A DNA stretch of 64,000 nucleotides from Aminobacter ciceronei (GTDB taxonomy: Bacteria; Pseudomonadota; Alphaproteobacteria; Rhizobiales; Rhizobiaceae), in the NCBI RefSeq assembly GCF_014138625.1, contig NZ_JACJHY010000002.1, positions 62,001 to 126,000 of the forward strand, given 5' to 3'. This document shows, piece after piece, positions 1 to 64,000 of this stretch (position 1 is its first letter; each line of letters opens with the position of its first letter). The notes under the pieces were generated by a model that was given only the letters and a program-made list of their open reading frames with translations, made no database searches and was not told where the DNA came from. Made by a program: the position numbers and the translations under genes.

Positions 1-260
1 ATGTCGGGCATGTGCAAGCTGGCGAGGGCGGGCAGCAGGATTGGCAGCTGACGGGTGAACCGGAGCACGTCGTTTCTGTGCTGGCTGGCTTTGTCGAACT
101 CGGAGTGAGCGATTTCATCGTCCACGGGCTCGACGATGCCGATGCGGTTGAGGCCTTCGGGCGTCAGGTCATACCGGCATTGCGCAAGGCATTTCGCCGC
201 CATGATCCCGCGCCGACCCATTTGCGCAAGCGGCCGGTGATGCTGCGCCGCATTGTCTGA
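1..260 (+). CDS. LLM-class flavin-dependent oxidoreductase, C-terminal end (partial)
   Basis: The open frame enters from the left edge (codons in phase with position 3) and stops with TGA at 258-260. About 85 residues are visible. They carry the sort of ending seen in luciferase-like (F420/FMN-dependent) monooxygenases: a segment resembling a checkpoint over a binned sum, with ELGVSDFIVHGLDD followed by a helix ending VIPALRK. In that family this part closes the TIM barrel. The catalytic and flavin-binding portion lies outside the window, so the substrate cannot be judged. The gene converges on the Rrf2 gene with a 9-base gap. The family call is moderate; a stand-alone short gene starting at the GTG at 12 is unlikely. 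Confidence 0.5.
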   Translation, partial: VGHVQAGEGGQQDWQLTGEPEHVVSVLAGFVELGVSDFIVHGLDDADAVEAFGRQVIPALRKAFRRHDPAPTHLRKRPVMLRRIV

Positions 261-269
261 CCGGCACGG

Positions 270-719
270 TCAGGCGTGGTTCAGGGCGTCGCTCAGAATG
301 TCGTCATTGGCAGCGTCGCGCACCTGCGCGAGGCTGCGATTGTCGAGCACGCCGGCAATCGCCTGGCGAACTTCGAGCATCATGTGCCTGATCTGGCAGG
401 TCGCCTCGTCGCAGTCGTCGCAGGGCTGGTACTGGGTCCGGCTGGCGCAAGGGATCGGTGCCAGCGGGCCGTCGAGCACGCGCACGACATGGCCGATCTT
501 GATCTCGGCGGCAGGCTTGGCGAGGCGGTAGCCGCCGTCCTTGCCCTTGCGGCTCTGGACGAAACCGGCATTGCGGAGTTCGCCTAGGATCGCGTCGAGG
601 AATTTTTTCGGAATCTTGTTGGTGGTCGCGATGTCGCCGACGAAAGCGAGCTGGCCGGCAGGCAGTTGGGATAGGTGAACGAGGGCCTTGAGGCCGTATT
701 TGCCTTTTTTAGTCAGCAT
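270..719 (-). CDS. Rrf2-family transcriptional regulator
   Basis: A 149-residue protein with the N-terminal winged helix of Rrf2 regulators (MLTKKGKYGLKALVHL, then a recognition-helix segment and the wing motif GKDGGYRLAKP near residues 60-70). Three closely spaced cysteines, C-x2-C-x5-C inside PCDDCDEATC at about residues 99-107, plus an earlier Cys near 91, match the region where IscR/NsrR-type members bind an Fe-S cluster and where CymR-type members lack it. It lies on the same strand just after cysA of the sulfate uptake operon, with a 183-base gap holding its own promoter-like dyad. Control of sulfur or cysteine metabolism is therefore a reasonable inference, but the target is not shown by sequence alone. 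Confidence 0.85.
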   Translation of the reverse strand: MLTKKGKYGLKALVHLSQLPAGQLAFVGDIATTNKIPKKFLDAILGELRNAGFVQSRKGKDGGYRLAKPAAEIKIGHVVRVLDGPLAPIPCASRTQYQPCDDCDEATCQIRHMMLEVRQAIAGVLDNRSLAQVRDAANDDILSDALNHA

Positions 720-832
720 GGCGAACGCGTGTCATCGGCTTCCTGCTGCCAGTCGCAGCGTGAGGTTGCTTGCCGAGGATAACGATTCGTCCCCATCGCA
801 TTCCGGCCTTCACCAGAGATAAATTCCACAGA

Positions 833-845
833 CTTGATATACAAG
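833..845 (-). promoter_or_regulatory. Dyad CTTG-N5-CAAG upstream of the Rrf2 gene
   Basis: On the minus strand the sequence CTTGTATATCAAG forms an inverted repeat about 115 bases before the Rrf2 start. TTGTAT inside it and TATCTC 17 bases further on could be a -35/-10 pair. Rrf2 regulators commonly repress their own gene by binding a short A/T-centred dyad of this kind. Binding is inferred. Confidence 0.35.
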
Positions 846-902
846 CCGAAACGCGTTGATTTTCCGTAAGTTTTGCGGGTTTTGACCCTATTCGCGGCAG
901 AA

Positions 903-1925
903 TCAGCCTGCCGCATAGACCCTGGCGCGTTCGATGGTGATGATGCCCTGCTCGCGGGCACTGACCTGGGTTTCAGGCGCGACGTCGAGTTCGACGGCTT
1001 CGCCCGTTGCCGTCAGCGCCAGAATGCGCCGTCCGGCAGGCCGGTCGATGACGCGGGCGACGGTTGCGGGGATGCCGGCGCCGCTGCTGCTCCAGCCGAG
1101 ATCGCTCGGGCGCAGGAAGATTTCGACCGGGCCGTCAGCAAAGCCGGGGGCGGGGATCTGTGCCTCGCCAAGGCGGGCTATGCCGCCGGCCACGGCTGCA
1201 GAAATGCGGTTGGTGTCGCCGAGGAAATTCATGACGAAGGCGGATGCGGGGTTGCGGCAGACCTCTTCGGGCGTGCCCTGCTGGACGATCTGGCCCTTGT
1301 CGAGGATGACGACGCGGTCGGCGAGGTCGAGCGCTTCCTCCTGGTCGTGGGTGACGAACAAAGTGGTGATGCCGAGCTCCTGATGGATCTCGCGCAGCCA
1401 GCGGCGCAGGTCGCGGCGGACATTGGCGTCAAGCGCACCGAAAGGCTCGTCGAGCAAGAGTACCTTGGGATCGACGGCGAGCGCTCGCGCAAGGGCGACG
1501 CGCTGGCGCTGTCCGCCTGAAATCTGGCCGGGGAAACGTTCGGCCAGGCCTTCGAGCTGGACGAGGCGCAGCAGGTCGGCGACGCGAGCATCGATGGCAG
1601 TCTTGTCGCGGCGCTGCTTCGAGACCTTCATGCCGAAGGCGATATTCTCGGCGACCGTCATATGCGGGAACAGCGCATAGTGCTGGAAGACGAAACCGAC
1701 GCCACGGTCGCGCACCGGAATGTCGGTGGCATCCTCGGCGCCGAAATAGATGTGGCCGGCGTCGGCATATTCGAGGCCGGCGACCATGCGCAGGATGGTG
1801 GTCTTGCCCGAGCCGGAAGGTCCGAGCAGGGCCACCAGTTCGCCGCTCTCGATTTCAAGCGAGACGCCATGGACGGCGCGGAAGGTCTCGAAGGTCTTCA
1901 CGACGTTGTCGAGGCGGATTTTCAT
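903..1925 (-). CDS. cysA: Sulfate/thiosulfate ABC transporter ATP-binding protein CysA
   Basis: A 340-residue ABC ATPase that powers sulfate/thiosulfate import through CysT-CysW. Walker A (GPSGSGKTT, about residues 35-43), the Q-loop, the signature [14 protein letters not shown] (about 136-149), Walker [12 protein letters not shown] and the switch histidine ([11 protein letters not shown]) are all present. After about residue 235 comes a TOBE-like regulatory domain, normal for the CysA/MalK group. The start overlaps the cysW stop (ATGA). Position behind sbp-cysT-cysW fixes the substrate assignment better than the ATPase sequence does. Confidence 0.95.
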
Positions 1926-2830
1926 GACGGAACCTCAGCGGAAGCGGTCTTGGGTGCGGCTACGGGGGCTGCAAGCGCGGGGCGACGACGGGCGCGGCCG
2001 GCGCCTTGGCGCTCGAGCAGCACCTTGGCAACGAGGGTAACGACGGCGAGCAGGGCCAGGATCGAGGCCGCGGCGAAGGCGCCCGCGGTCTGGTAGTCGT
2101 GGTAGAGCAGTTCGATATGCAGCGGCAGCGTGTTGGTCTGGCCGCGGATATTGCCTGACACCACCGACACGGCGCCGAACTCACCCATGACGCGCGCATT
2201 GCACAGCACCACGCCATAGAGCAGCGCCCAGCGGATGTTGGGCAGGGTGACCGAGAAGAAGGTACGCCAGCCCGACGCGCCGAGCGATGTCGCGGCTTCT
2301 TCCAGATCGCGCCCTTGCGCCTGCATCAGCGGGATCAGCTCACGGGCGACGAAGGGAGCGGTGACGAACATCGAGGCGAGCACGATACCGGGCAGGGCGA
2401 ACAGGATCTTGATGTCAGCCTGCTCCAGCGCCGGGCCGAACAGGCCCTGCAGGCCGTAGACGAAGAGATAGGCGACGCCCGCGACGATGGGCGAGATGGA
2501 GAACGGGATTTCGATCACCACCAGCAGGAAGCGGCGTCCCCGGAAATCGAACTTAGTAATTGCCCAGGCGGCGGCAACGCCGAAGGCGGTGTTGATGGGC
2601 ACGGCGATGAGCGCGGTGACCACAGTCAGGCCGATGGCGTGCAGCGTGTCGGGATGGGCGATCGCGGCGGCATAGACCGCGATACCTTGCGAGAAGGCCT
2701 GGTAGCCGATGACGACCAGCGGCGCGACGATGACGATGGCGACCAGCGTCAGCACGATGCCGATGAGCGCGCGGCGGAAGGCCGGCGCGTCGCCGACGCG
2801 GGACGGGCGGCCCTTGACGGAATTGCTCAT
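1922..2830 (-). CDS. cysW: Sulfate ABC transporter permease CysW
   Basis: An inner-membrane permease of about 302 residues in the BPD transporter group, with six predicted hydrophobic segments and an EAA-loop like [17 protein letters not shown] (about residues 190-210) that docks CysA. The ATG at 2830 is chosen because it lies one base after the cysT stop; a longer frame reaching 2860 would overlap cysT by 29 bases. Its stop overlaps the cysA start. With CysT it forms the heterodimeric sulfate channel. Confidence 0.93.
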
Positions 2831-2831
2831 C

Positions 2832-3653
2832 TCAGCCCCTCGCCGTGTAGCGCAGGGCACGTGCCTGCAGGATGTTGGTGATGGCGAGCATCAGGAAGGC
2901 TGTGATGAGCAGCACCGAGGCGATCGCCGCAGCGGCCTGGTAGTCGTATTCCTCGAGCCGGATGAACGCGAGCAACGCCGTGATCTCGGTCGACATCGGC
3001 TGGTTGCCGGCGATAAAGATGATGGCGCCGAACTCGCCCAAGCTGCGGGCAAAGGACAAGGACAGGCCGGCCAGCAGCGCGGGCGCCAGCAGCGGCAGGA
3101 TCACGCGCAGGAAGATCGACCGGTCGCTGCCGCCGAGCGTCTGGGCCGCTTCCTCAAGTGCGGGGTCGAGGTCTTCCAGTACCGGCTGCACGGTGCGCAC
3201 GATGAAGGGCAGGCTGGTGAAGGCCATGGCGACCATGATGCCGAGCGGGGTGTAGGCAACCTTGATGCCGGCCTGGGCAAGCGCCTGTCCAAACCAGCCG
3301 TTTTCGGCGAACAATGTCGTCAAGGCGATGCCGGCGACCGCCGTCGGCAGTGCAAAGGGCAGGTCGACGAGCGCGTCGATGAAGCGGCGGCCGGGAAAAC
3401 GGTAGCGCACCAGCACCCACGCCAGCGCCATGCCGAAGACGAGGTTGAAGACGGTGGCTGCGAGCGCCGAAAGGGCCGTGACCCGGTAGCTGGCGACCGC
3501 GCGCGGCGACGAGACGATGCGCCAGTAGTCCTCGAAGCCGAGGCTGGCCGCCTTGAACACCAGCGCGCCGAGCGGCAGCACGACGATGATCGAGACGTAG
3601 ACGAGGGTTATCCCCAGTGCCAGGGGAAACCCCGGCAGAATGCGGCGCGCCAC
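2832..3653 (-). CDS. cysT: Sulfate ABC transporter permease CysT
   Basis: Inner-membrane permease of the sulfate importer, about 273 residues. The EAA loop ALEEAAQTLGGSDRSIF (about residues 180-196) and the repeated hydrophobic segments are typical of CysT/CysU. The start is placed at the GTG at 3653 because GGAAGG sits seven bases upstream and the protein then begins VARRILPGF, like the family; an ATG 21 codons upstream is in frame but lacks family similarity. About 180 bases holding two strong hairpins separate it from sbp. Confidence 0.92.
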   Translation of the reverse strand: MARRILPGFPLALGITLVYVSIIVVLPLGALVFKAASLGFEDYWRIVSSPRAVASYRVTALSALAATVFNLVFGMALAWVLVRYRFPGRRFIDALVDLPFALPTAVAGIALTTLFAENGWFGQALAQAGIKVAYTPLGIMVAMAFTSLPFIVRTVQPVLEDLDPALEEAAQTLGGSDRSIFLRVILPLLAPALLAGLSLSFARSLGEFGAIIFIAGNQPMSTEITALLAFIRLEEYDYQAAAAIASVLLITAFLMLAITNILQARALRYTARG

Positions 3654-3734
3654 TGAAATGCCTTCCCGGATACAACAATGCGGAAAGCCGGCATGGCCGG
3701 CTGTCCAATTCTCCACGATAACGACGACGGTGCC

Positions 3735-3755
3735 GCGCGTCCTTGTTGGACGCGC
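3735..3755. repeat. Perfect hairpin in the sbp-cysT spacer
   Basis: GCGCGTCC-TTGTT-GGACGCGC, a perfect 8-bp stem with a 5-base loop. There is no T-run, so it is more likely an RNA-stability or processing hairpin between sbp and cysT than a full terminator. Confidence 0.5.
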
Positions 3756-3780
3756 AAAGGACCCCGTAGCAGTCTGAGTT

Positions 3781-3829
3781 GTGCATGATCCTCTTCCGAA
3801 AATCGATATTGATTTCCGGGGTCATGCAC
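3781..3829. repeat. 49-bp palindromic repeat directly after sbp
   Basis: The outer arms GTGCATGATCC and GGGGTCATGCAC and the inner arms around CGATATTG make a nearly complete inverted repeat. It begins five bases after the sbp stop. The GCATGATC...GATCATGC type of arm resembles short dispersed palindromes common between rhizobial genes. In transcript it would form a long hairpin that could protect sbp mRNA and lower expression of the permease genes downstream. Confidence 0.5.
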
Positions 3830-3834
3830 TGAGG

Positions 3835-4821
3835 TCAACGCTCGCCGTAAATCTCTTCAAGCAGGCCGCCGGAACCGAAATGTTCCTTCTGGACCTTGTC
3901 CCAGCCGCCAAAGACATCTTCCACAGTGACCAGGCGAACATCGGGGAACTGCTCCTTGAATTCGGTGGCGACCGAAGGCTCGTGGACACGGTTGCCGTGT
4001 TGGGCGGCAATGCGCTGGCCTTCCGGCGTGTAGAGGAAATCGAGATAGGACTTTGCCAGATCGCGCGAGCCGCGCTTGTCGACGACCTTGTCGACGATGG
4101 CGACGGGGAATTCGGCGAGCAGGCTGACCGAGGGGATGACGCTCTCGACCTTGTCGGAACCATATTCCTTGGCGATCGAGCGGGTCTCGGCCTCGAAGGT
4201 GATCAGCACGTCGCCGATGTTGCGCTCGACGAAGGTGGTGGTGGCGGCGCGGCCGCCGGTGTCGAACACCGGCACGTTGTCGAACAGCTTGGTCACGAAC
4301 TCCTTGACCTTGGCCTCGTCACCCTTGAATGCTTCCTTGGCGTAGGCGGTTGCCGCCAGATAGGTATAGCGCGCATTGCCCGAGGTCTTCGGATTGGGGA
4401 AGACGACCTTCACGTCGTCGCGGACCAGGTCGGACCAGTCCTTGATGCCCTTGGGGTTGCCGGCGCGGACGAGGAAGGACGGCAGCGAATAGAAGGGCGA
4501 GGCCTGGTTGGCGAAATCCTTTTTCCAGTCGTCTGATACAAAGCCGTTCTTGACCAGGAACTCGATATCGGTGACCTGGTTGAAGGTGACGACGTCGGCT
4601 TCAAGTCCTTCGACGATGGCGCGTGCCTGCTTGGAGGTGCCGGCATGCGACTGGTCGAGCGTGACACCCGGATTCTTGGCGATGAAGGCGGCATTCTCGG
4701 CAGCGAACAGTTCGCGGGCGACGTCGTAAGACGCGTTGAGCAGCTTGTCGGCGGCAGACGCCTGCAGTGGGCCGGCGAGCATGGCGGCAAGTGCTACGCC
4801 GACAAGAAGGAAACGTTTCAT
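3835..4821 (-). CDS. sbp: Sulfate-binding periplasmic protein
   Basis: A 328-residue periplasmic solute-binding protein that delivers sulfate (or thiosulfate) to CysTWA. It has a Sec signal peptide (MKRFLLVG, hydrophobic core, cleavage near ASA-AD at about residue 24). Mature-region landmarks of the Sbp/CysP family are visible: LLNASYDVARELF, the QSHAGTSKQARAV-type anion loop, and VVFPNPKTSGNARY. The ATG at 4821 has AGGAG upstream; the longer reading frame (to 4872) adds 17 residues in front of an obvious signal peptide and is rejected. It is the first gene of the sulfate operon. Confidence 0.94.
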   Translation of the reverse strand: MKRFLLVGVALAAMLAGPLQASAADKLLNASYDVARELFAAENAAFIAKNPGVTLDQSHAGTSKQARAIVEGLEADVVTFNQVTDIEFLVKNGFVSDDWKKDFANQASPFYSLPSFLVRAGNPKGIKDWSDLVRDDVKVVFPNPKTSGNARYTYLAATAYAKEAFKGDEAKVKEFVTKLFDNVPVFDTGGRAATTTFVERNIGDVLITFEAETRSIAKEYGSDKVESVIPSVSLLAEFPVAIVDKVVDKRGSRDLAKSYLDFLYTPEGQRIAAQHGNRVHEPSVATEFKEQFPDVRLVTVEDVFGGWDKVQKEHFGSGGLLEEIYGER

Positions 4822-4925
4822 GGGGGCATTCTCCTGAGACAAGCGGCAAATGGCTAAACTTTGCCGCAACATAGCTGCGGGCCTGTTTCAGGTAGAGGCA
4901 GAGGTGGATTGCCTCTGCGCTTGTA

Positions 4926-4972
4926 TGAAGAATTTTCTTCTATCCTTTTGTCAAACGAAGAAATCGATTTCT
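4926..4972 (-). promoter_or_regulatory. sbp promoter region with two palindromes
   Basis: On the minus strand a TTGACA -35 (4949-4954) lies 17 bases before a weak -10 (4926-4931). Two dyads flank it: the perfect 14-mer AGAAATCGATTTCT (4959-4972) just upstream of -35, and GAAGAA-N2-TTCTTC (4927-4940) across the -10. This layout suggests one activator and one repressor site, or one factor at two sites. CysB-like or Rrf2 proteins are candidates; the assignment is inference. Confidence 0.45.
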
Positions 4973-5012
4973 AGGCTTGAGATGTGCGACCGGCTTCCTG
5001 CGGAATGCCTAA

Positions 5013-6023
5013 CTATTTTTCGGTGACACCGGCCTCGGCGAAGCTTGCCATTCTGGCGTGGCATTCCAGCGCCGAACGGACGAGATTGACGGCCACGCAG
5101 GCGCCCGAACCTTCGCCGAGCCGCATCCCCATGTCGAGCAGCGGCGCGAGCTTCAGGGTTTCGAGCAGCTGGCGATGGCCTGCCTCGGCGGAGACATGGG
5201 CCGACAGCGTGTGGGCAAGGCCTTCTGGGTGGAGTTTTGCCAAGGGGGCAGCTGCTGCCGTGACGACGAAGCCGTCGAGCAGGACGGGCACGTTGTGGTG
5301 GCGCGCGGCCAGCGTGGCGCCGAGGATGGCGGCGAGTTCGCGGCCGCCGAGATTGGCGGCGACAGCCAGCGGATCGGCGAGCGTGGCGGCATGACGGGCG
5401 AGGCCGGCATCGATGGCGGCGAACTTGCGGGCCAGGCCACTATCGTCGACGCCGGTGCCGCGGCCGGCCCACTGGCGGCCGGTGCCGCCGAACAGGCCTG
5501 CGGCGATGGCCGCGGCGGGTGTGGTGTTGCCGATGCCCATTTCGCCGAAGCAGACGAGATCGAGATCAGGCGTCACCGCGTCATAGCCGGTCGAGACGGC
5601 GGCGAGGAAATCGGCTTCGTCCATGGCCGCCGTCTGGGTGAAGTCACCCGTGGGGCGATCGAGCTCGAGCGGGATGACCGCGAGTTCGGCGCCGGCAAGG
5701 CGGGCGAGTTGGTTGATGGCAGCGCCGCCGCCGGCGAAGTTGGCGACCATCTGTACCGTCACCTCCGACGGATAGGCCGACACGCCCTGGGCGGTGACGC
5801 CATGGTTGCCGGCGAAGACGATGACCTTGACCTCGTCGAGCCTCGGCATCTCGCGGCCCTGCCAGCGGCCGAGCCAGGCGGCGATCTGTTCGAGCTTGCC
5901 GAGGCTGCCGCGCGGCTTGGTCAGCGTGTCCTGGCGGCGGGCGACGGCATCCGCTGCGGCGTCGCTGCCGGCCGGCAGGTCGAGGCAAGCTTGGCGCAAT
6001 TCATTGAGCGATTTGAAGGCCAT
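5013..6023 (-). CDS. cobT: Nicotinate-nucleotide-dimethylbenzimidazole phosphoribosyltransferase
   Basis: A 336-residue enzyme making alpha-ribazole 5'-phosphate for the lower ligand of cobalamin (CobT of Salmonella, CobU in Pseudomonas denitrificans naming). Family landmarks are KPRGSLGKLE near residue 37, FAGNHGV near 72, GEMGIGNTTPAAA near 170 and the C-terminal MRLGEGSGA containing the catalytic glutamate. It is the last gene of the minus-strand set cobA-cobB-cobS-cobT, 24 bases after cobS. It acts in the cytosol. Confidence 0.95.
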   Translation of the reverse strand: MAFKSLNELRQACLDLPAGSDAAADAVARRQDTLTKPRGSLGKLEQIAAWLGRWQGREMPRLDEVKVIVFAGNHGVTAQGVSAYPSEVTVQMVANFAGGGAAINQLARLAGAELAVIPLELDRPTGDFTQTAAMDEADFLAAVSTGYDAVTPDLDLVCFGEMGIGNTTPAAAIAAGLFGGTGRQWAGRGTGVDDSGLARKFAAIDAGLARHAATLADPLAVAANLGGRELAAILGATLAARHHNVPVLLDGFVVTAAAAPLAKLHPEGLAHTLSAHVSAEAGHRQLLETLKLAPLLDMGMRLGEGSGACVAVNLVRSALECHARMASFAEAGVTEK

Positions 6024-6047
6024 GGCAGTGAATACTCCAAAACAGAA

Positions 6048-6803
6048 TCAAGCAAGGATGGCGGATGCGACAAACAGCAGGGCGATTTCGGCCATTTGCT
6101 GCAGAGCGCCGATGGTGTCGCCGCTCTGGCCGCCGATCTGGGCGAGGCAGAGCTTTCTGAAGGCGAAGAAGAGGAGGGCGAGGCACAACGCCGCGACGAC
6201 CGCGCCGCTGAGCCCGAGGAACAGCAGGCCTGCGGCGCCGATGGCGAGGGCGGCGATCACTGCCCCGTCGGCGACTGTGCCGACGCCGGCGGCAAGGCCG
6301 TCGGCGCGGGCCTGGGGCAGGTTCTGCATGAAGGCGGGGATCAGTGCGCGCGAGCCGACATGAGCGGCGACGAGGGCGGCGAAAACAGGGGCGGGGTCTT
6401 CGATTTCGACGATCGCGCTCCAGCGCGCCAGGATCGACAGCGCCAGCGCTGCCGCGCCATAGCTGCCGATGCAGCTGTCGCGCATGATCTCGAGCTTGCG
6501 CTCGCGTGTACGTCCGCCGCCGAAACCGTCTGATGTATCGGACAGGCCGTCCTCATGCAGGCAACCGGTGACCAGCATGGCGGCAGCGATGGCCAGTGCG
6601 GCAGTCGGGCCTTCGGCGAGGCCGAGGGCTTGTCCGGCAGCGAAGGCGAGCCAGGCCAGGACCGCCACGACGAAGCCGACGAGCGGCGCAGTCCAGATGG
6701 CGTCGGCGAGCGAACGATCCCTGACCTCGAAATGCGGCAGCGGCAGGCGCGTGAAGAAGACGAGGCCGAGGCGGATGTCGTCGAAGATCGTCGCCGGCGT
6801 CAT
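6048..6803 (-). CDS. cobS: Cobalamin synthase (adenosylcobinamide-GDP ribazoletransferase)
   Basis: An integral membrane enzyme of 251 residues (CobS/CobV) that joins adenosylcobinamide-GDP to alpha-ribazole or its phosphate. The conserved N-terminal stretch FFTRLPLP and the acidic Mg-binding motif HEDGLSDTSDGFGGG (about residues 85-100) are clear, followed by alternating hydrophobic helices. The start at 6803 lies four bases after the cbiA stop; the open frame continues 61 residues upstream without family similarity. The neighbour cobT makes its second substrate pathway. Confidence 0.94.
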   Translation of the reverse strand: MTPATIFDDIRLGLVFFTRLPLPHFEVRDRSLADAIWTAPLVGFVVAVLAWLAFAAGQALGLAEGPTAALAIAAAMLVTGCLHEDGLSDTSDGFGGGRTRERKLEIMRDSCIGSYGAAALALSILARWSAIVEIEDPAPVFAALVAAHVGSRALIPAFMQNLPQARADGLAAGVGTVADGAVIAALAIGAAGLLFLGLSGAVVAALCLALLFFAFRKLCLAQIGGQSGDTIGALQQMAEIALLFVASAILA

Positions 6804-6807
6804 CGTC

Positions 6808-8121
6808 TCAGCCTCGCGCGATCGCGTGGAAGAAGGTGCCGGTAACATGGCCGCGCCGGCCGCCGAAGCTGCCGAGCGGCTTGCCCTGGCCATCGGCCAG
6901 TTGCCCGAGTGGCGTATCGTCGCCTGCAACAACCGTCTGGGCGTAATGGAACTCGTGCCCCCTGACGACGCTGCCCTCGGAGCCAAGCGGGCAAGGTGCC
7001 GAAAGTCTGGCCTGGCGGTAGCCGAGGTTCATCTTGCGCTTGGCGAAGCTGGTGGCATGGCCGAGCAGGCCGAGCATCGCGTGGGTGGCGCCATCGGCGT
7101 CCTCGATGGAACCGCCGAGCATCATGAAGCCACCGCACTCGCCATGGACCGGCTTGGTGTCCGCAAAACGGCGGGTGCCCGACAGGAAGGTGCCAGCTGC
7201 GGCGAGGCGGCCGGCATGGAGTTCGGGATAGCCGCCCGGCAGCCAGCAGATGTCGCAGGTGGCGTCGGGCGCCTGGTCGGCGAGCGGCGAGAACGGAACC
7301 AGCTCTGCGCCCATGGCGCGCCAGTGGGCGGCGAGGTGCGGGTAAAGGAAGGTGAAGGCGGCATCCTGGGCGAGCGCGATGCGCTGTCCGGGCGGCGGCA
7401 GGGCGAAGGATTGGTCGCCAGACATTGGCGCCAGCGGCGTCGCCAGTTCGACGATGGCATCGAGGTCGAGCGAGCGCTCGACCATGTCGGCGAGCTTTTC
7501 GATGTGGGCGAAGAGGTCAGCATGCTCTTCGGCCTGGACGAGGCCGAGATGGCGTTCTGGAATGGACAAGGTCGGGTCGCGCAGGATGGCGCCGACGACG
7601 GGCAGACCGAGCGCCTCGATGGCGTCGCCGGCAAGCTTGCGGTGACGGTCGCTGCCGAGCCTGTTGAGCACCACGCCCGCGATCCGGACGCCGGGGTCGT
7701 AGGTGGCAAAACCCTTGGCGATGGCCGCCGCTGTCTGCGACTGGCCGGAGACGTCGAGCACCAGAAGCACCGGCAGGCCGTAGAGACGGGCGAGATCGGC
7801 AGCCGCACCCGAGCGGCCTGTCTCCGCGGGGATGCCGTCGAACAGGCCCATGGCGCTTTCGAGGATCACCATCTCGGCTTCGGCCGATGCATCGGCGGCC
7901 AATGCGTTGAGCAGCGACGGCGCCATGGCCCAGCTGTCGAGATTGACGCCGGGCCGGCCGGTTGCGGCAGCGTGGAAGCCGGGATCGATGTAGTCCGGTC
8001 CCGATTTCGCGCCACGCACCTTGATGCCGCGGCGCGCGAGCGCGCGCAGCAGGCCAATCGTTACGCTGGTCTTGCCCGAGCCCGAGCGTGGGGCGCCGAT
8101 GATGAGCCCACGCGCCGTCAT
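6808..8121 (-). CDS. cobB: Cobyrinate/hydrogenobyrinate a,c-diamide synthase
   Basis: A 437-residue glutamine-dependent amidotransferase (CobB, also CbiA) that amidates side chains a and c of the corrin ring with ATP. The N-terminal P-loop GAPRSGSGKTSV (about residues 9-20) and the C-terminal class-I glutaminase core with the nucleophilic Cys in HGECGGFMMLG (about residue 327) and a late His (HEFHY) are visible. The start overlaps the cobA stop (ATGA). In the aerobic route the product goes to cobaltochelatase CobNST. Confidence 0.94.
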   Translation of the reverse strand: MTARGLIIGAPRSGSGKTSVTIGLLRALARRGIKVRGAKSGPDYIDPGFHAAATGRPGVNLDSWAMAPSLLNALAADASAEAEMVILESAMGLFDGIPAETGRSGAAADLARLYGLPVLLVLDVSGQSQTAAAIAKGFATYDPGVRIAGVVLNRLGSDRHRKLAGDAIEALGLPVVGAILRDPTLSIPERHLGLVQAEEHADLFAHIEKLADMVERSLDLDAIVELATPLAPMSGDQSFALPPPGQRIALAQDAAFTFLYPHLAAHWRAMGAELVPFSPLADQAPDATCDICWLPGGYPELHAGRLAAAGTFLSGTRRFADTKPVHGECGGFMMLGGSIEDADGATHAMLGLLGHATSFAKRKMNLGYRQARLSAPCPLGSEGSVVRGHEFHYAQTVVAGDDTPLGQLADGQGKPLGSFGGRRGHVTGTFFHAIARG

Positions 8122-8903
8122 TTCCGTCCAATCAGCTCGGCGCGCAGCGAGACAATGCCGCCGACGACGATGAGGGCCGGCGAGACGACCTTTTCGCGCT
8201 CGGCGGTGGCAACCAGTGTGCCGAGCGTGGCGGTGACCGTGCGTTCCTCCGGCGTCGAGGCGTTCTCGACAAAGGCTGCAGGCGTGTCGGTCGACAGTCC
8301 GCCGCGCAGAAGCTCCGTCACCGTCTCGGCCATGTGTGTCAGGCCCATATAGATGACGATGGGCTGGCCGGTGCGGGCAAGCGCTGCCCAGTCGGGCCGG
8401 TCGTCGCTGACGGCGGCAAAGCCGGTGGCGAGGATGATCGCGCCGTTGACGCCGCGCATGGTGGCTGGAATGCCGGCGGAGGAGAGGCCGCCGAAGGCCG
8501 AGGTGATGCCCGAGAGCACGCGCCAGGGAATGTTCTCTCGGGTCAGCACCAGCGCTTCTTCGGCACCACGCCCGAAGACGAAGGGATGGCCGCCCTTGAG
8601 CCGCACGACCTTGCGGCCTTCGCGCGCCAGCCTGACCAGCAGCGCATTGATGTCGCCCTGCGGGATCGACAGCCGGCCGCCGCGCTTGCCGACGAAGAAT
8701 TTTTCCGCCTGTTCGGCAACCGCAACGATCTCGGGCGAGACCAGCGCGTCATGCACCAGCGCATCGGCCTGGGCCAGCGCCGACAGGACGTCGAGTGTCA
8801 GCAGACCGGGATCGCCGGGGCCGGCGCCGGCCAGCCATACATGGCCCGGTTCGAGCACGTGCTGCTTGTAATTCAAACGCGTGATAGCGTTTTCGAGTGT
8901 CAT
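8118..8903 (-). CDS. cobA: Uroporphyrinogen-III C-methyltransferase
   Basis: A 261-residue SUMT that methylates C2 and C7 of uroporphyrinogen III to precorrin-2, the entry into B12 (and sometimes siroheme) synthesis. The SAM-binding loop VWLAGAGPGDPGLLT (residues 22-36) and VRLKGGHPFVFGRGAEE (about 98-114) are textbook for the family. It has no CysG-type dehydrogenase/ferrochelatase domain, so it is a dedicated single-domain enzyme. It heads cobA-cobB-cobS-cobT and diverges from cbiD. Confidence 0.95.
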   Translation of the reverse strand: MTLENAITRLNYKQHVLEPGHVWLAGAGPGDPGLLTLDVLSALAQADALVHDALVSPEIVAVAEQAEKFFVGKRGGRLSIPQGDINALLVRLAREGRKVVRLKGGHPFVFGRGAEEALVLTRENIPWRVLSGITSAFGGLSSAGIPATMRGVNGAIILATGFAAVSDDRPDWAALARTGQPIVIYMGLTHMAETVTELLRGGLSTDTPAAFVENASTPEERTVTATLGTLVATAEREKVVSPALIVVGGIVSLRAELIGRK

Positions 8904-8925
8904 GCGTGTCGCTTTCGCCGATGAC

Positions 8926-8938
8926 GCACAGGCTGTGC
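8926..8938. promoter_or_regulatory. 13-bp dyad between divergent cobA and cbiD
   Basis: GCACAG-G-CTGTGC is a perfect inverted repeat in the 53-base gap between the cobA and cbiD starts. TATAGA at 8944-8949 could be a -10 for cbiD. The dyad is placed well for a shared operator, but no regulator is known for it here. Confidence 0.3.
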
Positions 8939-8956
8939 CAGCCTATAGATCGCGTC

Positions 8957-10072
8957 ATGAATGAAGAAGATCGTCCGCTCAAGCGCGGCTGGACCACCGG
9001 CGCCTGCGCCACTGCCGCCACCAAGGCGGCGTGCGTGGCATTGAAGGCGGGTGCGTTTCCCGATCCGGTGGAGATCGTGCTGCCGGGCGGGCAGAACGTG
9101 GCCTTTGCGCTGGCCAGAAACGAACGCGGCGACGGCCTGGCCATGGCCGGTATCGTCAAGGACGCCGGCGACGACCCTGACGTCACGCATGGTGCGCTGG
9201 TCATGAGCACGGTGCGGCCGGGCGCTGCCGGCAGCGGTCTTGTCTACAAGGCGGGCAAGGGCGTCGGCACGGTGACGCGGCCTGGCCTGCCGATTCCGCC
9301 CGGCGAAGCCTCGATCAACCCGGTTCCGCGCAAGATGATTGCCGGCGTCGTGGCCGAGGTGCTGGGCGAAGGGGCTGATGTAGAGGTCGAGATTTCCGTC
9401 GCCGGCGGCGAGGAAATGGCGCTGAAGACGCTCAACCCGCGCCTTGGCATCTTGGGCGGCATCTCGATCCTGGGGACGACGGGCATCGTCATTCCCTATT
9501 CCTGCTCGGCCTGGATCCACTCCATCCATCGCGGCGTCGACGTGGCCCGCGCCATGGGCTTCGACCATGTGGCGGGTTCCACCGGCAACACTTCCGAGCT
9601 GGCGGTTCAGAAATTCCATGGTCTTCACGAGGTGCAGTTGATCGACATGGGCGACTTCGTCGGCGGCATGCTGAAATATATTCGCGCCCACCCGGTGGCA
9701 AAGGTCACCATTGCCGGCGGCGTCGCCAAGATGACCAAGCTGGCGCAAGGCCTGCTCGACCTGCATTCGAGCCGCGGTTCGGCCGATCTCGACGGCCTGG
9801 CAGCCATCGCCGTGGGGGCCGGAGCAGACACCGGACTCGAAGCCCGCATCAAGGACGCGAACACCGTCGCCGAGGCCTTCATCGAGGCCAACAAGGCAGG
9901 CATCGGCATAGGTGACGCGGTCGCTGCTGCGGCCTGGCGCACGGCGGCAAGCGTCTTCGACAAGCTCGATATCGCGGTCGAAATCCTGGTCTTCAACCGC
10001 GAGGGAGAGCTGATGGGGCATGCGCCCTTCGCGGCCTCTCATAGCCCGTCGCGGCCCCTGAAGCGGCGCTGA
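8957..10072 (+). CDS. cbiD: Cobalt-precorrin-5B (C1)-methyltransferase CbiD
   Basis: A 371-residue protein of the CbiD family, which catalyses C1 methylation in the corrin route. The N-terminal motif [16 protein letters not shown], the glycine-rich [12 protein letters not shown]-like segment and [12 protein letters not shown]-like [11 protein letters not shown] are characteristic. The ATG at 8957 gives the usual family start; in-frame ATGs at 8897 and 8921 would add unrelated residues. CobF, the usual aerobic C1 enzyme, is absent from this cluster, so CbiD most likely takes its step as reported for other rhizobia. Its 3' end overlaps the convergent cobM by 34 bases. Confidence 0.92.
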
Positions 10073-10803
10073 TAATAAGCGTCGTAGAGCGAGCTTTCGC
10101 GGAAATCTTGCGCTGCCAGCGACTGGCCGACGAAGATGATGGCGGTGCGCTCGATAGGGTCCTTTGCCAACTCGGCTGCTATCGTCGACAGCGTGGCCCT
10201 AACGATGCGCTCGTCCGGCCAGGAGGCGCGGAAGACGACCGCCACGGGGCAATCCGGACCGTAATGCGGTGTCAGCTCAGCCACGACGTGGTCGATGGCG
10301 TGGATCGACAGGTGGACGGCAAGCGTGGCGCCGGTGCGGCCGAAGCCGGCAAGCGTTTCGCCCGGAGGCATCTTCGAGGCGCGGCCGGAGGTGCGGGTCA
10401 GCACCAGGCTCTGGGCGACTTCGGGGATCGTCAGCTCGCGCTTCAGCGCCGCCGCTGCCGCCGCGAAGGATGGCACGCCGGGGGTCAGCGTGTAGGGAAT
10501 GCCGTGCTTTTCCAGTCGCCGGATCTGTTCGGCGACCGCACTCCACACCGACAGGTCGCCCGAATGCAGCCGCGCGACGTCATGCCCGGCCTTGTGGGCG
10601 GCGACATATTGCGCCTCGATCTCGTCGAGCGACATCGGTGCCGTGTCGACCAGCCGGGCGTCGGCGCGGCAATAGGTCAGAAGCTCCGGCGCAACGATGG
10701 AACCGGCATAGAGGCAGACCGGGCAGGAGCCGAGCAGGCGGCTGCCGCGCACGGTGATGAGGTCTGCCGCGCCCGGGCCGGCGCCGATAAAGTGAACGGT
10801 CAA
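10039..10803 (-). CDS. cobM: Precorrin-4 C11-methyltransferase
   Basis: A 254-residue SAM-dependent methyltransferase that methylates precorrin-4 at C11 to give precorrin-5. It begins [18 protein letters not shown], the tetrapyrrole-methylase SAM loop, and carries the CobM-specific [11 protein letters not shown] (about residues 80-90) and [13 protein letters not shown]. The start codon is TTG, overlapping the cobE stop as TTGA, so its translation should be coupled to cobE. It is the last gene of cobL-cobE-cobM. Confidence 0.94.
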
Positions 10804-11186
10804 GCTGTGGCTCCAGAGATAGCTATGGCGCAGGTTGCGGGGCCGACTGATATGCGCGGGCCAAGCAGTGCGGCATCCGCGCCGGCAGCGGCGAGCGCGG
10901 CGGCCTCCGATACGGATGGCGTGCCGGCTGCCTCCAATGAGGCTTGCGACTGGCTGGATGTCCTGGATGCGGCGGCGGCGAGTGCCGCGTCGTCCATGAC
11001 GAGCAGCGGCAGGTCGAGCCGGCGTGCGGCTGCAAGAATACCGGGCTCGTCACGTTTCAGGCTCGCGGTGGCCAGCGCCGAAAGTGCTGTGACGACAAGG
11101 CCGTGCGCTTCGAGCGCGGTTTCGATTGCCGAGAGAATGTCTTCGTGTGCCGCGCCTTTGCGGCAGCCGATTCCCGCGACCATCAT
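10800..11186 (-). CDS. cobE: Cobalamin biosynthesis protein CobE (CbiG C-terminal type)
   Basis: A 128-residue protein similar to the C-terminal domain of Cbi[12 protein letters not shown] at the N-terminus, then [13 protein letters not shown] and an alanine-rich tail with [14 protein letters not shown]. In the aerobic pathway CobE is needed for B12 synthesis but its reaction is not settled; deacylation linked to the C1/C11 methylation steps has been proposed. The ATG at 11186 overlaps the cobL stop (ATGA); the in-frame ATG at 11204 would overlap cobL more deeply. Confidence 0.85.
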
Positions 11187-12415
11187 GGCTTCACCCAACT
11201 CCACTGCGTGACCGGCATCGCCGGCCGCCAGCCGGTCATCGAGCCAACAGGGGCGGCGCGGGAGACTTGAAGGCGCAGAAGATCGCCGCCATGCGCGGCA
11301 TGGTGCGACAGCAGCAATGTTTCCATTTCGAGCGTGACGGCGTTGGCGACGAGGCGACCGCCTGATCGAAGTGCTGCGATTGCCGCATCGAAGACGCCGG
11401 CGTCCGAACCGCCGCCGCCGATGAAGATGACGTCTGGCGTCGGCAGGCCGATCAGCGCGTCAGGCGCTGCGCCCCTGACAACCGTGAGGCCGGGCACGCC
11501 GCAGGCGCCGGCATTGCGCTCGATGCGCTCGGCGCGCTCGGCATTGTGCTCGATGGCGATGGCGCGCAGCGAGGTGTGACACAGCATCCATTCGACGGAT
11601 ATCGAGCCGGAGCCGGCGCCGATATCCCACAGCAACTCCCCGCGGCGGGGCGCGAGGGTGGAAAGCGTGACCGCGCGGATCTCGCGCTTGGTGATCTGGC
11701 CGTCATGCTCGAACAAGTCGTCGGCGAGACCTGAGGCAAGCGGCAGGATCCGTGCCTGCGATCCGGATTCAAGCTCGAGCGCCAGGACGTTGAGCGGATT
11801 GATGTTTTCGAGGTCGAAGCCACTGGCTGTCGTGGCGCGGATGCGCTCGCTTTCTCCACCGAGCGCTTCGAGCACCGTCAAACACGAAGCACCGAAACCG
11901 TTGCCGGTGACAAGGGCTGCGATCTGGGCCGGCGCTTCGCCATCCGAGGTGAGTGCAATGATGCGCGCGCCCGGCTGCAGCAACGGGCGGATCAGATCGA
12001 TGGCGTGGCCGTGGAGCGAAACCGTTTCGATGTCCTGCAGCGCCCAGCCCAGCCGCGAGGCGGCCAACGAGAAGGCAGATGGGGCCGGAAGGACCCGCAT
12101 TTCCGCTGACGGCACTGCACGAGCGAGCGTGACGCCGACGCCGTTAAGGAAGGGATCGCCCGAAGCCAGCACGCAGACATTTTCGCCGCGCAGGGCGACC
12201 ACGTCACGCATTTCGCTGTCGAAGGGCGTCGGCCATGGGCGAGCCGCGCCTGCGATGAGCGTTGCTGCCAGCGCCAGATGACGCTTGGCGCCGAAGACGT
12301 GGGCAGCGCCTGATATCGCCCGCTTGGCCTCGTCGCCGAGACCCGCTACACCGTCCTCGCCGATGCCGACGACGGTCAGCCATTCTTGCATCGGGGCGTC
12401 GAGTTCAGCAGGCAT
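11183..12415 (-). CDS. cobL: Precorrin-6Y C5,15-methyltransferase (decarboxylating)
   Basis: A two-domain enzyme (about 410 residues) methylating C5 and C15 and removing the C12 acetate carboxylate. The N-terminal half is a tetrapyrrole methylase (WLTVVGIGEDG). The C-terminal CbiT-like half shows TKREIRAVTLSTLAPRRG and the class-I SAM motif LWDIGAGSGSISVEW. The start is uncertain: ATG at 12415 has GGTGGG about ten bases upstream but shares bases with the cobK ATG, while ATG at 12391 (MQEWLTVVG) matches the usual family start. The open frame extends 74 codons upstream without similarity. Confidence 0.93.
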   Translation of the reverse strand: MPAELDAPMQEWLTVVGIGEDGVAGLGDEAKRAISGAAHVFGAKRHLALAATLIAGAARPWPTPFDSEMRDVVALRGENVCVLASGDPFLNGVGVTLARAVPSAEMRVLPAPSAFSLAASRLGWALQDIETVSLHGHAIDLIRPLLQPGARIIALTSDGEAPAQIAALVTGNGFGASCLTVLEALGGESERIRATTASGFDLENINPLNVLALELESGSQARILPLASGLADDLFEHDGQITKREIRAVTLSTLAPRRGELLWDIGAGSGSISVEWMLCHTSLRAIAIEHNAERAERIERNAGACGVPGLTVVRGAAPDALIGLPTPDVIFIGGGGSDAGVFDAAIAALRSGGRLVANAVTLEMETLLLSHHAAHGGDLLRLQVSRAAPVGSMTGWRPAMPVTQWSWVKP

Positions 12416-12416
12416 G

Positions 12417-13184
12417 ATGACCCACCGTATTCTGATCCTGGGCGGAACCACCGAAGCGCGGCAGCTGGCGGCCAGGCTCGCCTCCCGTGGCGATCTCGAC
12501 ATCTTGCTTTCGCTGGCGGGCCGGACCGAAAACCCTGTCGAGCAGCCGGTGCCGGTACGAACCGGTGGCTTCGGCGGCGCGCAGGGGCTGGCCGATTGGC
12601 TGGCTGGGCACAAGACCGATCTCCTGATCGACGCCACGCATCCTTATGCGGCGCGCATCTCGGCCAATGCGGCGGAGGCGGCTCGGATATCGGGTGTGCC
12701 GATCTTCGCCCTGCGCCGTCCCGGCTGGGAGCCGGTCGAAGGTGACAGCTGGACGCTGGTGGAAGACGCCGAACAGGCTGTCGCCGCGCTGGGCCAGAGC
12801 TCGCGCCGCGTGTTCCTGGCGCTCGGTCGGCAGGAGGTCGCGGCCTTCGAGACAGCCCCCCAGCACGGCTATGTCATTCGCAGCGTCGATCCGATAGAGC
12901 CGCCGCTCGGCGTGGCCGACGCGACCTACATTCTGGCGCGCGGGCCGTTTCGCGAAGCGGATGAGCGGGCGTTGCTCGAGGCACACAGGATCGACGTCAT
13001 CGTCGCCAAGAACAGCGGCGGGCAGGCGACCTACGGCAAGATCGCGGCAGCGCGGCAACTCGGCATCGAGGTGATCCTCTTCCGCCGGCCGCAGCTTCCC
13101 GAGGTGCCGTCCGCACCTGATGTCGCTGCCATGGCCGATCTTGTCGATCATTTCGCCGCTCCGGCGGAAAAACGCGGCGTGTAG
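12417..13184 (+). CDS. cobK: Precorrin-6A reductase
   Basis: An NAD(P)H-dependent reductase of about 255 residues converting precorrin-6A to dihydroprecorrin-6 (precorrin-6B), the substrate of CobL. Landmarks are RILILGGTTEARQLA at the N-terminus, LLIDATHPYA (about residues 67-76), and the C-terminal VAKNSGGQATYGKI with IEVILFRRP. The start is ATG 12417 or the adjacent ATG 12414. Its start abuts divergent cobL and its end overlaps convergent cobJ by 37 bases, so its promoter must lie within cobL coding sequence. Confidence 0.94.
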   Translation: MTHRILILGGTTEARQLAARLASRGDLDILLSLAGRTENPVEQPVPVRTGGFGGAQGLADWLAGHKTDLLIDATHPYAARISANAAEAARISGVPIFALRRPGWEPVEGDSWTLVEDAEQAVAALGQSSRRVFLALGRQEVAAFETAPQHGYVIRSVDPIEPPLGVADATYILARGPFREADERALLEAHRIDVIVAKNSGGQATYGKIAAARQLGIEVILFRRPQLPEVPSAPDVAAMADLVDHFAAPAEKRGV

Positions 13185-13912
13185 ACCAGCGGGGGCTTGC
13201 CGTCGCGTTCGATCAGGCGCGTCTCGGGCGAGCCGATGACGACGCAGGTCGCCATATCGGCCTTCGCCGCATCTGCTTCGCCAAGCGTGAAGATCTCGAT
13301 GCGCTCGTCGGGCCGGCCGGCGGCGCGGCCGAAGATGACGGGCGTCGTGGCAGGCAGATGCTTGCGCAGGGTTTCCAACGCGCTGCCGAGCTGCCAGGGA
13401 CGGGCCTTGCTGATGGGGTTGTAGAGTGAGATGACGAAGCCTGCCCGCGCGACGGCGACAAGCCGGCGCTCGATCAAATCCCATGGCTTGAGATTGTCCG
13501 ACAGATTGATGGCGCAGAAATCGTGGCCGAGCGGTGCGCCGACGCGGGCTGCCACGGCCAGCATGGCGGTGACGCCTGGAACGACCGACAACTCGATGTC
13601 GCGCCATGCCCTCGGGCCGGCCTCGATGGCCTCGCAGACGGCGGCTGCCATGGCAAAGACGCCGGGGTCGCCCCCCGAGACAACAGCAACGTGGTGGCCG
13701 CTTGCCGCCATATCGAGGGCGGCGTTGGAGCGCGAGATCTCCTCGCGGTTGTCGGAGGCGACGCGGGTCTGGTCAGGGCGCAGCTCGATCCGGTCGAGAT
13801 AGGGCTTGTAGCCGAAGAAATGGCTGGCTTCCGCGACCGCGCGGCTGGCTTCCGGCGTGATCTGGTCCGGATTGCCGGGGCCGAGGCCGATGACGACGAG
13901 GGAGCCGCTCAA
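13148..13912 (-). CDS. cobJ: Precorrin-3B C17-methyltransferase
   Basis: The ring-contraction enzyme that methylates precorrin-3B at C17 to form precorrin-4, about 254 residues. VVIGLGPGNPDQITPEA and FFGYKPYLDR are hallmark CobJ segments, with SGGDPGVFAMAAA (about residue 85) and an ISLYNP stretch. I place the start at TTG 13912, which overlaps the cobI stop as TTGA and gives LSGSLVVIGLGPG, matching the family; an ATG at 13939 adds nine codons inside cobI. It is the last gene of the riboswitch-led operon. Confidence 0.92.
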   Translation of the reverse strand: MSGSLVVIGLGPGNPDQITPEASRAVAEASHFFGYKPYLDRIELRPDQTRVASDNREEISRSNAALDMAASGHHVAVVSGGDPGVFAMAAAVCEAIEAGPRAWRDIELSVVPGVTAMLAVAARVGAPLGHDFCAINLSDNLKPWDLIERRLVAVARAGFVISLYNPISKARPWQLGSALETLRKHLPATTPVIFGRAAGRPDERIEIFTLGEADAAKADMATCVVIGSPETRLIERDGKPPLVYTPRFSAGAAK

Positions 13913-14661
13913 TTGTCCGCTCCCGGCTTGCCGGCCCAACCGGGCACCAGCACGATGGCGAAATAGGGCGCCTTGTCGTCTGTCTTGTCCATCAGCTTCA
14001 TGTGTTGGGTGTTGGGCATGGTGCCGCGCTCGACATACAGCGCGCGGCCGAGCTTGCCGGTCGCGTCCAGCGCCTTGCGGATCTTCGGCAGGTTGCGGCC
14101 GACCTTCATGATGACCGCAGCGTCGGTATCGGCGAGGCGGCGGGTCAGCTCGAACTCGCTCATCGTGCCGGGCAGTACCGACAACACGTCGTCGCCCTGG
14201 ACGATCGGCACGCCCGTCTGCGACCAGCAGCCGGACATGGCAGTGACGCCGGGGATGACCTCGGTCGGGTAGAGATGCGACAGGCGCACATGCAGATGCA
14301 TGTAGGAGCCGTAGAACAGCGGGTCGCCCTCCGACAGGATCGCAACCATACGGCCCTGATCGAGATGGGCGGCTATCGCTTGCGCCGACGCCTCGTAGAA
14401 GCCCGTAATGGCAGCGCGGTAGTCGTCGTGATCCTTGTCGATCTCGATGGTGACCGGATAGATCAGCGGCAGCTCGATCACGTCGTCGCGGAAATGTGCA
14501 TCGGTGATGGTGCGGGCGTTGCCATTGGCACCGCGCTTGGCGAAATGCGCGATCACGTCAGCCTCGGCCAGCGCGCGCACGGCCTTGAGCGTCAAAAGTT
14601 CGGGATCGCCGGGCCCGGTGCCGACGCCGATGAGGCGGCCCTTTGCAGCGGGAGCGCTCAT
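13909..14661 (-). CDS. cobI: Precorrin-2 C20-methyltransferase
   Basis: A 250-residue SAM-dependent methyltransferase making precorrin-3A. The N-terminal GRLIGVGTGPGDPELLTLKA is diagnostic of CobI/CbiL, with VAILSEGDPLFYGSYMHL (about residues 105-122) and VIPGVTAMSG (about 135-144). The start overlaps the cobH stop (ATGA) and the stop overlaps the TTG start of cobJ. Its product is the substrate of CobG, encoded two genes upstream. Confidence 0.95.
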   Translation of the reverse strand: MSAPAAKGRLIGVGTGPGDPELLTLKAVRALAEADVIAHFAKRGANGNARTITDAHFRDDVIELPLIYPVTIEIDKDHDDYRAAITGFYEASAQAIAAHLDQGRMVAILSEGDPLFYGSYMHLHVRLSHLYPTEVIPGVTAMSGCWSQTGVPIVQGDDVLSVLPGTMSEFELTRRLADTDAAVIMKVGRNLPKIRKALDATGKLGRALYVERGTMPNTQHMKLMDKTDDKAPYFAIVLVPGWAGKPGADN

Positions 14662-15296
14662 ACGCCGGGCCTCGCCAGCGAGTTGAGGGCAGCGGCCGTC
14701 ATGGCGCTGCCGCCGAGGCGGCCGCGGACGATGGCGTAGGGCACGCCATAGGAATTCTCTGCCAGGGCGTCCTTGGATTCGGCCGCGCCGACGAAGCCGA
14801 CCGGCATGCCGATGATGGCGGCAGGCTTGGGCGCGCCGTCGCGCAGTCTCTCGAGGAGGTAGAACAGGGCTGTCGGCGCGTTGCCGATGGCGACGACCGA
14901 GCCTGCGAGCCTGTCGACCCAGAGGTCGATCGCGGCGGCCGATCGGGTGTTGCCGATCTCCCTGGCGATATCTGATGTGCGCGGGTCGCGCAGTGTGCAG
15001 ATCACTTCGTTGTCGGCGGGCAAACGGGCGCGGGTGACCCCGCGCGCCACCATTTCGGCGTCGCAGAAGATCGGCGCGCCGGCCTTCAGCGCACCGCGCG
15101 CAGCGGCGACGACGTTTTCAGAGAAGACGAAATGTTCGGCCGCCTCGACCAGGCCGCAGGCATGGATCATGCGCACAGCAACGTCGGCCTCGTCTTCGGA
15201 GAAGCGCTTGAGGTCCGCCTCCGAGCGGATGATGGCGAAGGAGCGTTCGTAGATGGCCGTGCCATCATGGATATAGTCGTAGGCGGCCATGTTCAT
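14658..15296 (-). CDS. cobH: Precorrin-8X methylmutase
   Basis: A 212-residue isomerase that moves the methyl group from C11 to C12, producing hydrogenobyrinate. YDYIHDGTAIYERSF at the N-terminus and the active-site region MIHACGLVEAAEHF (histidine near residue 50) are typical; the C-terminal half has PAAIIGMPVGFVGAAESK. The ATG at 15296 overlaps the cobG stop (ATGA); the next in-frame ATG at 15290 is also possible. Confidence 0.95.
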   Translation of the reverse strand: MNMAAYDYIHDGTAIYERSFAIIRSEADLKRFSEDEADVAVRMIHACGLVEAAEHFVFSENVVAAARGALKAGAPIFCDAEMVARGVTRARLPADNEVICTLRDPRTSDIAREIGNTRSAAAIDLWVDRLAGSVVAIGNAPTALFYLLERLRDGAPKPAAIIGMPVGFVGAAESKDALAENSYGVPYAIVRGRLGGSAMTAAALNSLARPGV

Positions 15297-16810
15297 TCCT
15301 GTGCCAGAGCTTGCGCGAGGCGCTTTGCGCCCAACCGTGCGAGGCAGGCGGCGGCATTTTCGTCCGGCTTGCGCTCTTGGGCGAGCAATTTCGTGAGGCG
15401 GCCCATGCCGCGCGCGGCTTCATATCCTGCGGTGTAGGCGGCCGGAAGGCCCTTCGCCGTTCCGCCGACGACAAATACAGCACCCTTTTCGTCACCAACG
15501 ATGGTGAGCGTGGCCGGTCCCGGATGGGCGCAGCCCTTGGCGCAGCCGGAGACATGCAGCGACAGCGTCGGGTCGAGGCTTTCGCCGATCTCGTGGGCAA
15601 TTTCGGCGGCGACGTCGCGCGCGGCGATCATGCCCGAAGCGCAGGCCGGCGCGCCGGGGCAGGCGGCGATGCGGATGCGGGGATCGGCGGGCGAGGTGAC
15701 AAGGCTGAGGGATTGGGCGGTGGTGGTGAGCGTGGCGGCGGCGGAGCGGTCGAGGCCCATGACGAGCAGGGTCCGGCCGGGCGCCGGGCGAATGCCGGTG
15801 GCGCCCGCGGCTGTCGCCGCCTGGCAGAATCTGGCCAGAGTCGAGGCCTCGATGCTGCCGAAGGGCAGGGCGATGCCGAGGGCGATCCGGGCGCCTGTGA
15901 GCGGGAGGATTCCGATGGGCGATGAATCGGTTGCGGCGGAGTGCTCAGTTCTTGAGTCAGTTGGGTAGCGATCCTTCCCACCCCCCTCTGTCCTGCCGGA
16001 CATCTCCCCCGCAAAGGGGGAGATCAGGCTGCCATCGCCGCCTCCGCCCATCGACGACGCTGCATGATCAGCGCTACCGGCGGAGCTGCCAATCTTCCTA
16101 CCCGTGGGGGAGATGTCAGGCAGAACAGAGGGGGGCGTGAAGGAGCGAGACGTTTCATATGCTTCAACGACAGCTCTTATGATCTCCGGGCCAAGGTCAC
16201 GCGCGCGGCCTTGCCGGCCGAGTGCCGCAATTGCCTGGAGAATGTCGAGCGTGACCGCGCATGCGGCGTCGGCATCGACTTCACCGACCAAACGCGCCGA
16301 ACTCTCGTCGCCAGCAACCGACAAGCGCCAGCGCTCGGCATCCTTTGCCACCAGTCGGACGTCGCCGATGATTGCGCCGAGCCCGATCTGGCCACGCCCA
16401 TCGACGACGACGGACACCTTCGGGCCGAGCCGCGTAGCAAGGTCGACCTCGGCTATGGCTGTCCGGATCGCCGCCGCCAGCGGTGTCGGATCGGCAGTCT
16501 CCTTCGGGTCCATGCCGGCGAGCGGGCTGGTGTCGACCGGCACGCCGGTGCGCACCGCGATGCCGAGCGCATCGACTTCTTCGGCCAGCAGACGCGCGCT
16601 CTCCGCCGTCAGCCCCCTGATCTGGATGCTGCCACGCGCAGTCACCTCGACGATGCCGTTGCCATGCCGCGCGGCGGATTCACAGAGTCCGATCAAGACG
16701 TTGGGCGCGATTTCTCCAGCAAGCGGGTTGAGCCGCACCAACAGGCCGTCGCCGGTCGACATCGGGGCCGAAAGGGCCGGACAAGCGCCGCGGCGGGAAA
16801 AGCCGGTCAT
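15293..16810 (-). CDS. cobG: Precorrin-3B synthase (with in-frame repeat insertion)
   Basis: An oxygen-dependent Fe-S enzyme related to sulfite reductase that hydroxylates precorrin-3A at C20 and forms the gamma-lactone. The N-terminal RRGACPALSAP and GDGLLVRLNPLAGE and the cluster region ACPGAPACASG followed by GCAKGCAHPG (about residues 385-435) are intact. Residues about 224-280 are foreign to the family: low-complexity sequence encoded by a palindromic repeat (15979-16139) read in frame. The total of 505 residues is longer than usual, by roughly the insert. It lies at a domain linker, so activity may be retained. Start and stop overlap cobN and cobH. Confidence 0.92.
   Translation of the reverse strand: MTGFSRRGACPALSAPMSTGDGLLVRLNPLAGEIAPNVLIGLCESAARHGNGIVEVTARGSIQIRGLTAESARLLAEEVDALGIAVRTGVPVDTSPLAGMDPKETADPTPLAAAIRTAIAEVDLATRLGPKVSVVVDGRGQIGLGAIIGDVRLVAKDAERWRLSVAGDESSARLVGEVDADAACAVTLDILQAIAALGRQGRARDLGPEIIRAVVEAYETSRSFTPPSVLPDISPTGRKIGSSAGSADHAASSMGGGGDGSLISPFAGEMSGRTEGGGKDRYPTDSRTEHSAATDSSPIGILPLTGARIALGIALPFGSIEASTLARFCQAATAAGATGIRPAPGRTLLVMGLDRSAAATLTTTAQSLSLVTSPADPRIRIAACPGAPACASGMIAARDVAAEIAHEIGESLDPTLSLHVSGCAKGCAHPGPATLTIVGDEKGAVFVVGGTAKGLPAAYTAGYEAARGMGRLTKLLAQERKPDENAAACLARLGAKRLAQALAQE
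15979..16139. repeat. Inverted pair of rhizobial palindromic repeats inside cobG
   Basis: One arm (15979-16025) reads CACCCCCCTCTGTCCTG and then CGGACATCTCCCCC with a small inner hairpin CCCCCGCAAAGGGGG. The other arm (about 16101-16138) is the same element in opposite orientation, GTGGGGGAGATGTCAGGC and AGAACAGAGGGGGGCG. Between them GCC-CTCCGCC and GGCGGAG-GGC extend the dyad. Both are read in frame as part of CobG, giving peptides such as SVLPDISPTGRK and SPFAGEMSGRTEGG. Confidence 0.8.
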
Positions 16811-19800
16811 GCCGCAACCTCGCGCGCTTCAGCCTCGGCGATGAGGGCAGCCAGATCGTCGTCGACGGAGTTGCGCAGCGGGTGCCACAAGCCGCGCCGA
16901 CGGGCGGTGGCAAAACGCTCGGCGATGAATTTTGCTGCCGCCGGGTTTTCGCGCAGCATGAAGTCGCGCACGTCCTCGTTGCCGACATAGGCGTCGTGGA
17001 CGGCCTCGATCAGCGCGGCCGGGATGGCGTTGGTGGTCTCGGCAAAACCGATCAGCCTGTCGACCGTCTCGGCGAATTCGGAAGCGCCGCGCGGGCCATG
17101 GCGCATCTGGCCGGCAATGAAGCGGGCATTGGTGGCGCGTGCCCTGACGACGCGGCCGACAGCCTCAGTGACCGAGCGCGGCCGCGGCTTCTGCGGATCC
17201 GAGGTGTCGAGCACGATGACGTCCGCGTGCCTGCCGAGGGCAGCGACCGCTGCTGCGAAGCCGCCGATGAAGGCGACGTCGGCGGAGCCTTCGAGAATGT
17301 CGCGGCCGGGGTCGTCGCCGGTGTGCACAAGCAGATCGGCCCCGGCGATGCGGTCGGCAAAGGCGCCCGGCGCGGAAACGCCTTCGCCGTCGCTGCCCCC
17401 GTAGGCGTGGGAGGCAGCATGGAGATATGCGCGGCCGAGGTCCTCGCGCGCCTGCCAGTCACCGCTGGAAAGCAGGTCCTCGAGGCCCGCCCCATAGGTG
17501 CCGGGGGAGGAACCGAAGATGCGTGGCTCGACCTTGCCCGCGGCGCGCGTGCTGGCGGCGAGCGGGTTGTCGTGGTCGTCTTCGTCGCGGGTGGCAACGG
17601 CGCGCGCGGCGGCGTCGATGAGCGCGATCTGGGTTGGGAACATGTCGCGAAACAGGCCTGATATACGCCAGGTGACATCGACGCGCGGGCGGCCGATCGC
17701 TGCCGGCGGCAGCACCTCGATGCCGGTGACGCGACCGGTGGCGGCGTCCCATTGCGGCCGACAGCCCATCAGCGCCAGGCCCTGGGCGATCTCCTCACCG
17801 CCGGTGCGCAAGGAAGCGCTGCCCCACAGGTCGATGACGAGCGCACGCGGCCATTCGCCATGGCTCTGCAGGTAGCTGCGCATGACCTCGTCGCTGGCTG
17901 CCTTGCCGAGGTCGAAGGCCGTCGGCGTCGGCATTGTGCGCGGGTCTGACGTGAACAGGTTGCGCCCCGTCGGCAGGACGTCGGTGCGGCCACGTGCCGG
18001 AGCGCCTGCTGGGCCGGCTTTGATATGGCGGCCGTCGAGCGCGGCGATCAGGTTTTTCCGCTCGGCTTCTGCGCTGGCAAGGCGCGCTGAGTCCGGCCCG
18101 TTCTCTTCGGCGCGGCCATAGATATGCAGGCCGTCCTTGATGGCGAAATCCTTGAGGTCGCAGAGCCAGGCGTCGATGCGGCGCAGCGCTTCGTCGGGCG
18201 CGTCGGTCCCGGCGACGCCGGCCTCGGCAGCAAGGCCGGTCTGCGACGCCGTTTCGACGATGAGCTTGGCCAGGCGGTCGCGGCGACGACGGTCGAGGCC
18301 GTCTGCCTGGGCGTATTCGTCGACCAGGCGCTCGAGCTTCTGCTGGTGTTCGTCCAGGCCGGCAGCGGCGAGCGGCGGCGGCAGGTGGCCAAGCGTGATC
18401 GCTGCGATGCGACGCTTGGCCTGAGCCGCCTCGCCGGGATTGGAGACGATGAAGGGATAGACCACCGGCAGGGAGCCGATGACGATTTCGGGAAAGCAAT
18501 TCCGGCTCAGTGCCACCGCCTTGCCGGGCAGCCATTCGAGCGTGCCATGGGCGCCGACATGGACGATGGCGTGGATGCCGAGCGACTTCTGCAGCCAGAG
18601 GCCGAAGGCGAGCAGCGCGTGGCGCGGCGGCAGCGTCGGGTCGTGATAGTCGACGCGGCGATCGGCCGAACGGCCGCGGTCAGGGGCGAGGGCGACGGTG
18701 ACGTTGCCGAAGGTGGCGGCGCGGAAGGCGAAGTGGGGCAACGTAGAGCGCGCACTTCCGCCTGTAGCCTCCGCTTCGGGATAGCCCCACGCCGCTTCGA
18801 CAGCTTTCCTCGCCTCCTCAGGCAGATCTTCGGCAAGCGTGAGATAGTCTTCGAGCGCCAGCCCTTGCCCGCCAGCCTCGATCAGGTCGAGCAATGCGCG
18901 CGGCGATTGCGGAATCGATTCAACTGTGTAGCCGGCCTCCTTGAGGTCGTGCAGCATGGCGAGCACGCTTGATGGCACGTCGAGGCCGACGGCATAGCCA
19001 GTGCGACCGGGGGCGCTGGGATAGTCGGGGACGAGAATCGCCAGCTTGCGCTTTTCGGGCGGTGTCTGGCGCAGCCTGAGGTGGGCGGCGATGCGTCGGG
19101 CGACCTGCTCGACGCGATCGGACTCGGGCCGGTTGGCGAAGGCGCGGAAACCGAGGGCTGGGTCGACTTCGCTCTCCGCCTTGAACGAGATGGCGCCGGC
19201 GAGGATGCGACCGTCGAGCTCGGGCATCACCACATGCATGGCAAGATCGGCGGGCGCAAGGCCGCGCGGGCTGCCTTCCCAGGCCTCGCGGCGGGTGGTG
19301 GCGACGATGACCTGGAACACCGGCACGCGGGCGCGGTCGAACAGCGTTTCCGTGCCCGGTTCGGCGCCGGCGGCGAAGGCGGTTGCGGTGATGATTGCCG
19401 TGGGCGCGAGCTGGTCCAGGGCTGCTTCGACGAATGCTAGGGAGGCCTTATCCTTGAGGCTTGAGACGAAAATCGGGACGGGGCGGAGGCCCTGTGCTCT
19501 CAGTGCCTCGACCAACGCGTCGATAGGGGCGACGTCGGCGGCGAGCAGCATCGAACGGTAGAAGAGGATGGGGATGGCAGGAGAGCTGGAGATGGCGTGA
19601 TCCTGCGCACCCCCCTCTGTCCTGCAGGACATCTGCGCAGAGGCGCTGGTCCATCCGGCAAAAGAGGCTTCTAAATCACAGACGATGCCCCGCGCCGGAT
19701 CATAAAAACCCGCCTTCGGCACTGCGACGGGTGCCGCCATGGCATTCTTGCCACCCGCCAGTCCGGCCAGCCGCGCCACCAGCGCCTTCATGTTCTCCGG

Positions 19801-20241
19801 GCCGCCCTCGCGGAAATAGCCGAGCAGAGTGTCGAGTTCGGTGCGCGGCAGGGTCGAGGCCTCGATCAGCCTGAGATCCTCGTCGTGGCTTTCGCCCGGC
19901 AAGAGCGCCAGCGCGATGCCTTTTTCGCGCGCCATCGCGGCAAGCTGGTCGCAGCCGTAGCGCCACCAGTCGTGGCCGCCGAGAATGCGGACAAGGATGA
20001 CCTTGGCGTGGCTGGCGACGCTGTCGATCCAGAGATCGACCGACATCGGATGGCGGAGGTCGCGCAGGCTTGCGAGCCGCATCGATGGCAAGTTGTCCGC
20101 ATCCGCCTTCCAGGCGCCGGCGAGGCCGGCTAGATCGCTGTCGGTGAAGGACAGCGCCACCACATCCGCAGGCTTCTGCCTGAGGTCGACAGGCTCGATC
20201 AGGTCATCGAGCGAGGCGGAGGTGGTGGTGAGGATGTGCAT
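16807..20241 (-). CDS. cobN: Cobaltochelatase large subunit CobN
   Basis: A 1144-residue ATP-dependent cobaltochelatase subunit (ChlH/BchH family) that inserts Co(II) into hydrogenobyrinate a,c-diamide with CobS and CobT chelatase partners encoded elsewhere. Family landmarks are ILFYRSMLLAAD near residue 227, HVGAHGTLEWLPGK near 565, and the C-terminal NPRFIAGQMRHG-like NARFIAGQMRHGPRGA near 1050. Somewhat shorter than the roughly 1275-residue Pseudomonas denitrificans enzyme. Residues about 202-212 (SAQMSCRTEGGAQ) come from a short repeat copy. It begins 14 bases after cobW and overlaps cobG. Confidence 0.94.
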   Translation of the reverse strand: MHILTTTSASLDDLIEPVDLRQKPADVVALSFTDSDLAGLAGAWKADADNLPSMRLASLRDLRHPMSVDLWIDSVASHAKVILVRILGGHDWWRYGCDQLAAMAREKGIALALLPGESHDEDLRLIEASTLPRTELDTLLGYFREGGPENMKALVARLAGLAGGKNAMAAPVAVPKAGFYDPARGIVCDLEASFAGWTSASAQMSCRTEGGAQDHAISSSPAIPILFYRSMLLAADVAPIDALVEALRAQGLRPVPIFVSSLKDKASLAFVEAALDQLAPTAIITATAFAAGAEPGTETLFDRARVPVFQVIVATTRREAWEGSPRGLAPADLAMHVVMPELDGRILAGAISFKAESEVDPALGFRAFANRPESDRVEQVARRIAAHLRLRQTPPEKRKLAILVPDYPSAPGRTGYAVGLDVPSSVLAMLHDLKEAGYTVESIPQSPRALLDLIEAGGQGLALEDYLTLAEDLPEEARKAVEAAWGYPEAEATGGSARSTLPHFAFRAATFGNVTVALAPDRGRSADRRVDYHDPTLPPRHALLAFGLWLQKSLGIHAIVHVGAHGTLEWLPGKAVALSRNCFPEIVIGSLPVVYPFIVSNPGEAAQAKRRIAAITLGHLPPPLAAAGLDEHQQKLERLVDEYAQADGLDRRRRDRLAKLIVETASQTGLAAEAGVAGTDAPDEALRRIDAWLCDLKDFAIKDGLHIYGRAEENGPDSARLASAEAERKNLIAALDGRHIKAGPAGAPARGRTDVLPTGRNLFTSDPRTMPTPTAFDLGKAASDEVMRSYLQSHGEWPRALVIDLWGSASLRTGGEEIAQGLALMGCRPQWDAATGRVTGIEVLPPAAIGRPRVDVTWRISGLFRDMFPTQIALIDAAARAVATRDEDDHDNPLAASTRAAGKVEPRIFGSSPGTYGAGLEDLLSSGDWQAREDLGRAYLHAASHAYGGSDGEGVSAPGAFADRIAGADLLVHTGDDPGRDILEGSADVAFIGGFAAAVAALGRHADVIVLDTSDPQKPRPRSVTEAVGRVVRARATNARFIAGQMRHGPRGASEFAETVDRLIGFAETTNAIPAALIEAVHDAYVGNEDVRDFMLRENPAAAKFIAERFATARRRGLWHPLRNSVDDDLAALIAEAEAREVAA
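19607..19637. repeat. Single-arm repeat copy inside cobN
   Basis: GCACCCCCCTCTGTCCTGCA followed by GGACATCTGCG matches the first arm of the cobG repeat over about 27 bases. It is read in frame in a variable N-terminal linker of CobN just before the conserved ILFYRSMLLAAD block. Confidence 0.7.
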
Positions 20242-20255
20242 CCCGGCTGTCCGGT

Positions 20256-21289
<1,034 letters not shown>

Positions 21290-21293
<4 letters not shown>

Positions 21294-21748
21294 GTATCTT
21301 CCTTGATGAGAGCAAGTGGTGGGATGCGCGCGACGAGGCCGCGCTTGAGGCTATCGGGACGGCCGCGCCAGGGGATCAGGCCGTCGGTCGAGGTGGCGAA
21401 GAGTCTTGCGCCGGCGACGAGATCGTCGCCCGACATGGTGTTGAGATCGCCGAAGACGTAGCTCCACGCGCCGTCGCGGATCAGGGCGGCGCTAAGGCGG
21501 CGCTTGCAGTTGCCCAGGCACTCGACGCTGCGCACGGCGATCTCGCCATTGGCGGCGAGGCGGGCGTGCTCGGCAAGCTGGGCGCCGGCGCGTGGATGGG
21601 CGTCGGACCCGGTTTCGTCGCGGCAGGATGAGCAGACGAGGATGGTCACGTCGCATGGGCGCGCGTCGGCTGCATCGCAGGATGCGTCGGCTGATGCGAC
21701 CGGAAGGTTGTCGTCGAAATCCAAATCCAGGCTCCTTGCCCGGGGCAC
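21290..21748 (-). CDS. DUF1636 family protein, CobW-associated
   Basis: A protein of about 152 residues with two cysteine pairs spaced as in thioredoxin-fold [2Fe-2S] proteins: CSSCRDETGSD (about residues 39-49) and ECLGNCKRR (about 75-84). DUF1636 genes are regularly found next to cobW in alphaproteobacteria; the function is unproven. It is the first gene after the cobalamin riboswitch. Start choice: GTG at 21748 has poor ribosome-binding sequence, while TTG at 21724 has AAGGAG seven bases upstream and may be the true start. Confidence 0.8.
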
Positions 21749-21774
21749 CCGCCAGGCGATCGGATCAATGTCTG

Positions 21775-21950
21775 CGACGGCAGGTCTCCTGGCTTGCGGA
21801 TCGTCGCCTTCGCTCGCCTTCCCGGGAAAATCCCAGTGGTCTTCGAGCTTGGCTCTTCGCTCACAGTTGCGGGGACAGCCGCGGATTTGACGCCACCGGC
21901 GCGCACCGCATTCCCTCTTAGCCTTCGCCGTTGCGGGCGAAGGACCGTCT
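21775..21950 (-). promoter_or_regulatory. Cobalamin riboswitch upstream of DUF1636-cobW-cobN
   Basis: Read on the minus strand it contains the AAGAGGGAATGCGGTG block, GCTGTCCCCGCAACTGT, a CCACTGG/GGGAAGGC stem, and ends in the B12 box GCCAGGAGACCTGCC (21778-21792). The order and spacing match class-I cobalamin riboswitches. It lies about 30 bases before the first gene of the cob operon, so adenosylcobalamin should repress DUF1636 to cobJ. Confidence 0.95.
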
Positions 21951-21957
21951 GTGGGCG

Positions 21958-21986
21958 ATTTAGGCTTTCGCGAGGGGTGGAGTCAA
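21958..21986 (-). promoter_or_regulatory. Promoter for riboswitch-led cob operon
   Basis: TTGACT (21981-21986), 17 bases, then CTAAAT (21958-21963) on the minus strand, ending about ten bases before the riboswitch. The promoter is embedded in the last nine codons of the upstream gene, whose TAA stop is part of the -10. Confidence 0.6.
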
Positions 21987-23186
21987 CGAGGCGGAGCGAC
22001 CCGCAATGTCGCTCAGGCCGGGTCCGAGATCGCCCGCGGGCGTCACCTCGATGCTTTCGAGGCCGAGCCAGTCGCGCATCTGCTGGAGTTCTTCGTAAAG
22101 TTCGGCTGCGGTTTCCGGTGGCGCACAGGGCTCTGCATAGGCGGCGTGGACGCGCAGGATACCCGCCGGTCGGTCGGCCTTCAGGTCGATGCGGGCGACG
22201 ATGCGCTCGCCCAGAAGGAAGGGCAGGACGTAGTAGCCGTACTGGCGCTTCTCAGCCGGGGTGTAGATTTCGATGCGGTAGCGGAAGTCGAACAATTGCT
22301 CGGCACGGGTGCGCTCGAAGACGAGCGGATCGAAGGGCGCAAGCAGGGCGCGTGCCTGGATCTTGCGCGGAATGCGCGCATCGGCGTGGAGATAGGCCTG
22401 CCGGTCCCAGCCTTCGACGCGGACGGGAATCAGTTCGCCGGTCTCGACCAGCTCTTCGAGCTGGCCTTTCATGTCGGCTGGCGACAGGCGGAAATAGTCG
22501 CGCAGGCAGATGCCGGTGGCGATGCCATGGGCGCGGGCGGAGATTCGCAAGAGATCGCGATGCGCATCCTCGGCCTGGGGAGCTGGACGGTCGTATATGC
22601 CGGCCGGGAGCACGCGCTCAGGCAGATCGTAGAGGCGTTCGAAGCCACGCCGCGAATGGGTGGTGATGCGGCCGGCCCAGAACAGCCATTCGAAGGCATG
22701 CTTTTCCTGGCTCCAGCCCCACCAGCCGCCGGAACCCTTGGCGCCCTCGATGTCGGAAGCGGCGATCGGACCGCGGTCGACCACCTGGCGAAAGATCTCT
22801 TCTATATAGGGCCTGTTGGCACGGCCGAACTTGGCAAGCCCGCCATACATCCCGTCCTCGGCCCGCGCCATGCGCCAGCGCAACAACGGAAAGGTCTCCA
22901 GCGGCAGCAGCGACGCTTCATGCGCCCAGTATTCGAACAGCATGCGCTTCTTTGGAGCCATGGCGTCGTCGAGCAGGGCCATGGGGTAGGAGCCTAGTCG
23001 CGAATAGAGCGGCATGTAGTGGGCGCGCACGACGGCGCTGACCGAGTCGATCTGCAGCAGGCCGGTGCGGTCGAGCACGCGCTGCAGGTGACGCCGCGTG
23101 ATCGCGCCGGTGGGGCGCGGGTCGGCAAATCCCTGGGCCGCCAATGCGATGCGGCGGGCCGTGGCGAGTGAGAGTTTTTCCTTCAT
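21960..23186 (-). CDS. YcaQ-like winged-helix protein (crosslink repair glycosylase family)
   Basis: A 408-residue protein of the HTH_42 (YcaQ/AlkX) family. Landmarks are LDRTGLLQIDSVSAVVRAHYMPLYSRLG (an N-terminal winged-helix region, about residues 37-64), EYWAHEASLLPLE (about 85-97), LLAPFDPLVFERTRAEQLFDF (about 288-308) and YGYYVLPFLLGERIVARIDLK. E. coli YcaQ unhooks interstrand DNA crosslinks and Streptomyces AlzX-type members do similar work; that function is inferred here. It has no operon partner. Its 3' end contains the promoter of the cob operon. Confidence 0.85.
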   Translation of the reverse strand: MKEKLSLATARRIALAAQGFADPRPTGAITRRHLQRVLDRTGLLQIDSVSAVVRAHYMPLYSRLGSYPMALLDDAMAPKKRMLFEYWAHEASLLPLETFPLLRWRMARAEDGMYGGLAKFGRANRPYIEEIFRQVVDRGPIAASDIEGAKGSGGWWGWSQEKHAFEWLFWAGRITTHSRRGFERLYDLPERVLPAGIYDRPAPQAEDAHRDLLRISARAHGIATGICLRDYFRLSPADMKGQLEELVETGELIPVRVEGWDRQAYLHADARIPRKIQARALLAPFDPLVFERTRAEQLFDFRYRIEIYTPAEKRQYGYYVLPFLLGERIVARIDLKADRPAGILRVHAAYAEPCAPPETAAELYEELQQMRDWLGLESIEVTPAGDLGPGLSDIAGRSASLTPPLAKA

Positions 23187-23529
23187 TGCGGCAAGCTATC
23201 GCAGTCTCTTGAGGAGTGACGCAAGGGCACGAGAATCGACCTTTGCTGCAAATGCTAGCAGAACTTGGGTTCCGGTCTTGTCAGGAGCGTAAACTTGAGT
23301 AAAAAACGAAGGAAATCAAAGGGGAGCCACACGCGCAGGATTTTGGGCCAGCAGCGTGCTTTGCCACGTTTTGGCCAAGGTTGGACTTGCTTCGACCGAC
23401 CGGCTGCGCTAACCGTCGCCGCATTGCAGCACGACCGTTTCGTCCGGCTCGGCGAGAATCTGTCGCGCTTCCGGAAACGGACCCCGTGCTGTAAATCTGG
23501 GTGGATAGGCCACCAACGGAATTCGCAGC
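23187..23529. other. 343-base region upstream of nuoA
   Basis: This gap separates the divergent YcaQ-like gene from the complex I operon and must hold the nuo promoter. A possible pair is TTGCTT then, 16 bases on, CTAACC (about 23387-23413), but it is weak. The segment just before nuoA has only a poor ribosome-binding sequence (ACGGA). An open frame across it (from 23265) overlaps nuoA, looks random and is not called. Confidence 0.4.
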
Positions 23530-23895
23530 ATGAACGCTCTCCTGAGTTCGTACCTGCCCATCGTCATTTTTATCGGTGTGGCGCTTATTGTCGGCATTGC
23601 GCTTATCGTGGCGCCTTTCCTTGTGGCCTACCGCAGTCCGGATCCGGAAAAGCTTTCAGCCTATGAGTGCGGCTTCAACTCGTTTGACGACGCCCGCATG
23701 AAGTTCGACATCCGCTTCTATCTGGTCTCCATCCTGTTCATCATCTTCGATCTCGAAGTGGCGTTCCTGTTCCCGTGGGCGGTGTCCTTCGGCGAGATCG
23801 GTATGCTCGGCTTCTGGTCGATGATGATCTTCCTGGCCGTGCTGACCATCGGCTTTGTCTATGAATGGAAAAAGGGAGCGCTGGAATGGGATTGA
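23530..23895 (+). CDS. nuoA: NADH-quinone oxidoreductase subunit A
   Basis: A 121-residue membrane subunit of proton-pumping complex I with three hydrophobic helices. The conserved loop [22 protein letters not shown] (about residues 39-60) contains the cysteine and acidic residues near the quinone site. [12 protein letters not shown] follows. It is the first gene of nuoA-N; its stop lies ten bases inside nuoB. Confidence 0.97.
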
Positions 23896-24467
23896 ACGAC
23901 GCCTCCGGCACCCTGATCGCGCCGAAGCCGAAAGGCATCATCGATCCGAACACCGGCAAGCCCATCGGTTCAGACGACGCCTTCTTCGGCGAGCTGAACA
24001 ACGAATTGTCCGACAAGGGTTTCCTCGTCACCTCGTCCGAGGCGCTGATTACCTGGGCGCGTACCGGTTCGCTGATGTGGATGACCTTTGGTCTGGCCTG
24101 CTGCGCCGTCGAGATGATGCACATCTCGATGCCGCGTTATGACGCCGAGCGCTTCGGCATCGCGCCGCGCGCCTCACCGCGCCAGTCGGACGTGATGATC
24201 GTCGCCGGCACGCTGACCAACAAGATGGCGCCGGCGCTGCGGAAGGTCTACGACCAGATGCCGGAACCGCGCTACGTCATCTCGATGGGCTCGTGCGCCA
24301 ATGGCGGCGGCTACTATCACTATTCCTATTCGGTGGTGCGCGGCTGCGATCGCGTCGTGCCCGTCGACATCTATGTGCCCGGCTGTCCTCCGACCGCCGA
24401 GGCACTTCTCTACGGCATCCTTCTTCTCCAGAAGAAGATCCGCCGCACCGGCACGATCGAGCGGTGA
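23886..24467 (+). CDS. nuoB: NADH-quinone oxidoreductase subunit B
   Basis: A 193-residue peripheral-arm subunit carrying cluster N2, the last Fe-S centre before quinone. The ligands are seen in [11 protein letters not shown] (two adjacent cysteines, about residues 62-63), [10 protein letters not shown] and [14 protein letters not shown]. The start at 23886 overlaps the nuoA end; an in-frame upstream ATG inside nuoA (23865) is rejected. Confidence 0.97.
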
Positions 24468-24473
24468 TCCCAG

Positions 24474-25079
24474 ATGAGTGAAGCCCTGAACGACCTTGCC
24501 GCGTACATTGCGGAAAAGCTCGATGCGGACATCGAAGAAAGCGTCGTCGCCTATGGCGAGCTGACGCTGACGGTGAAGGCCGCCGACATCGTCGACGTGA
24601 TGACCTTCCTGCGCAGCGATGTGCAGTGCCAGTTCGTCTCCTTCATCGATGCTGCCGGTGTCGACTACCCGCAGCGTCGCAAGCGTTTCGATGTCGTCTA
24701 TCATCTGATGTCGCCGCGCCAGAACCTGCGCATCCGCGTCAAGGTCGCCACCGACGAGGACACGCCGGTTCCGTCGATCACCTCGGTCTATCCGGGTGCC
24801 GACTGGTTCGAGCGCGAAGCCTATGACATGTACGGCATCCTGTTTTCGGGCCATCCCGACCTGCGTCGACTTTTGACCGACTACGGTTTCGAAGGTCACC
24901 CGCTGCGCAAGGACTTTCCGCTCACCGGCTTCGTCGAGGTTCGCTACGACGACGAGCAGAAGCGTGTCGTCTACGAGCCGGTCGAGCTCAAGCAGGAATT
25001 CCGCAATTTCGACTTTTTGTCTCCCTGGGAAGGCACCGAATACGTGCTGCCGGGTGACGAAAAAGCCAAGACGAATTGA
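24474..25079 (+). CDS. nuoC: NADH-quinone oxidoreductase subunit C
   Basis: A 201-residue complex I subunit of the 30-kDa family, with the family signature ERE(A)[34 protein letters not shown] (about residues 117-152). It is separate from NuoD, unlike the fused NuoCD of enterobacteria. It sits six bases after nuoB in the operon. Confidence 0.97.
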
Positions 25080-25088
25080 GGCGCCGAA

Positions 25089-26279
25089 ATGGCTGAAACC
25101 TCCGTCCGCAACTTCAACATCAATTTCGGCCCGCAGCATCCGGCGGCACACGGCGTGCTGCGGCTGGTGCTCGAGCTCGACGGCGAAGTCGTCGACCGCG
25201 TCGATCCGCATATCGGCCTTTTGCATCGCGGCACTGAAAAGCTGATTGAGCAGAAGACCTATCTGCAGGCCGTGCCCTATTTCGATCGCCTCGACTATGT
25301 CGCGCCGATGAACCAGGAGCATGCCTTTGCGCTCGCGGTCGAGCGCCTGCTCGGCCTCGAAGTGCCGAAGCGTGGCCAGATCATCCGCGTGCTCTATTCC
25401 GAGATCGGCCGCATCCTGTCGCACCTGCTCAACGTCACCACGCAGGCGATGGACGTCGGCGCGCTGACCCCACCGCTGTGGGGCTTCGAAGAGCGCGAAA
25501 AGCTGATGGTGTTTTATGAGCGCGCCTGCGGCGCGCGCATGCACGCGGCCTATTTCCGTCCGGGTGGTGTCCACCAGGACCTGCCGCAGAAGCTGGTCGA
25601 AGACATCGGCAAGTGGATCGATCCGTTCCTGCAGACCGTGCAGAATCTCGACGACCTTCTGACGCCGAACCGCATCTTCAAGCAGCGCAACGTCGACATC
25701 GGCGTGGTGTCGCTCGACGACGCATGGGCCTGGGGTTTCTCGGGCGTCATGGTGCGCGGTTCGGGCGCTGCCTGGGACCTGCGCAAGAGCCAGCCCTACG
25801 AATGCTATTCGGAGATGGAATTCGACATTCCGATCGGCAAGAACGGCGACTGCTACGACCGCTACCTGATCCGCATGGAAGAGATGCGCCAGTCGGCGAA
25901 GATCATGCGCCAGTGCGTCGATCTGCTGCTCGGCAAGGAAGCGACCGGTCCCGTGTCAAACGTGGACGGCAAGGTGGTTCCGCCGAAGCGCCAGGCGATG
26001 AAGCGTTCGATGGAATCGCTGATCCATCACTTCAAGCTCTACACCGAAGGCTATCGTGTGCCGGCTGGCGAGGTTTATGCAGCCGTCGAGGCGCCTAAGG
26101 GCGAATTCGGCGTCTTCCTGGTCTCCGACGGCACCAACAAGCCTTACCGCTGCAAGCTGCGCGCACCGGGCTTCGCCCATCTCCAGGCCATGGATTTCCT
26201 GTGCCGCGGCCACATGCTGGCGGATATCTCGGCCGTTCTCGGCTCCCTCGACATCGTGTTTGGTGAGGTCGACCGCTAA
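25089..26279 (+). CDS. nuoD: NADH-quinone oxidoreductase subunit D
   Basis: A 396-residue 49-kDa-type subunit that forms the quinone cavity with Nuo[15 protein letters not shown] (residues 13-26), the [13 protein letters not shown] segment and the C-terminal DIVFGEVDR ending are diagnostic; the His of the HPAAHG loop is the known quinone-contact position in the family. The TAA stop is followed at once by the nuoE ATG. Confidence 0.97.
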
Positions 26280-27404
26280 ATGTCAGTTCGCCGTCTCGCA
26301 GAAGCCAGCGTCCAGCCAGCGTCATTCGCCTTCAACAAGGCGTTCACGGCGCAAGCCAAGACCTGGATCAAGAAGTATCCCAAGGGCCGCGAACAGTCGG
26401 CCGTCATCCCGCTGCTGATGCTGGCGCAGGAGCAGGACGGCTGGGTGACCAAGGCTGCCATCGAGCATGTCGCCGACATGCTTGCCATGCCTTATATCCG
26501 TGCGCTCGAAGTCGCGACCTTCTACACGCAGTTCCAGCTCAAGCCGGTCGGCACGCGCGCCCACATCCAGGTCTGCGGCACCACGCCCTGCATGTTGCGC
26601 GGCTCGGAAGAGCTGATGGACGTCTGCCGCTCGAAGATCCATCACGACCAGTTCCACACCAACGAGGCGGGAACACTGTCGTGGGAGGAAGTCGAGTGCC
26701 TTGGCGCCTGCGTCAACGCACCGATGGTCATGATCTTCAAGGACACCTACGAGGACCTGACGCCGGAACGCCTAGGCGAGATCATCGACCAGTTCGAGGC
26801 TGGCAAGGGCGCGCAGGTCAAGACCGGACCGCAGACCGGCCGCGTGTTTTCCGCCCCGCTGACAGGCTTGACCTCGCTGGCCGACGAGAAGGGCGTGCTC
26901 AAGACGACCCGCGACAAGGCTGCCAAGGCCGCGGCAAAGGCCGCCAAGGCCGCCGCCGTCGGAACGGCCGTTCCGCCGTCGAACGCCGCCAAGCCGAAGA
27001 CCGACGCGATCGAGACCAGCCCGGCCGTCAAGTCGCCGTCGAAGGTCAAGGCAGCACCCGCAGCCGAGAAGGCAGCAAGTGTTGCAGCGCCCAAGGCAGC
27101 AGCTGCGGCCAAGCCGTCGCTCGAAGACAAGAACCGTCCGGCCGGCATCGCCAAGCCGGCTGCCGTCGACGACCTCAAGCTGATCTCGGGTGTCGGCCCG
27201 AAGATCGAGGGCACGTTGCACGAGCTCGGTATCTTCACCTTCGGCCAGGTCGCTTCCTGGAAGAAGGCCGAGCGCGATTGGGTCGACGGTTACCTGAATT
27301 TCAAGGGCCGCATCGAGCGTGACGACTGGGTCAAGCAGGCCAAGGCGCTCGCCAAGGGCGGTGTGGCCGAATACGTCCGCGTCTTCGGCAAGAAGCCGGT
27401 CTGA
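26280..27404 (+). CDS. nuoE: NADH-quinone oxidoreductase subunit E with C-terminal extension
   Basis: The 24-kDa subunit carrying a [2Fe-2S] centre (N1a) in a thioredoxin-like fold. Ligands are in [10 protein letters not shown] (about residues 99-104) and [10 protein letters not shown] (about 140-144). The core ends near residue 180. Then follow an alanine/lysine-rich linker (about 205-285) and a C-terminal domain starting [15 protein letters not shown] that resembles a helix-hairpin-helix fold, bringing the length to 374 residues, about twice the bacterial norm. The same C-terminal domain ends the unknown gene at 28810. Extended NuoE proteins occur in other Rhizobiales; the role of the tail is unknown. 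Confidence 0.95.
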
Positions 27405-27415
27405 GGAGCAAGAGC

Positions 27416-28723
27416 ATGCTTGAAGACAAGGATCGCATCTTCACCAACATCTACGGCCGCTTCGACCAGTCGCTGGCCGGCGCGATGTCGCGTGGCGCCT
27501 GGGATGGCACCGCCGGCATCATCGAGAAGGGCCGCGAGTGGATCATCAACGAGATGAAGGCGTCTGGCCTGCGCGGCCGCGGCGGCGCCGGCTTCCCGAC
27601 GGGTCTCAAGTGGTCGTTCATGCCCAAGAGCAACCCGGATGGCCGTCCGTCCTACCTCGTCGTCAACGCTGACGAATCCGAGCCGGGCACCTGCAAGGAC
27701 CGCGACATCCTGCGCCATGACCCGCACACGCTGGTCGAGGGCTGCCTGCTTGCCGGTTACGCCATGGGGGCGGTTGCCGCCTATATCTACGTCCGCGGCG
27801 AGTTCATCCGCGAGCGCGAAGCGCTGCAGCGCGCCATCGACGAGGCCTATGACGCCAAGCTGATCGGCAAGAACAACAAGAACGGCTACGACTTCGAGAT
27901 CTATGTCCATCACGGTGCCGGCGCCTATATCTGTGGCGAAGAAACCGCGCTGCTGGAAAGCCTCGAGGGCAAGAAGGGCCAGCCGCGCCTGAAGCCGCCG
28001 TTCCCGGCAAATGTCGGCCTCTATGGTTGCCCGACGACGGTCAACAACGTCGAGTCGATCGCCGTCGCGCCGACCATCCTGCGCCGTGGTGCGGCCTGGT
28101 TCTCCGGCATCGGCCGCCCGAACAATGTCGGCACCAAGCTGTTCATGCTGGTCGGTCACGTCAACACACCCTGCACGGTCGAAGAGGCCATGGGCATCAG
28201 CTTCCGCGAGCTGGTCGAAAAGCACGGTGGCGGCATCCGCGGCGGCTGGGACAATTTGCTTGCCGTCATTCCTGGCGGCGCGTCCTGCCCATTGGTCAAG
28301 GCCGAGGACATCATCGACTGCCCGATGGATTTCGACGGCCTGCGCGAGCGCAAGTCGTCCTTCGGCACGGCTGCCGTGATCGTCATGGACAAGTCGACCG
28401 ATGTCGTGAAGGCGATCGCGCGTCTCAGCTACTTCTTCAAGCATGAGAGCTGCGGTCAGTGCACGCCGTGCCGCGAAGGCACGGGCTGGATGTGGCGCGT
28501 CATGGAGCGCCTGGTGCGCGGCGAAGCGCACAAGCGCGAGATCGACATGCTGCTCGACGTCACCAAGCAGATTGAAGGTCACACGATCTGTGCGCTGGGT
28601 GATGCGGCGGCATGGCCGATCCAGGGCCTGATCCGCAACTTCCGCCCGGAAATCGAGCGGCGCATCGACGAGTTCTCGCGCAATGCGCACCGCAGCGAGC
28701 CGGTGTTGGTGGCGGCTGAGTAA
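27416..28723 (+). CDS. nuoF: NADH-quinone oxidoreductase subunit F
   Basis: A 435-residue 51-kDa-type subunit binding NADH, FMN and a [4Fe-4S] cluster (N3). The NADH/FMN loops [14 protein letters not shown] (about residues 48-61) and [13 protein letters not shown] (about 82-94), and the cluster motif [15 protein letters not shown] (about 344-358) with a later cysteine, are all present. It begins 11 bases after nuoE. Confidence 0.97.
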
Positions 28724-28809
28724 GGGTTAAGTCAGAAAGTGCGGGCCAAAGGTCCGAAACAGGAAACGACGAGGCAGAGGCGAACGGCGAAGGCGACAAG
28801 GAGCTATCA

Positions 28810-29511
28810 ATGTCGACATTTCCCTTTCCCAAGAATGCAGTGCCTGAAATGGAACGTTTGGAGCAGATGAACAGGGACTTCGTGGCGATGCTGCCCAAGG
28901 AGTTTGCCGGATCGGCGAACCTCATGGTGCATCCCGCCGCAGGTTTCGCCGCTGCTTCGGCTCTCGGCGTTGGTCTCGCCAGTCACGCCATGGGCGTCTG
29001 GATGGGAGCCGTGTCGGGCGCATCGGAAGTCGCGCAACGCCTGCTGTCGCCCTTTGCCGACTATGCCGGCGACGTGGCGAGCTTCGCGCCCACGGGTACG
29101 AAGGTCGTCAGGCGCGGGGACGATGAAACGGCGTCGCTGATCGCCGAGGTCAAGACCCTGGCGCGCAAGCTGGAGCAGGCCGAGGCGAAGCCTGCGGTTG
29201 GCGCCACGGTCGAACCGGCGGTCATCGAGACCGCTGTCTTTGAAGAAGCTCCGGTGGGGCTTCAGCCTGAGGATTTCAGGCAGCCTGCATCGATCGAAAG
29301 GCCTGAGACGCCTGACGATCTCAAGGCCATTTCGGGCATCGGCCCGAAGCTGGAGCAGGTGCTGAATGGTCTCGGTATCTGGACCTATGGCCAGATCGCC
29401 GGCTGGACGGCGGAAGAGGTGGCCTGGGCCGACGACTATCTCGGCTTCAAGGGTCGGATCGGTCGTGATGATTGGATAGGGCAGGCGGCAACGCTTGCCG
29501 GCGGCAACTGA
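28810..29511 (+). CDS. Unknown protein in the nuo operon sharing the NuoE C-terminal domain
   Basis: A 233-residue protein not among the 14 complex I subunits. The N-terminal half (residues 1-95) has a glycine/alanine-rich, weakly hydrophobic helical stretch (FAAASALGVGLASHAMGVW) that recalls phasin-like proteins. A coiled-coil-like piece (IAEVKTLARKLEQAEAK) follows. The last 65 residues, from DDLKAISGIGPKLEQ to the end, match the NuoE tail at about 38 of 62 positions by eye. AAGGAG precedes the ATG by seven bases. Location between nuoF and nuoG implies co-expression with complex I; assembly or stability is a guess. Confidence 0.85.
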   Translation: MSTFPFPKNAVPEMERLEQMNRDFVAMLPKEFAGSANLMVHPAAGFAAASALGVGLASHAMGVWMGAVSGASEVAQRLLSPFADYAGDVASFAPTGTKVVRRGDDETASLIAEVKTLARKLEQAEAKPAVGATVEPAVIETAVFEEAPVGLQPEDFRQPASIERPETPDDLKAISGIGPKLEQVLNGLGIWTYGQIAGWTAEEVAWADDYLGFKGRIGRDDWIGQAATLAGGN

Positions 29512-29598
29512 GCCGCTTGAATTGTGGATTTCGGGGCGCAGCGCTGGCCGCGCCCCTTGCAGGACGGAATGCGGATCATCCGCGGGATTTGAGGCGCT

Positions 29599-31680
29599 AT
29601 GGCAAAGCTTAAGGTCGACGGGAAAGAGATTTCGGTACCCGACCACTATACGCTGCTGCAGGCGGCGGAAGAGGCGGGCGCGGAAGTGCCGCGCTTCTGC
29701 TTCCATGAGCGGCTGTCGATCGCCGGCAACTGCCGCATGTGCCTTGTCGAGGTGAAGGGCGGACCGCCCAAGCCGGCGGCATCCTGCGCCATGGGCGTGC
29801 GCGACCTGCGTCCCGGGCCGAACGGCGAGACGCCCGAAATCTTCACCAACACGCCGATGGTCAAGAAGGCCCGCGAAGGCGTGATGGAATTCCTGCTGAT
29901 CAACCATCCGCTCGATTGCCCGATCTGCGACCAGGGCGGCGAATGCGATCTGCAGGACCAGGCGATGGCCTTCGGCCTCGACGGCTCCCGCTACAACGAA
30001 AGCAAGCGTGCGGTCGAAGACAAGTACATCGGCCCGCTGGTCAAGACGATCATGACGCGCTGCATCCACTGCACGCGCTGCGTCCGCTTCACCACCGAAG
30101 TTGCCGGCATCTCCGAGCTCGGCCTGATCGGCCGTGGCGAGGACGCCGAGATCACCACCTATCTCGAGCAGGCGATGACCTCCGAGCTGCAGGGCAACGT
30201 CATCGACCTGTGCCCGGTCGGCGCGCTGACCTCCAAGCCCTACGCCTTCCAGGCACGTCCGTGGGAGCTGACCAAGACTGAATCCATCGACGTGATGGAC
30301 GCCGTCGGCTCGGCCATCCGCGTCGACACGCGTGGCCGCGAAGTGATGCGCATCATGCCACGCATCAACGAGCAGGTGAACGAGGAGTGGATCTCCGACA
30401 AGACCCGCTTCATCTGGGACGGCCTGCGCACGCAGCGCCTCGACCGGCCTTACGTCCGCAAGGGTGGCAAGCTCGCTCCGGCGAGCTGGCCAGAGGCGTT
30501 CACGGCGATCAAGGATGCCGTCGCCAAGACCTCGGCCGAGCGCATCGGCGCGATCGCCGGCGATCTGGCGACCGTCGAGGAAATGTATGCACTCAAGCAG
30601 CTGATCGCCTCGCTCGGCTCGAAGAACATCGACTGCCGCCAGGATGGTGCAGCGCTCGATCCGTCGCTCGGCCGCGCCAGCTATATCTTCAACCCGACCA
30701 TCGAAGGCATCGAGCAGGCCGACGCCATCCTGATCATCGGCGCCAACCCGCGCTTCGAGGCTTCGGTACTCAATGCACGTATCCGCAAGCATTGGCGTGC
30801 AGCCAATGTGCCGGTCGGCGTCATCGGCGAGATCGGCGACACCCGCTACGACTACGAACAGCTCGGCTCAGGCCCGGATACGCTCAAGGATCTGGCCGAA
30901 GGCAATGGCAAGTTCTTCTCGGTGCTGAAGAAGGCCTCGCACCCGCTGATCATCGTTGGCCAGGGCGCAATTGCGCGCTCCGATGGTGCTGCCGTGCTCG
31001 GCCAGGCGGCGAAGCTCGCGACTGCTGTCAAGGCGAGCCGCCCGGACTGGAACGGCTTTGCCGTGCTGCATACCGCAGCTGCCCGCGTTGGCGGCCTCGA
31101 CGTCGGCTTCGTGCCGGGCGAGGGCGGCAAGAACGTCGCCGGCATGCTCAGCGACAGCGACGTGCTGTTCCTGCTCGGCGCCGACGAACTCGAGCTGGCC
31201 AAGGCAGCGAACGCATTCGTGGTCTACATCGGCACCCATGGCGATACCGGTGCGCACCGCGCCGACGTCATCCTGCCGGCTGCCGCCTACACCGAAAAGT
31301 CGGGCACCTATGTCAACACCGAAGGCCGCGTGCAGCAGACCAGCCGTGCCGGCTTCGCGCCGGGCGAGGCCAAGGAAGACTGGGCGATCCTGCGCGCGCT
31401 GTCCGACGTGCTTGGCCACAAGCTGCCCTTCGATTCGCTGCAGCAGCTGCGTGCCAAGCTGTATCAGGAATTCCCGCACCTGCGCCGCATCGACGAGATC
31501 GACGCCGGCGACAACGACGACATTGCCAAGGTCGCCAAGCTTGGTGGCCGGCTGAACAAGGGCGCCTTCACCTCGGCGGTGAAGGACTTCTACCTCACCA
31601 ACCCGATCGCTCGCGCGTCAGCGGTGATGGCCGAATGTTCGGCATTGGCCAAGAACGGCTTCAAGCAGGCGGCGGAGTAA
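29599..31680 (+). CDS. nuoG: NADH-quinone oxidoreductase subunit G
   Basis: A 693-residue subunit with an N-terminal ferredoxin-like [2Fe-2S] domain ([20 protein letters not shown], about residues 32-51), a His/Cys-liganded centre ([16 protein letters not shown], about 105-120) and a [4Fe-4S] motif ([10 protein letters not shown], about 154-163). The remainder is a molybdopterin-oxidoreductase-like domain without the cofactor role. Start GCTATGG at 29599 follows 87 bases after the unknown gene. Confidence 0.97.
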
Positions 31681-31688
31681 AGGCTGTC

Positions 31689-32732
31689 ATGGATACCTTT
31701 TTCTCCTTCTACGTCCTGCCGGCGTTGATCATCCTCTTGAAGTCGGTCGTCCTGATCGTCGTCCTGCTGATCTTCGTCGCCTACATCCTCTATGCCGACC
31801 GCAAGATCTGGGCCGCCGTCCAGCTGCGCCGCGGCCCGAACGTCGTCGGCCCCTGGGGCCTGCTGCAGGCCTTCGCCGATCTTTTGAAGTTCGTCTTCAA
31901 AGAGCCGATCATCCCGTCGGGCTCCAACAAGGGCGTGTTCCTGCTCGCGCCCGTCGTCTCGGCGGTGCTGGCGATCTCGGCCTGGGCGGTGATCCCGGTC
32001 AGCGAAGGCTGGGCGATCGCCAACGTCAATGTCGGCATCCTCTATGTCTTCGCCATCTCCTCGCTCGAGGTCTATGGCGTGATCATGGGCGGCTGGGCCT
32101 CGAACTCGAAATATCCGTTCCTCGGCGCGCTGCGTTCGGCGGCGCAGATGGTGTCCTACGAAGTCTCGATCGGCTTCGTCATCGTCTGCGTGCTGCTCAC
32201 CGTCGGCTCGCTGAATCTCACCGACATCGTCCTGTCGCAGGGCGACGGCATCGGCACGCGCCTTGGCCTGCCGAATACCTTCCTCGACTGGAACTGGCTC
32301 GTCCTGTTCCCGATGTTCGTGATCTTCTTCATCTCGGCGCTGGCCGAGACCAACCGTCCGCCCTTCGATCTGGTCGAAGCCGAGTCGGAACTCGTCGCCG
32401 GTCACATGATCGAATATTCGTCGACGCCGTTCCTGCTGTTCTTCCTCGGCGAGTATGTCGCAATCGTGCTGATGTGCGCGCTGACGACGATCCTGTTCCT
32501 CGGCGGATGGCTGCCGCCGTTCGACTTCGCACCCTTCACCTGGGTTCCCGGCGTGATCTGGTTCGTGCTCAAGGTCTGCATGGTGTTCTTCATGTTCGCC
32601 ATGGTGAAGTCCTTCGTGCCGCGCTACCGCTACGACCAGCTGATGCGCCTGGGTTGGAAGGTGTTCCTGCCGATCTCGCTGGCGATGGTCGTCATCACCG
32701 CCGCCGTCCTCAAGCTTACCGGAGCTGCATGA
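31689..32732 (+). CDS. nuoH: NADH-quinone oxidoreductase subunit H
   Basis: A 347-residue membrane subunit at the junction of the arms, lining the quinone tunnel. [23 protein letters not shown] (about residues 36-58) and [22 protein letters not shown] (about 218-239) are family signatures. The start is the ATG at 31689, eight bases after the nuoG stop; the open frame continuing upstream through nuoG is spurious. Confidence 0.97.
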
Positions 32733-33223
32733 TGTCCGCTCTCGCACAAGCCGCCAAATCGCTGCTGCTGCAGGACTTCGTCGGCGCCTTCTTCCTGTCG
32801 ATGCGCCAGTTCTTCGCGCCCAAGGCGACGCTGAACTATCCGCATGAAAAGGGCCCGGTCAGCCCGCGCTTCCGTGGCGAGCATGCGCTGCGCCGCTATC
32901 CCAACGGCGAAGAGCGCTGCATCGCCTGCAAGCTGTGCGAGGCGATCTGCCCGGCACAGGCGATCACCATCGAAGCCGGCCCGCGCCGCAACGACGGCAC
33001 CCGCCGCACGGTGCGTTACGACATCGACATGGTGAAGTGCATCTATTGCGGCTTCTGCCAGGAAGCCTGCCCGGTCGACGCCATCGTCGAGGGGCCGAAC
33101 TTCGAATTCGCGACGGAAACGCGCGAGGAGCTGTACTACGACAAGGACAAGCTGCTTGCGAATGGCGACCGGTGGGAGCGCGAAATCGCGCGCAACATCG
33201 CTATGGATTCGCCGTATCGCTGA
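32732..33223 (+). CDS. nuoI: NADH-quinone oxidoreductase subunit I
   Basis: A 163-residue 8Fe ferredoxin-type subunit carrying two [4Fe-4S] clusters (N6a, N6b). [16 protein letters not shown] (about residues 61-76) and [16 protein letters not shown] (about 100-115) are the two four-cysteine motifs. Two adjacent ATGs are possible, 32729 (ATGA overlap with the nuoH stop) and 32732; the second gives the usual MSALAQ start. A 129-base spacer follows before nuoJ. Confidence 0.96.
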
Positions 33224-33352
33224 TGCCTGAACAATGGACGGGCCCAATCGGCTCGTCTAAGGAACGCGCGGCCTGCTTCGGAGGCGGAGCGAGGACGTGA
33301 ACAGGGCAGGGCGCACAAGGCGCGCCGCCCGAAAGGAAACCCGGGGGAACCC

Positions 33353-33973
33353 ATGCTCAACGGACTTGAAGCGGTATTTTTCTACCTCTTCGCCTTCATC
33401 GCGGTGGCGTCGGCCTTCATGGTCATTTCGGCGCGCAACCCGGTTCACTCGGTGCTCTACCTGATCCTGACGTTCTTCAACGCGGCGGGCCTGTTCCTTT
33501 TGACCGGCGCCGAGTTCCTGGCGATGATCCTGCTCGTCGTTTATGTCGGCGCGGTGGCGGTGCTGTTCCTGTTCGTCGTCATGATGCTCGACGTCGACTT
33601 CGCCGAGCTGAAATCGGGCGCGCTGCAATATGCGCCGATCGGCGCGCTTGTCGGCCTGATCCTCGCTGCCGAACTGATCGTTGTCACCGGCGGCTACGCC
33701 TTCGCGCCGAAACTGGCGACAGCCGTTGCGCAGCCGACGCCCGATATCGCGACGCGCCACAACACGGCAGCGCTCGGCGACATTCTGTACACAGACTACA
33801 TCTATTTCTTCCAGATCGCCGGCCTCGTGCTTTTGGTCGCCATGATCGGCGCCATCGTGCTGACGCTGCGCCACAAGCCGAACGTCAAGCGCCAGGACAT
33901 CTCGGCCCAGGTCGCCCGTACCCCGGCGACCGCGATCGAGGTCAAGAAGGTCGAGACAGGCAAGGGAATCTGA
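33353..33973 (+). CDS. nuoJ: NADH-quinone oxidoreductase subunit J
   Basis: A 206-residue membrane subunit with five hydrophobic helices. The conserved third-helix region [20 protein letters not shown] (about residues 61-80) includes the pi-bulge segment of the family. The 129-base gap before it is the largest inside the operon; GGGGGAAC precedes the ATG. The C-terminus has a short charged tail. Confidence 0.96.
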
Positions 33974-33975
33974 CC

Positions 33976-34284
33976 ATGGTTGTCGGCATCGCTCATTATC
34001 TGACGCTTTCGGCGGTCCTGTTCACGCTCGGCGTGTTCGGTATCTTCCTGAACCGCAAGAACGTCATCGTCATCCTGATGTCGGTCGAGCTGATCCTGCT
34101 CGCGGTCAATATCAACTTCGTGGCGTTCTCGGCCCAGCTCGGCGATCTCGTCGGCCAGGTGTTCGCGCTGTTCGTGCTCACGGTTGCCGCCGCCGAAGCG
34201 GCGATCGGACTTGCAATCCTCGTCGTCTTCTTCCGCAACCGCGGCTCCATCGCGGTCGAAGACGTGAACATGATGAAGGGCTGA
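33976..34284 (+). CDS. nuoK: NADH-quinone oxidoreductase subunit K
   Basis: A 102-residue MrpC-like membrane subunit with three helices. The buried glutamate in [16 protein letters not shown] (about residues 32-47) and a second in [15 protein letters not shown] (about 69-83) are the conserved proton-pathway carboxylates. Two bases separate it from nuoJ and seven from nuoL. Confidence 0.97.
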
Positions 34285-34291
34285 TCGGCCA

Positions 34292-36283
34292 ATGATGTAC
34301 CACTTCATCGTTTTCCTTCCGCTTCTCGGCTTCCTGATCGCCGGCCTGCTCGGCCGTTCGATCGGCGCGAAAGCGTCCGAATACGTCACCTCAGGCTTCC
34401 TGGTGATATCGGCGGTCCTGTCCTGGATCGCCTTCGTGACAGTGGCCCTGGGCGACGTCGAAGCCTTCACCGTGCCGGTACTGCGTTTCCTGGACGTCGG
34501 CGGACTGCAGGCCGACTGGGCTCTGCGCATCGATACGCTGACCGCCGTCATGCTGGTGGTGGTCAACACGGTGTCGGCGCTGGTCCACATCTACTCGATC
34601 GGCTACATGCACCACGATCCGCATCGGCCGCGCTTCTTTGCCTATCTGTCGCTGTTCACCTTCGCCATGCTGATGCTGGTGACGTCTGACAACCTCGTCC
34701 AGATGTTTTTTGGCTGGGAAGGGGTGGGCCTTGCGTCCTACCTGCTGATCGGTTTCTGGTACAAGAAGCCGTCGGCGAACGCTGCCGCGATCAAGGCCTT
34801 CGTTGTCAACCGCGTCGGCGACTTCGGCTTCCTGCTCGGCATTTTTGGCCTCTACGTCCTGTTCGGCTCGGTCGAATTCAGCACCATCTTTGCCAGCGCT
34901 GCCTCCTACCTGCCGGCTGAAGGCGCCGCCGAACACGGTGGCACCGTGCTGAACTTCCTCGGCTACGCGCTGGACAAGCATAGTGCATTGACCATCGTCT
35001 GCCTGCTGCTGTTCATGGGCGCCATGGGCAAGTCGGCGCAGGTGCCGCTGCACACCTGGCTGCCCGACGCCATGGAAGGCCCGACGCCTGTGTCGGCACT
35101 GATCCACGCGGCGACCATGGTCACCGCCGGTGTGTTCATGCTGGCGCGTCTGTCGCCGGTCTTCGAACTGTCGCACACCGCGCTCACCGTCGTCACCTTC
35201 ATCGGCGCGATCACGGCGATCTTCGCGGCAACCGTTGGCCTGGTGCAAAACGACATCAAGCGCGTCATCGCCTATTCGACCTGCTCGCAGCTCGGCTACA
35301 TGTTCGTTGCGCTCGGCATGGGCTTCTACTCGGCGGCGATCTTCCACCTGTTCACGCATGCCTTCTTCAAGGCGCTGCTGTTCCTGGGATCGGGCTCGGT
35401 GATCCATGCCGTCTCCGACGAGCAGGACATGCGCAAGATGGGCGGCCTCCGCAAGCTGATCCCGACCACCTACTGGATGATGGTCATCGGCACGCTGGCG
35501 CTGACCGGCGTCGGCATCCCGGCGACGATCATCGGCACGGCAGGCTTCTTCTCCAAGGATGCCATCATCGAAGGCGCATTCGTCGGCCACAATGCGGTCG
35601 CGGGCTTCGCTTTCGCCATGCTGGTTATCGCTGCCTGCTTCACCAGCTTCTACTCGTGGCGCCTGATTTTCATGACCTTCCACGGCAAGCCGCGCGCCAC
35701 CGCCGACGTCATGCACCATGTGCATGAATCGCCGCCGGTCATGTTGGTGCCGCTGTTTGTCCTGGCTGTCGGTGCGCTGTTGGCGGGCGTCGTCTTCCAC
35801 GACCAGTTTATCGGCGAAGCCTACAACGAGTTCTGGAAGGGCGCGCTGTTCACGCTCGACACCAACCACATCCTGCACGATTTCCACGGCGTGCCGATGT
35901 GGGTGAAGCTGGCACCGTTCGCGGCGATGATCGGCGGGTTCGCCATGGCCTACCTGTTCTACATCCGGTCGCCGGAGATGCCGAAGGTCCTGGCCGAACG
36001 CCATCGCGGGCTCTACGCCTTCCTGCTCAACAAGTGGTACTTCGACGAGCTGTACGACTTCCTGTTCGTGCGCCCGGCCAAGTGGCTCGGCAGCTTCCTC
36101 TGGAAGAAGGGCGACGGCTGGTTGATCGACGGCTTCGGTGCCGACGGCATCTCGGCGCGCGTCGTTGACGTTACCAACCGCGTCGTCAAGCTGCAGACCG
36201 GTTACCTCTATCACTACGCATTCGCCATGCTGATCGGCGTGGCGGCCCTCGTTACCTGGATGATGCTCGGGAGCTCCTTCTGA
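34292..36283 (+). CDS. nuoL: NADH-quinone oxidoreductase subunit L
   Basis: A 663-residue antiporter-like subunit with about 16 helices and the long lateral amphipathic helix. [19 protein letters not shown] (about residues 130-148) with its key glutamate, [35 protein letters not shown] (about 246-280) with the pump lysine, and the C-terminal [10 protein letters not shown] are visible. Its TGA shares a base with the nuoM ATG. Confidence 0.97.
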
Positions 36284-37788
36284 TGTCTGGCGTTCCCATT
36301 CTATCGCTGGTCACCTTTCTGCCGCTGGTCGGCGCGCTCCTGATCCTGCTGATCAGGGACGATGGTGACGCTGCGCGCCGCAATATCCGCAACGTCGCGC
36401 TTCTGACGACGGTGTTCACCTTCGCGGTGTCGTTGCTGATCTGGATCTATTTCGACAATGCGGAAGCTGGTTTCCAGTTCGTCGAGAAGGCCGCCTGGCT
36501 CGACTCCGGCATCTCTTACCACATGGGCGTGGACGGCATTTCGATGCTGTTCGTCATCCTGACGACCTTCCTGATGCCACTGTGCATCCTGGCGAGCTGG
36601 GAGTCGGTGGAGAAGCGCGTCAAGGAATACATGATTGCGTTCCTGATCCTGGAAACGCTGATGATTGGCGTGTTCTGCGCACTGGATATCGTGCTGTTCT
36701 ACGTCTTCTTCGAAGCTGGCCTGATCCCGATGTTCATCATCATCGGCGTCTGGGGCGGCAAGCGCCGCGTCTATGCCAGCTTCAAGTTCTTCCTGTTCAC
36801 GCTGCTCGGCTCGGTGCTGATGCTGCTGGCCGTCATGGCGATGTTCTGGCAGGCCGGTACGACCGACATTCCGACGCTGCTGGCATATGACTTCCCGGCC
36901 AATATGCAGACATGGCTGTGGCTGGCGTTCTTTGCCTCGTTCGCGGTGAAGATGCCGATGTGGCCGGTTCATACCTGGCTGCCGGATGCGCACGTCGAGG
37001 CGCCGACGGCCGGCTCGGTCATCCTGGCGGGCATCCTCTTGAAGATGGGCGGTTACGGCTTCCTGCGTTTCTCGCTGCCGATGTTCCCGCTGGCTTCCGA
37101 ATTCTTCGCCCCGCTGGTGTTTGCTATGTCGGCAATCGCCATCGTCTACACCTCGCTGGTGGCGCTGATGCAGGAAGACATCAAGAAGCTGATCGCCTAC
37201 TCGTCGGTCGCCCACATGGGCTACGTCACCATGGGCATCTTCGCGATGAACGAAGCCGGCGTTCAGGGCGCTATCTTCCAGATGCTCAGCCACGGCCTCG
37301 TCTCGGGCGCGCTGTTCCTCTGCGTCGGCGTCGTCTACGACCGCATGCATACCCGCGAGATCGCGGCCTATGGCGGCCTGGTCAACAACATGCCGAAATA
37401 CGCTGTGGCCTTCCTGATCTTCACCATGGCCAATGTCGGCCTGCCCGGCACTTCCGGCTTCGTCGGCGAGTTTCTGACGCTGTTCGGTGTCTTCCAGGTC
37501 AACACCTGGGTGGCGCTGATTGCGGCAACCGGTGTGATCCTGTCGGCAGCCTATGCGCTGTGGCTCTACCGCCGCGTCGTGTTCGGCGCGCTGACCAAGG
37601 AAAGCCTGAAGGGTCTGTTCGACCTGTCGGGTCGCGAGAAGGTGGTGCTCTATCCGCTGATCATCCTGGTCATCTTCTACGGCGTCTATCCGGCGCCGGT
37701 GTTCGACGCCACGACCGCTTCGGTCAAGGCGCTGATCAACAACGTAACCGTATCGATCGACGCCGCGCAGACCGCGGCGGCGAACTGA
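36283..37788 (+). CDS. nuoM: NADH-quinone oxidoreductase subunit M
   Basis: A 501-residue antiporter-like membrane subunit. [21 protein letters not shown] (about residues 139-159) with the conserved glutamate, and [38 protein letters not shown] (about 222-259) with the pump lysine, are diagnostic. It overlaps nuoL by one base (TGATG). Confidence 0.97.
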
Positions 37789-37805
37789 CAGGGGTTTTGC
37801 GAACC

Positions 37806-39242
37806 ATGACGCCCGAACTCCTTTCGAGCCTCTCGCTCTCCGCACCGGAGCTGATCATCGCCCTGGGCGCGCTGGCGCTTCTGATGATCGGCGTGTTCTC
37901 CGGCGAGCGCGCCAACTCGACCGTGACCGGCCTTGCCGTCGCCCTGCTGGTGGCGGCCGGCGCCTGGATGCTGGTGTTCGGCCATGACGGCTCGGGCTAC
38001 GGCACGGCCTTCGTTTCCGATGCCTTCGCACGCTTCATGAAATTCCTGACACTGCTGGGTGCCGCGGTGACGCTGATCATGTCGGTTGGTTTCGCCAAGG
38101 CCGAGAAGTTCGACAAGTTCGAGTTCCCGGTGCTGGTGCTGCTGGCGACGCTCGGCATGCTCTTGATGATCTCGGCCAACGACATGCTGGCGCTCTATCT
38201 CGGCCTCGAGCTGCAGTCGCTGGCGCTCTACGTCATTGCCGCGATCAACCGCGACAACGTGCGATCGACCGAAGCTGGCCTCAAGTACTTCGTCCTCGGC
38301 GCGCTGTCTTCGGGCATGCTGCTCTACGGCATCAGCCTCGTCTACGGCTACACCGGTCACACCTCGTTCGAGGCGATTGCCGCGGCCCTGACCGGTGGCG
38401 AGCGCCAGCTCGGCCTGGTCTTCGGCCTGGTCTTCGTGCTTGCCGGCCTGTGCTTCAAGATCTCGGCGGTGCCGTTCCACATGTGGACACCCGACGTCTA
38501 TGAAGGCGCGCCGACGCCGGTCACGGCATTCTTCGCCGCTGCTCCGAAGATGGCGGCGATGGCGCTGATCGTGCGTGTCACCATGGGCGCGTTCGAGCCG
38601 ATCGGTACCGACTGGCAGCAGATTATCGTCTTCGTCTCGATCGCCTCGATGGCGCTCGGCGCCTTCGCCGCGATCGGCCAGAAGAACATCAAGCGCCTGA
38701 TGGCCTATTCGTCGATCGGCCACATGGGCTACGCGCTTGTCGGCCTTGCCGCCAACAGTGAAGCCGGCGTGCGCGGCGTGGTCATCTACATGCTGATCTA
38801 CCTGGTGATGACGCTCGGCACCTTCGCCTTCATCCTCGCCATGCGACGCAAGGACGGCAATGTCGAGCAGATCTCAGATCTCGCAGGCCTTTCGTCGACC
38901 AATCCTGTCATGGCGACGATCCTGACCATCCTGATGTTCTCGCTGGCCGGCATCCCGCCGCTCGCGGGCTTCTGGGGGAAGTGGTACGTCTTCCTCGCCG
39001 CGATCAACGCCAATCTCTACGCGCTGGCGGTCATCGGCGTGCTGGCTTCGGTGGTCGGTGCGTTCTACTATCTGCGCATCATCAAGATCATGTGGTTCGA
39101 TGAGCCGGTTGGCGGTTTCCAGCCGATGGCGGGCGAGCTTCGGCTCGTGCTCGGCCTGTCGGGTGCGTTCGTTCTGTTCTACGTGCTGATCGGCGGCCCG
39201 ATCGGGCAGATGGCGGAAGCTGCTGCCAAGACCTTCTTCTGA
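37806..39242 (+). CDS. nuoN: NADH-quinone oxidoreductase subunit N
   Basis: A 478-residue antiporter-like subunit, the last of complex [18 protein letters not shown] (about residues 131-147), [25 protein letters not shown] (about 218-242) and [16 protein letters not shown] are family marks. The ATG at 37806 is preceded by AGGGG; the frame is open upstream through nuoM but that part is a shadow. birA follows after four bases. Confidence 0.97.
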
Positions 39243-39246
39243 CGGT

Positions 39247-40074
39247 ATGGGGTTCCAGCTCGCACCGACAGCAACTGCCGACGGTTTCCGCCTCGAAGCC
39301 CATGACGCCGTGGGCTCGACCAACGCACTGGCGCTGGAACGGGCGATGGCCGGCGACCCTGGAAAACTCTGGGTCGTTTCGAAGAAACAGGAAAGCGGGC
39401 GTGGCCGACGTGGCCGCGCCTGGGCGACGCCGGAAGGCAATCTCGCAGCGACCCTGCTCAAGGTTCTCGACCACGACCTGCAATATGCGGCGACGCTTGG
39501 CTTCGTCGCCGGATTGGCGCTTGCCGATGCACTCGACGCAGTTGCGCCGAATGCGCGCTTTTCGGTCGGCGTCGACGGCGGCAGCGGGCAGGGCGTCAAG
39601 CGTTTCGAGCTGAAATGGCCGAACGACGTCTTGGCTTCCGGCGCCAAGCTTGCCGGCATCCTGCTTGAATCGACATTGCTCGGGCAAGGCAGGCTGGCGA
39701 TCGCCATAGGCATCGGCGTCAATGTCGTGGCGCATCCGACCGAAGTGCCTTATCCCGCGACCTCGCTCGCCAGCCTGGGGGCAGGCGTCGATGCCGAGAC
39801 CCTGTTCCTGGCGCTTTCCGATGCCTGGAGCGAGAACGAACGCATCTGGGCCGGCGGCAGGGGACTGGCGGCGATCCGCAAGCGCTGGCTTGGGCGCGCG
39901 GCCGGCCTCGGCAGCGAAGTCGCCGTGCGGATCGAGGGAAATGTGGTGCGCGGCGTCTTCGAGACCATCGACGAGGATTGCCGCTTCGTGATCCGTGACA
40001 CTAAAGGTGAGGCGGTAAAGATCGCCGCCGGCGACGTGCATTTCGGCGCGGTTGCTTCGGCCGGCGCGGCCTGA
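39247..40074 (+). CDS. birA: Biotin-[acetyl-CoA-carboxylase] ligase
   Basis: A 275-residue biotin protein ligase that activates biotin as biotinyl-AMP and attaches it to carboxylase carrier proteins. DAVGSTNALALE (about residues 21-32), the adenylate-binding GRGRRGRAWATPEGNL (about 51-66) and KWPNDVLASGAKLAGIL (about 123-139) are clear. It lacks the N-terminal winged helix of E. coli BirA, so it should not act as a repressor. Being fused to the end of nuo is usual for Rhizobiales. Confidence 0.94.
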   Translation: MGFQLAPTATADGFRLEAHDAVGSTNALALERAMAGDPGKLWVVSKKQESGRGRRGRAWATPEGNLAATLLKVLDHDLQYAATLGFVAGLALADALDAVAPNARFSVGVDGGSGQGVKRFELKWPNDVLASGAKLAGILLESTLLGQGRLAIAIGIGVNVVAHPTEVPYPATSLASLGAGVDAETLFLALSDAWSENERIWAGGRGLAAIRKRWLGRAAGLGSEVAVRIEGNVVRGVFETIDEDCRFVIRDTKGEAVKIAAGDVHFGAVASAGAA

Positions 40075-40096
40075 CAGGCCTGAAAGGATTTCTGGT

Positions 40097-41767
40097 ATGG
40101 CTAAAGCGGAAAAAGCCGAGCTCGTATTCGTGCCGCTGGGCGGTGTCGGCGAGATCGGCATGAACTTCGCTCTCTATGGCTTCGGCCCGGCGAACAAGCG
40201 TGAATGGATCATCATCGACGTCGGCGTGACGTTCCCCGATGCGACGCTGCCCGGCGTCGACCTTGTGCTGCCCGACACGCGCTTCATCGAGGAGCAGCTG
40301 GAAAACCTCCGCGGCATCATCATCACGCATGCGCATGAAGACCATTATGGTGCGCTGCACGACACCTGGCCGAAGCTGAAGGCACCTGTGTGGATGACGC
40401 CGTTCGCCGCCGGCCTGCTGGAAGCCAAGCGCCAGTCGGAGCAGGGTGCGCCGAAGATCCCGGTGACTGTCTACCGTGCCGGCGAAAAATTCACCGTCGG
40501 TCCGTTCGAGATCGAGGCGATCGCTGTCAGCCATTCGATCCCGGAGCCCGTGTCGCTGGCGATCACCTCACCGGCCGGCACCGTGATCCATACCGGCGAC
40601 TGGAAGATCGATCCCGCGCCCGAAATCGGCCCGATGACCGACGAGGCTCGCTTCCGCGCCTATGGCGACAAGGGCGTGCTGGCACTCGTCTGCGATTCGA
40701 CCAATGCGCTGCGCGAGGGCGACTCGCCGTCCGAGCAGCAGGTCGGGCAGGGGCTGCGCAAGGTCATTGAGGAAGCCAAGGGCCGTGTCGCGGTCACGAC
40801 CTTCTCGTCCAATGTCGGTCGCATCCGCTCGATCGCGGAAGCCGCGCGCGATGCCGGTCGACAGGTTCTCGTCATGGGCCGTTCGCTCAAGCGCGTCATC
40901 GACGTGTCGAGCGAACTCGGCTACATGGATGGGCTGCCCGAGTTCGTATCCGAAGAGGATTACGGCTACATTCCGCGCGAAAATCTCGTCGTCATCTGTA
41001 CCGGCAGCCAGGGCGAGCCGCGCGCAGCACTCGCCAAGCTGGCGCGTGACGAGATGAAGTCGGTGGCGCTTTCGCCCGGCGACACCGTGGTGTTTTCCTC
41101 GCGCACCATTCCTGGTAACGAGAAGGCGATCCTCGAGATCAAGAACCTGCTCATCGACCAAGGCATCAAGATCATCGAGGACGGTGACGCGCTGGTCCAC
41201 GTCTCCGGCCATCCACGCCGCTCGGAACTCAAGCGCATGTATGAGTGGGTTCGCCCGCGCATCGGCGTGCCGGTGCATGGCGAGGCCGCCCACCTTGTCG
41301 GTCAGGGTTCGTTGATGTCGCTGTCGGGCATTCCCGAGGTGGCGCAGATCCGCGACGGCGACATGCTGAGGCTGTGGCCGGGAGCTGCCGAGATCATCGA
41401 CCAGGTGCCGTTCGGCCGCGTCTACAAGGATGGCAAGCTGATCGGTTCCGACGAGGCAATGGGCATTCGCGACCGGCGCAAGCTGTCGTTTGCCGGCCAT
41501 GTTGCAGTCAACGTCGTGCTCGACGACAAGTACGAGCTCGCCGGCGACCCGGATCTGGTGGCGATCGGCGTCGCCGAAACCGATGCTGCCGGCGAAGATC
41601 TCGAGGAGCTGATGCTCGATGCGGCAATCGGCGCCGTGGACTCGATACCCCGCGCGCGGCGAAAAGACCTCGACCTGGTGCAGGAAGCCGTGCGTCGCGC
41701 TGTGCGCGGTGCCGCCAACGAAGCCTGGGGCAAGAAACCGCTGGTGACGGTGTTCGTCACGAGGTGA
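40097..41767 (+). CDS. rnj: Ribonuclease J
   Basis: A 556-residue metallo-beta-lactamase/beta-CASP ribonuclease with 5'-exo and endonuclease activity, used in rRNA and mRNA processing. The zinc motif THAHEDHYGAL (about residues 76-86), a further histidine in VSHSIPEP (about 145-152), CDSTNA (about 198-203) and the beta-CASP block VHVSGHPRRSELKRM (about 372-386) are visible. The ATG at 40097 has AAAGGA upstream. It lies 22 bases after birA. Confidence 0.94.
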   Translation: MAKAEKAELVFVPLGGVGEIGMNFALYGFGPANKREWIIIDVGVTFPDATLPGVDLVLPDTRFIEEQLENLRGIIITHAHEDHYGALHDTWPKLKAPVWMTPFAAGLLEAKRQSEQGAPKIPVTVYRAGEKFTVGPFEIEAIAVSHSIPEPVSLAITSPAGTVIHTGDWKIDPAPEIGPMTDEARFRAYGDKGVLALVCDSTNALREGDSPSEQQVGQGLRKVIEEAKGRVAVTTFSSNVGRIRSIAEAARDAGRQVLVMGRSLKRVIDVSSELGYMDGLPEFVSEEDYGYIPRENLVVICTGSQGEPRAALAKLARDEMKSVALSPGDTVVFSSRTIPGNEKAILEIKNLLIDQGIKIIEDGDALVHVSGHPRRSELKRMYEWVRPRIGVPVHGEAAHLVGQGSLMSLSGIPEVAQIRDGDMLRLWPGAAEIIDQVPFGRVYKDGKLIGSDEAMGIRDRRKLSFAGHVAVNVVLDDKYELAGDPDLVAIGVAETDAAGEDLEELMLDAAIGAVDSIPRARRKDLDLVQEAVRRAVRGAANEAWGKKPLVTVFVTR

Positions 41768-41862
41768 GCGGACAGGGAGTGGGGAATAGGCAACAGACGG
41801 CTGTTGTGGCCGTTTCGTCCTGTTCTGCGCTCACTGGTAGCCATTCGCTGGGATTTGGAACC

Positions 41863-42267
41863 ATGCTTGGACGTCTCAACCACGTCGCGATCGCCGTGCC
41901 CGACCTCACAGCGGCAAGTGCTGTCTATCGCGATACGCTCGGCGCCAATGTCGGCGCGCCGCAGGCGCTGCCGGAGCATGGCGTGACCGTGGTCTTCATC
42001 GACGTCGGCAACACCAAGATCGAGCTGCTCGAGCCGCTGGGCGAGGGGTCGCCGATTGCGGCGTTCCTGGCCAAAAGCCCGTCGGGCGGCATGCACCATG
42101 TCTGCTACGAGGTTGACGACATTCTGGCCGCGCGCGACCGTCTCAAGGCGACGGGCGCTCGGGTGCTCGGCGACGGCAATCCGAAGATTGGGGCGCACGG
42201 CAAGCCGGTGCTGTTTCTCCACCCCAAGGATTTCCAGGGCACGCTGGTAGAACTGGAGCAGGTATGA
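41863..42267 (+). CDS. mce: Methylmalonyl-CoA epimerase
   Basis: A 134-residue glyoxalase-fold enzyme that interconverts (2R)- and (2S)-methylmalonyl-CoA in propionate metabolism. LGRLNHVAIAVPDL holds the first metal histidine, GGMHHVCYEVDD (about residues 76-87) the second, and GTLVELEQV the terminal glutamate. Its partner mutase uses adenosylcobalamin, a link to the rest of the window. The stop overlaps the DUF1467 start (ATGA). Confidence 0.93.
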   Translation: MLGRLNHVAIAVPDLTAASAVYRDTLGANVGAPQALPEHGVTVVFIDVGNTKIELLEPLGEGSPIAAFLAKSPSGGMHHVCYEVDDILAARDRLKATGARVLGDGNPKIGAHGKPVLFLHPKDFQGTLVELEQV

Positions 42268-42533
42268 CCTGGGTATCACTCGCAGCGATGTATTTTGTCT
42301 TCTGGTGGCTGACCTTGTTCGCCATCCTGCCTTTTGGCCTGAAGACCCAGGACGACGACCGTGACGTGACGCTCGGCACGGAGGCAAGTGCGCCGCGTGG
42401 ACCGCATATGCTGCGCGCTATGCTGTGGACGACGGTGGTGACCGCTGTGGTGATCGGGGCGTTCTATTTCGTCACCAAGGGGCTGGGCTACAGCTTCGAC
42501 GATTTCCCGCAGTTCATTCCCGAGATCAATTGA
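42264..42533 (+). CDS. DUF1467 family small membrane protein
   Basis: An 89-residue protein with two hydrophobic segments (about residues 4-25 and 53-73) and a polar loop containing LPFGLKTQDDD, the DUF1467 signature. It commonly follows mce and rnj in Rhizobiales. No function is known. Translation is probably coupled to mce. Confidence 0.85.
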   Translation: MTWVSLAAMYFVFWWLTLFAILPFGLKTQDDDRDVTLGTEASAPRGPHMLRAMLWTTVVTAVVIGAFYFVTKGLGYSFDDFPQFIPEIN

Positions 42534-42996
42534 CGCATTCCTAGGGGAGGGGAACGCAGTTAGTGTTGCTTCTCAGCGAAGCAGCATAAGCTGATGATTG
42601 CCCAAAAAAAATGCAAGGCACGAAGCCTTGCAATTTAAACGCGTCCGATCTGCTTTCCGTTGCCGGCGGCAGCGAGTTATCGCGCCTAGATCGCATCCTC
42701 CCAAGACTTTGACCGCGTAGGAGAGCGGATTTTTTCTCCGCCCTCTCGGTTATCGGGGCACATTAGACCAAGCCGAAATGAATTGTCACGCGGAATTTTG
42801 CTTCCTGGCGGGCAATCCTGTGCTGCGTTGCACAATTGATTGGCAAGTGCCCTCGATCAACCACAAAGCGCATTGTGACGCTGCGTCGAAACGGCATGCG
42901 CGGGTTTTCATTCCGCCTTGAAATGGCTATGAAGCCCGTTCAAGCAAGCCTCCTTGTCATGCCGATTCCGGCATCACCGATTTCATGGAACATTCG
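42534..42996. other. 463-base region between DUF1467 and proS
   Basis: It has no protein gene. It holds the candidate minus-strand small RNA (42604-42755) with its promoter, and the proS promoter region near 42908-42945. That promoter block, TTCCGCC-N2-GAAATGGCTATGAAGCC, is repeated before the second lolC copy. Confidence 0.6.
42604..42755 (-). ncRNA. Candidate small RNA with its own promoter and terminator
   Basis: On the minus strand a promoter-like GTGACA (42784-42789), 16 bases, TCTAAT (42762-42767) would start a transcript near 42754. Thirteen bases in, AGGGCGGA and TCCGCTCT form an 8-bp hairpin with loop GAAAAAA (42722-42744). The transcript would end at a perfect intrinsic terminator: TGCAAGGC-TTCGT-GCCTTGCA (42612-42632) followed by eight Ts (42604-42611). 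Length is about 150 nt. There is no open frame with a ribosome-binding site, and no minus-strand gene nearby for the terminator to serve. Family unknown. Confidence 0.6.
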
Positions 42997-44325
42997 ATGC
43001 GTCTGTCGCGCTATTTCCTGCCCATCCTGAAAGAGAATCCCCGCGAGGCGGAGATCGTTTCGCACCGGTTGATGTTGCGCGCGGGCATGATCAGGCAGCA
43101 GGGCCAGGGCAGCTTCTCCTGGTTGCCGCTGGGCAAGCGTGTGCTCGACAAGATCTGCCGCATCGTGCGCGAGGAGCAGGACCGGGCAGGGGCGCTGGAA
43201 ATCCTGATGCCGACCATCCAGTCGGCCGAGCTGTGGCGCGAAAGCGGCCGCTATGACGACTACGGCAAGGAGATGCTGCGCATCAAGGATCGCAACGAAC
43301 GCGACATGCTGTTCGGCCCGACCAATGAAGAGATGGTCACGGAAATCTTCCGGTCCTACGTCAAGTCCTACAAGGATCTGCCGCTCAACCTGTACCACAT
43401 ACAGTGGAAGTTCCGCGACGAGATGCGTCCGCGCTTCGGCGTCATGCGTTCGCGCGAATTCCTGATGAAGGACGCCTACTCGTTCGACCTCGACTACGAA
43501 GGCGCGAAAGCTGCCTACAACCGCATGTTCGTTTCCTACCTGCGCACCTTCACCCGGATGGGCCTGCAGGCGATCCCGATGCGCGCCGACACCGGCCCGA
43601 TCGGCGGCGATCTCAGCCACGAATTCATCATCCTGGCCGAGACGGGCGAAAGCCAGGTGTTCTGCCACCGCGACTACCTTGCTTTACCTGTGCCGGGCGC
43701 TGCGACCGATTTCGCCAATGACGGCGAGATCGACGGCATCGTCAAGCAGTGGACGACGCCTTATGCGGCAACCGAAGAGATGCATGACGAGGCCGCCTGG
43801 GCGGCGGTGCCCGAGGCCGACAAGGTATCGGCGCGCGGCATCGAGGTCGGCCACATCTTTCACTTCGGCGAGAAATATTCCAAGCCCATGGGCGCCAAGG
43901 TCATGGGCCCCGACGGCAAGGAGCATTTCGTGTCGATGGGCTCCTACGGCATCGGCCCGAGCCGCCTGATCGCAGCGATCATCGAGGCAAGCCACGACGA
44001 GAACGGCATCATCTGGCCGGAGGCCGTGGCGCCGTTCGACATCGGCCTGATCAACATGAAGGTCGGCGACGCCGACTGCGACCGCATCTGCGACGAGCTC
44101 TACAAGGCGTTCGAAGCGGCCGGCAAGGACGTGCTCTATGACGATACCGACCAGCGCGCGGGCGGCAAGTTCGCGACCGCCGATCTGATCGGCCTGCCCT
44201 GGCAGGTCATCGTCGGCCCGCGTGGTGCGGCTGCCGGCGAGGTCGAGATCAAGAACCGCAAGTCCGGCGAGCGCCTGACGCTGCCGGTGGCCGAGGCGCT
44301 GGCCAAGCTGGGCGCCAACGCATGA
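42997..44325 (+). CDS. proS: Prolyl-tRNA synthetase
   Basis: A class-II synthetase charging tRNA-Pro, 442 residues, the short form without the editing insertion, as in other alphaproteobacteria. Motif 1 lies around residues 55-75 ([16 protein letters not shown]), motif 2 has [25 protein letters not shown] (about 137-161), and motif 3 [14 protein letters not shown] (about 311-324). I prefer the ATG at 42997 (MRLSRYFLP) because that is the family start and because the decayed second copy retains exactly this ATG; ATG 42985 adds four residues. The stop overlaps lolC (ATGA). Confidence 0.95.
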
Positions 44326-45608
44326 ACCAGGCGGTGGCGGCGAAACCGGCAGGGGCTGGGCCTTTCTCGGTGTTCGAACGCATGGTGGCATGGCGCTACC
44401 TGCGTTCGAAGCGCAAGGAGACGGTGATTTCCGTCATCGCTTCGATCTCCTTCCTTGGCATCATGCTGGGTGTCGCCACGCTGATCGTGGTGATGGCGGT
44501 GATGAACGGTTTTCGCGCCGAGCTGCTGACCCGCATCCTTGGCGTCAACGGCCATCTTGTCGTAACCGCGACCGACACGCCGCTCGAGGATTATGCAGCG
44601 GTCGCTGACCGCATCAATGGCGTGGCGGGCGTGAAATACGCGATCCCGCTGGTCGAGGGCCAGGTGCTTGCCCAGGGCAATGTCGGCGCCGGTTCCGGCG
44701 CACTGGTGCGTGGCATCAGGGGCGACGACTTGGGCAAGGTGACCTTGGTCGCCAACAACATCAGGCAGGGTTCGATCGTTGGCTTCGACCAGGGCGAGGG
44801 CGTGGTGATCGGCAAGCGCATGGCCGAGAACATGGGGCTGGTGCTGGGCGATTCCATCCGGCTGATTTCGCCCGACGGCGACGTGACACCGATGGGAACG
44901 ACGCCGAGAGCCAAGGCTTATCCGATCACCGGCATCTTCGAAGTCGGCATGTCGGAATATGACAGCTCGATTGTGTTCATGCCGCTCAACGAGGCGCAGC
45001 TCTACTTCAACTCCGAAGGCAAGGTCGGCTCGATCGAGATTTATGTCGACAATCCCGACAATGTCGACGCGCTGAAACCCAAGGTCGAGGAAGCGGCGCA
45101 ACGGCCGATCTTCCTCACCGACTGGCGCGAGCGCAACCAGACCTTCTTTTCGGCGCTGCAGGTCGAGCGCAACGTCATGTTCATGATCCTGACGCTGATC
45201 GTGCTGGTGGCGGCGCTCAACATCATTTCCGGCCTGATCATGCTGGTGAAGGACAAGGGCCACGACATCGCCATCCTGCGCACGATGGGGGCGACACGCG
45301 GCGCGGTTATGCGAATCTTCCTGATGACGGGAGCTGCCATCGGCATGACCGGCACGCTCGCCGGCGTGCTGCTCGGCGTCGTCATCTGCCTCAATGTCGA
45401 GCGCATCAGGCAGTTCTTCTCCTGGCTGTCGGGCACCGTGCTGTTCAACCCCGAGCTCTATTTCCTCAGCCAGCTGCCGGCCAAGATGGACATGAGCGAG
45501 ACCATCTCTGTTGTGCTGATGGCACTGGTGCTGTCGTTCCTGGCGACGCTGTTTCCGGCATGGCGGGCGGCAACGCTCGATCCGGTCGAAGCCCTGAGGT
45601 ACGAATGA
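44322..45608 (+). CDS. lolC: Lipoprotein-releasing ABC transporter permease LolC (copy 1)
   Basis: A 428-residue inner-membrane permease that extracts outer-membrane lipoproteins and passes them to LolA, driven by LolD. One N-terminal helix (after [17 protein letters not shown]), a periplasmic domain of about residues 50-270, then three C-terminal helices of the FtsX type. [21 protein letters not shown] is the coupling region. Start overlaps proS and stop overlaps lolD. It is paired in the window with a second copy (46679-47965). Confidence 0.93.
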
Positions 45609-46291
45609 TGGGCATCGAGCATGTCATCGAGCTCAAGGGCGTCGAGCGCCACTATGAGCAGGGTTCGCGCAAGCTGACGATCCTCAACAATGCCAGCTTC
45701 GCGCTGAAGCCCGGCGAGATGGTGGCGCTGGTGGCGCCTTCGGGTGCCGGCAAGTCGACGCTGCTGCACACAGCAGGGCTGCTCGAGCGGCCCGACGCCG
45801 GCGACGTCATCCTGAATGGGCGTGCCTGCGGGCGGCTGTCGGACGATGAGCGTACCGCCATCCGTCGCAACGACGTCGGCTTCGTCTATCAGTTCCATCA
45901 CCTGCTGCCCGAATTCTCCGCGCAGGAGAATGTGATGATGCCGCAACTGGTGAAGGGCCTGTCGCGCAAAGAAGCGGCCGAGCGTGCCGGTATGCTGCTC
46001 GACTATATGAAGATCGGCAAGCGGGCGCAGCATAGGCCGTCGGAGCTGTCAGGCGGCGAACAGCAGCGTGTGGCGATTGCACGCGCGGTGGCCAATGCGC
46101 CGCTGGTGCTTTTGGCCGACGAGCCGACCGGCAATCTCGATCCGGTGACGGCGGGTTATGTCTTCGACGCGCTTTCAGCACTTGTGCGGCAGTCGGGCTT
46201 GGCGGCCCTGATCGCCACCCACAACCACGAGCTTGCAGGACGCATGGATCGTCGCGTTACGCTTTCCGAAGGCAAGATCGTGCCCTTGTAG
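45605..46291 (+). CDS. lolD: Lipoprotein-releasing system ATP-binding protein LolD
   Basis: A 228-residue ABC ATPase. Walker [12 protein letters not shown] (about residues 43-53), the LolD signature [18 protein letters not shown] (about 144-161), Walker [13 protein letters not shown] and the switch ATHNHELA are present. It powers LolC-type permeases. The start is ATG 45605, overlapping lolC, or 45608. It is the only intact lolD here, so both LolC copies may share it. Confidence 0.94.
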
Positions 46292-46532
46292 GGCTGCCTT
46301 TCTTCCGTCCACGGTGTCTCCAGAAGCGAGCTGCTGCCCGCTTCGCATCTCGTGCGGTCCGTTACCGCTGGTGGTCCGCGGCCCTTCTCACAAGGCAGGC
46401 TAACGCGGCCGCATGCTCTGCGGTTGCCTCGCGCCCGCGAGTTTCCATTCCGCCACGAAATGGCTATGAAGCCTGTGCACTGAAGCTGTGCGCCGATTCC
46501 GGCGCAACGTTCCTCATTTTTCGGACCAGCCC

Positions 46533-46682
46533 ATGCGTTTGTCGTGCAGTTTCCTGCCCCGGCAGGTCATCGTCGGACCGCGTCGTGTTGCCGCCGGCGA
46601 GGTCGAAATCAACCGCAAGAGCGACACGCGCGAAACGGTGCGACTGGCCAGCACCCTCCAGCGCCTGGGCGTTGCCGCATGA
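46533..46682 (+). pseudogene. proS remnant with an internal deletion, still an open frame
   Basis: Codons 1-9 (MRLSCSFLP, compare MRLSRYFLP) are fused in frame to the C-terminal end of ProS (RQVIVGPRRVAAGEVEI..., compare [17 protein letters not shown]). Roughly 390 codons are missing, including all catalytic motifs. The frame is still open for 49 residues and its stop overlaps the lolC2 start as ATGA, as in the intact copy. It cannot be a synthetase; its likely remaining use is to carry ribosomes to lolC2. Confidence 0.88.
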
Positions 46683-47965
46683 GCCAGACAAGCGCAGCCA
46701 AGCCGGCAGGCGCCGGACCTTTTTCGACTTTCGAGCGCATGGTGGCGTGGCGCTATCTGCGCTCGCGTCGCAACGAAACGATGGTATCGGTGATCGCCTC
46801 GATCTCTTTCCTTGGCATCATGCTGGGTGTCGCCACGCTGATTGTCGTGATGGCGGTGTTGAACGGTTTCCGAGCGGAGTTGCTTTCGCGGATTCTTGGC
46901 ATCAACGGCCATCTCATCGTCACGCCGGTCGATTTGCCGCTGGAGGACTATGCCGAGCTTGCCAAGCGGATCAATGGTGTCCCAGGCGTCAAATACGCCA
47001 TTCCAATGGTCGAAGGTCAGGTGCTGGCACGGGGCAATGTCGGCGCCGGTTCCGGCGCGCTGGTGCGCGGCATCCGCGGAGAGGATCTCGGCAAGATCAC
47101 GCTGGTTGCCAATAACATCAAACAGGGGGGCATCGCCGGTTTCGATACGGCCGGCGGCGTCGCAATCGGCAGCCGCATGGCTAGGAATCACGGCCTGGCG
47201 CTGGGCGACATCATTACGGTGATCGCGCCTGACGGCGATGTCAGTCAGCTTGGCACGACGCCACGCCTGCAAGGCTATGCGGTCACGGCGATCTTCGAAG
47301 TCGGCATGTCGGAATACGACGCCTCGATCGTGTTCATGCCGTTGTCTGAAGCGCAGACGTACTTCAACTCCGAAGGCAAGGCGCAGAGCCTCGAGGTCTA
47401 TCTCGACGATCCCGACAATGTTGACGCGATCAGGTCCAAGGTGGAGGAGGCGGTACAGCGGCCGATCTTCCTGACCGACTGGCGCGAGCGCAACCAGACC
47501 TTCTTTTCGGCGCTGCAGGTCCAGCGCAACGTCATGTTCATGATCCTGACGCTGATCGTGCTGGTGGCGGCGCTCAACATCATTTCCGGCCTGATCATGC
47601 TGGTGAAGGACAAGGGCCACGACATCGCCATCCTGCGCACGATGGGGGCGACACGCGGTGCGGTGATGCGCATCTTCCTGATGACGGGAGCTGCCATCGG
47701 CATGACCGGCACGCTCGCCGGCGTGATGCTCGGCGTGGTCATCTGCCTCAATGTCGAGCGCATCAGGCAGTTCTTTTCCTGGCTGTCGGGTACCGTGCTG
47801 TTCAACCCCGAGCTCTATTTCCTCAGCCAGCTGCCGGCCAAGATGGATGTCGGCGAGACCATCTCGGTGGTGCTGATGGCACTGGTGCTGTCGTTCCTGG
47901 CGACGTTGGTTCCGGCATGGCGGGCGGCCGCGCTCGATCCGGTCGAAGCCCTGAGGTATGAATGA
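46679..47965 (+). CDS. Lipoprotein-releasing ABC transporter permease LolC (copy 2)
   Basis: A 428-residue paralogue of the permease at 44322, of equal length. Residues from about 255 to the end ([18 protein letters not shown] onward) are nearly identical, with about 20 base differences in the last 505 bases. The first helix and periplasmic domain differ more (for example VTPVDLPLEDYAELAKRI against [18 protein letters not shown]). All features of a working FtsX-type permease are kept and there is no frameshift. It lacks its own lolD. It may form a heterodimer with LolC1, similar to LolC/LolE of gammaproteobacteria; that is inference. Confidence 0.9.
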   Translation: MSQTSAAKPAGAGPFSTFERMVAWRYLRSRRNETMVSVIASISFLGIMLGVATLIVVMAVLNGFRAELLSRILGINGHLIVTPVDLPLEDYAELAKRINGVPGVKYAIPMVEGQVLARGNVGAGSGALVRGIRGEDLGKITLVANNIKQGGIAGFDTAGGVAIGSRMARNHGLALGDIITVIAPDGDVSQLGTTPRLQGYAVTAIFEVGMSEYDASIVFMPLSEAQTYFNSEGKAQSLEVYLDDPDNVDAIRSKVEEAVQRPIFLTDWRERNQTFFSALQVQRNVMFMILTLIVLVAALNIISGLIMLVKDKGHDIAILRTMGATRGAVMRIFLMTGAAIGMTGTLAGVMLGVVICLNVERIRQFFSWLSGTVLFNPELYFLSQLPAKMDVGETISVVLMALVLSFLATLVPAWRAAALDPVEALRYE

Positions 47966-48012
47966 TGGGCATCGAGCATGTCATCGAGCTCAAGGGCGTC
48001 GAGCGCCACTGA
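47962..48012 (+). pseudogene. 16-codon lolD fragment
   Basis: ATG ATG GGC ... CAC TGA encodes [16 protein letters not shown], exactly the first 16 residues of LolD, with the ATGA overlap to lolC2 kept. After GAGCGCCAC the sequence stops matching lolD and hits TGA. This marks the right-hand end of the duplicated block. Confidence 0.9.
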
Positions 48013-48194
48013 CGCTTGCTGAAGACGCCCGGCGCTTGAGCCGGACGAATCTGTTCTCAACCGCTGTCCCTATCGCCTGATGACGCCGTTGCCTGTTCGT
48101 TAACGGGCGAAGGTCTCGGTTCGCCTGGATAAACCCTTCATTTACTGTCGAATCGGTTGCGGCGAGTGGCTGCTGCCGGATGCAATGGCTCGCG

Positions 48195-48229
48195 TTGACA
48201 TTTGAACAAAAATAGAACAAATTACGAAC
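48195..48229 (+). promoter_or_regulatory. Promoter with two overlapping SOS (LexA) boxes
   Basis: TTGACA (48195-48200) is followed by GAAC at 48204-48207, 48215-48218 and 48226-48229, each separated by exactly seven bases. GAAC-N7-GAAC is the alphaproteobacterial LexA site, so three half-sites form two overlapping operators across the spacer and -10 region. The gene at 48252 should be repressed by LexA and induced by DNA damage. Confidence 0.8.
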
Positions 48230-48251
48230 ATATTAAAAACAGGAGCAACAG

Positions 48252-48338
48252 ATGACCGAGCTGGTACAGGATGTCATTTCGATGGTCTGCATGAGCACCT
48301 TCCTTGTCACCATGGCTGTGTGGATCGGCGCACTCTGA
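48252..48338 (+). CDS. 28-residue SOS-controlled membrane peptide (unknown)
   Basis: A small open frame starting ATG ACC GAG and ending GGC GCA CTC TGA. AGGAG lies six bases before the ATG. The peptide has a short acidic N-terminus (MTELVQDVISM) and a hydrophobic C-terminal stretch of about 18 residues (CMSTFLVTMAVWIGAL) able to cross the inner membrane once. The triple GAAC promoter upstream gives strong support that it is expressed and damage-inducible. Caulobacter SidA, a 29-residue SOS-induced inner-membrane division inhibitor, is an analogue in size, topology and control; no sequence homology is claimed. Too short for ordinary gene callers. Confidence 0.75.
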   Translation: MTELVQDVISMVCMSTFLVTMAVWIGAL

Positions 48339-48506
48339 TTGGAGTGCCTGATGAGCAGCGCGAGCTGAATCCCAACCTGAAACAGGGCACCGGGTTAACT
48401 CGATGCCGACACCGTGCGGGCTGAAATCGCCAAGACGGAAAAGACTGAGCCAGCGCCGCCTGGCGCAAAATGAGTTGAATCAAGCGCGGATCGCAGCTGC
48501 CGCGCG

Positions 48507-48531
48507 GGAAGGCGGCCTCAGGCCGTCTTCC
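48507..48531 (-). terminator. Hairpin overlapping the lipB stop codon
   Basis: GGAAGGCGGCC-TCA-GGCCGTCTTCC is an 11-bp stem (one G-T pair) spanning the lipB stop. No T-run follows, so it could be a weak terminator or a 3' stabilising hairpin. Confidence 0.4.
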
Positions 48532-49258
48532 GGACAGCGGTCGCGGTGGTTTCGGCCGGCCCGAATATCTCTTCGAAGGCAGTTTTAAGCGCGACATCCA
48601 GGTCATCAATGGTCACCGGTAGGCCAAGGTCGACGAGGCTGGTAACGCCGTGGTCGGTGACGCCGCACGGCACGATGCCGGAGAAATGGCCGAGCTCCGG
48701 TTCGACGTTGATGGCGATGCCGTGGAAACTGACCCAGCGGCGAAGACGGATGCCGATGGCTGCGATCTTGTCTTCCGCCGGCGAGCCGTCAGGCAGGGCC
48801 GGGCGGTCGGGCCGCACCACCCAGACGCCGACGCGGTCCTCGCGCCGTTCGCCCTTCACGTTGAAGGCGGCAAGCGCCGAAATGATCCAGGCTTCGAGTG
48901 CCGCAACGAAGGCGCGGACGTCCTCGCGCCTTCGCTTGAGGTCGAGCATGACATAGGCCACGCGTTGGCCGGGCCCATGATAGGTGTATTCGCCACCTCG
49001 CCCGGTCTTGAAGACGGGAAACCGGTCGGGCTCGACAAGGTCCTGTTCCTGGGCGCTGGTGCCGGCGGTGTAAACAGGCGGGTGCTCGACAAGCCAGACC
49101 ATCTCGCCTGATGTGCCCTGGCGAATCGCATCTGCGCGCTGTTCCATGAAGGCGAGCGCCTGATCGTAGGGCGTCAGGCCTGGTTCGATTCGCCATTCGA
49201 CCGGTGCTGAACCGGGAAGGGCAAGAAACGACGTGGCGATCAGGCTGCGTTCGGTCAT
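48518..49258 (-). CDS. lipB: Octanoyltransferase LipB
   Basis: An enzyme of about 246 residues that moves octanoyl groups from acyl carrier protein to lipoyl domains. [14 protein letters not shown] (about residues 55-68), the conserved [22 protein letters not shown] (about 84-105), the catalytic lysine in [10 protein letters not shown] (about 161) and cysteine in [14 protein letters not shown] (about 194) are all present. The start at 49258 ([10 protein letters not shown]) gives the family length; an ATG at 49351 with AAGGGA upstream would add 31 residues and cannot be excluded. Confidence 0.93.
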
Positions 49259-49467
49259 TCTGGGGGTCCGTTCGTCGACCTGATATGGCGGCTTGGGGAT
49301 AAAACGTCCAGTGGTCAGGCTTAGAAAGCCGGCTATCGCAGCCTCCGTCATGCGGCTTCCCTTGGGGTATGCAAGAATGATGGACGAATATCGCACAGGG
49401 CGCTTGTTTCCCCGGAAACGATTTGCTACATGCCGCGAGCCGGTTCGGACCGGCCCTTCGTGACAGT

Positions 49468-49552
49468 GCGGTCGTGGCGGAATTGGTAGACGCGCAGCGT
49501 TGAGGTCGCTGTGGGGCAACCCGTGGAAGTTCGAGTCTTCTCGACCGCACCA
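49468..49552 (+). tRNA. tRNA-Leu (anticodon GAG)
   Basis: Acceptor arms GCGGTCG and CGACCGC close the cloverleaf, with encoded ACCA at 49549-49552. The D arm has TGGCGGAATTGGTAGACGC, typical of class-II leucine tRNAs. The anticodon stem CAGCG/CGCTG carries loop TTGAGGT, anticodon GAG (reads CUC/CUU). A long variable arm (TGTGGGGCAACCCGTG) and T-loop TTCGAGT follow. 85 nt. A small hairpin AGCGGA-AATA-TCCGCT lies just downstream. Confidence 0.96.
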
Positions 49553-49659
49553 GTCACTCCTAAGCGGAAATATCCGCTTCACCGGCCAGACGTGCCGGCA
49601 GGCTGAAAAGCCGGAAACTCCTCAATCATCAAACACGTGCAGGATGTTGACGGCCGTTT

Positions 49660-50412
49660 TTAAGGTTCCGTCTGAACTGCTGCAGCCAAGTCGGCCATCC
49701 ACAAGCCTCCGTCATCATGATGTGGCGGCGCGTAGGCGCGGCCCTGCGGAATCGTTTCGAAGCGGGCGTCTTGCTCGTCTGCAAGATAGTCGTAGCCGAT
49801 CGGCTGGTCGCGAAGCTCCGGATCGAGATGATTGTAGAGATCCCGGCGTGCCAACCGTCTGGCCGGGGCGATCATCTTGAGATGATAGAGGTTCAGGTCG
49901 CAGTGCCGCTCGAGATAGCGGCCGTCGCGCGGATACCAGCATGCATGCATGCCACGGTCGGGCAGTTCGGCTGCATCAAAGACGGGGAAGAGCCGGTAGC
50001 GGACCTTCTGGCCCCAGATGCCGTCGATGCGATAGGCGTCTGGCTCGTAGAGTTCGCGCAGGTTGAAGCCCCAGGCCGTCGGCTTGCGCGGATACAGCAG
50101 CCTTCGAATGGCGGTCGCAGCGCCGATCTCGAATCGCTCGTCCGGATCCATGGCAAGAATCCAGTCGGCGCCGGCGGCCCGCGCAGCGCCGATGAGGGTG
50201 CGCTGGCGCTCGAACTCGCTGCTGACAATCCCGGTGGAGGCGCGGTCGTCCAGCGCGACCCAGCCGTCGACGATCGGATCGATGTTGGTCAGCAGGTCGG
50301 GCACCAGATGGGCGTCGTAGCGGTAGCTGAAAACGGCAAGTACCGTCTGCCGGCGGCGGAAAAGATCGCGCCAACGGCGTCGGCGCTGTGGCTTGGCCGT
50401 GACGGTGATCAT
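49660..50412 (-). CDS. Glycosyltransferase family 2-like protein
   Basis: A 250-residue protein. An N-terminal strand VLAVFSYRYDAHLVPDLL, VDGWVALDDRAS and the acidic motif WILAMDPDERFE (about residues 84-95) resemble GT-A enzymes in which the DxD-like pair binds nucleotide-sugar and metal. No transmembrane segment is seen. It overlaps the next glycosyltransferase by four bases, so the two are co-expressed and may act on the same surface polysaccharide or glycolipid. Donor and acceptor are unknown. Confidence 0.75.
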   Translation of the reverse strand: MITVTAKPQRRRRWRDLFRRRQTVLAVFSYRYDAHLVPDLLTNIDPIVDGWVALDDRASTGIVSSEFERQRTLIGAARAAGADWILAMDPDERFEIGAATAIRRLLYPRKPTAWGFNLRELYEPDAYRIDGIWGQKVRYRLFPVFDAAELPDRGMHACWYPRDGRYLERHCDLNLYHLKMIAPARRLARRDLYNHLDPELRDQPIGYDYLADEQDARFETIPQGRAYAPPHHDDGGLWMADLAAAVQTEP

Positions 50413-51317
50413 GGCCGCACCCCGTGCCTGCTGAGGGGAGCGATGACAGATTTGTCCCTGCTGTCGGCCGCCATCAAAACGCCGGCGGCCTTGGCGAGCA
50501 GGCTGAGCCGCAGGATGGGCATGGCCCGCAGCGTCTGGATCAGTTCGTCGCCGGAGAGCCCCGCCATGGCCAACTGGCGGGCGGGGCGGTGCTGGCGCAG
50601 CACATCGCGGGCGATCTTGCGCAAGGATTTGCCGGACAGCCGGTGCATTTCGCGGCCGTAGTTGGTACCGCGCTGATACTGGTCGATCAGCAAGCGCAAG
50701 ATCCTCGTTTCGTTGAGGTGAACCGTTCTTATGTCGCCATCCCAGGCCGGCTTGAGCTCGGCGGGCAGGCGCAACAGGAATTCGCTGTCCTCGCCGGTCG
50801 CCATCGTCTCGTCATAGAGGCCATGACGCGCAAACAGGCCGCGCTCGAAGGAGGCGCCATAGCGAATAGCCTGTTCCTCCGGCAATCCGGGCAGGCGGCG
50901 CATGAACAGGCTGAGATGGGCGGCGCAGGCGACCAGATTTTGCGGCTTGCTGTTTATCACAGCACTGGCGACGACAGGCGCGCCGGCCTTATGGCGTGCA
51001 AGGCGGCGCTCGACCCAGCCGGGTGCGGCGCGGCAATCATCGGCGAGGAAGGCGACGTAGGGCGCCCTGGTTCGTTCGATGCCGCGGTTTCTGGCGGCAC
51101 CGACATAAAGGCGCTCCTCGAATTCGACGAAAGCGACGTCGAGGCCGTGGCGGCGGAGCAGGGCGCCGATGTCACCGCCGCCGGAATTGACGACGAGAAT
51201 GTCGGTCGCCACTGACTGTTCGCGCAATGAGCGGACGGCGCCGACGATTTCCGCCGGGGCCCGGTAGCCAATGACGATGGTGGCAAGTTCAGGGGCAGGT
51301 GCTGGTTGTGACGACAT
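50409..51317 (-). CDS. Glycosyltransferase (GT-A fold, family 2)
   Basis: A 302-residue protein with LATIVIGYRAPAEIVGAVRSLREQS at the N-terminus, ILVVNSGGG, YVGAARNRGIERTRAPYVAFLADDC (about residues 72-96) with the DD pair of the donor site, and a second-domain motif ATGEDSEFLLRL (about 168-179). These are standard for GT2 enzymes. It is the first gene of a two-gene unit with the protein at 49660. Specificity cannot be read from the sequence. Confidence 0.8.
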   Translation of the reverse strand: MSSQPAPAPELATIVIGYRAPAEIVGAVRSLREQSVATDILVVNSGGGDIGALLRRHGLDVAFVEFEERLYVGAARNRGIERTRAPYVAFLADDCRAAPGWVERRLARHKAGAPVVASAVINSKPQNLVACAAHLSLFMRRLPGLPEEQAIRYGASFERGLFARHGLYDETMATGEDSEFLLRLPAELKPAWDGDIRTVHLNETRILRLLIDQYQRGTNYGREMHRLSGKSLRKIARDVLRQHRPARQLAMAGLSGDELIQTLRAMPILRLSLLAKAAGVLMAADSRDKSVIAPLSRHGVRP

Positions 51318-51421
51318 TCAGTGCGCGCATGTTATCCACGGTACACTGCGATCGTCCCTTCGCAATGCAGGGACGATAACACACATTCCGTCGCGCTCAA
51401 GTCGTGGTGTCTGTCTTAAGG

Positions 51422-51454
51422 GCCGACGCCATGCGAACAGGGCGTGGCGTCGGC
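51422..51454. repeat. Long hairpin between zntA and the glycosyltransferases
   Basis: GCCGACGCCATGC-GAACAGG-GCGTGGCGTCGGC forms a 13-bp stem with one G-T pair. It sits in the 267-base gap between genes on the same strand and could limit read-through from zntA. No T-run. Confidence 0.4.
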
Positions 51455-51545
51455 GGTGACGTGCGCCGCATCGCCGCCGGCCAGGCGGCGATGCCCAGGG
51501 ATGGTGGAGCCGGGCAAGCTCGCGAGCTGAAGCAGTGTGCCGGGG

Positions 51546-51577
51546 CGGCTCTGCGCGCTTGAGACCTAGCAGAGCCG
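51546..51577 (-). terminator. Hairpin after zntA
   Basis: CGGCTCTGC and GCAGAGCCG form a 9-bp stem with a 14-base loop starting seven bases after the zntA stop. No clear T-run, so it may be a rho-assisted or weak terminator. Confidence 0.35.
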
Positions 51578-51584
51578 GCTTTCG

Positions 51585-53864
51585 TCAGCGCCCGCGCCAG
51601 GCGAGCAGGCGCATTGCGTTTGCGGTGACCAGCACGGTCGCGCCTGTGTCGGCCAGGATCGCCGGCCACAGGCCGGTGATGCCCATGATTGTCGTCACCA
51701 GGAAGACCGCCTTGAGGCCGAGCGCGATGGTGATGTTCTGGGCGATGTTGCCCATCACTGTCCTGGACAGTGCGATCATGTCGGGGATGTCGCTGACGCG
51801 GCCATGCAGGATCGCGGCGTCGGCCGTTTCGAGCGCGACATCTGTGCCCCCGCCCATGGCGACGCCGAAGTCGGCCGCGGCCAGAGCAGGGGCGTCGTTG
51901 ATGCCGTCACCGACCTTGGCGACGACCTGGCCCTGCTTCTGCAGTTCGCGCACGATGCGCTGCTTGTCGTCTGGCATCAACCCGGCGCGGACGTTGATGC
52001 CGAGTCCCTTGCCGATGGCTTTGGCAGTGGCCTCGTTGTCGCCGGTCAGCATGACTGTGGCGATGCCATCGTCCTTGAGCCGGGCGAGAGCGGCGATGGC
52101 ATCGGCGCGCGGCTCGTCGCGCATGGCGAGAATGCCCGCGACCCTGCCGTCGACGAGCAGCACCGAGACTGTTTTGCCGTCGGCATTGAAGGCAGCGATC
52201 CGCGCCTTTTGTTCGGCTGACAGCCCGGCCATTTCTTCGGCAGCACCAGGTGAGGCGAGGAAAACCTCCTCGCCGCCGACCCTGGCTGTCACGCCCTTGC
52301 CGGCGATGGCCTTGGCGGCATTGGCCGGTGGTATTGGCACGCCATCGGCCTTGGCGCGCCCGAGGATGGCCAGCGCCAGTGGATGGCTGGAGCCTGTTTC
52401 CAATGCGGCGGCGCGCGACAGGACATTGGCCTCGGAGAGGCTGATGCCGATGATGTCGGTGACTTTCGGCTTGCCTTCGGTCAGCGTGCCTGTCTTGTCG
52501 AGCGCGACCGTGGTGACGCGGCGCATGCCTTCGAGCACGGCGCCGCCCTTGAGCAGCAGGCCGCGGCGGGCGCCGGCAGACAGGCCGGCGGCGATCGCGG
52601 CAGGCGTCGAGATGACCAGCGCGCAGGGACAGCCGATCAGCAGGATGGCGAGGCCCTTGTAGATCCACTCCGACCAGTCGCCGCCGGCAACCAAAGGCGG
52701 CAGGATGGCGACCAGCGCGCCGACGACGAGGACCGCAGGGGTGTAATAGCGCGAGAAGCTGTCGATGAAGCGCTCGGTCGGCGCCTTGCTTTCCTGCGCT
52801 TCCTCGACCAGCTTGATGACGCGGGCAATGGTGTTGTCGGCGGCAGCTGCGGTAACGCGGACCCGGAGCACCGCATCGGTGTTGATCGTGCCGGCAAAGA
52901 CGTCGTCGCCTGCACTCTTCGACTTGGGCACGCTCTCCCCGGTGACAGGGGCTTCGTCGAGCGTGCTCGATCCTTCGACGATTGTGCCGTCGGCGGCAAC
53001 GCGGTCGCCCGGCCGGACCAGCATGATCGCGCCGACCTGAAGCGTGTCGGCGGCTACTTCGCGCGTCGTGCCACCTTCCTCGACCAGGGCGGTCTTGGGA
53101 ACGAGGTCGGCCAGGCCGCGAATGCTGGCGCGTGCGCGGCGGGCGGCGACGCCTTCGAGCAATTCGCCGATGAGAAACAGCAGGACGACCATCGTTGCTT
53201 CTTCGGTCGCGCCGATGAACACCGCGCCGACGGCGGCGATGGTCATCAAGGTCTCGATGGAGAACGGCGTGCCCGATATGGCACCGGCATAAGCACGGCG
53301 GGCGACCGGCACCAGGCCGACCGCAAGTGCTGCCAGAAAAGCCCAATGCCCGATTTGCGGCAAGAGCTGGCCGATGGCGTAGGCGGCGACAAGTGCTGCA
53401 CCGCAGGTGATGGTGAGCTTGGCCTTGCGCGATTTCCACCACGGGCCGTCGTCGAGGTCGAAATGATCGTGGCCGGCCCCGGCAACATTTGCCGCCGCCG
53501 CGCCATGGTCGTGTCCGGAATGGTCGCCATGATCGTGGCCGGAATGGTCGTGACCTGCATGGTCATGGCCGACGTGGTCGTGGCTGCAGTTCGGGCCGTG
53601 CTCATGGACATGAGCCGTCGGTGCCGCGGTCCTGGCTGCGCCCACTTCGGCAACCGAGTAGCCAAGCGCCTTCACCTGTTTCGAGATGGCGGCGGAGGGG
53701 GCGGGGCCCTGATGGGTGACGATCATGGTGCCGGCCGACACCGAAATGCCGACCTCGGTGATGCCGGGCAGGCGGCTGACCGCGTTTACGATCTTGGTCG
53801 CGCAAGAGGCGCAATCCATGCCGCCGACGCGGAAGCGTGTCTTGCCGTGGCTGGCGTCGTTCAT
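51585..53864 (-). CDS. zntA: Heavy-metal P-type ATPase (Zn/Cd/Pb exporter, ZntA-like)
   Basis: A P1B-type ATPase of 759 residues that pumps divalent soft metals out of the cytosol. An N-terminal HMA domain has GMDCASC (about residues 14-20). A linker of repeated H-D-H units (about 88-125) is unusually histidine rich. The membrane metal motif is GCPCALVIS (about 412-420), and DKTGTLTEGKPKVTDI holds the phosphorylated aspartate; TGDNEAT and GDGINDAPAL complete the catalytic set. CPC plus the ZntR-like neighbour suggests Zn/Cd/Pb over Cu. ATG 53864 has AAAGGA upstream; TTG 53879 is rejected. Confidence 0.93.
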   Translation of the reverse strand: MNDASHGKTRFRVGGMDCASCATKIVNAVSRLPGITEVGISVSAGTMIVTHQGPAPSAAISKQVKALGYSVAEVGAARTAAPTAHVHEHGPNCSHDHVGHDHAGHDHSGHDHGDHSGHDHGAAAANVAGAGHDHFDLDDGPWWKSRKAKLTITCGAALVAAYAIGQLLPQIGHWAFLAALAVGLVPVARRAYAGAISGTPFSIETLMTIAAVGAVFIGATEEATMVVLLFLIGELLEGVAARRARASIRGLADLVPKTALVEEGGTTREVAADTLQVGAIMLVRPGDRVAADGTIVEGSSTLDEAPVTGESVPKSKSAGDDVFAGTINTDAVLRVRVTAAAADNTIARVIKLVEEAQESKAPTERFIDSFSRYYTPAVLVVGALVAILPPLVAGGDWSEWIYKGLAILLIGCPCALVISTPAAIAAGLSAGARRGLLLKGGAVLEGMRRVTTVALDKTGTLTEGKPKVTDIIGISLSEANVLSRAAALETGSSHPLALAILGRAKADGVPIPPANAAKAIAGKGVTARVGGEEVFLASPGAAEEMAGLSAEQKARIAAFNADGKTVSVLLVDGRVAGILAMRDEPRADAIAALARLKDDGIATVMLTGDNEATAKAIGKGLGINVRAGLMPDDKQRIVRELQKQGQVVAKVGDGINDAPALAAADFGVAMGGGTDVALETADAAILHGRVSDIPDMIALSRTVMGNIAQNITIALGLKAVFLVTTIMGITGLWPAILADTGATVLVTANAMRLLAWRGR

Positions 53865-53893
53865 TTCAGGTCCTTTCAATCCTATATGAAGCG

Positions 53894-53924
53894 ATGCTAG
53901 AATCTCTAGCCACTAGAGGATCAA
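53894..53924 (-). promoter_or_regulatory. MerR-type zntA promoter/operator
   Basis: On the minus strand TTGATC (53919-53924) and TAGCAT (53894-53899) are separated by 19 bases, the over-long spacer typical of MerR-activated promoters. Inside the spacer lies the perfect dyad CTCTAG-TGG-CTAGAG (53904-53918), the expected binding site of the divergent regulator. Confidence 0.8.
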
Positions 53925-53936
53925 GAGGATTTTTCG

Positions 53937-54359
53937 ATGAATCTGCCGATTGGCGAATTGGCGCGGCGAACCGGTGTCAAAGTGCCGACGATCCGCTTCT
54001 ACGAACAGATTGGGCTGATCGCCGCGCCGCCGCGCACCGAGGGCAACCAGCGCCGCTATGGCAAGACCGAGATCGACCGGCTGAATTTCATCCGCCACGC
54101 CCGAGAACTCGGCTTCGAAGTCGATCACATCCGCGAACTGCTTGCCATGTCACAGGAGCCGCAGGCCTCCTGTCATCAGGCCGACAGCATCGCCCAGTCG
54201 CATCTGCTTGAGGTCGACCGTCGCATCGAGAAGCTCAGGCGGCTGCGCGGCGAGCTCGCCCGCATGATCGACGAGTGCGGCCATGGCCGTATCTGCGACT
54301 GCCGCATCATCGAGGTTCTGGCCGATCACGGCCACTGCGCCGCCGATCATGTGGCCTGA
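53937..54359 (+). CDS. MerR-family metal-responsive regulator (ZntR/CadR-like)
   Basis: A 140-residue MerR protein: N-terminal winged helix (IGELARRTGVKVPTIRFYEQIGLI), dimerisation helix in the middle, and a metal-binding C-terminus with CGHGRICDCRII and a final HGHC; another cysteine lies in ASCHQAD near residue 79. The spacing fits divalent-metal sensors such as ZntR and CadR. It is divergent from zntA with the operator between them. AAGAGGA precedes the ATG by seven bases. Confidence 0.88.
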   Translation: MNLPIGELARRTGVKVPTIRFYEQIGLIAAPPRTEGNQRRYGKTEIDRLNFIRHARELGFEVDHIRELLAMSQEPQASCHQADSIAQSHLLEVDRRIEKLRRLRGELARMIDECGHGRICDCRIIEVLADHGHCAADHVA

Positions 54360-54485
54360 TTGAGACAGGCGCGCGCCGCCTGTTCGAAGTGCTGCGTCCG
54401 GGCCGTATTTCATTTGATATTCCGGCCCTTTGCGGGCTAGGGATAACCCACCTCGAATCCCGAAATCCGCAAGCGGGAAGCGCCG

Positions 54486-55916
54486 ATGGAAGCCCGACAC
54501 GACCATAGCCACGGCGCCGACGCCGCTGACGCTGTCCGCGCCGAAATCTATGGCGATGACGGGGTGATTCTCGCGCCGTTCCTGGCCCATATCGGGGCGG
54601 CGATTGCCGATCGCGATACGCTGACGCTGAAGCGCGACGTCTCCGTCCTGCACCAGTCCGAACTTGGCGACCTGCTGGAGGCGCTGCTGCCGGAACAGCG
54701 GCTGGCGCTTGTCGAACTGATGGGCTCGGACTTCGACTTCTCGGCGCTGACCGAGGTCGACGATGCGATCCGCCTCGACATCGTCGACAACCTGCCCAAC
54801 GAGCAGATCGCCCAGGCCGTCCAGGAACTCGATTCCGACGACGCGGTCTACATTCTCGAGGATCTCGACACCGAGGACCAGGACGAGATCCTGGCGCAGC
54901 TGCCGTTCACCGAACGCATCCGGCTGCGCCGTTCGCTCGACTATCCCGAGGAATCGGCCGGCCGGCGCATGCAGACCGAGTTCGTCGCCGTGCCGCCTTT
55001 CTGGAGCATAGGCCAGACGATCGACTATCTGCGCGACGACAAGGATCTGCCTGACCGCTTCAGCCAGGTCTTCGTCATCGACCCGACCTTCAAGCTGCTC
55101 GGCGCTGTCGACCTCGACCAGATCCTGCGCACCAAGCGCGCAGTCAAGATCGAAGAGGTGATGCACGAGACGCGCCATGCCATTCCTGCAACGATGGATC
55201 AGGAAGAGGCGGCGCGCGAATTCGAGCAATACGATCTGCTTTCCGCTGCCGTCGTCGACGAGAACGAGCGTCTTGTCGGCGTGCTGACCATCGACGATGT
55301 CGTCGACGTCATCCAGCAGGAGGCCGAGGAAGATCTGCTGCGCATGGGCGGTGTCGGCGACGAAGAGCTGTCCGACACGGTGGCGGCGACGTCGCGTTCG
55401 CGCGTGCCCTGGCTGCTGGTCAATCTCGGCACCGCTTTCATCTCGGCATCCGTCATCAGCCAGTTCGGCGCGACGATCGAGGAAATGGTGGCACTGGCGG
55501 CGCTAATGCCAATCGTCGCCTCGCTCGGCGGCAATGCCGGAACGCAGACGATGACGGTGACGGTGCGCGCACTCGCGACCCGCGACCTCGACATCTACAA
55601 TGCCGGCCGCGTCATTCGCCGCGAGGTGATGGTCGGTCTGCTCAACGGCGCGGTCATCGCGACCATCCTCGGCCTCGTTGCCGGCCTGTGGTTCCACAAT
55701 CCGGACCTCGGCTTTGTCATTGCTGCGGCGATGATCCTCAACATGCTGGCGGCGGCACTTGGCGGAATCCTCATTCCGTTGCTGCTCGACAAATTCGGCG
55801 CCGATCCGGCGATCTCGTCATCGATCTTCACGACGATGATCACTGACGTCATCGGCTTCCTGGCCTTCCTCAGTCTCGCCACCTGGTGGCTGCATCTCGG
55901 AGCCGCTCCGGGATAG
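54486..55916 (+). CDS. mgtE: Magnesium transporter MgtE
   Basis: A 476-residue Mg2+ channel/transporter. The cytosolic N-domain has repeated LPxxxxxxxxxxL-like MgtE elements (about residues 60-150). Two CBS domains follow (about 165-290; FVIDPTFKLLGAVDLDQIL, VVDENERLVGVLTIDDVVDVI), then five C-terminal helices containing the pore signature LASLGGNAGTQTM (about 343-355). MgtE closes when Mg binds the N/CBS domains. It seems to be a single-gene unit, 126 bases after the MerR gene. Confidence 0.94.
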   Translation: MEARHDHSHGADAADAVRAEIYGDDGVILAPFLAHIGAAIADRDTLTLKRDVSVLHQSELGDLLEALLPEQRLALVELMGSDFDFSALTEVDDAIRLDIVDNLPNEQIAQAVQELDSDDAVYILEDLDTEDQDEILAQLPFTERIRLRRSLDYPEESAGRRMQTEFVAVPPFWSIGQTIDYLRDDKDLPDRFSQVFVIDPTFKLLGAVDLDQILRTKRAVKIEEVMHETRHAIPATMDQEEAAREFEQYDLLSAAVVDENERLVGVLTIDDVVDVIQQEAEEDLLRMGGVGDEELSDTVAATSRSRVPWLLVNLGTAFISASVISQFGATIEEMVALAALMPIVASLGGNAGTQTMTVTVRALATRDLDIYNAGRVIRREVMVGLLNGAVIATILGLVAGLWFHNPDLGFVIAAAMILNMLAAALGGILIPLLLDKFGADPAISSSIFTTMITDVIGFLAFLSLATWWLHLGAAPG

Positions 55917-55932
55917 TTGTGCTCGATTGACT

Positions 55933-55942
55933 TTTACGTAAA
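55933..55942. promoter_or_regulatory. Palindrome TTTACGTAAA after mgtE
   Basis: A perfect 10-bp palindrome 135 bases upstream of the second merR gene. It may be a regulator site; sites with a TTTACGT core are reported for LiuR-like MerR regulators. A role is inferred only. Confidence 0.3.
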
Positions 55943-56076
55943 TCGCGTGCCAGACTCCGCAAGGGATCGGTGACGGTTCCTCGGCTTGCGCGGATCAGTC
56001 GCGCGGCATGATCGCCTCGGCTAGTGCCCGGCATGAATTTGAGGCGGGGCGATAGCGTCCGCCGGGTGGAGAGACG

Positions 56077-56463
56077 ATGCGGGAATATTACTCGATTACC
56101 GAACTGACCCGGGAATTCGACATTTCGACGCGCACGCTGCGCTTCTACGAGGACGAGGGGCTGGTCCAGCCCGTCCGCCGTGGCCGCACCCGCCTGTTCA
56201 GACCATCCGATCGGCATCTCATTCGCCAGATCATGCGCGGCAAAAGGCTCGGCTTCTCGATCAACGAGATCCGCGAGATCATCCAGATGTATCGCGAGCC
56301 GCCCGGCGAAGTCGGTCAACTCAAGCTGATGATCAAGCGCATCGAGGAGAAGCGCGAGGACCTGCGCCAGAAGCGCCGCGACCTCGAGGAGACGCTGGCC
56401 GAGCTCGACCAGGCCGAGGAATCCTGCGTCGAGCGGCTGGTCGAACTCGGCGTCAACACCTGA
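56077..56463 (+). CDS. MerR-family regulator, LiuR-like
   Basis: A 128-residue MerR protein with YYSITELTREFDISTRTLRFYEDEGLVQPVRRGRTRLF (winged helix, about residues 4-41), GKRLGFSINEIREII (about 55-69) and a long C-terminal coiled coil (about 80-120). The sequence resembles LiuR, which controls branched-chain amino-acid and acyl-CoA degradation in proteobacteria. The usual targets (isovaleryl-CoA dehydrogenase, carboxylases) are not in the window. A single cysteine near residue 118 argues against metal sensing. Confidence 0.8.
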   Translation: MREYYSITELTREFDISTRTLRFYEDEGLVQPVRRGRTRLFRPSDRHLIRQIMRGKRLGFSINEIREIIQMYREPPGEVGQLKLMIKRIEEKREDLRQKRRDLEETLAELDQAEESCVERLVELGVNT

Positions 56464-56551
56464 CGCCCGATCCGGTCACGCTCTGCGGGCGGCAGCCCGG
56501 ACTCGCCTACGGCATTGTGGTATGGTCAACTACCCCTCGGGAGTAGCTCCA

Positions 56552-57346
56552 ATGTCCATGCTCGTCAGGACGGTTCGCGACTGGCCGGTCGTGAGCTTCG
56601 TGCTGCTGGCATTCACGATCACCTGGATAGGCTTCATTCCGTTCTATCGGGCAGGCGGCGAAGACATCGCCTGGTTCACCTTCGGCCCGTTTGTCGCTGC
56701 CATCGTCATTTCGGCTGTCCTGGGCGGCTGGCCAAGGGTACGTGCCCTGCTTGCCTCGGTTGTTAAGTGGCGTGTGCCTCCGGTGTGGTACCTGGCGGCG
56801 ATCGGCATGCCGCTGGCGGTGCAACTGCTTGCTATCTGGCTCAATCCGATGTTCGGCTCGGCCCCGCCAGACTGGGCGAATGTGCCGGCCGTCACGGAAA
56901 TCGCCGTCATGGTCGCGTTGCTCATGGTTTTCAGCGGTCCGCTTGGCGAGGAGCCGGGATGGCGGGGCTTTGCACTGCCCTTGCTTCTCGGCGAGCGCGG
57001 AGCGCTGAATGCCAGTCTGGTGCTCGGGCTGATCTGGGCGGCCTGGCACCTGCCGCTGGTGCTGCTGAACGACTACAGCATTTCAAGTGCGCTCAATGTC
57101 ATGGCGGCAGCGGTGGTGTTCACATGGCTGTACCAGAACTCGGCCGGAAGCGTGCTGCCGGCTATCCTGATGCATGCATCGCATCAGAACAGCGTCCGCT
57201 ATCTCGGCCGCGTGTTTCAAGGCGGCGATGCGGCCCAGCATCAATGGATCGGCTTGATCTTATGGCTGGTGTTCGCGCTGGCGATCGTCGCCGTCTATGG
57301 GACGAGCAGTTTTCTCCGAAGGCAAGCGACCGCCGTCGCCGGTTAG
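56552..57346 (+). CDS. CPBP-family intramembrane metalloprotease
   Basis: A multi-spanning membrane protein of about 264 residues. It has the CPBP/Abi motifs: GPLGEEPGWRGFALP (about residues 129-143) with the paired glutamates and arginine, AAWHLPLVL (about 163-171), and a final histidine in LMHASHQNS. Relatives include Rce1 CAAX proteases, and many bacterial members have unknown substrates. The ATG at 56552 is preceded by GGGAG; an ATG at 56522 is less likely. It ends overlapping the convergent ICMT-like gene by four bases, an interesting pairing with another CAAX-processing type enzyme. Confidence 0.85.
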   Translation: MSMLVRTVRDWPVVSFVLLAFTITWIGFIPFYRAGGEDIAWFTFGPFVAAIVISAVLGGWPRVRALLASVVKWRVPPVWYLAAIGMPLAVQLLAIWLNPMFGSAPPDWANVPAVTEIAVMVALLMVFSGPLGEEPGWRGFALPLLLGERGALNASLVLGLIWAAWHLPLVLLNDYSISSALNVMAAAVVFTWLYQNSAGSVLPAILMHASHQNSVRYLGRVFQGGDAAQHQWIGLILWLVFALAIVAVYGTSSFLRRQATAVAG

Positions 57347-57819
57347 ATCCAGCGCCGGACCTTCTTCGCGTAATCGATGTATTTCTTGCCGAAACGTGCC
57401 TGCAGGTGCTTTTCCTCCGGTACGATGGCGAGCTTTTGCGTGGCAAAGGCGGCAATGAGGGCCAGCGCCAGGAACCAGACATTTGCGGTGATCAGCCCGA
57501 TGGCGATCATCAGCAGCGTGTTGGCGAAATAGATCGGGTTGCGGGTGAAGGAGAAGGCGCCCGACGTGACCAGATGCTCGGACGGCCTGTCGGGGCGGAT
57601 GGTGGTCTTGGCCCGCTTCAGCGTCTGCATGGCCGAATAATAGATCGCAACAACGCCGGCAACCGCCAGCCAGCCGGCGGCAAAAAGCAAGTCCGACAGC
57701 GGTTCGGTGATCCACGGCAAGGGATAGAGCAGTCCGAGCACCGCCGCCACCACGATTGCTGCGAGGTAGAGGATCGGCGGCCATGGCACCTTGCTGGGGG
57801 CGGCGTTGGGATTGGTCAC
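57343..57819 (-). CDS. Isoprenylcysteine carboxylmethyltransferase-like membrane protein
   Basis: A protein of about 158 residues with four hydrophobic segments and the ICMT/PEMT C-terminal signature: RPSEHLVTSGAFSFTRNPIYFANTLL (about residues 75-100) and PEEKHLQARFGKKYIDYAKKVRRWI. Members are SAM-dependent methyltransferases of lipids or small molecules in bacteria; the substrate is unknown. I choose GTG 57819, which has AGGAGGAG upstream and overlaps the stop of the previous gene as GTGA; ATG 57864 lies within that gene. Confidence 0.8.
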   Translation of the reverse strand: MTNPNAAPSKVPWPPILYLAAIVVAAVLGLLYPLPWITEPLSDLLFAAGWLAVAGVVAIYYSAMQTLKRAKTTIRPDRPSEHLVTSGAFSFTRNPIYFANTLLMIAIGLITANVWFLALALIAAFATQKLAIVPEEKHLQARFGKKYIDYAKKVRRWI

Positions 57820-58853
57820 TGCGCTCCTCCTGGTATCGTCTGATTTTCGGTGCTTGTCGTGCACATGGCGGCGGTCTGCCCGACATGGGCCTTCAACTTC
57901 GGGCTCTGGTCGGAGGCATAGAGCCGATCGAACGAATCATCCTTCTGCAACTCGTCGAGCATGCAGACACAGTAGCGCGAGCAGAAATCGGTGTCGCGGC
58001 TCTGCTCGCAGGAAAGCTGGCAGGATTTCAGGAAAGTGACCTCGCGGGTTTCGACCGGGGCCGGGAAGAGCTGGGCGAAGAGCCAGACCAGCGAGATCAT
58101 CACCGGCTGGTGAATGAGGTAAAAGGCAAGGCTGTGGCGACCAAAGAAGGAGAGGGGGCGCGACCAGGCGCCGGGCTGAAGCCGCGCCATCTTTTCGATC
58201 AGGCCTGCCCTGAGCGCCAGTCCGGCGACGCCGATGCCAGCCAGCACCGCGCCGAAGAAGGGGAACAGCGGGACGAAATCGTTGGAGCGCGGGTTGGCGG
58301 TGGAAAGGCCGATCCAGACCAGGGCCGGGTGATTGAACGCCTCCGAGCGCAGATAGTGGGGTGCTACGATCACCAGAGCAGCGGCGATCAGCGTCAGCAC
58401 CGGCGGGACGCGTAGGAAGGCAAGGCCAAGCACGCTGGCGAGCGCGATATGATGCAGGATGCCGAAGAAGATGAAGGTGTCTGGCGTGGCGAACCAGGTG
58501 GCGACGGTGATCGCTAGTGCCGCCGCTGTCACCATGGCGAGCCGCCTGAAATAGCCGGGCCAGCGGATGCCCTTGGCATGTGCCAGCACCAGGCTGGCAC
58601 CGACGAGGAACAGGAAGCTCGAGGCGATGCAGCGCGCGAACAGCTTCCAGTTGCCATAGGCGGTCATGCCCGGATCGGCATAACCGAAGAATTCGAGGTC
58701 CCAGGCGAAGTGGTAGATCGCCATGGCGATCAGGGCTACGCCGCGGGCGATGTCGATGACCGATACGCGCCGAGAAGGTGCTTTGATCTGGTCGGGGTCC
58801 GGTTGCATCGTCATGTTGTTCGCTTCTGCGTTTTCGGGTGTTGCAGCGCCCAT
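57816..58853 (-). CDS. DUF1624 (heparan-alpha-glucosaminide N-acetyltransferase-like) membrane protein
   Basis: A 345-residue protein with about eight helices. VSVIDIARGVALIAMAIYHFAWDLEFFGY (about residues 31-59) is the conserved first helix with the histidine of the HGSNAT/DUF1624 family, and FFGRHSLAFYLIHQPVMISL (about 240-259) the last. The C-terminal 70 residues are soluble and cysteine rich: CQLSCEQSRDTDFCSRYCVCML gives six cysteines in about 20 residues. Function of the bacterial family is unproven; acyl transfer to a cell-envelope sugar is likely. Its stop overlaps the ICMT-like start. Confidence 0.82.
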   Translation of the reverse strand: MGAATPENAEANNMTMQPDPDQIKAPSRRVSVIDIARGVALIAMAIYHFAWDLEFFGYADPGMTAYGNWKLFARCIASSFLFLVGASLVLAHAKGIRWPGYFRRLAMVTAAALAITVATWFATPDTFIFFGILHHIALASVLGLAFLRVPPVLTLIAAALVIVAPHYLRSEAFNHPALVWIGLSTANPRSNDFVPLFPFFGAVLAGIGVAGLALRAGLIEKMARLQPGAWSRPLSFFGRHSLAFYLIHQPVMISLVWLFAQLFPAPVETREVTFLKSCQLSCEQSRDTDFCSRYCVCMLDELQKDDSFDRLYASDQSPKLKAHVGQTAAMCTTSTENQTIPGGAQ

Positions 58854-58935
58854 GCAGCACTATCATGGTTGAAGCGGGGCGGAAGAGAGCAGAACTGTCT
58901 GTCGTGCACAGGGTTAAGCAATTGATGGGGCGGGC

Positions 58936-59625
58936 ATGAGCGGACGAAAGATGGCGCTGACCGAGGAGCTGGTGGCGCGTTGCCATCGCGAGGTCGCCGA
59001 CACGGGCCCCGACCCCGATGCGATGCATCTCGACGACGCCGACTATGAGGTGATGATCGACGAGACGCTTGCCGCGCGTCCCGGCAATGGACCGTTGTGG
59101 CTGTTTGCCTATGGATCGCTGATCTGGAAACCCGAGGTGGAGCACACCGACGAAAGGGTGGCGCTGGTGCGCGGCTGGCACCGTTCGTTCTGCATCAACA
59201 TGACCCGCTGGCGCGCCACAAAGGCTGAGCCTGGACTGATGATGGGCATGGATCGCGGCGGCCAGTGCAAGGGCGTGGCGCTCAGGCTGACGGACGGCGA
59301 CCGCCGCGAGCAGCTGGACAAGCTGTTTCGCCGCGAGATGACGCTGAAACCCTCCACCTACAAGCCGCGCTGGCTGAAGCTCGCCACCGATGAAGGTCCG
59401 TTGACCGCGCTCGCCTTCGTCATCAACCGCAAAGGCCACGCCTATGCCGGCGCGCTGGGCGAGGACGCGGTGGCGGAGCGACTGGCGACGACCTGCGGCC
59501 ATTGGGGTTCGGCTGCGGACTATCTCTATAATGTGGTCAGCAACCTCGAGCAGCGGGCGATCCACGATCGGCATCTGTGGCGGCTCCAGCATCTGGTGGC
59601 CGAGCGAATCGTGGCCCGCGGATGA
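58936..59625 (+). CDS. ChaC-like gamma-glutamylcyclotransferase
   Basis: A 229-residue protein with WLFAYGSLIWKPE (about residues 55-67), the ChaC-type YGSL substrate motif, and VALVRGWHRSFC. The catalytic glutamate is expected in the middle region (LFRREMT, about 135-141). ChaC enzymes cleave glutathione to 5-oxoproline and Cys-Gly. It stands alone between a divergent DUF1624 gene and the riboswitch region. Confidence 0.88.
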   Translation: MSGRKMALTEELVARCHREVADTGPDPDAMHLDDADYEVMIDETLAARPGNGPLWLFAYGSLIWKPEVEHTDERVALVRGWHRSFCINMTRWRATKAEPGLMMGMDRGGQCKGVALRLTDGDRREQLDKLFRREMTLKPSTYKPRWLKLATDEGPLTALAFVINRKGHAYAGALGEDAVAERLATTCGHWGSAADYLYNVVSNLEQRAIHDRHLWRLQHLVAERIVARG

Positions 59626-59669
59626 TCGCCGGAACGCCGCTTTCGAGCGCGGCGGCGTCGGAATTTGGT

Positions 59670-59698
59670 TTGCCGCCCAAGCCATTTGTTTCTATAGT
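59670..59698 (+). promoter_or_regulatory. Promoter for the cbtB riboswitch transcript
   Basis: TTGCCG (59670-59675), 17 bases, TATAGT (59693-59698). Transcription would start about ten bases before the riboswitch aptamer. Confidence 0.6.
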
Positions 59699-59708
59699 TG
59701 CGGCGTCG

Positions 59709-59873
59709 TCGGTTCCGTTACGGAATCAAGAGGGAATGCGGTAAGGGCCATTTGAAGGTCCAAAGCCGTGGCTGCCCCCGCAACTGTATGCGGTTAGCTC
59801 TCCCCAAATGCCACTGAAGCTTGCTTCGGGAAGGCGGGGAAGGGTGCCGATCCGCAAGCCAGGAGACCTGCCG
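59709..59873 (+). promoter_or_regulatory. Cobalamin riboswitch upstream of cbtB
   Basis: It contains CAAGAGGGAATGCGGTAAG, GGCTGCCCCCGCAACTGTAT, GCCACTG...GGGAAGGC and the B12 box GCCAGGAGACCTGCC (59858-59872). About 50 bases separate it from the cbtB ATG. They contain two short hairpins, GGCAC-N8-GTGCC and CCCTC-GGGTG-GAGGG (59897-59911), the second close to the ribosome-binding site, so control of translation is plausible. Confidence 0.95.
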
Positions 59874-59924
59874 GCGACAGGCACTTATCTCTGTGCCCTC
59901 GGGTGGAGGGCGAAAGGACTTGTG

Positions 59925-60101
59925 ATGAACACTGTTTCTGCTCTCGGCACCGACGTCTCTTCGCAGTCGCGTAGCATGCAGCTGGCGCTTGCCGCGCTGC
60001 TCGGCCTTTTCGTTGTTGGCTTCCTCGGGTTCTCGCATATGGACGTGGTGCACAACGCTGCCCACGACTATCGCCACTCGATGGCTTTCCCCTGCCACTA
60101 A
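59925..60101 (+). CDS. cbtB: Cobalt transporter subunit CbtB
   Basis: A 58-residue protein with one transmembrane helix (about residues 18-37) followed by the CbtB histidine motif HMDVVHNAAHDYRHSMAFPCH, which is thought to bind cobalt. CbtAB is a predicted B12-regulated cobalt transporter. ATG 59925 has AAAGGA upstream. It is directly behind the riboswitch. Confidence 0.92.
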   Translation: MNTVSALGTDVSSQSRSMQLALAALLGLFVVGFLGFSHMDVVHNAAHDYRHSMAFPCH

Positions 60102-60117
60102 CCAAGGCGATCCAACA

Positions 60118-60894
60118 ATGTCCATCTTCAGAAACGTCGTGTTCATCGCGGCGATCAGCGGGCTATTGGCCGGCGTGGTCCTTGCCGCACTCCAGACCTA
60201 TGCAACCGTCCCGCTGATCCTCAAGGCGGAGACCTATGAGAACGCCGGCGGTGGCCATGAGCACGCCGCGGCACCAGTTGCCGGCACTGAGGCGACCGCC
60301 CCTGCGGCCGGCGCCGAAACCACGGCGGCACAGACTGCGGCGCCAGCCGAAGAAGAAGCCTGGGCTCCGGCCGACGGCGCTGAACGTTTTGCCTATTCGG
60401 CGCTCGCCAATATCGTCAGCGGCATCGCTTTCGGCCTGATCCTGGTCGCCGTTTCCGAGTTTGCCGGTGGCATCGCCAACTGGCGCCAGGGGGTGTTCTG
60501 GGGCTTTGCCGGCTTTGCCGTGTTTACCCTGGCTCCCGGTCTTGGCCTGCCGCCGGAGCTGCCGGCGATGCCGGCAGCCGATCTTGGCGCACGCCAGATC
60601 TGGTGGACGCTGACCGTCGTCGCCACCGCGGCGGGTCTCGCGCTGATCGCTTTCAAGCAGTCGCTGCCGCTGGCGATACTCGGTGTGGTGCTGATCGTTG
60701 CGCCGCACATCGTCGGTGCACCGCAACCGGAAAGCCACGAGTCGCCGATTCCAGCAGACCTGCACCACAGCTTCGTCGTCGCCGTCACCATCACCAATCT
60801 GGTGTTCTGGGTCGTGCTGGGGGCGGTGGCGGGCTATGTGCGCAACCGCTTCATGAGCGAGCCGGCGCCGTCGCTGAACGGCCGCCTTGCCTGA
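60118..60894 (+). CDS. cbtA: Cobalt transporter subunit CbtA
   Basis: A 258-residue membrane protein with about six helices. FRNVVFIAAISGLLAGVVLAALQ (residues 4-26) is the family start. A polar, alanine-rich loop with HEHAAAP (about 43-49) follows and may handle metal. The C-terminal half has QGVFWGFAGFAVFTLAPGLGLPPELP. The ATG at 60118 lies 16 bases after cbtB; the long open frame upstream is a shadow. Confidence 0.92.
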   Translation: MSIFRNVVFIAAISGLLAGVVLAALQTYATVPLILKAETYENAGGGHEHAAAPVAGTEATAPAAGAETTAAQTAAPAEEEAWAPADGAERFAYSALANIVSGIAFGLILVAVSEFAGGIANWRQGVFWGFAGFAVFTLAPGLGLPPELPAMPAADLGARQIWWTLTVVATAAGLALIAFKQSLPLAILGVVLIVAPHIVGAPQPESHESPIPADLHHSFVVAVTITNLVFWVVLGAVAGYVRNRFMSEPAPSLNGRLA

Positions 60895-60895
60895 G

Positions 60896-61396
60896 ATGCT
60901 GACCCTCCTGCTCGGCGGCGCGCGCTCCGGCAAGAGCGCGCATGCCGAGCAGCTCATCACCCAATTTCCTGCGCCGTGGACCTATGTTGCCACGGCGCAG
61001 GCTTATGACGACGAGATGCGTGAGCGCATTTTGATCCATCTGGGACGCCGTGGCGAGGGCTGGCGGACGCTCGACGCGCCGCTGGATCTGGTCGGCGCGC
61101 TCGCCAGCCTGCCCGATGGCGCGCCTGTTCTGGTCGACTGCCTGACGCTTTGGCTTACCAATCATCTGCTGGCCGATCATGACGTCGAGGCCGAATGTGC
61201 GGCGCTCGTCGAGGCACTGTCGCGTCCGCGCGGGCCGTGGTTCGTGGTCTCCAACGAGGTCGGGCTCGGCATCGTGCCCGACAATGCACTGGCCCGCCGT
61301 TTTCGTGACGATGCCGGCAGGCTCAATCAGAAGGTGGCGGCCGTGGCCGAAGAGGTGCTGTTTCTTGTCGCCGGCCTGCCGATGAGGGTGAAATGA
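60896..61396 (+). CDS. cobU: Adenosylcobinamide kinase/guanylyltransferase
   Basis: A 166-residue bifunctional enzyme (CobU, CobP in Pseudomonas naming) that phosphorylates adenosylcobinamide and transfers GMP. P-loop LLLGGARSGKSAHAEQL (about residues 4-20), the covalent-GMP region with ERILIHLGRRGEGWRTLD (about 42-59; histidine 47) and DCLTLWLTNHL are present. It begins one base after the cbtA stop; its stop overlaps cobO (ATGA). Confidence 0.94.
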   Translation: MLTLLLGGARSGKSAHAEQLITQFPAPWTYVATAQAYDDEMRERILIHLGRRGEGWRTLDAPLDLVGALASLPDGAPVLVDCLTLWLTNHLLADHDVEAECAALVEALSRPRGPWFVVSNEVGLGIVPDNALARRFRDDAGRLNQKVAAVAEEVLFLVAGLPMRVK

Positions 61397-62013
61397 TGAA
61401 GACGATCGACGAGCAGGAAGCCGAACGCCACCGCGCCAAGATGGCCAAGCGCAAGGCGGTTCAGGATGCTGAGGTCGCCGGCAAGACCATCGTCGAGAAG
61501 GGGCTGCTGATCGTCAACACGGGTCCCGGCAAGGGCAAGTCGACCGCGGCATTCGGTCTGGCGCTGCGCATGCTGGGTTATGGCCAGCGGGTTGGCGTCG
61601 TGCAGTTCATCAAGGGCGCCTGGCATTCGGGCGAGCAGGACGCATTCGCCGCCTTCGGTGACCGCGCCGTCTGGCACACGATGGGCGAGGGCTTTACCTG
61701 GGAGACGCAGGACATCAAGCGCGACATCGCCGCCGCCGAAGCAGCCTGGGCAAAGGCGCAGGAACTGCTGGCCGACCCGACAATTTCGCTTGTCGTGCTC
61801 GACGAGCTCAATATCGCACTGCGCTATGACTATCTCGATCTGGAGGCGGTGGTCGCGACGCTGCAGAACCGTCGCGAGGGCCTGCATGTCGTGGTCACCG
61901 GCCGCAACGCCAAGCCGGCGCTGGTCGAGGCTGCCGACCTTGTCACCGAGATGGGCGCGACCAAGCATCACTTCTCGGCCGGCGTGAAGGCTCAGAAGGG
62001 AATCGAGTTCTAG
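61393..62013 (+). CDS. cobO: Cob(I)yrinic acid a,c-diamide adenosyltransferase
   Basis: A 206-residue ATP:corrinoid adenosyltransferase of the CobA/CobO/BtuR type. The unusual P-loop NTGPGKGKSTAAFGLALR (about residues 41-58) and VVLDELNIALRYDYL (about 135-149) are signature blocks; the terminal half has GRNAKPALVEAADLVTEM. It adds the upper axial ligand. It is the last gene of the cbtB-cbtA-cobU-cobO unit and converges on cobD with a 10-base gap. Confidence 0.95.
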   Translation: MMKTIDEQEAERHRAKMAKRKAVQDAEVAGKTIVEKGLLIVNTGPGKGKSTAAFGLALRMLGYGQRVGVVQFIKGAWHSGEQDAFAAFGDRAVWHTMGEGFTWETQDIKRDIAAAEAAWAKAQELLADPTISLVVLDELNIALRYDYLDLEAVVATLQNRREGLHVVVTGRNAKPALVEAADLVTEMGATKHHFSAGVKAQKGIEF

Positions 62014-62023
62014 CGCTGCTGTG

Positions 62024-62989
62024 TCAGAGCCAGATGGCGAAGCCGATCAGGCCGATGGCGCCGACCAGGATGGCGTCGGCGGTCCAGTAGAGGCGGAGTG
62101 CTGCGCGGATATCCCGGGCATTGGCGTCCCGGCGGCCGCCCGCGCCCATGAAGGCGTCCTCGACCAAAACGCCGCCATAGGCGCGAGGGCCGGCAAGGGC
62201 GAGGCCGAGCGCGCCGGCCATGGCGGCCTCGGGCCAGCCGGCATTGGGTGAACGATGTTTTTGGGCGTCGCGCCAGACGGCCTCCCAGGCGGCCTTCGGG
62301 TCGGCGCCGGGCACGAGGGAGGCGGCGAGCACGATGGCAAGCGCGGTCAGGCGCGAGGCCGGCAGGTTGATGAGGTCGTCGAAACGGGCGGCGGCCCAGC
62401 CGAAGGCTTCGTGGCGGTTGGTGCGGTGGCCGATCATCGAATCGGCGGTGTTGGCCGCCTTGTAGGCGGCACCTCCAGCGAAACCTGAGATGGCGAGCCA
62501 GAAGGCAGGTGCGGTGATGCCGTCGGAGAAGTTTTCGGCCAGGCTCTCGATTGCGGCACGGCTGACGCCTGCTTCGTCGAGACGCTCGGGGTCGCGGCCG
62601 ACGATTTGCGACACGGCCTTGCGACCGGCAATGATGCCGCCGCTGTCGAGCGCGTCGGCGACCGCCTTCACATGGCTGCCGAGGCTGCGCTGGGCGACGA
62701 GGCTGGAAGCGGCGATGGCGGTCAAGAGCATGCCGAGGGGCAGCAAACCGAACAGCCGCTCCAGGGCGAAGGCGATTGTGGCGGGCAGTGTGACGATGAC
62801 GACGAGGGCGGCGACACCCCAGATGCGGCGCTGAGCGTCGGTATCGGTGGCTCGGTTGAGGCTGATGTCGAGAAAGGATATCAGCTTGCCGATCCAGATG
62901 ACCGGATGACCGATCTTGCGCACAAGTCGGTCCGGATAGCCGAGACCGAGTTCAACCAGAAGCGACAGGAAGGCGAGCGGAAAAGACAT
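62024..62989 (-). CDS. cobD: Adenosylcobinamide-phosphate synthase CobD (CbiB family)
   Basis: A 321-residue integral membrane protein that joins the aminopropanol arm to adenosylcobyric acid. GYPDRLVRKIGHPVIWIGKLI (about residues 17-37), ESLAENFSDGITAPAFW (about 148-164) and NTADSMIGHRTNRHEAFGWAAARFDDLINL (about 180-209) are CbiB hallmarks. The ATG at 62989 shares bases with the cobC ATG on the other strand; the frame upstream of it is a shadow. Confidence 0.94.
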   Translation of the reverse strand: MSFPLAFLSLLVELGLGYPDRLVRKIGHPVIWIGKLISFLDISLNRATDTDAQRRIWGVAALVVIVTLPATIAFALERLFGLLPLGMLLTAIAASSLVAQRSLGSHVKAVADALDSGGIIAGRKAVSQIVGRDPERLDEAGVSRAAIESLAENFSDGITAPAFWLAISGFAGGAAYKAANTADSMIGHRTNRHEAFGWAAARFDDLINLPASRLTALAIVLAASLVPGADPKAAWEAVWRDAQKHRSPNAGWPEAAMAGALGLALAGPRAYGGVLVEDAFMGAGGRRDANARDIRAALRLYWTADAILVGAIGLIGFAIWL

Positions 62990-64000
62990 GACGCTTCTTG
63001 CAGGACGTAGGACAGGGACCGTGGACCACGGCGGCAGCCTGGAACGGGCGAGGGCGCTGTTTCCGGGAGCGCCCGAGCCATTCGTCGACCTGTCGACCGG
63101 GATCAATCCAAACTCCTATCCGCTTTTCGAGCTGCCTGCCACAGCCTTGTCGCGCCTGCCCGAGCCGGGTCGGGCGCGCGACCTCGCAGCGGTTGCCGCA
63201 ACTGCTTACGGTGCGCCCTCGGCCGCCCATGTGGTGCCGGCGCCGGGCACGCAGATTCTATTGCCGCGCATCGCCTCGCTGGTGCGGTCCGGCCGCGCCC
63301 TCGTGCTCGGGCCGACCTATCAGGAACACGCCCGCGCCGCTGCGATCGCCGGTCATCAGGTGGCCGAGACGCGCGATTTCGGGCAGCTTTTCGACGCCGA
63401 CCTCGCCGTCGTGGTCAATCCGAACAACCCTGACGGCCGTGTCGTGCAGCGCAAGGACCTGCTTGAACTGGCCGCCAGCCTGCGCGCCCGCGGTGGGCTT
63501 CTGGTCGTCGACGAGGCGTTCATGGACGTCGGCCCGCAGGCGCAGAGCCTTGCCGGCGACGTCGAACAGAGTGGCCTCGTGGTGCTGCGCTCCTTCGGCA
63601 AGTTCTACGGGCTGGCCGGCATCCGTCTCGGCTTTGCACTGGCCCACCCCGATATCGCCGGTCGATTGGAGGAAGAGCTCGGGCCCTGGTCGGTGGCCGT
63701 ACCGTCGCTCGAGTATGGCATCAAGGCACTGTCGGATGCTGACTGGCAGCGTGAGATGCGGACGACGCTGGCGCATGCCGCGCATCGTCTCGACCAGGCC
63801 TTTGCCCGCGCTGGCGTGATCGTCACCGGTGGCACGTCGCTGTTCCGCCATGTCGACATTTCCGACGCCGCCGGACTGTTCAAGGCACTGGGGCGCGAGG
63901 GTATCCTGGTGCGCGGTTTCACCGATCGACCGACCCAGTTGCGCTGCGGCCTGCCGGGCCACGAAGTCGAGTGGCGGCGGCTTGACGTGGCCCTGGGTGA
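62988..64000 (+). CDS. cobC: Threonine-phosphate decarboxylase-like CobC (runs off the right edge)
   Basis: At least 337 codons, open to the end of the window. It is a PLP enzyme of the aminotransferase fold. DHGGSLERARALFPGAPEPFVDLSTGINP (from residue 12) and the PLP-lysine motif LRSFGKFYGLAGIRLGFA (about residues 202-219) are characteristic; NPNNPDGR (about 145-152) is the conserved aspartate/asparagine region. In rhizobia CobC works with CobD to supply the aminopropanol linker. The ATG at 62988 overlaps the cobD ATG within a single CATG. Only a few C-terminal residues should be missing. Confidence 0.92.
   Translation, partial: MTLLAGRRTGTVDHGGSLERARALFPGAPEPFVDLSTGINPNSYPLFELPATALSRLPEPGRARDLAAVAATAYGAPSAAHVVPAPGTQILLPRIASLVRSGRALVLGPTYQEHARAAAIAGHQVAETRDFGQLFDADLAVVVNPNNPDGRVVQRKDLLELAASLRARGGLLVVDEAFMDVGPQAQSLAGDVEQSGLVVLRSFGKFYGLAGIRLGFALAHPDIAGRLEEELGPWSVAVPSLEYGIKALSDADWQREMRTTLAHAAHRLDQAFARAGVIVTGGTSLFRHVDISDAAGLFKALGREGILVRGFTDRPTQLRCGLPGHEVEWRRLDVALG

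Follow-up and report, generated by a model that had tools for sequence, protein, structure and literature searches.

A conserved 28-codon gene behind a LexA-type operator in Aminobacter ciceronei and other rhizobia: a probable orthologue of Caulobacter sidA

Gene order and signals at the locus

The window, by which we mean the whole stretch of 64,000 nucleotides of Aminobacter ciceronei DNA that was analysed (contig NZ_JACJHY010000002.1), carries a very short peptide gene between a duplicated block of lolC- and lolD-type genes and a lipoyl ligase gene on the opposite strand. The features of this region are as follows:

44322..45608, + strand: lolC/lolE-type permease, copy 1 (MacB_PCD and FtsX domains)
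45605..46291, + strand: lolD, ABC ATPase (ABC_tran)
46676..47965, + strand: lolC/lolE-type permease, copy 2 of the tandem duplication (MacB_PCD and FtsX)
47962..48012, + strand: vestige of another lolD copy, ended by a stop after 16 codons; the first 16 codons are identical to those of the intact lolD
48195..48200, + strand: TTGACA, candidate -35 element, read in the sequence
48204..48218, + strand: putative LexA-type operator 1, GAACAAAAATAGAAC, with GAAC at 48204 and 48215
48215..48229, + strand: putative second register, GAACAAATTACGAAC, with GAAC at 48215 and 48226; the middle GAAC is common with operator 1
48241..48245, + strand: AGGAG ribosome-binding site, read in the sequence
48252..48338, + strand: sidA-like gene of 28 aa, MTELVQDVISMVCMSTFLVTMAVWIGAL; ATG at 48252, stop codon at 48336-48338
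48518..49582, - strand: lipoyl ligase gene (lipB), downstream (LplA-B_cat)

The lolC/lolD duplication occupies positions 44322-48012 and leaves the 16-codon lolD stub ahead of the peptide gene; the two lolC-type permeases appear strongly alike by eye. All of the sequence elements claimed for this place in a preliminary description, which had been made from the DNA letters and their open reading frames, are present at the positions listed above. A consensus scan of positions 48000-48520 gave no sigma-70 pair, which suggests that the -10 element is poor or unusual. Judged by hydropathy, the one means by which transmembrane helices of the peptides were assigned in this study, the rhizobial peptide has a short polar N-terminus followed by a single hydrophobic helix. 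The window peptide matches none of the Pfam models and the peptide family none of the NCBIfam models, so that annotation by those libraries would overlook it.

Conservation of the peptide gene and its operator

The peptide is present in 10 of the 10 genomes of the genus that were searched (the window genome among them), and a sample of the family gave a match at E<=1 in 91 of 199 genomes, representing 54 of 109 genera. Ninety-seven loci were read (L009-L105; 10 of the genus and 87 of the family), with 16 weaker family rows (E 0.08-0.93) being left out, and exactly 28 residues are encoded by 90 of them. The remaining seven comprise a boxed copy of 30 aa (L043), three prophage copies (L082, L084 and L089) and three loci (L096, L101 and L105) that may not belong to the peptide family. 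Among the 10 genus members the dN/dS of the peptide gene is 0.12, while pairwise differences at codon positions 1, 2 and 3 across the 90 loci amount to 0.37, 0.15 and 0.56, respectively, the third position being the most variable. In an alignment of 56 of the 74 distinct 28-aa peptides, from which near-duplicates and a prophage copy had been removed by hand, every row has M1 and F17, while D7, V8, S10 and A22 are each kept in at least 90% of rows; no conserved face of the helix was significant (7744 of 20000 shuffles were as strong). Of the 90 relatives of 28 aa, 74 have TTGAC somewhere between -100 and -30, and GGAG-like cores were seen at similar spacing in many relatives, by eye and uncounted. 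The peptide gene is real, conserved and under purifying selection: the start codon, ribosome-binding site and reading frame, on whose conservation the preliminary description had made its case depend, were checked in the relatives and found to hold.

The operator is conserved together with the frame. GAAC-N7-GAAC lies within 100 bp upstream of the start codon in 84 of the 90 relatives of 28 aa, the first GAAC being most often at -48 (37 loci). In a test limited to the 87 loci with 600 bp of upstream sequence, the pair was found in 82 of the 87 nearest 100-bp bins and in none of the 435 bins at 100-600 bp, with 0 of 522 bins for the control pattern CAAG-N7-CAAG and 4 of 522 for the opposite orientation GTTC-N7-GTTC (3 of them in the first bin). 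The pattern shows no excess in the window (2 occurrences against 1.6 expected from shuffles) or in the whole genome (162 against 166 for the reversed pattern); counting alone therefore proves nothing, and it is conservation that lifts the pair above chance. The six relatives without an exact pair are L064, whose contig ends 11 bp upstream, the prophage-like L076, and L027, L066, L086 and L092, which have single GAAC sites near the expected place. The spacer of the 84 pairs is 88% A/T, and AAAAATA is its commonest form (19 loci).

The preliminary description had emphasized three evenly spaced half-sites and had read them as two overlapping operators, from which it predicted that repression would be tight and cooperative. 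The third GAAC is genuine, though clade-limited: it is present in the window, in 10 of 10 genus members and in the Sinorhizobium meliloti locus, and is not general, being found in 26 of the 84 paired loci (a random 4-mer would be met at about 1 in 256) and absent from the other 58. The proposed cooperativity fares less well, since the middle half-site is common to both registers and two dimers that need two half-sites each would be unable to use it at once; the registers should compete, not cooperate, if each dimer has that need.

Boxes of the same type elsewhere in the window genome offer a comparison. Among the 100 genome places listed out of the 162, the identical 15-mer GAACAAAAATAGAAC occurs once more, preceding a gene with an IMS domain (ImuB-like); an open reading frame without a Pfam match lies between, and its frame spans the box. 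Two other boxes sit between ruvC and ruvA. Seventeen boxed regions were taken, mostly for their A/T-rich spacers, and the open reading frames of four were put to Pfam: two regions (L266 and L271) gave RuvC, RuvA and IMS, and those of the other two (L263 and L264) had no Pfam match. Through homology to known SOS genes, the imuB-like and ruv boxes may be taken as positive controls. The description of a conserved, LexA-boxed, single-TM micropeptide is borne out by these comparisons among relatives, and the 28-codon gene appears to be a well-supported SOS gene that lies outside the family libraries searched.

With regard to gene order, 66 of the 97 loci have lolC or lolD signatures upstream, 11 have dnaE downstream (in flanks of 1.2-1.5 kb), 11 have lipB downstream on the other strand, and 24 have none of lolC/lolD, dnaE and lipB within the flank examined. 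The order can be given by name for Sinorhizobium meliloti (CP090106.1, labelled pSymB), where it reads proline-tRNA ligase (proS), lolC, lolD, a GAAC triple with a 28-aa peptide (MADFVRDLAAFASMSLFIVSISVIALGL), and dnaE; the source collection lists no gene in this lolD-dnaE interval and itself declares its gene table incomplete. The window genome retains the lolCD side; its dnaE lies elsewhere (G000:C35:401-1258), close to the end of a contig, and the approximately 300 bp available before this dnaE contain no exact box.

Relation to Caulobacter SidA and occurrence in the class

SidA is described as a 29-aa, SOS-induced inner-membrane protein (PMC4211646) encoded by CCNA_02004 (PMC10769358), with CCNA_02005 given as an inosine-uridine nucleoside hydrolase (PMC3667746) and the replicative dnaE of Caulobacter as CC1926 (PMC1839093). 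Genomes of Caulobacter sp. were reached through RsaA, and dnaE was then located in four of them; all four carry a boxed 29-aa peptide about 125 bp before the dnaE start, with the box GAACATCTTGTGAAC 64 bp upstream of the peptide ATG. In one of these loci (L259) the peptide follows lolD; another, L256, has an inosine-uridine nucleoside hydrolase for its other neighbour. This peptide fits the published facts on SidA, the comparison being with the published description and not with the C. crescentus record. A further sample, 29 of 54 Caulobacteraceae genomes with a dnaE match, gave a hydrophobic peptide with a ribosome-binding site at 27 of 29 loci (the box being exact in 17 of them and off by one mismatch in 10), and the 29-aa form is possible at 20 of these 27. 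These peptides were picked by locus, box and hydropathy, and not by similarity to the window peptide. Three of the four Caulobacter sp. peptides (the fourth duplicates one of these) and the 20 further ones, chosen as 29-aa forms and with forms of 26, 28 and 30 aa excluded, made up a profile of 23 rows, and 21 of the 23 were used for HMM scoring.

Comparison of the 56-row rhizobial profile with the 23-row profile by hhalign gave a probability of 87% and an E of 3.7e-6, with columns 1-20 aligned without gaps, for peptides from Caulobacter sp. and related genomes and not from the C. crescentus record. When the columns of the whole set were permuted, 0 of 1940 permutations (1940 of 2000 being scorable) reached the observed mean. 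Two of the 21 Caulobacteraceae peptides scored 20.9 and 20.7 bits against the rhizobial HMM, with 0 of 3000 shuffles as good for each, and the other 19 had scores from 3.7 to 11.6 bits, which 2-171 of 3000 shuffles matched or exceeded. The Caulobacter sp. peptide alone reached 6.9 bits, a score equalled by 37 of 5000 full shuffles and by 51 of 5000 shuffles that keep the hydrophobic pattern. Weak Pfam matches to PsaJ in 3 of the 23 Caulobacteraceae peptides (best 0.0013) were taken as chance transmembrane similarity and rejected.

Residue by residue, both groups have an acidic residue at position 7 (D/E in 74 of 74 distinct rhizobial and 22 of 23 Caulobacteraceae peptides), Phe17 (74 of 74 and 23 of 23), a small residue 13 and a similar core (SLVSVS and ALVSVA), in addition to a nearly equal length (28 versus 29 residues), a LexA-type box just upstream, a single hydrophobic helix behind a short polar N-terminus and the order lolD-peptide-dnaE in relatives (S. 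meliloti and the Caulobacter locus L259). They differ in that 4 of 28 residues are identical in register between the window and Caulobacter sp. peptides, that the C-terminal third is unlike and unaligned between the profiles, that the rhizobial peptides are acidic (net charge -2 in 48 of 56, range -1 to -3 in 56 of 56) whereas the Caulobacteraceae peptides are neutral or basic (0 to +2), and that dnaE is not adjacent in the window genome. The case for orthology with SidA rests on the profiles, the locus and the box, with single sequences matching weakly, and orthology is the simplest reading of the profile match, length, operator and locus combined. This goes against the earlier statement that the peptide has no sequence relation to SidA. 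Titles and abstract openings in the literature gave no report of rhizobial SidA homologues, which does not establish their absence in print.

The peptide may extend beyond these two groups. In the order, the rhizobial profile was searched against 297 genomes and gave matches at E<=1 in 157, mostly weak, of which the best 22 were read (L111-L132). An exact GAAC-N7-GAAC is present in the upstream stretch examined at 16 of these 22 loci, namely 15 of 19 in other families and 1 of 3 in the window's family; at L112, L114, L122 and L127 the true start was masked by a long frame overlapping it, and the box was therefore sought in the wrong stretch, and L117 and L126 are without a second exact GAAC. 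Six boxed peptides of the order, picked by the same profile, scored 20-29 bits, with 0 of 5000 shuffles as good.

Across the class, the rhizobial profile returned noise outside the window genome (best E 0.0058), and the search was therefore made by locus. The region upstream of dnaE was read in 60 of the 137 class genomes with a dnaE match, mostly larger genomes; 14 of the 60 have an exact box within 1 kb before dnaE and 46 do not. Behind the box, 12 of the 14 have a hydrophobic open reading frame of 31-47 aa (L162, L166, L170, L180, L186, L191, L197, L200, L202, L210, L212 and L213), and at L208 a hydrophobic frame stands behind a box with one mismatch. When 11 of the 12 (all except L197) were scored with the rhizobial HMM, the number of 5000 shuffles as good was 14 for L162, 54 for L170, 133 for L186, 396 for L200 and at least 777 for the other seven. 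In the family of G498, box and peptide are found at 18 of 30 loci, and for three of its peptides the shuffles as good numbered 326, 396 (this peptide being from the L200 genome) and 1420 out of 5000. Sequence homology of the boxed peptides across the class to the rhizobial profile is not claimed, most of them being without a clear match to it; the peptides before dnaE may be distant forms of SidA, or may have arisen independently at this position. With 14 boxed loci of 60, 12 of them followed by a hydrophobic frame, SOS-type peptides are thus at home between lolD and dnaE in several lineages, though not throughout the class.

Proposed function, rival readings and phage-borne copies

In our view the gene is probably an orthologue of sidA and would encode a LexA-repressed inhibitor of division in the inner membrane that probably acts on FtsW, so that a division checkpoint factor, as suggested earlier, remains the best functional guess. 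LexA bound to GAAC-N7-GAAC, just behind the -35 region, would keep the gene off; RecA on single-stranded DNA would trigger self-cleavage of LexA, upon which the 28-residue peptide would be made and would insert into the inner membrane as one helix. There, by orthology with SidA, it would bind the septal glycosyltransferase FtsW and hold FtsWI inactive until the damage is repaired. LexA binding, damage induction, membrane insertion, the FtsW target and division arrest are what we infer for the rhizobial peptide from sequence comparison. SidA itself is reported to bind FtsW and block division, and of the substitutions in FtsW, A31K is reported to suppress SidA, and F145L and A246T to suppress both SidA and DidA, the latter two being read as hyperactive (PMC4211646). 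The FtsW of the window genome has A31, F145 and A246, as at these suppressor positions in a numbering that fits the Caulobacter sp. FtsW; of two other relatives compared, one carries T at position 31, and 145 and 246 lie within conserved stretches. SEDS proteins at E<=1e-20 number one in each of 3 rhizobial genomes and two in each of 2 Caulobacter sp. genomes. The single FtsW/RodA-type protein of the window genome is L322 (G000:C33:32317-33345).

Other damage-induced inhibitors of division resemble the peptide to varying degrees. DidA (CCNA_03212) of Caulobacter is described as a single-TM division inhibitor induced by damage through DriD and independently of SOS (PMC4211646); it resembles the window peptide in its single transmembrane segment and differs in its 71 aa and SOS-independence, against 28 aa and a LexA-type box. 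YneA of Bacillus, SosA of Staphylococcus and ChiZ of Mycobacterium are given as damage-induced membrane inhibitors of division, which low-confidence models place, together with SidA, on TM7 of FtsW, SidA being on the opposite side (PMC13396833); these proteins are likened to the window peptide by description, not by sequence.

An orthologous gene might nevertheless have come to act on another target, such as FtsN, FtsI, a part of LolCDE or a factor of polar growth, in place of FtsW. We hold this rather unlikely, even though the differences in C-terminal third and net charge between the rhizobial and Caulobacteraceae peptides would suit it, as would the window copy having kept its lolCD neighbour while dnaE is gone, and the count of one SEDS protein against two, which indicates that the division apparatus differs between rhizobia and Caulobacter; the conserved part of the peptide is the very part held in common with SidA, and the suppressor positions of FtsW are identical in the window genome. 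Tiny LexA-controlled membrane peptides are also known from E. coli, namely DinQ and TisB, of which TisB is cationic; both are type I toxins with antisense RNA. A membrane-active SOS toxin of this sort, which would lower membrane potential and growth and leave septation unblocked, would account for the size class, the LexA-type box and the one hydrophobic helix, and yet it seems improbable here: the rhizobial peptides are uniformly acidic, not cationic and amphipathic, no Rfam family was found nearby (positions 47900-48600; a novel RNA would be missed by such a scan), and the locus is common with SidA. By far the least probable reading is that the conserved unit is merely a LexA-controlled leader or small RNA with a functionless peptide. 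The strongly conserved operator and the tiny frame could be explained in this way, but the dN/dS, the pattern of differences over the codon positions and the constancy of 28 codons in 90 of 97 loci speak for a translated product, and the leader or small-RNA reading is already disfavoured.

Copies of the peptide gene are also found in phage-like surroundings. Three copies in prophage regions (L082, L084 and L089) have no LexA-type pair within 100 bp upstream, and a fourth box-less copy, L076, has an integrase and a weak match to a phage repressor in its vicinity:

L310:8001, + strand: phage-borne SidA-like peptide (about 32 aa), L082 region, no LexA-type pair upstream
L311:8001, + strand: phage-borne SidA-like peptide (about 32 aa), L089 region, no LexA-type pair upstream
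L312:6183, - strand: phage-borne SidA-like peptide (about 32 aa), L084 region, no LexA-type pair upstream
L309:8084, - strand: fourth box-less copy, L076, MRDLVQDTCSFVAMGLFLISAAFWIGAL

A scan with PHROGs, which covered the L310 and L311 regions among those of the three prophage copies, found exonuclease VIII, RecT-like and HNH proteins and a repressor on L310, and exonuclease VIII and a repressor on L311. One degenerate DNA pattern led to six viral contigs with copies (L313-L318), which were judged by eye and are not all independent: L314 is probably the same prophage as L082, both contigs being 42186 long, and identical peptides occur in L313 and L316, and likewise in L317 and L318. An open reading frame whose start is the same as that of the exonuclease is seen in L313, L314, L316 and L318 and one beginning like the RecT-like protein in L315, again by eye, and L317 has only 1126 bases. 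Three distinct phage peptides score 41-48 bits against the rhizobial HMM, two of them having 16 and 17 of 28 residues in common with the chromosomal copy L074, and the genomes that hold the four box-less copies have, in addition, a boxed copy on the chromosome (L043, L074, L075 and L079). A tblastn search in phage and plasmid records gave no match, although a record of the plasmid collection holds a diverged relative, which indicates that tblastn misses short, diverged peptides. A phage-borne block of division would be a natural guess.

A wider scenario, which in our judgement is as apt to be wrong as right, is that sidA is an old checkpoint gene of alphaproteobacteria, going back at least to the ancestor of Caulobacteraceae and rhizobia, which is carried along in the lolD-dnaE interval and, at fewer than 35 codons, readily escapes notice, and that temperate phages of rhizobia captured it, dropped the LexA box and placed it in the exonuclease/RecT early region, where lambda has its Kil, so as to block division of the host at a time set by the phage. 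Conservation of SulA beyond the Enterobacteriaceae is described as poor (PMC6851548), and the portions of the literature covered by our search gave no account of how rhizobia stop dividing upon DNA damage. With a named candidate of 28 codons and a predicted target, FtsW, the question of division arrest in rhizobia becomes testable. If the orthology is true, SidA would be no younger than the ancestor that Caulobacteraceae and rhizobia have in common, and comparison would show which residues matter (acidic 7 and Phe17); the breadth of the SidA family and the phage copies would be what surprises specialists. A rhizobial counterpart of SidA suggests that this checkpoint on damaged DNA predates the genus Caulobacter and is not confined to it.
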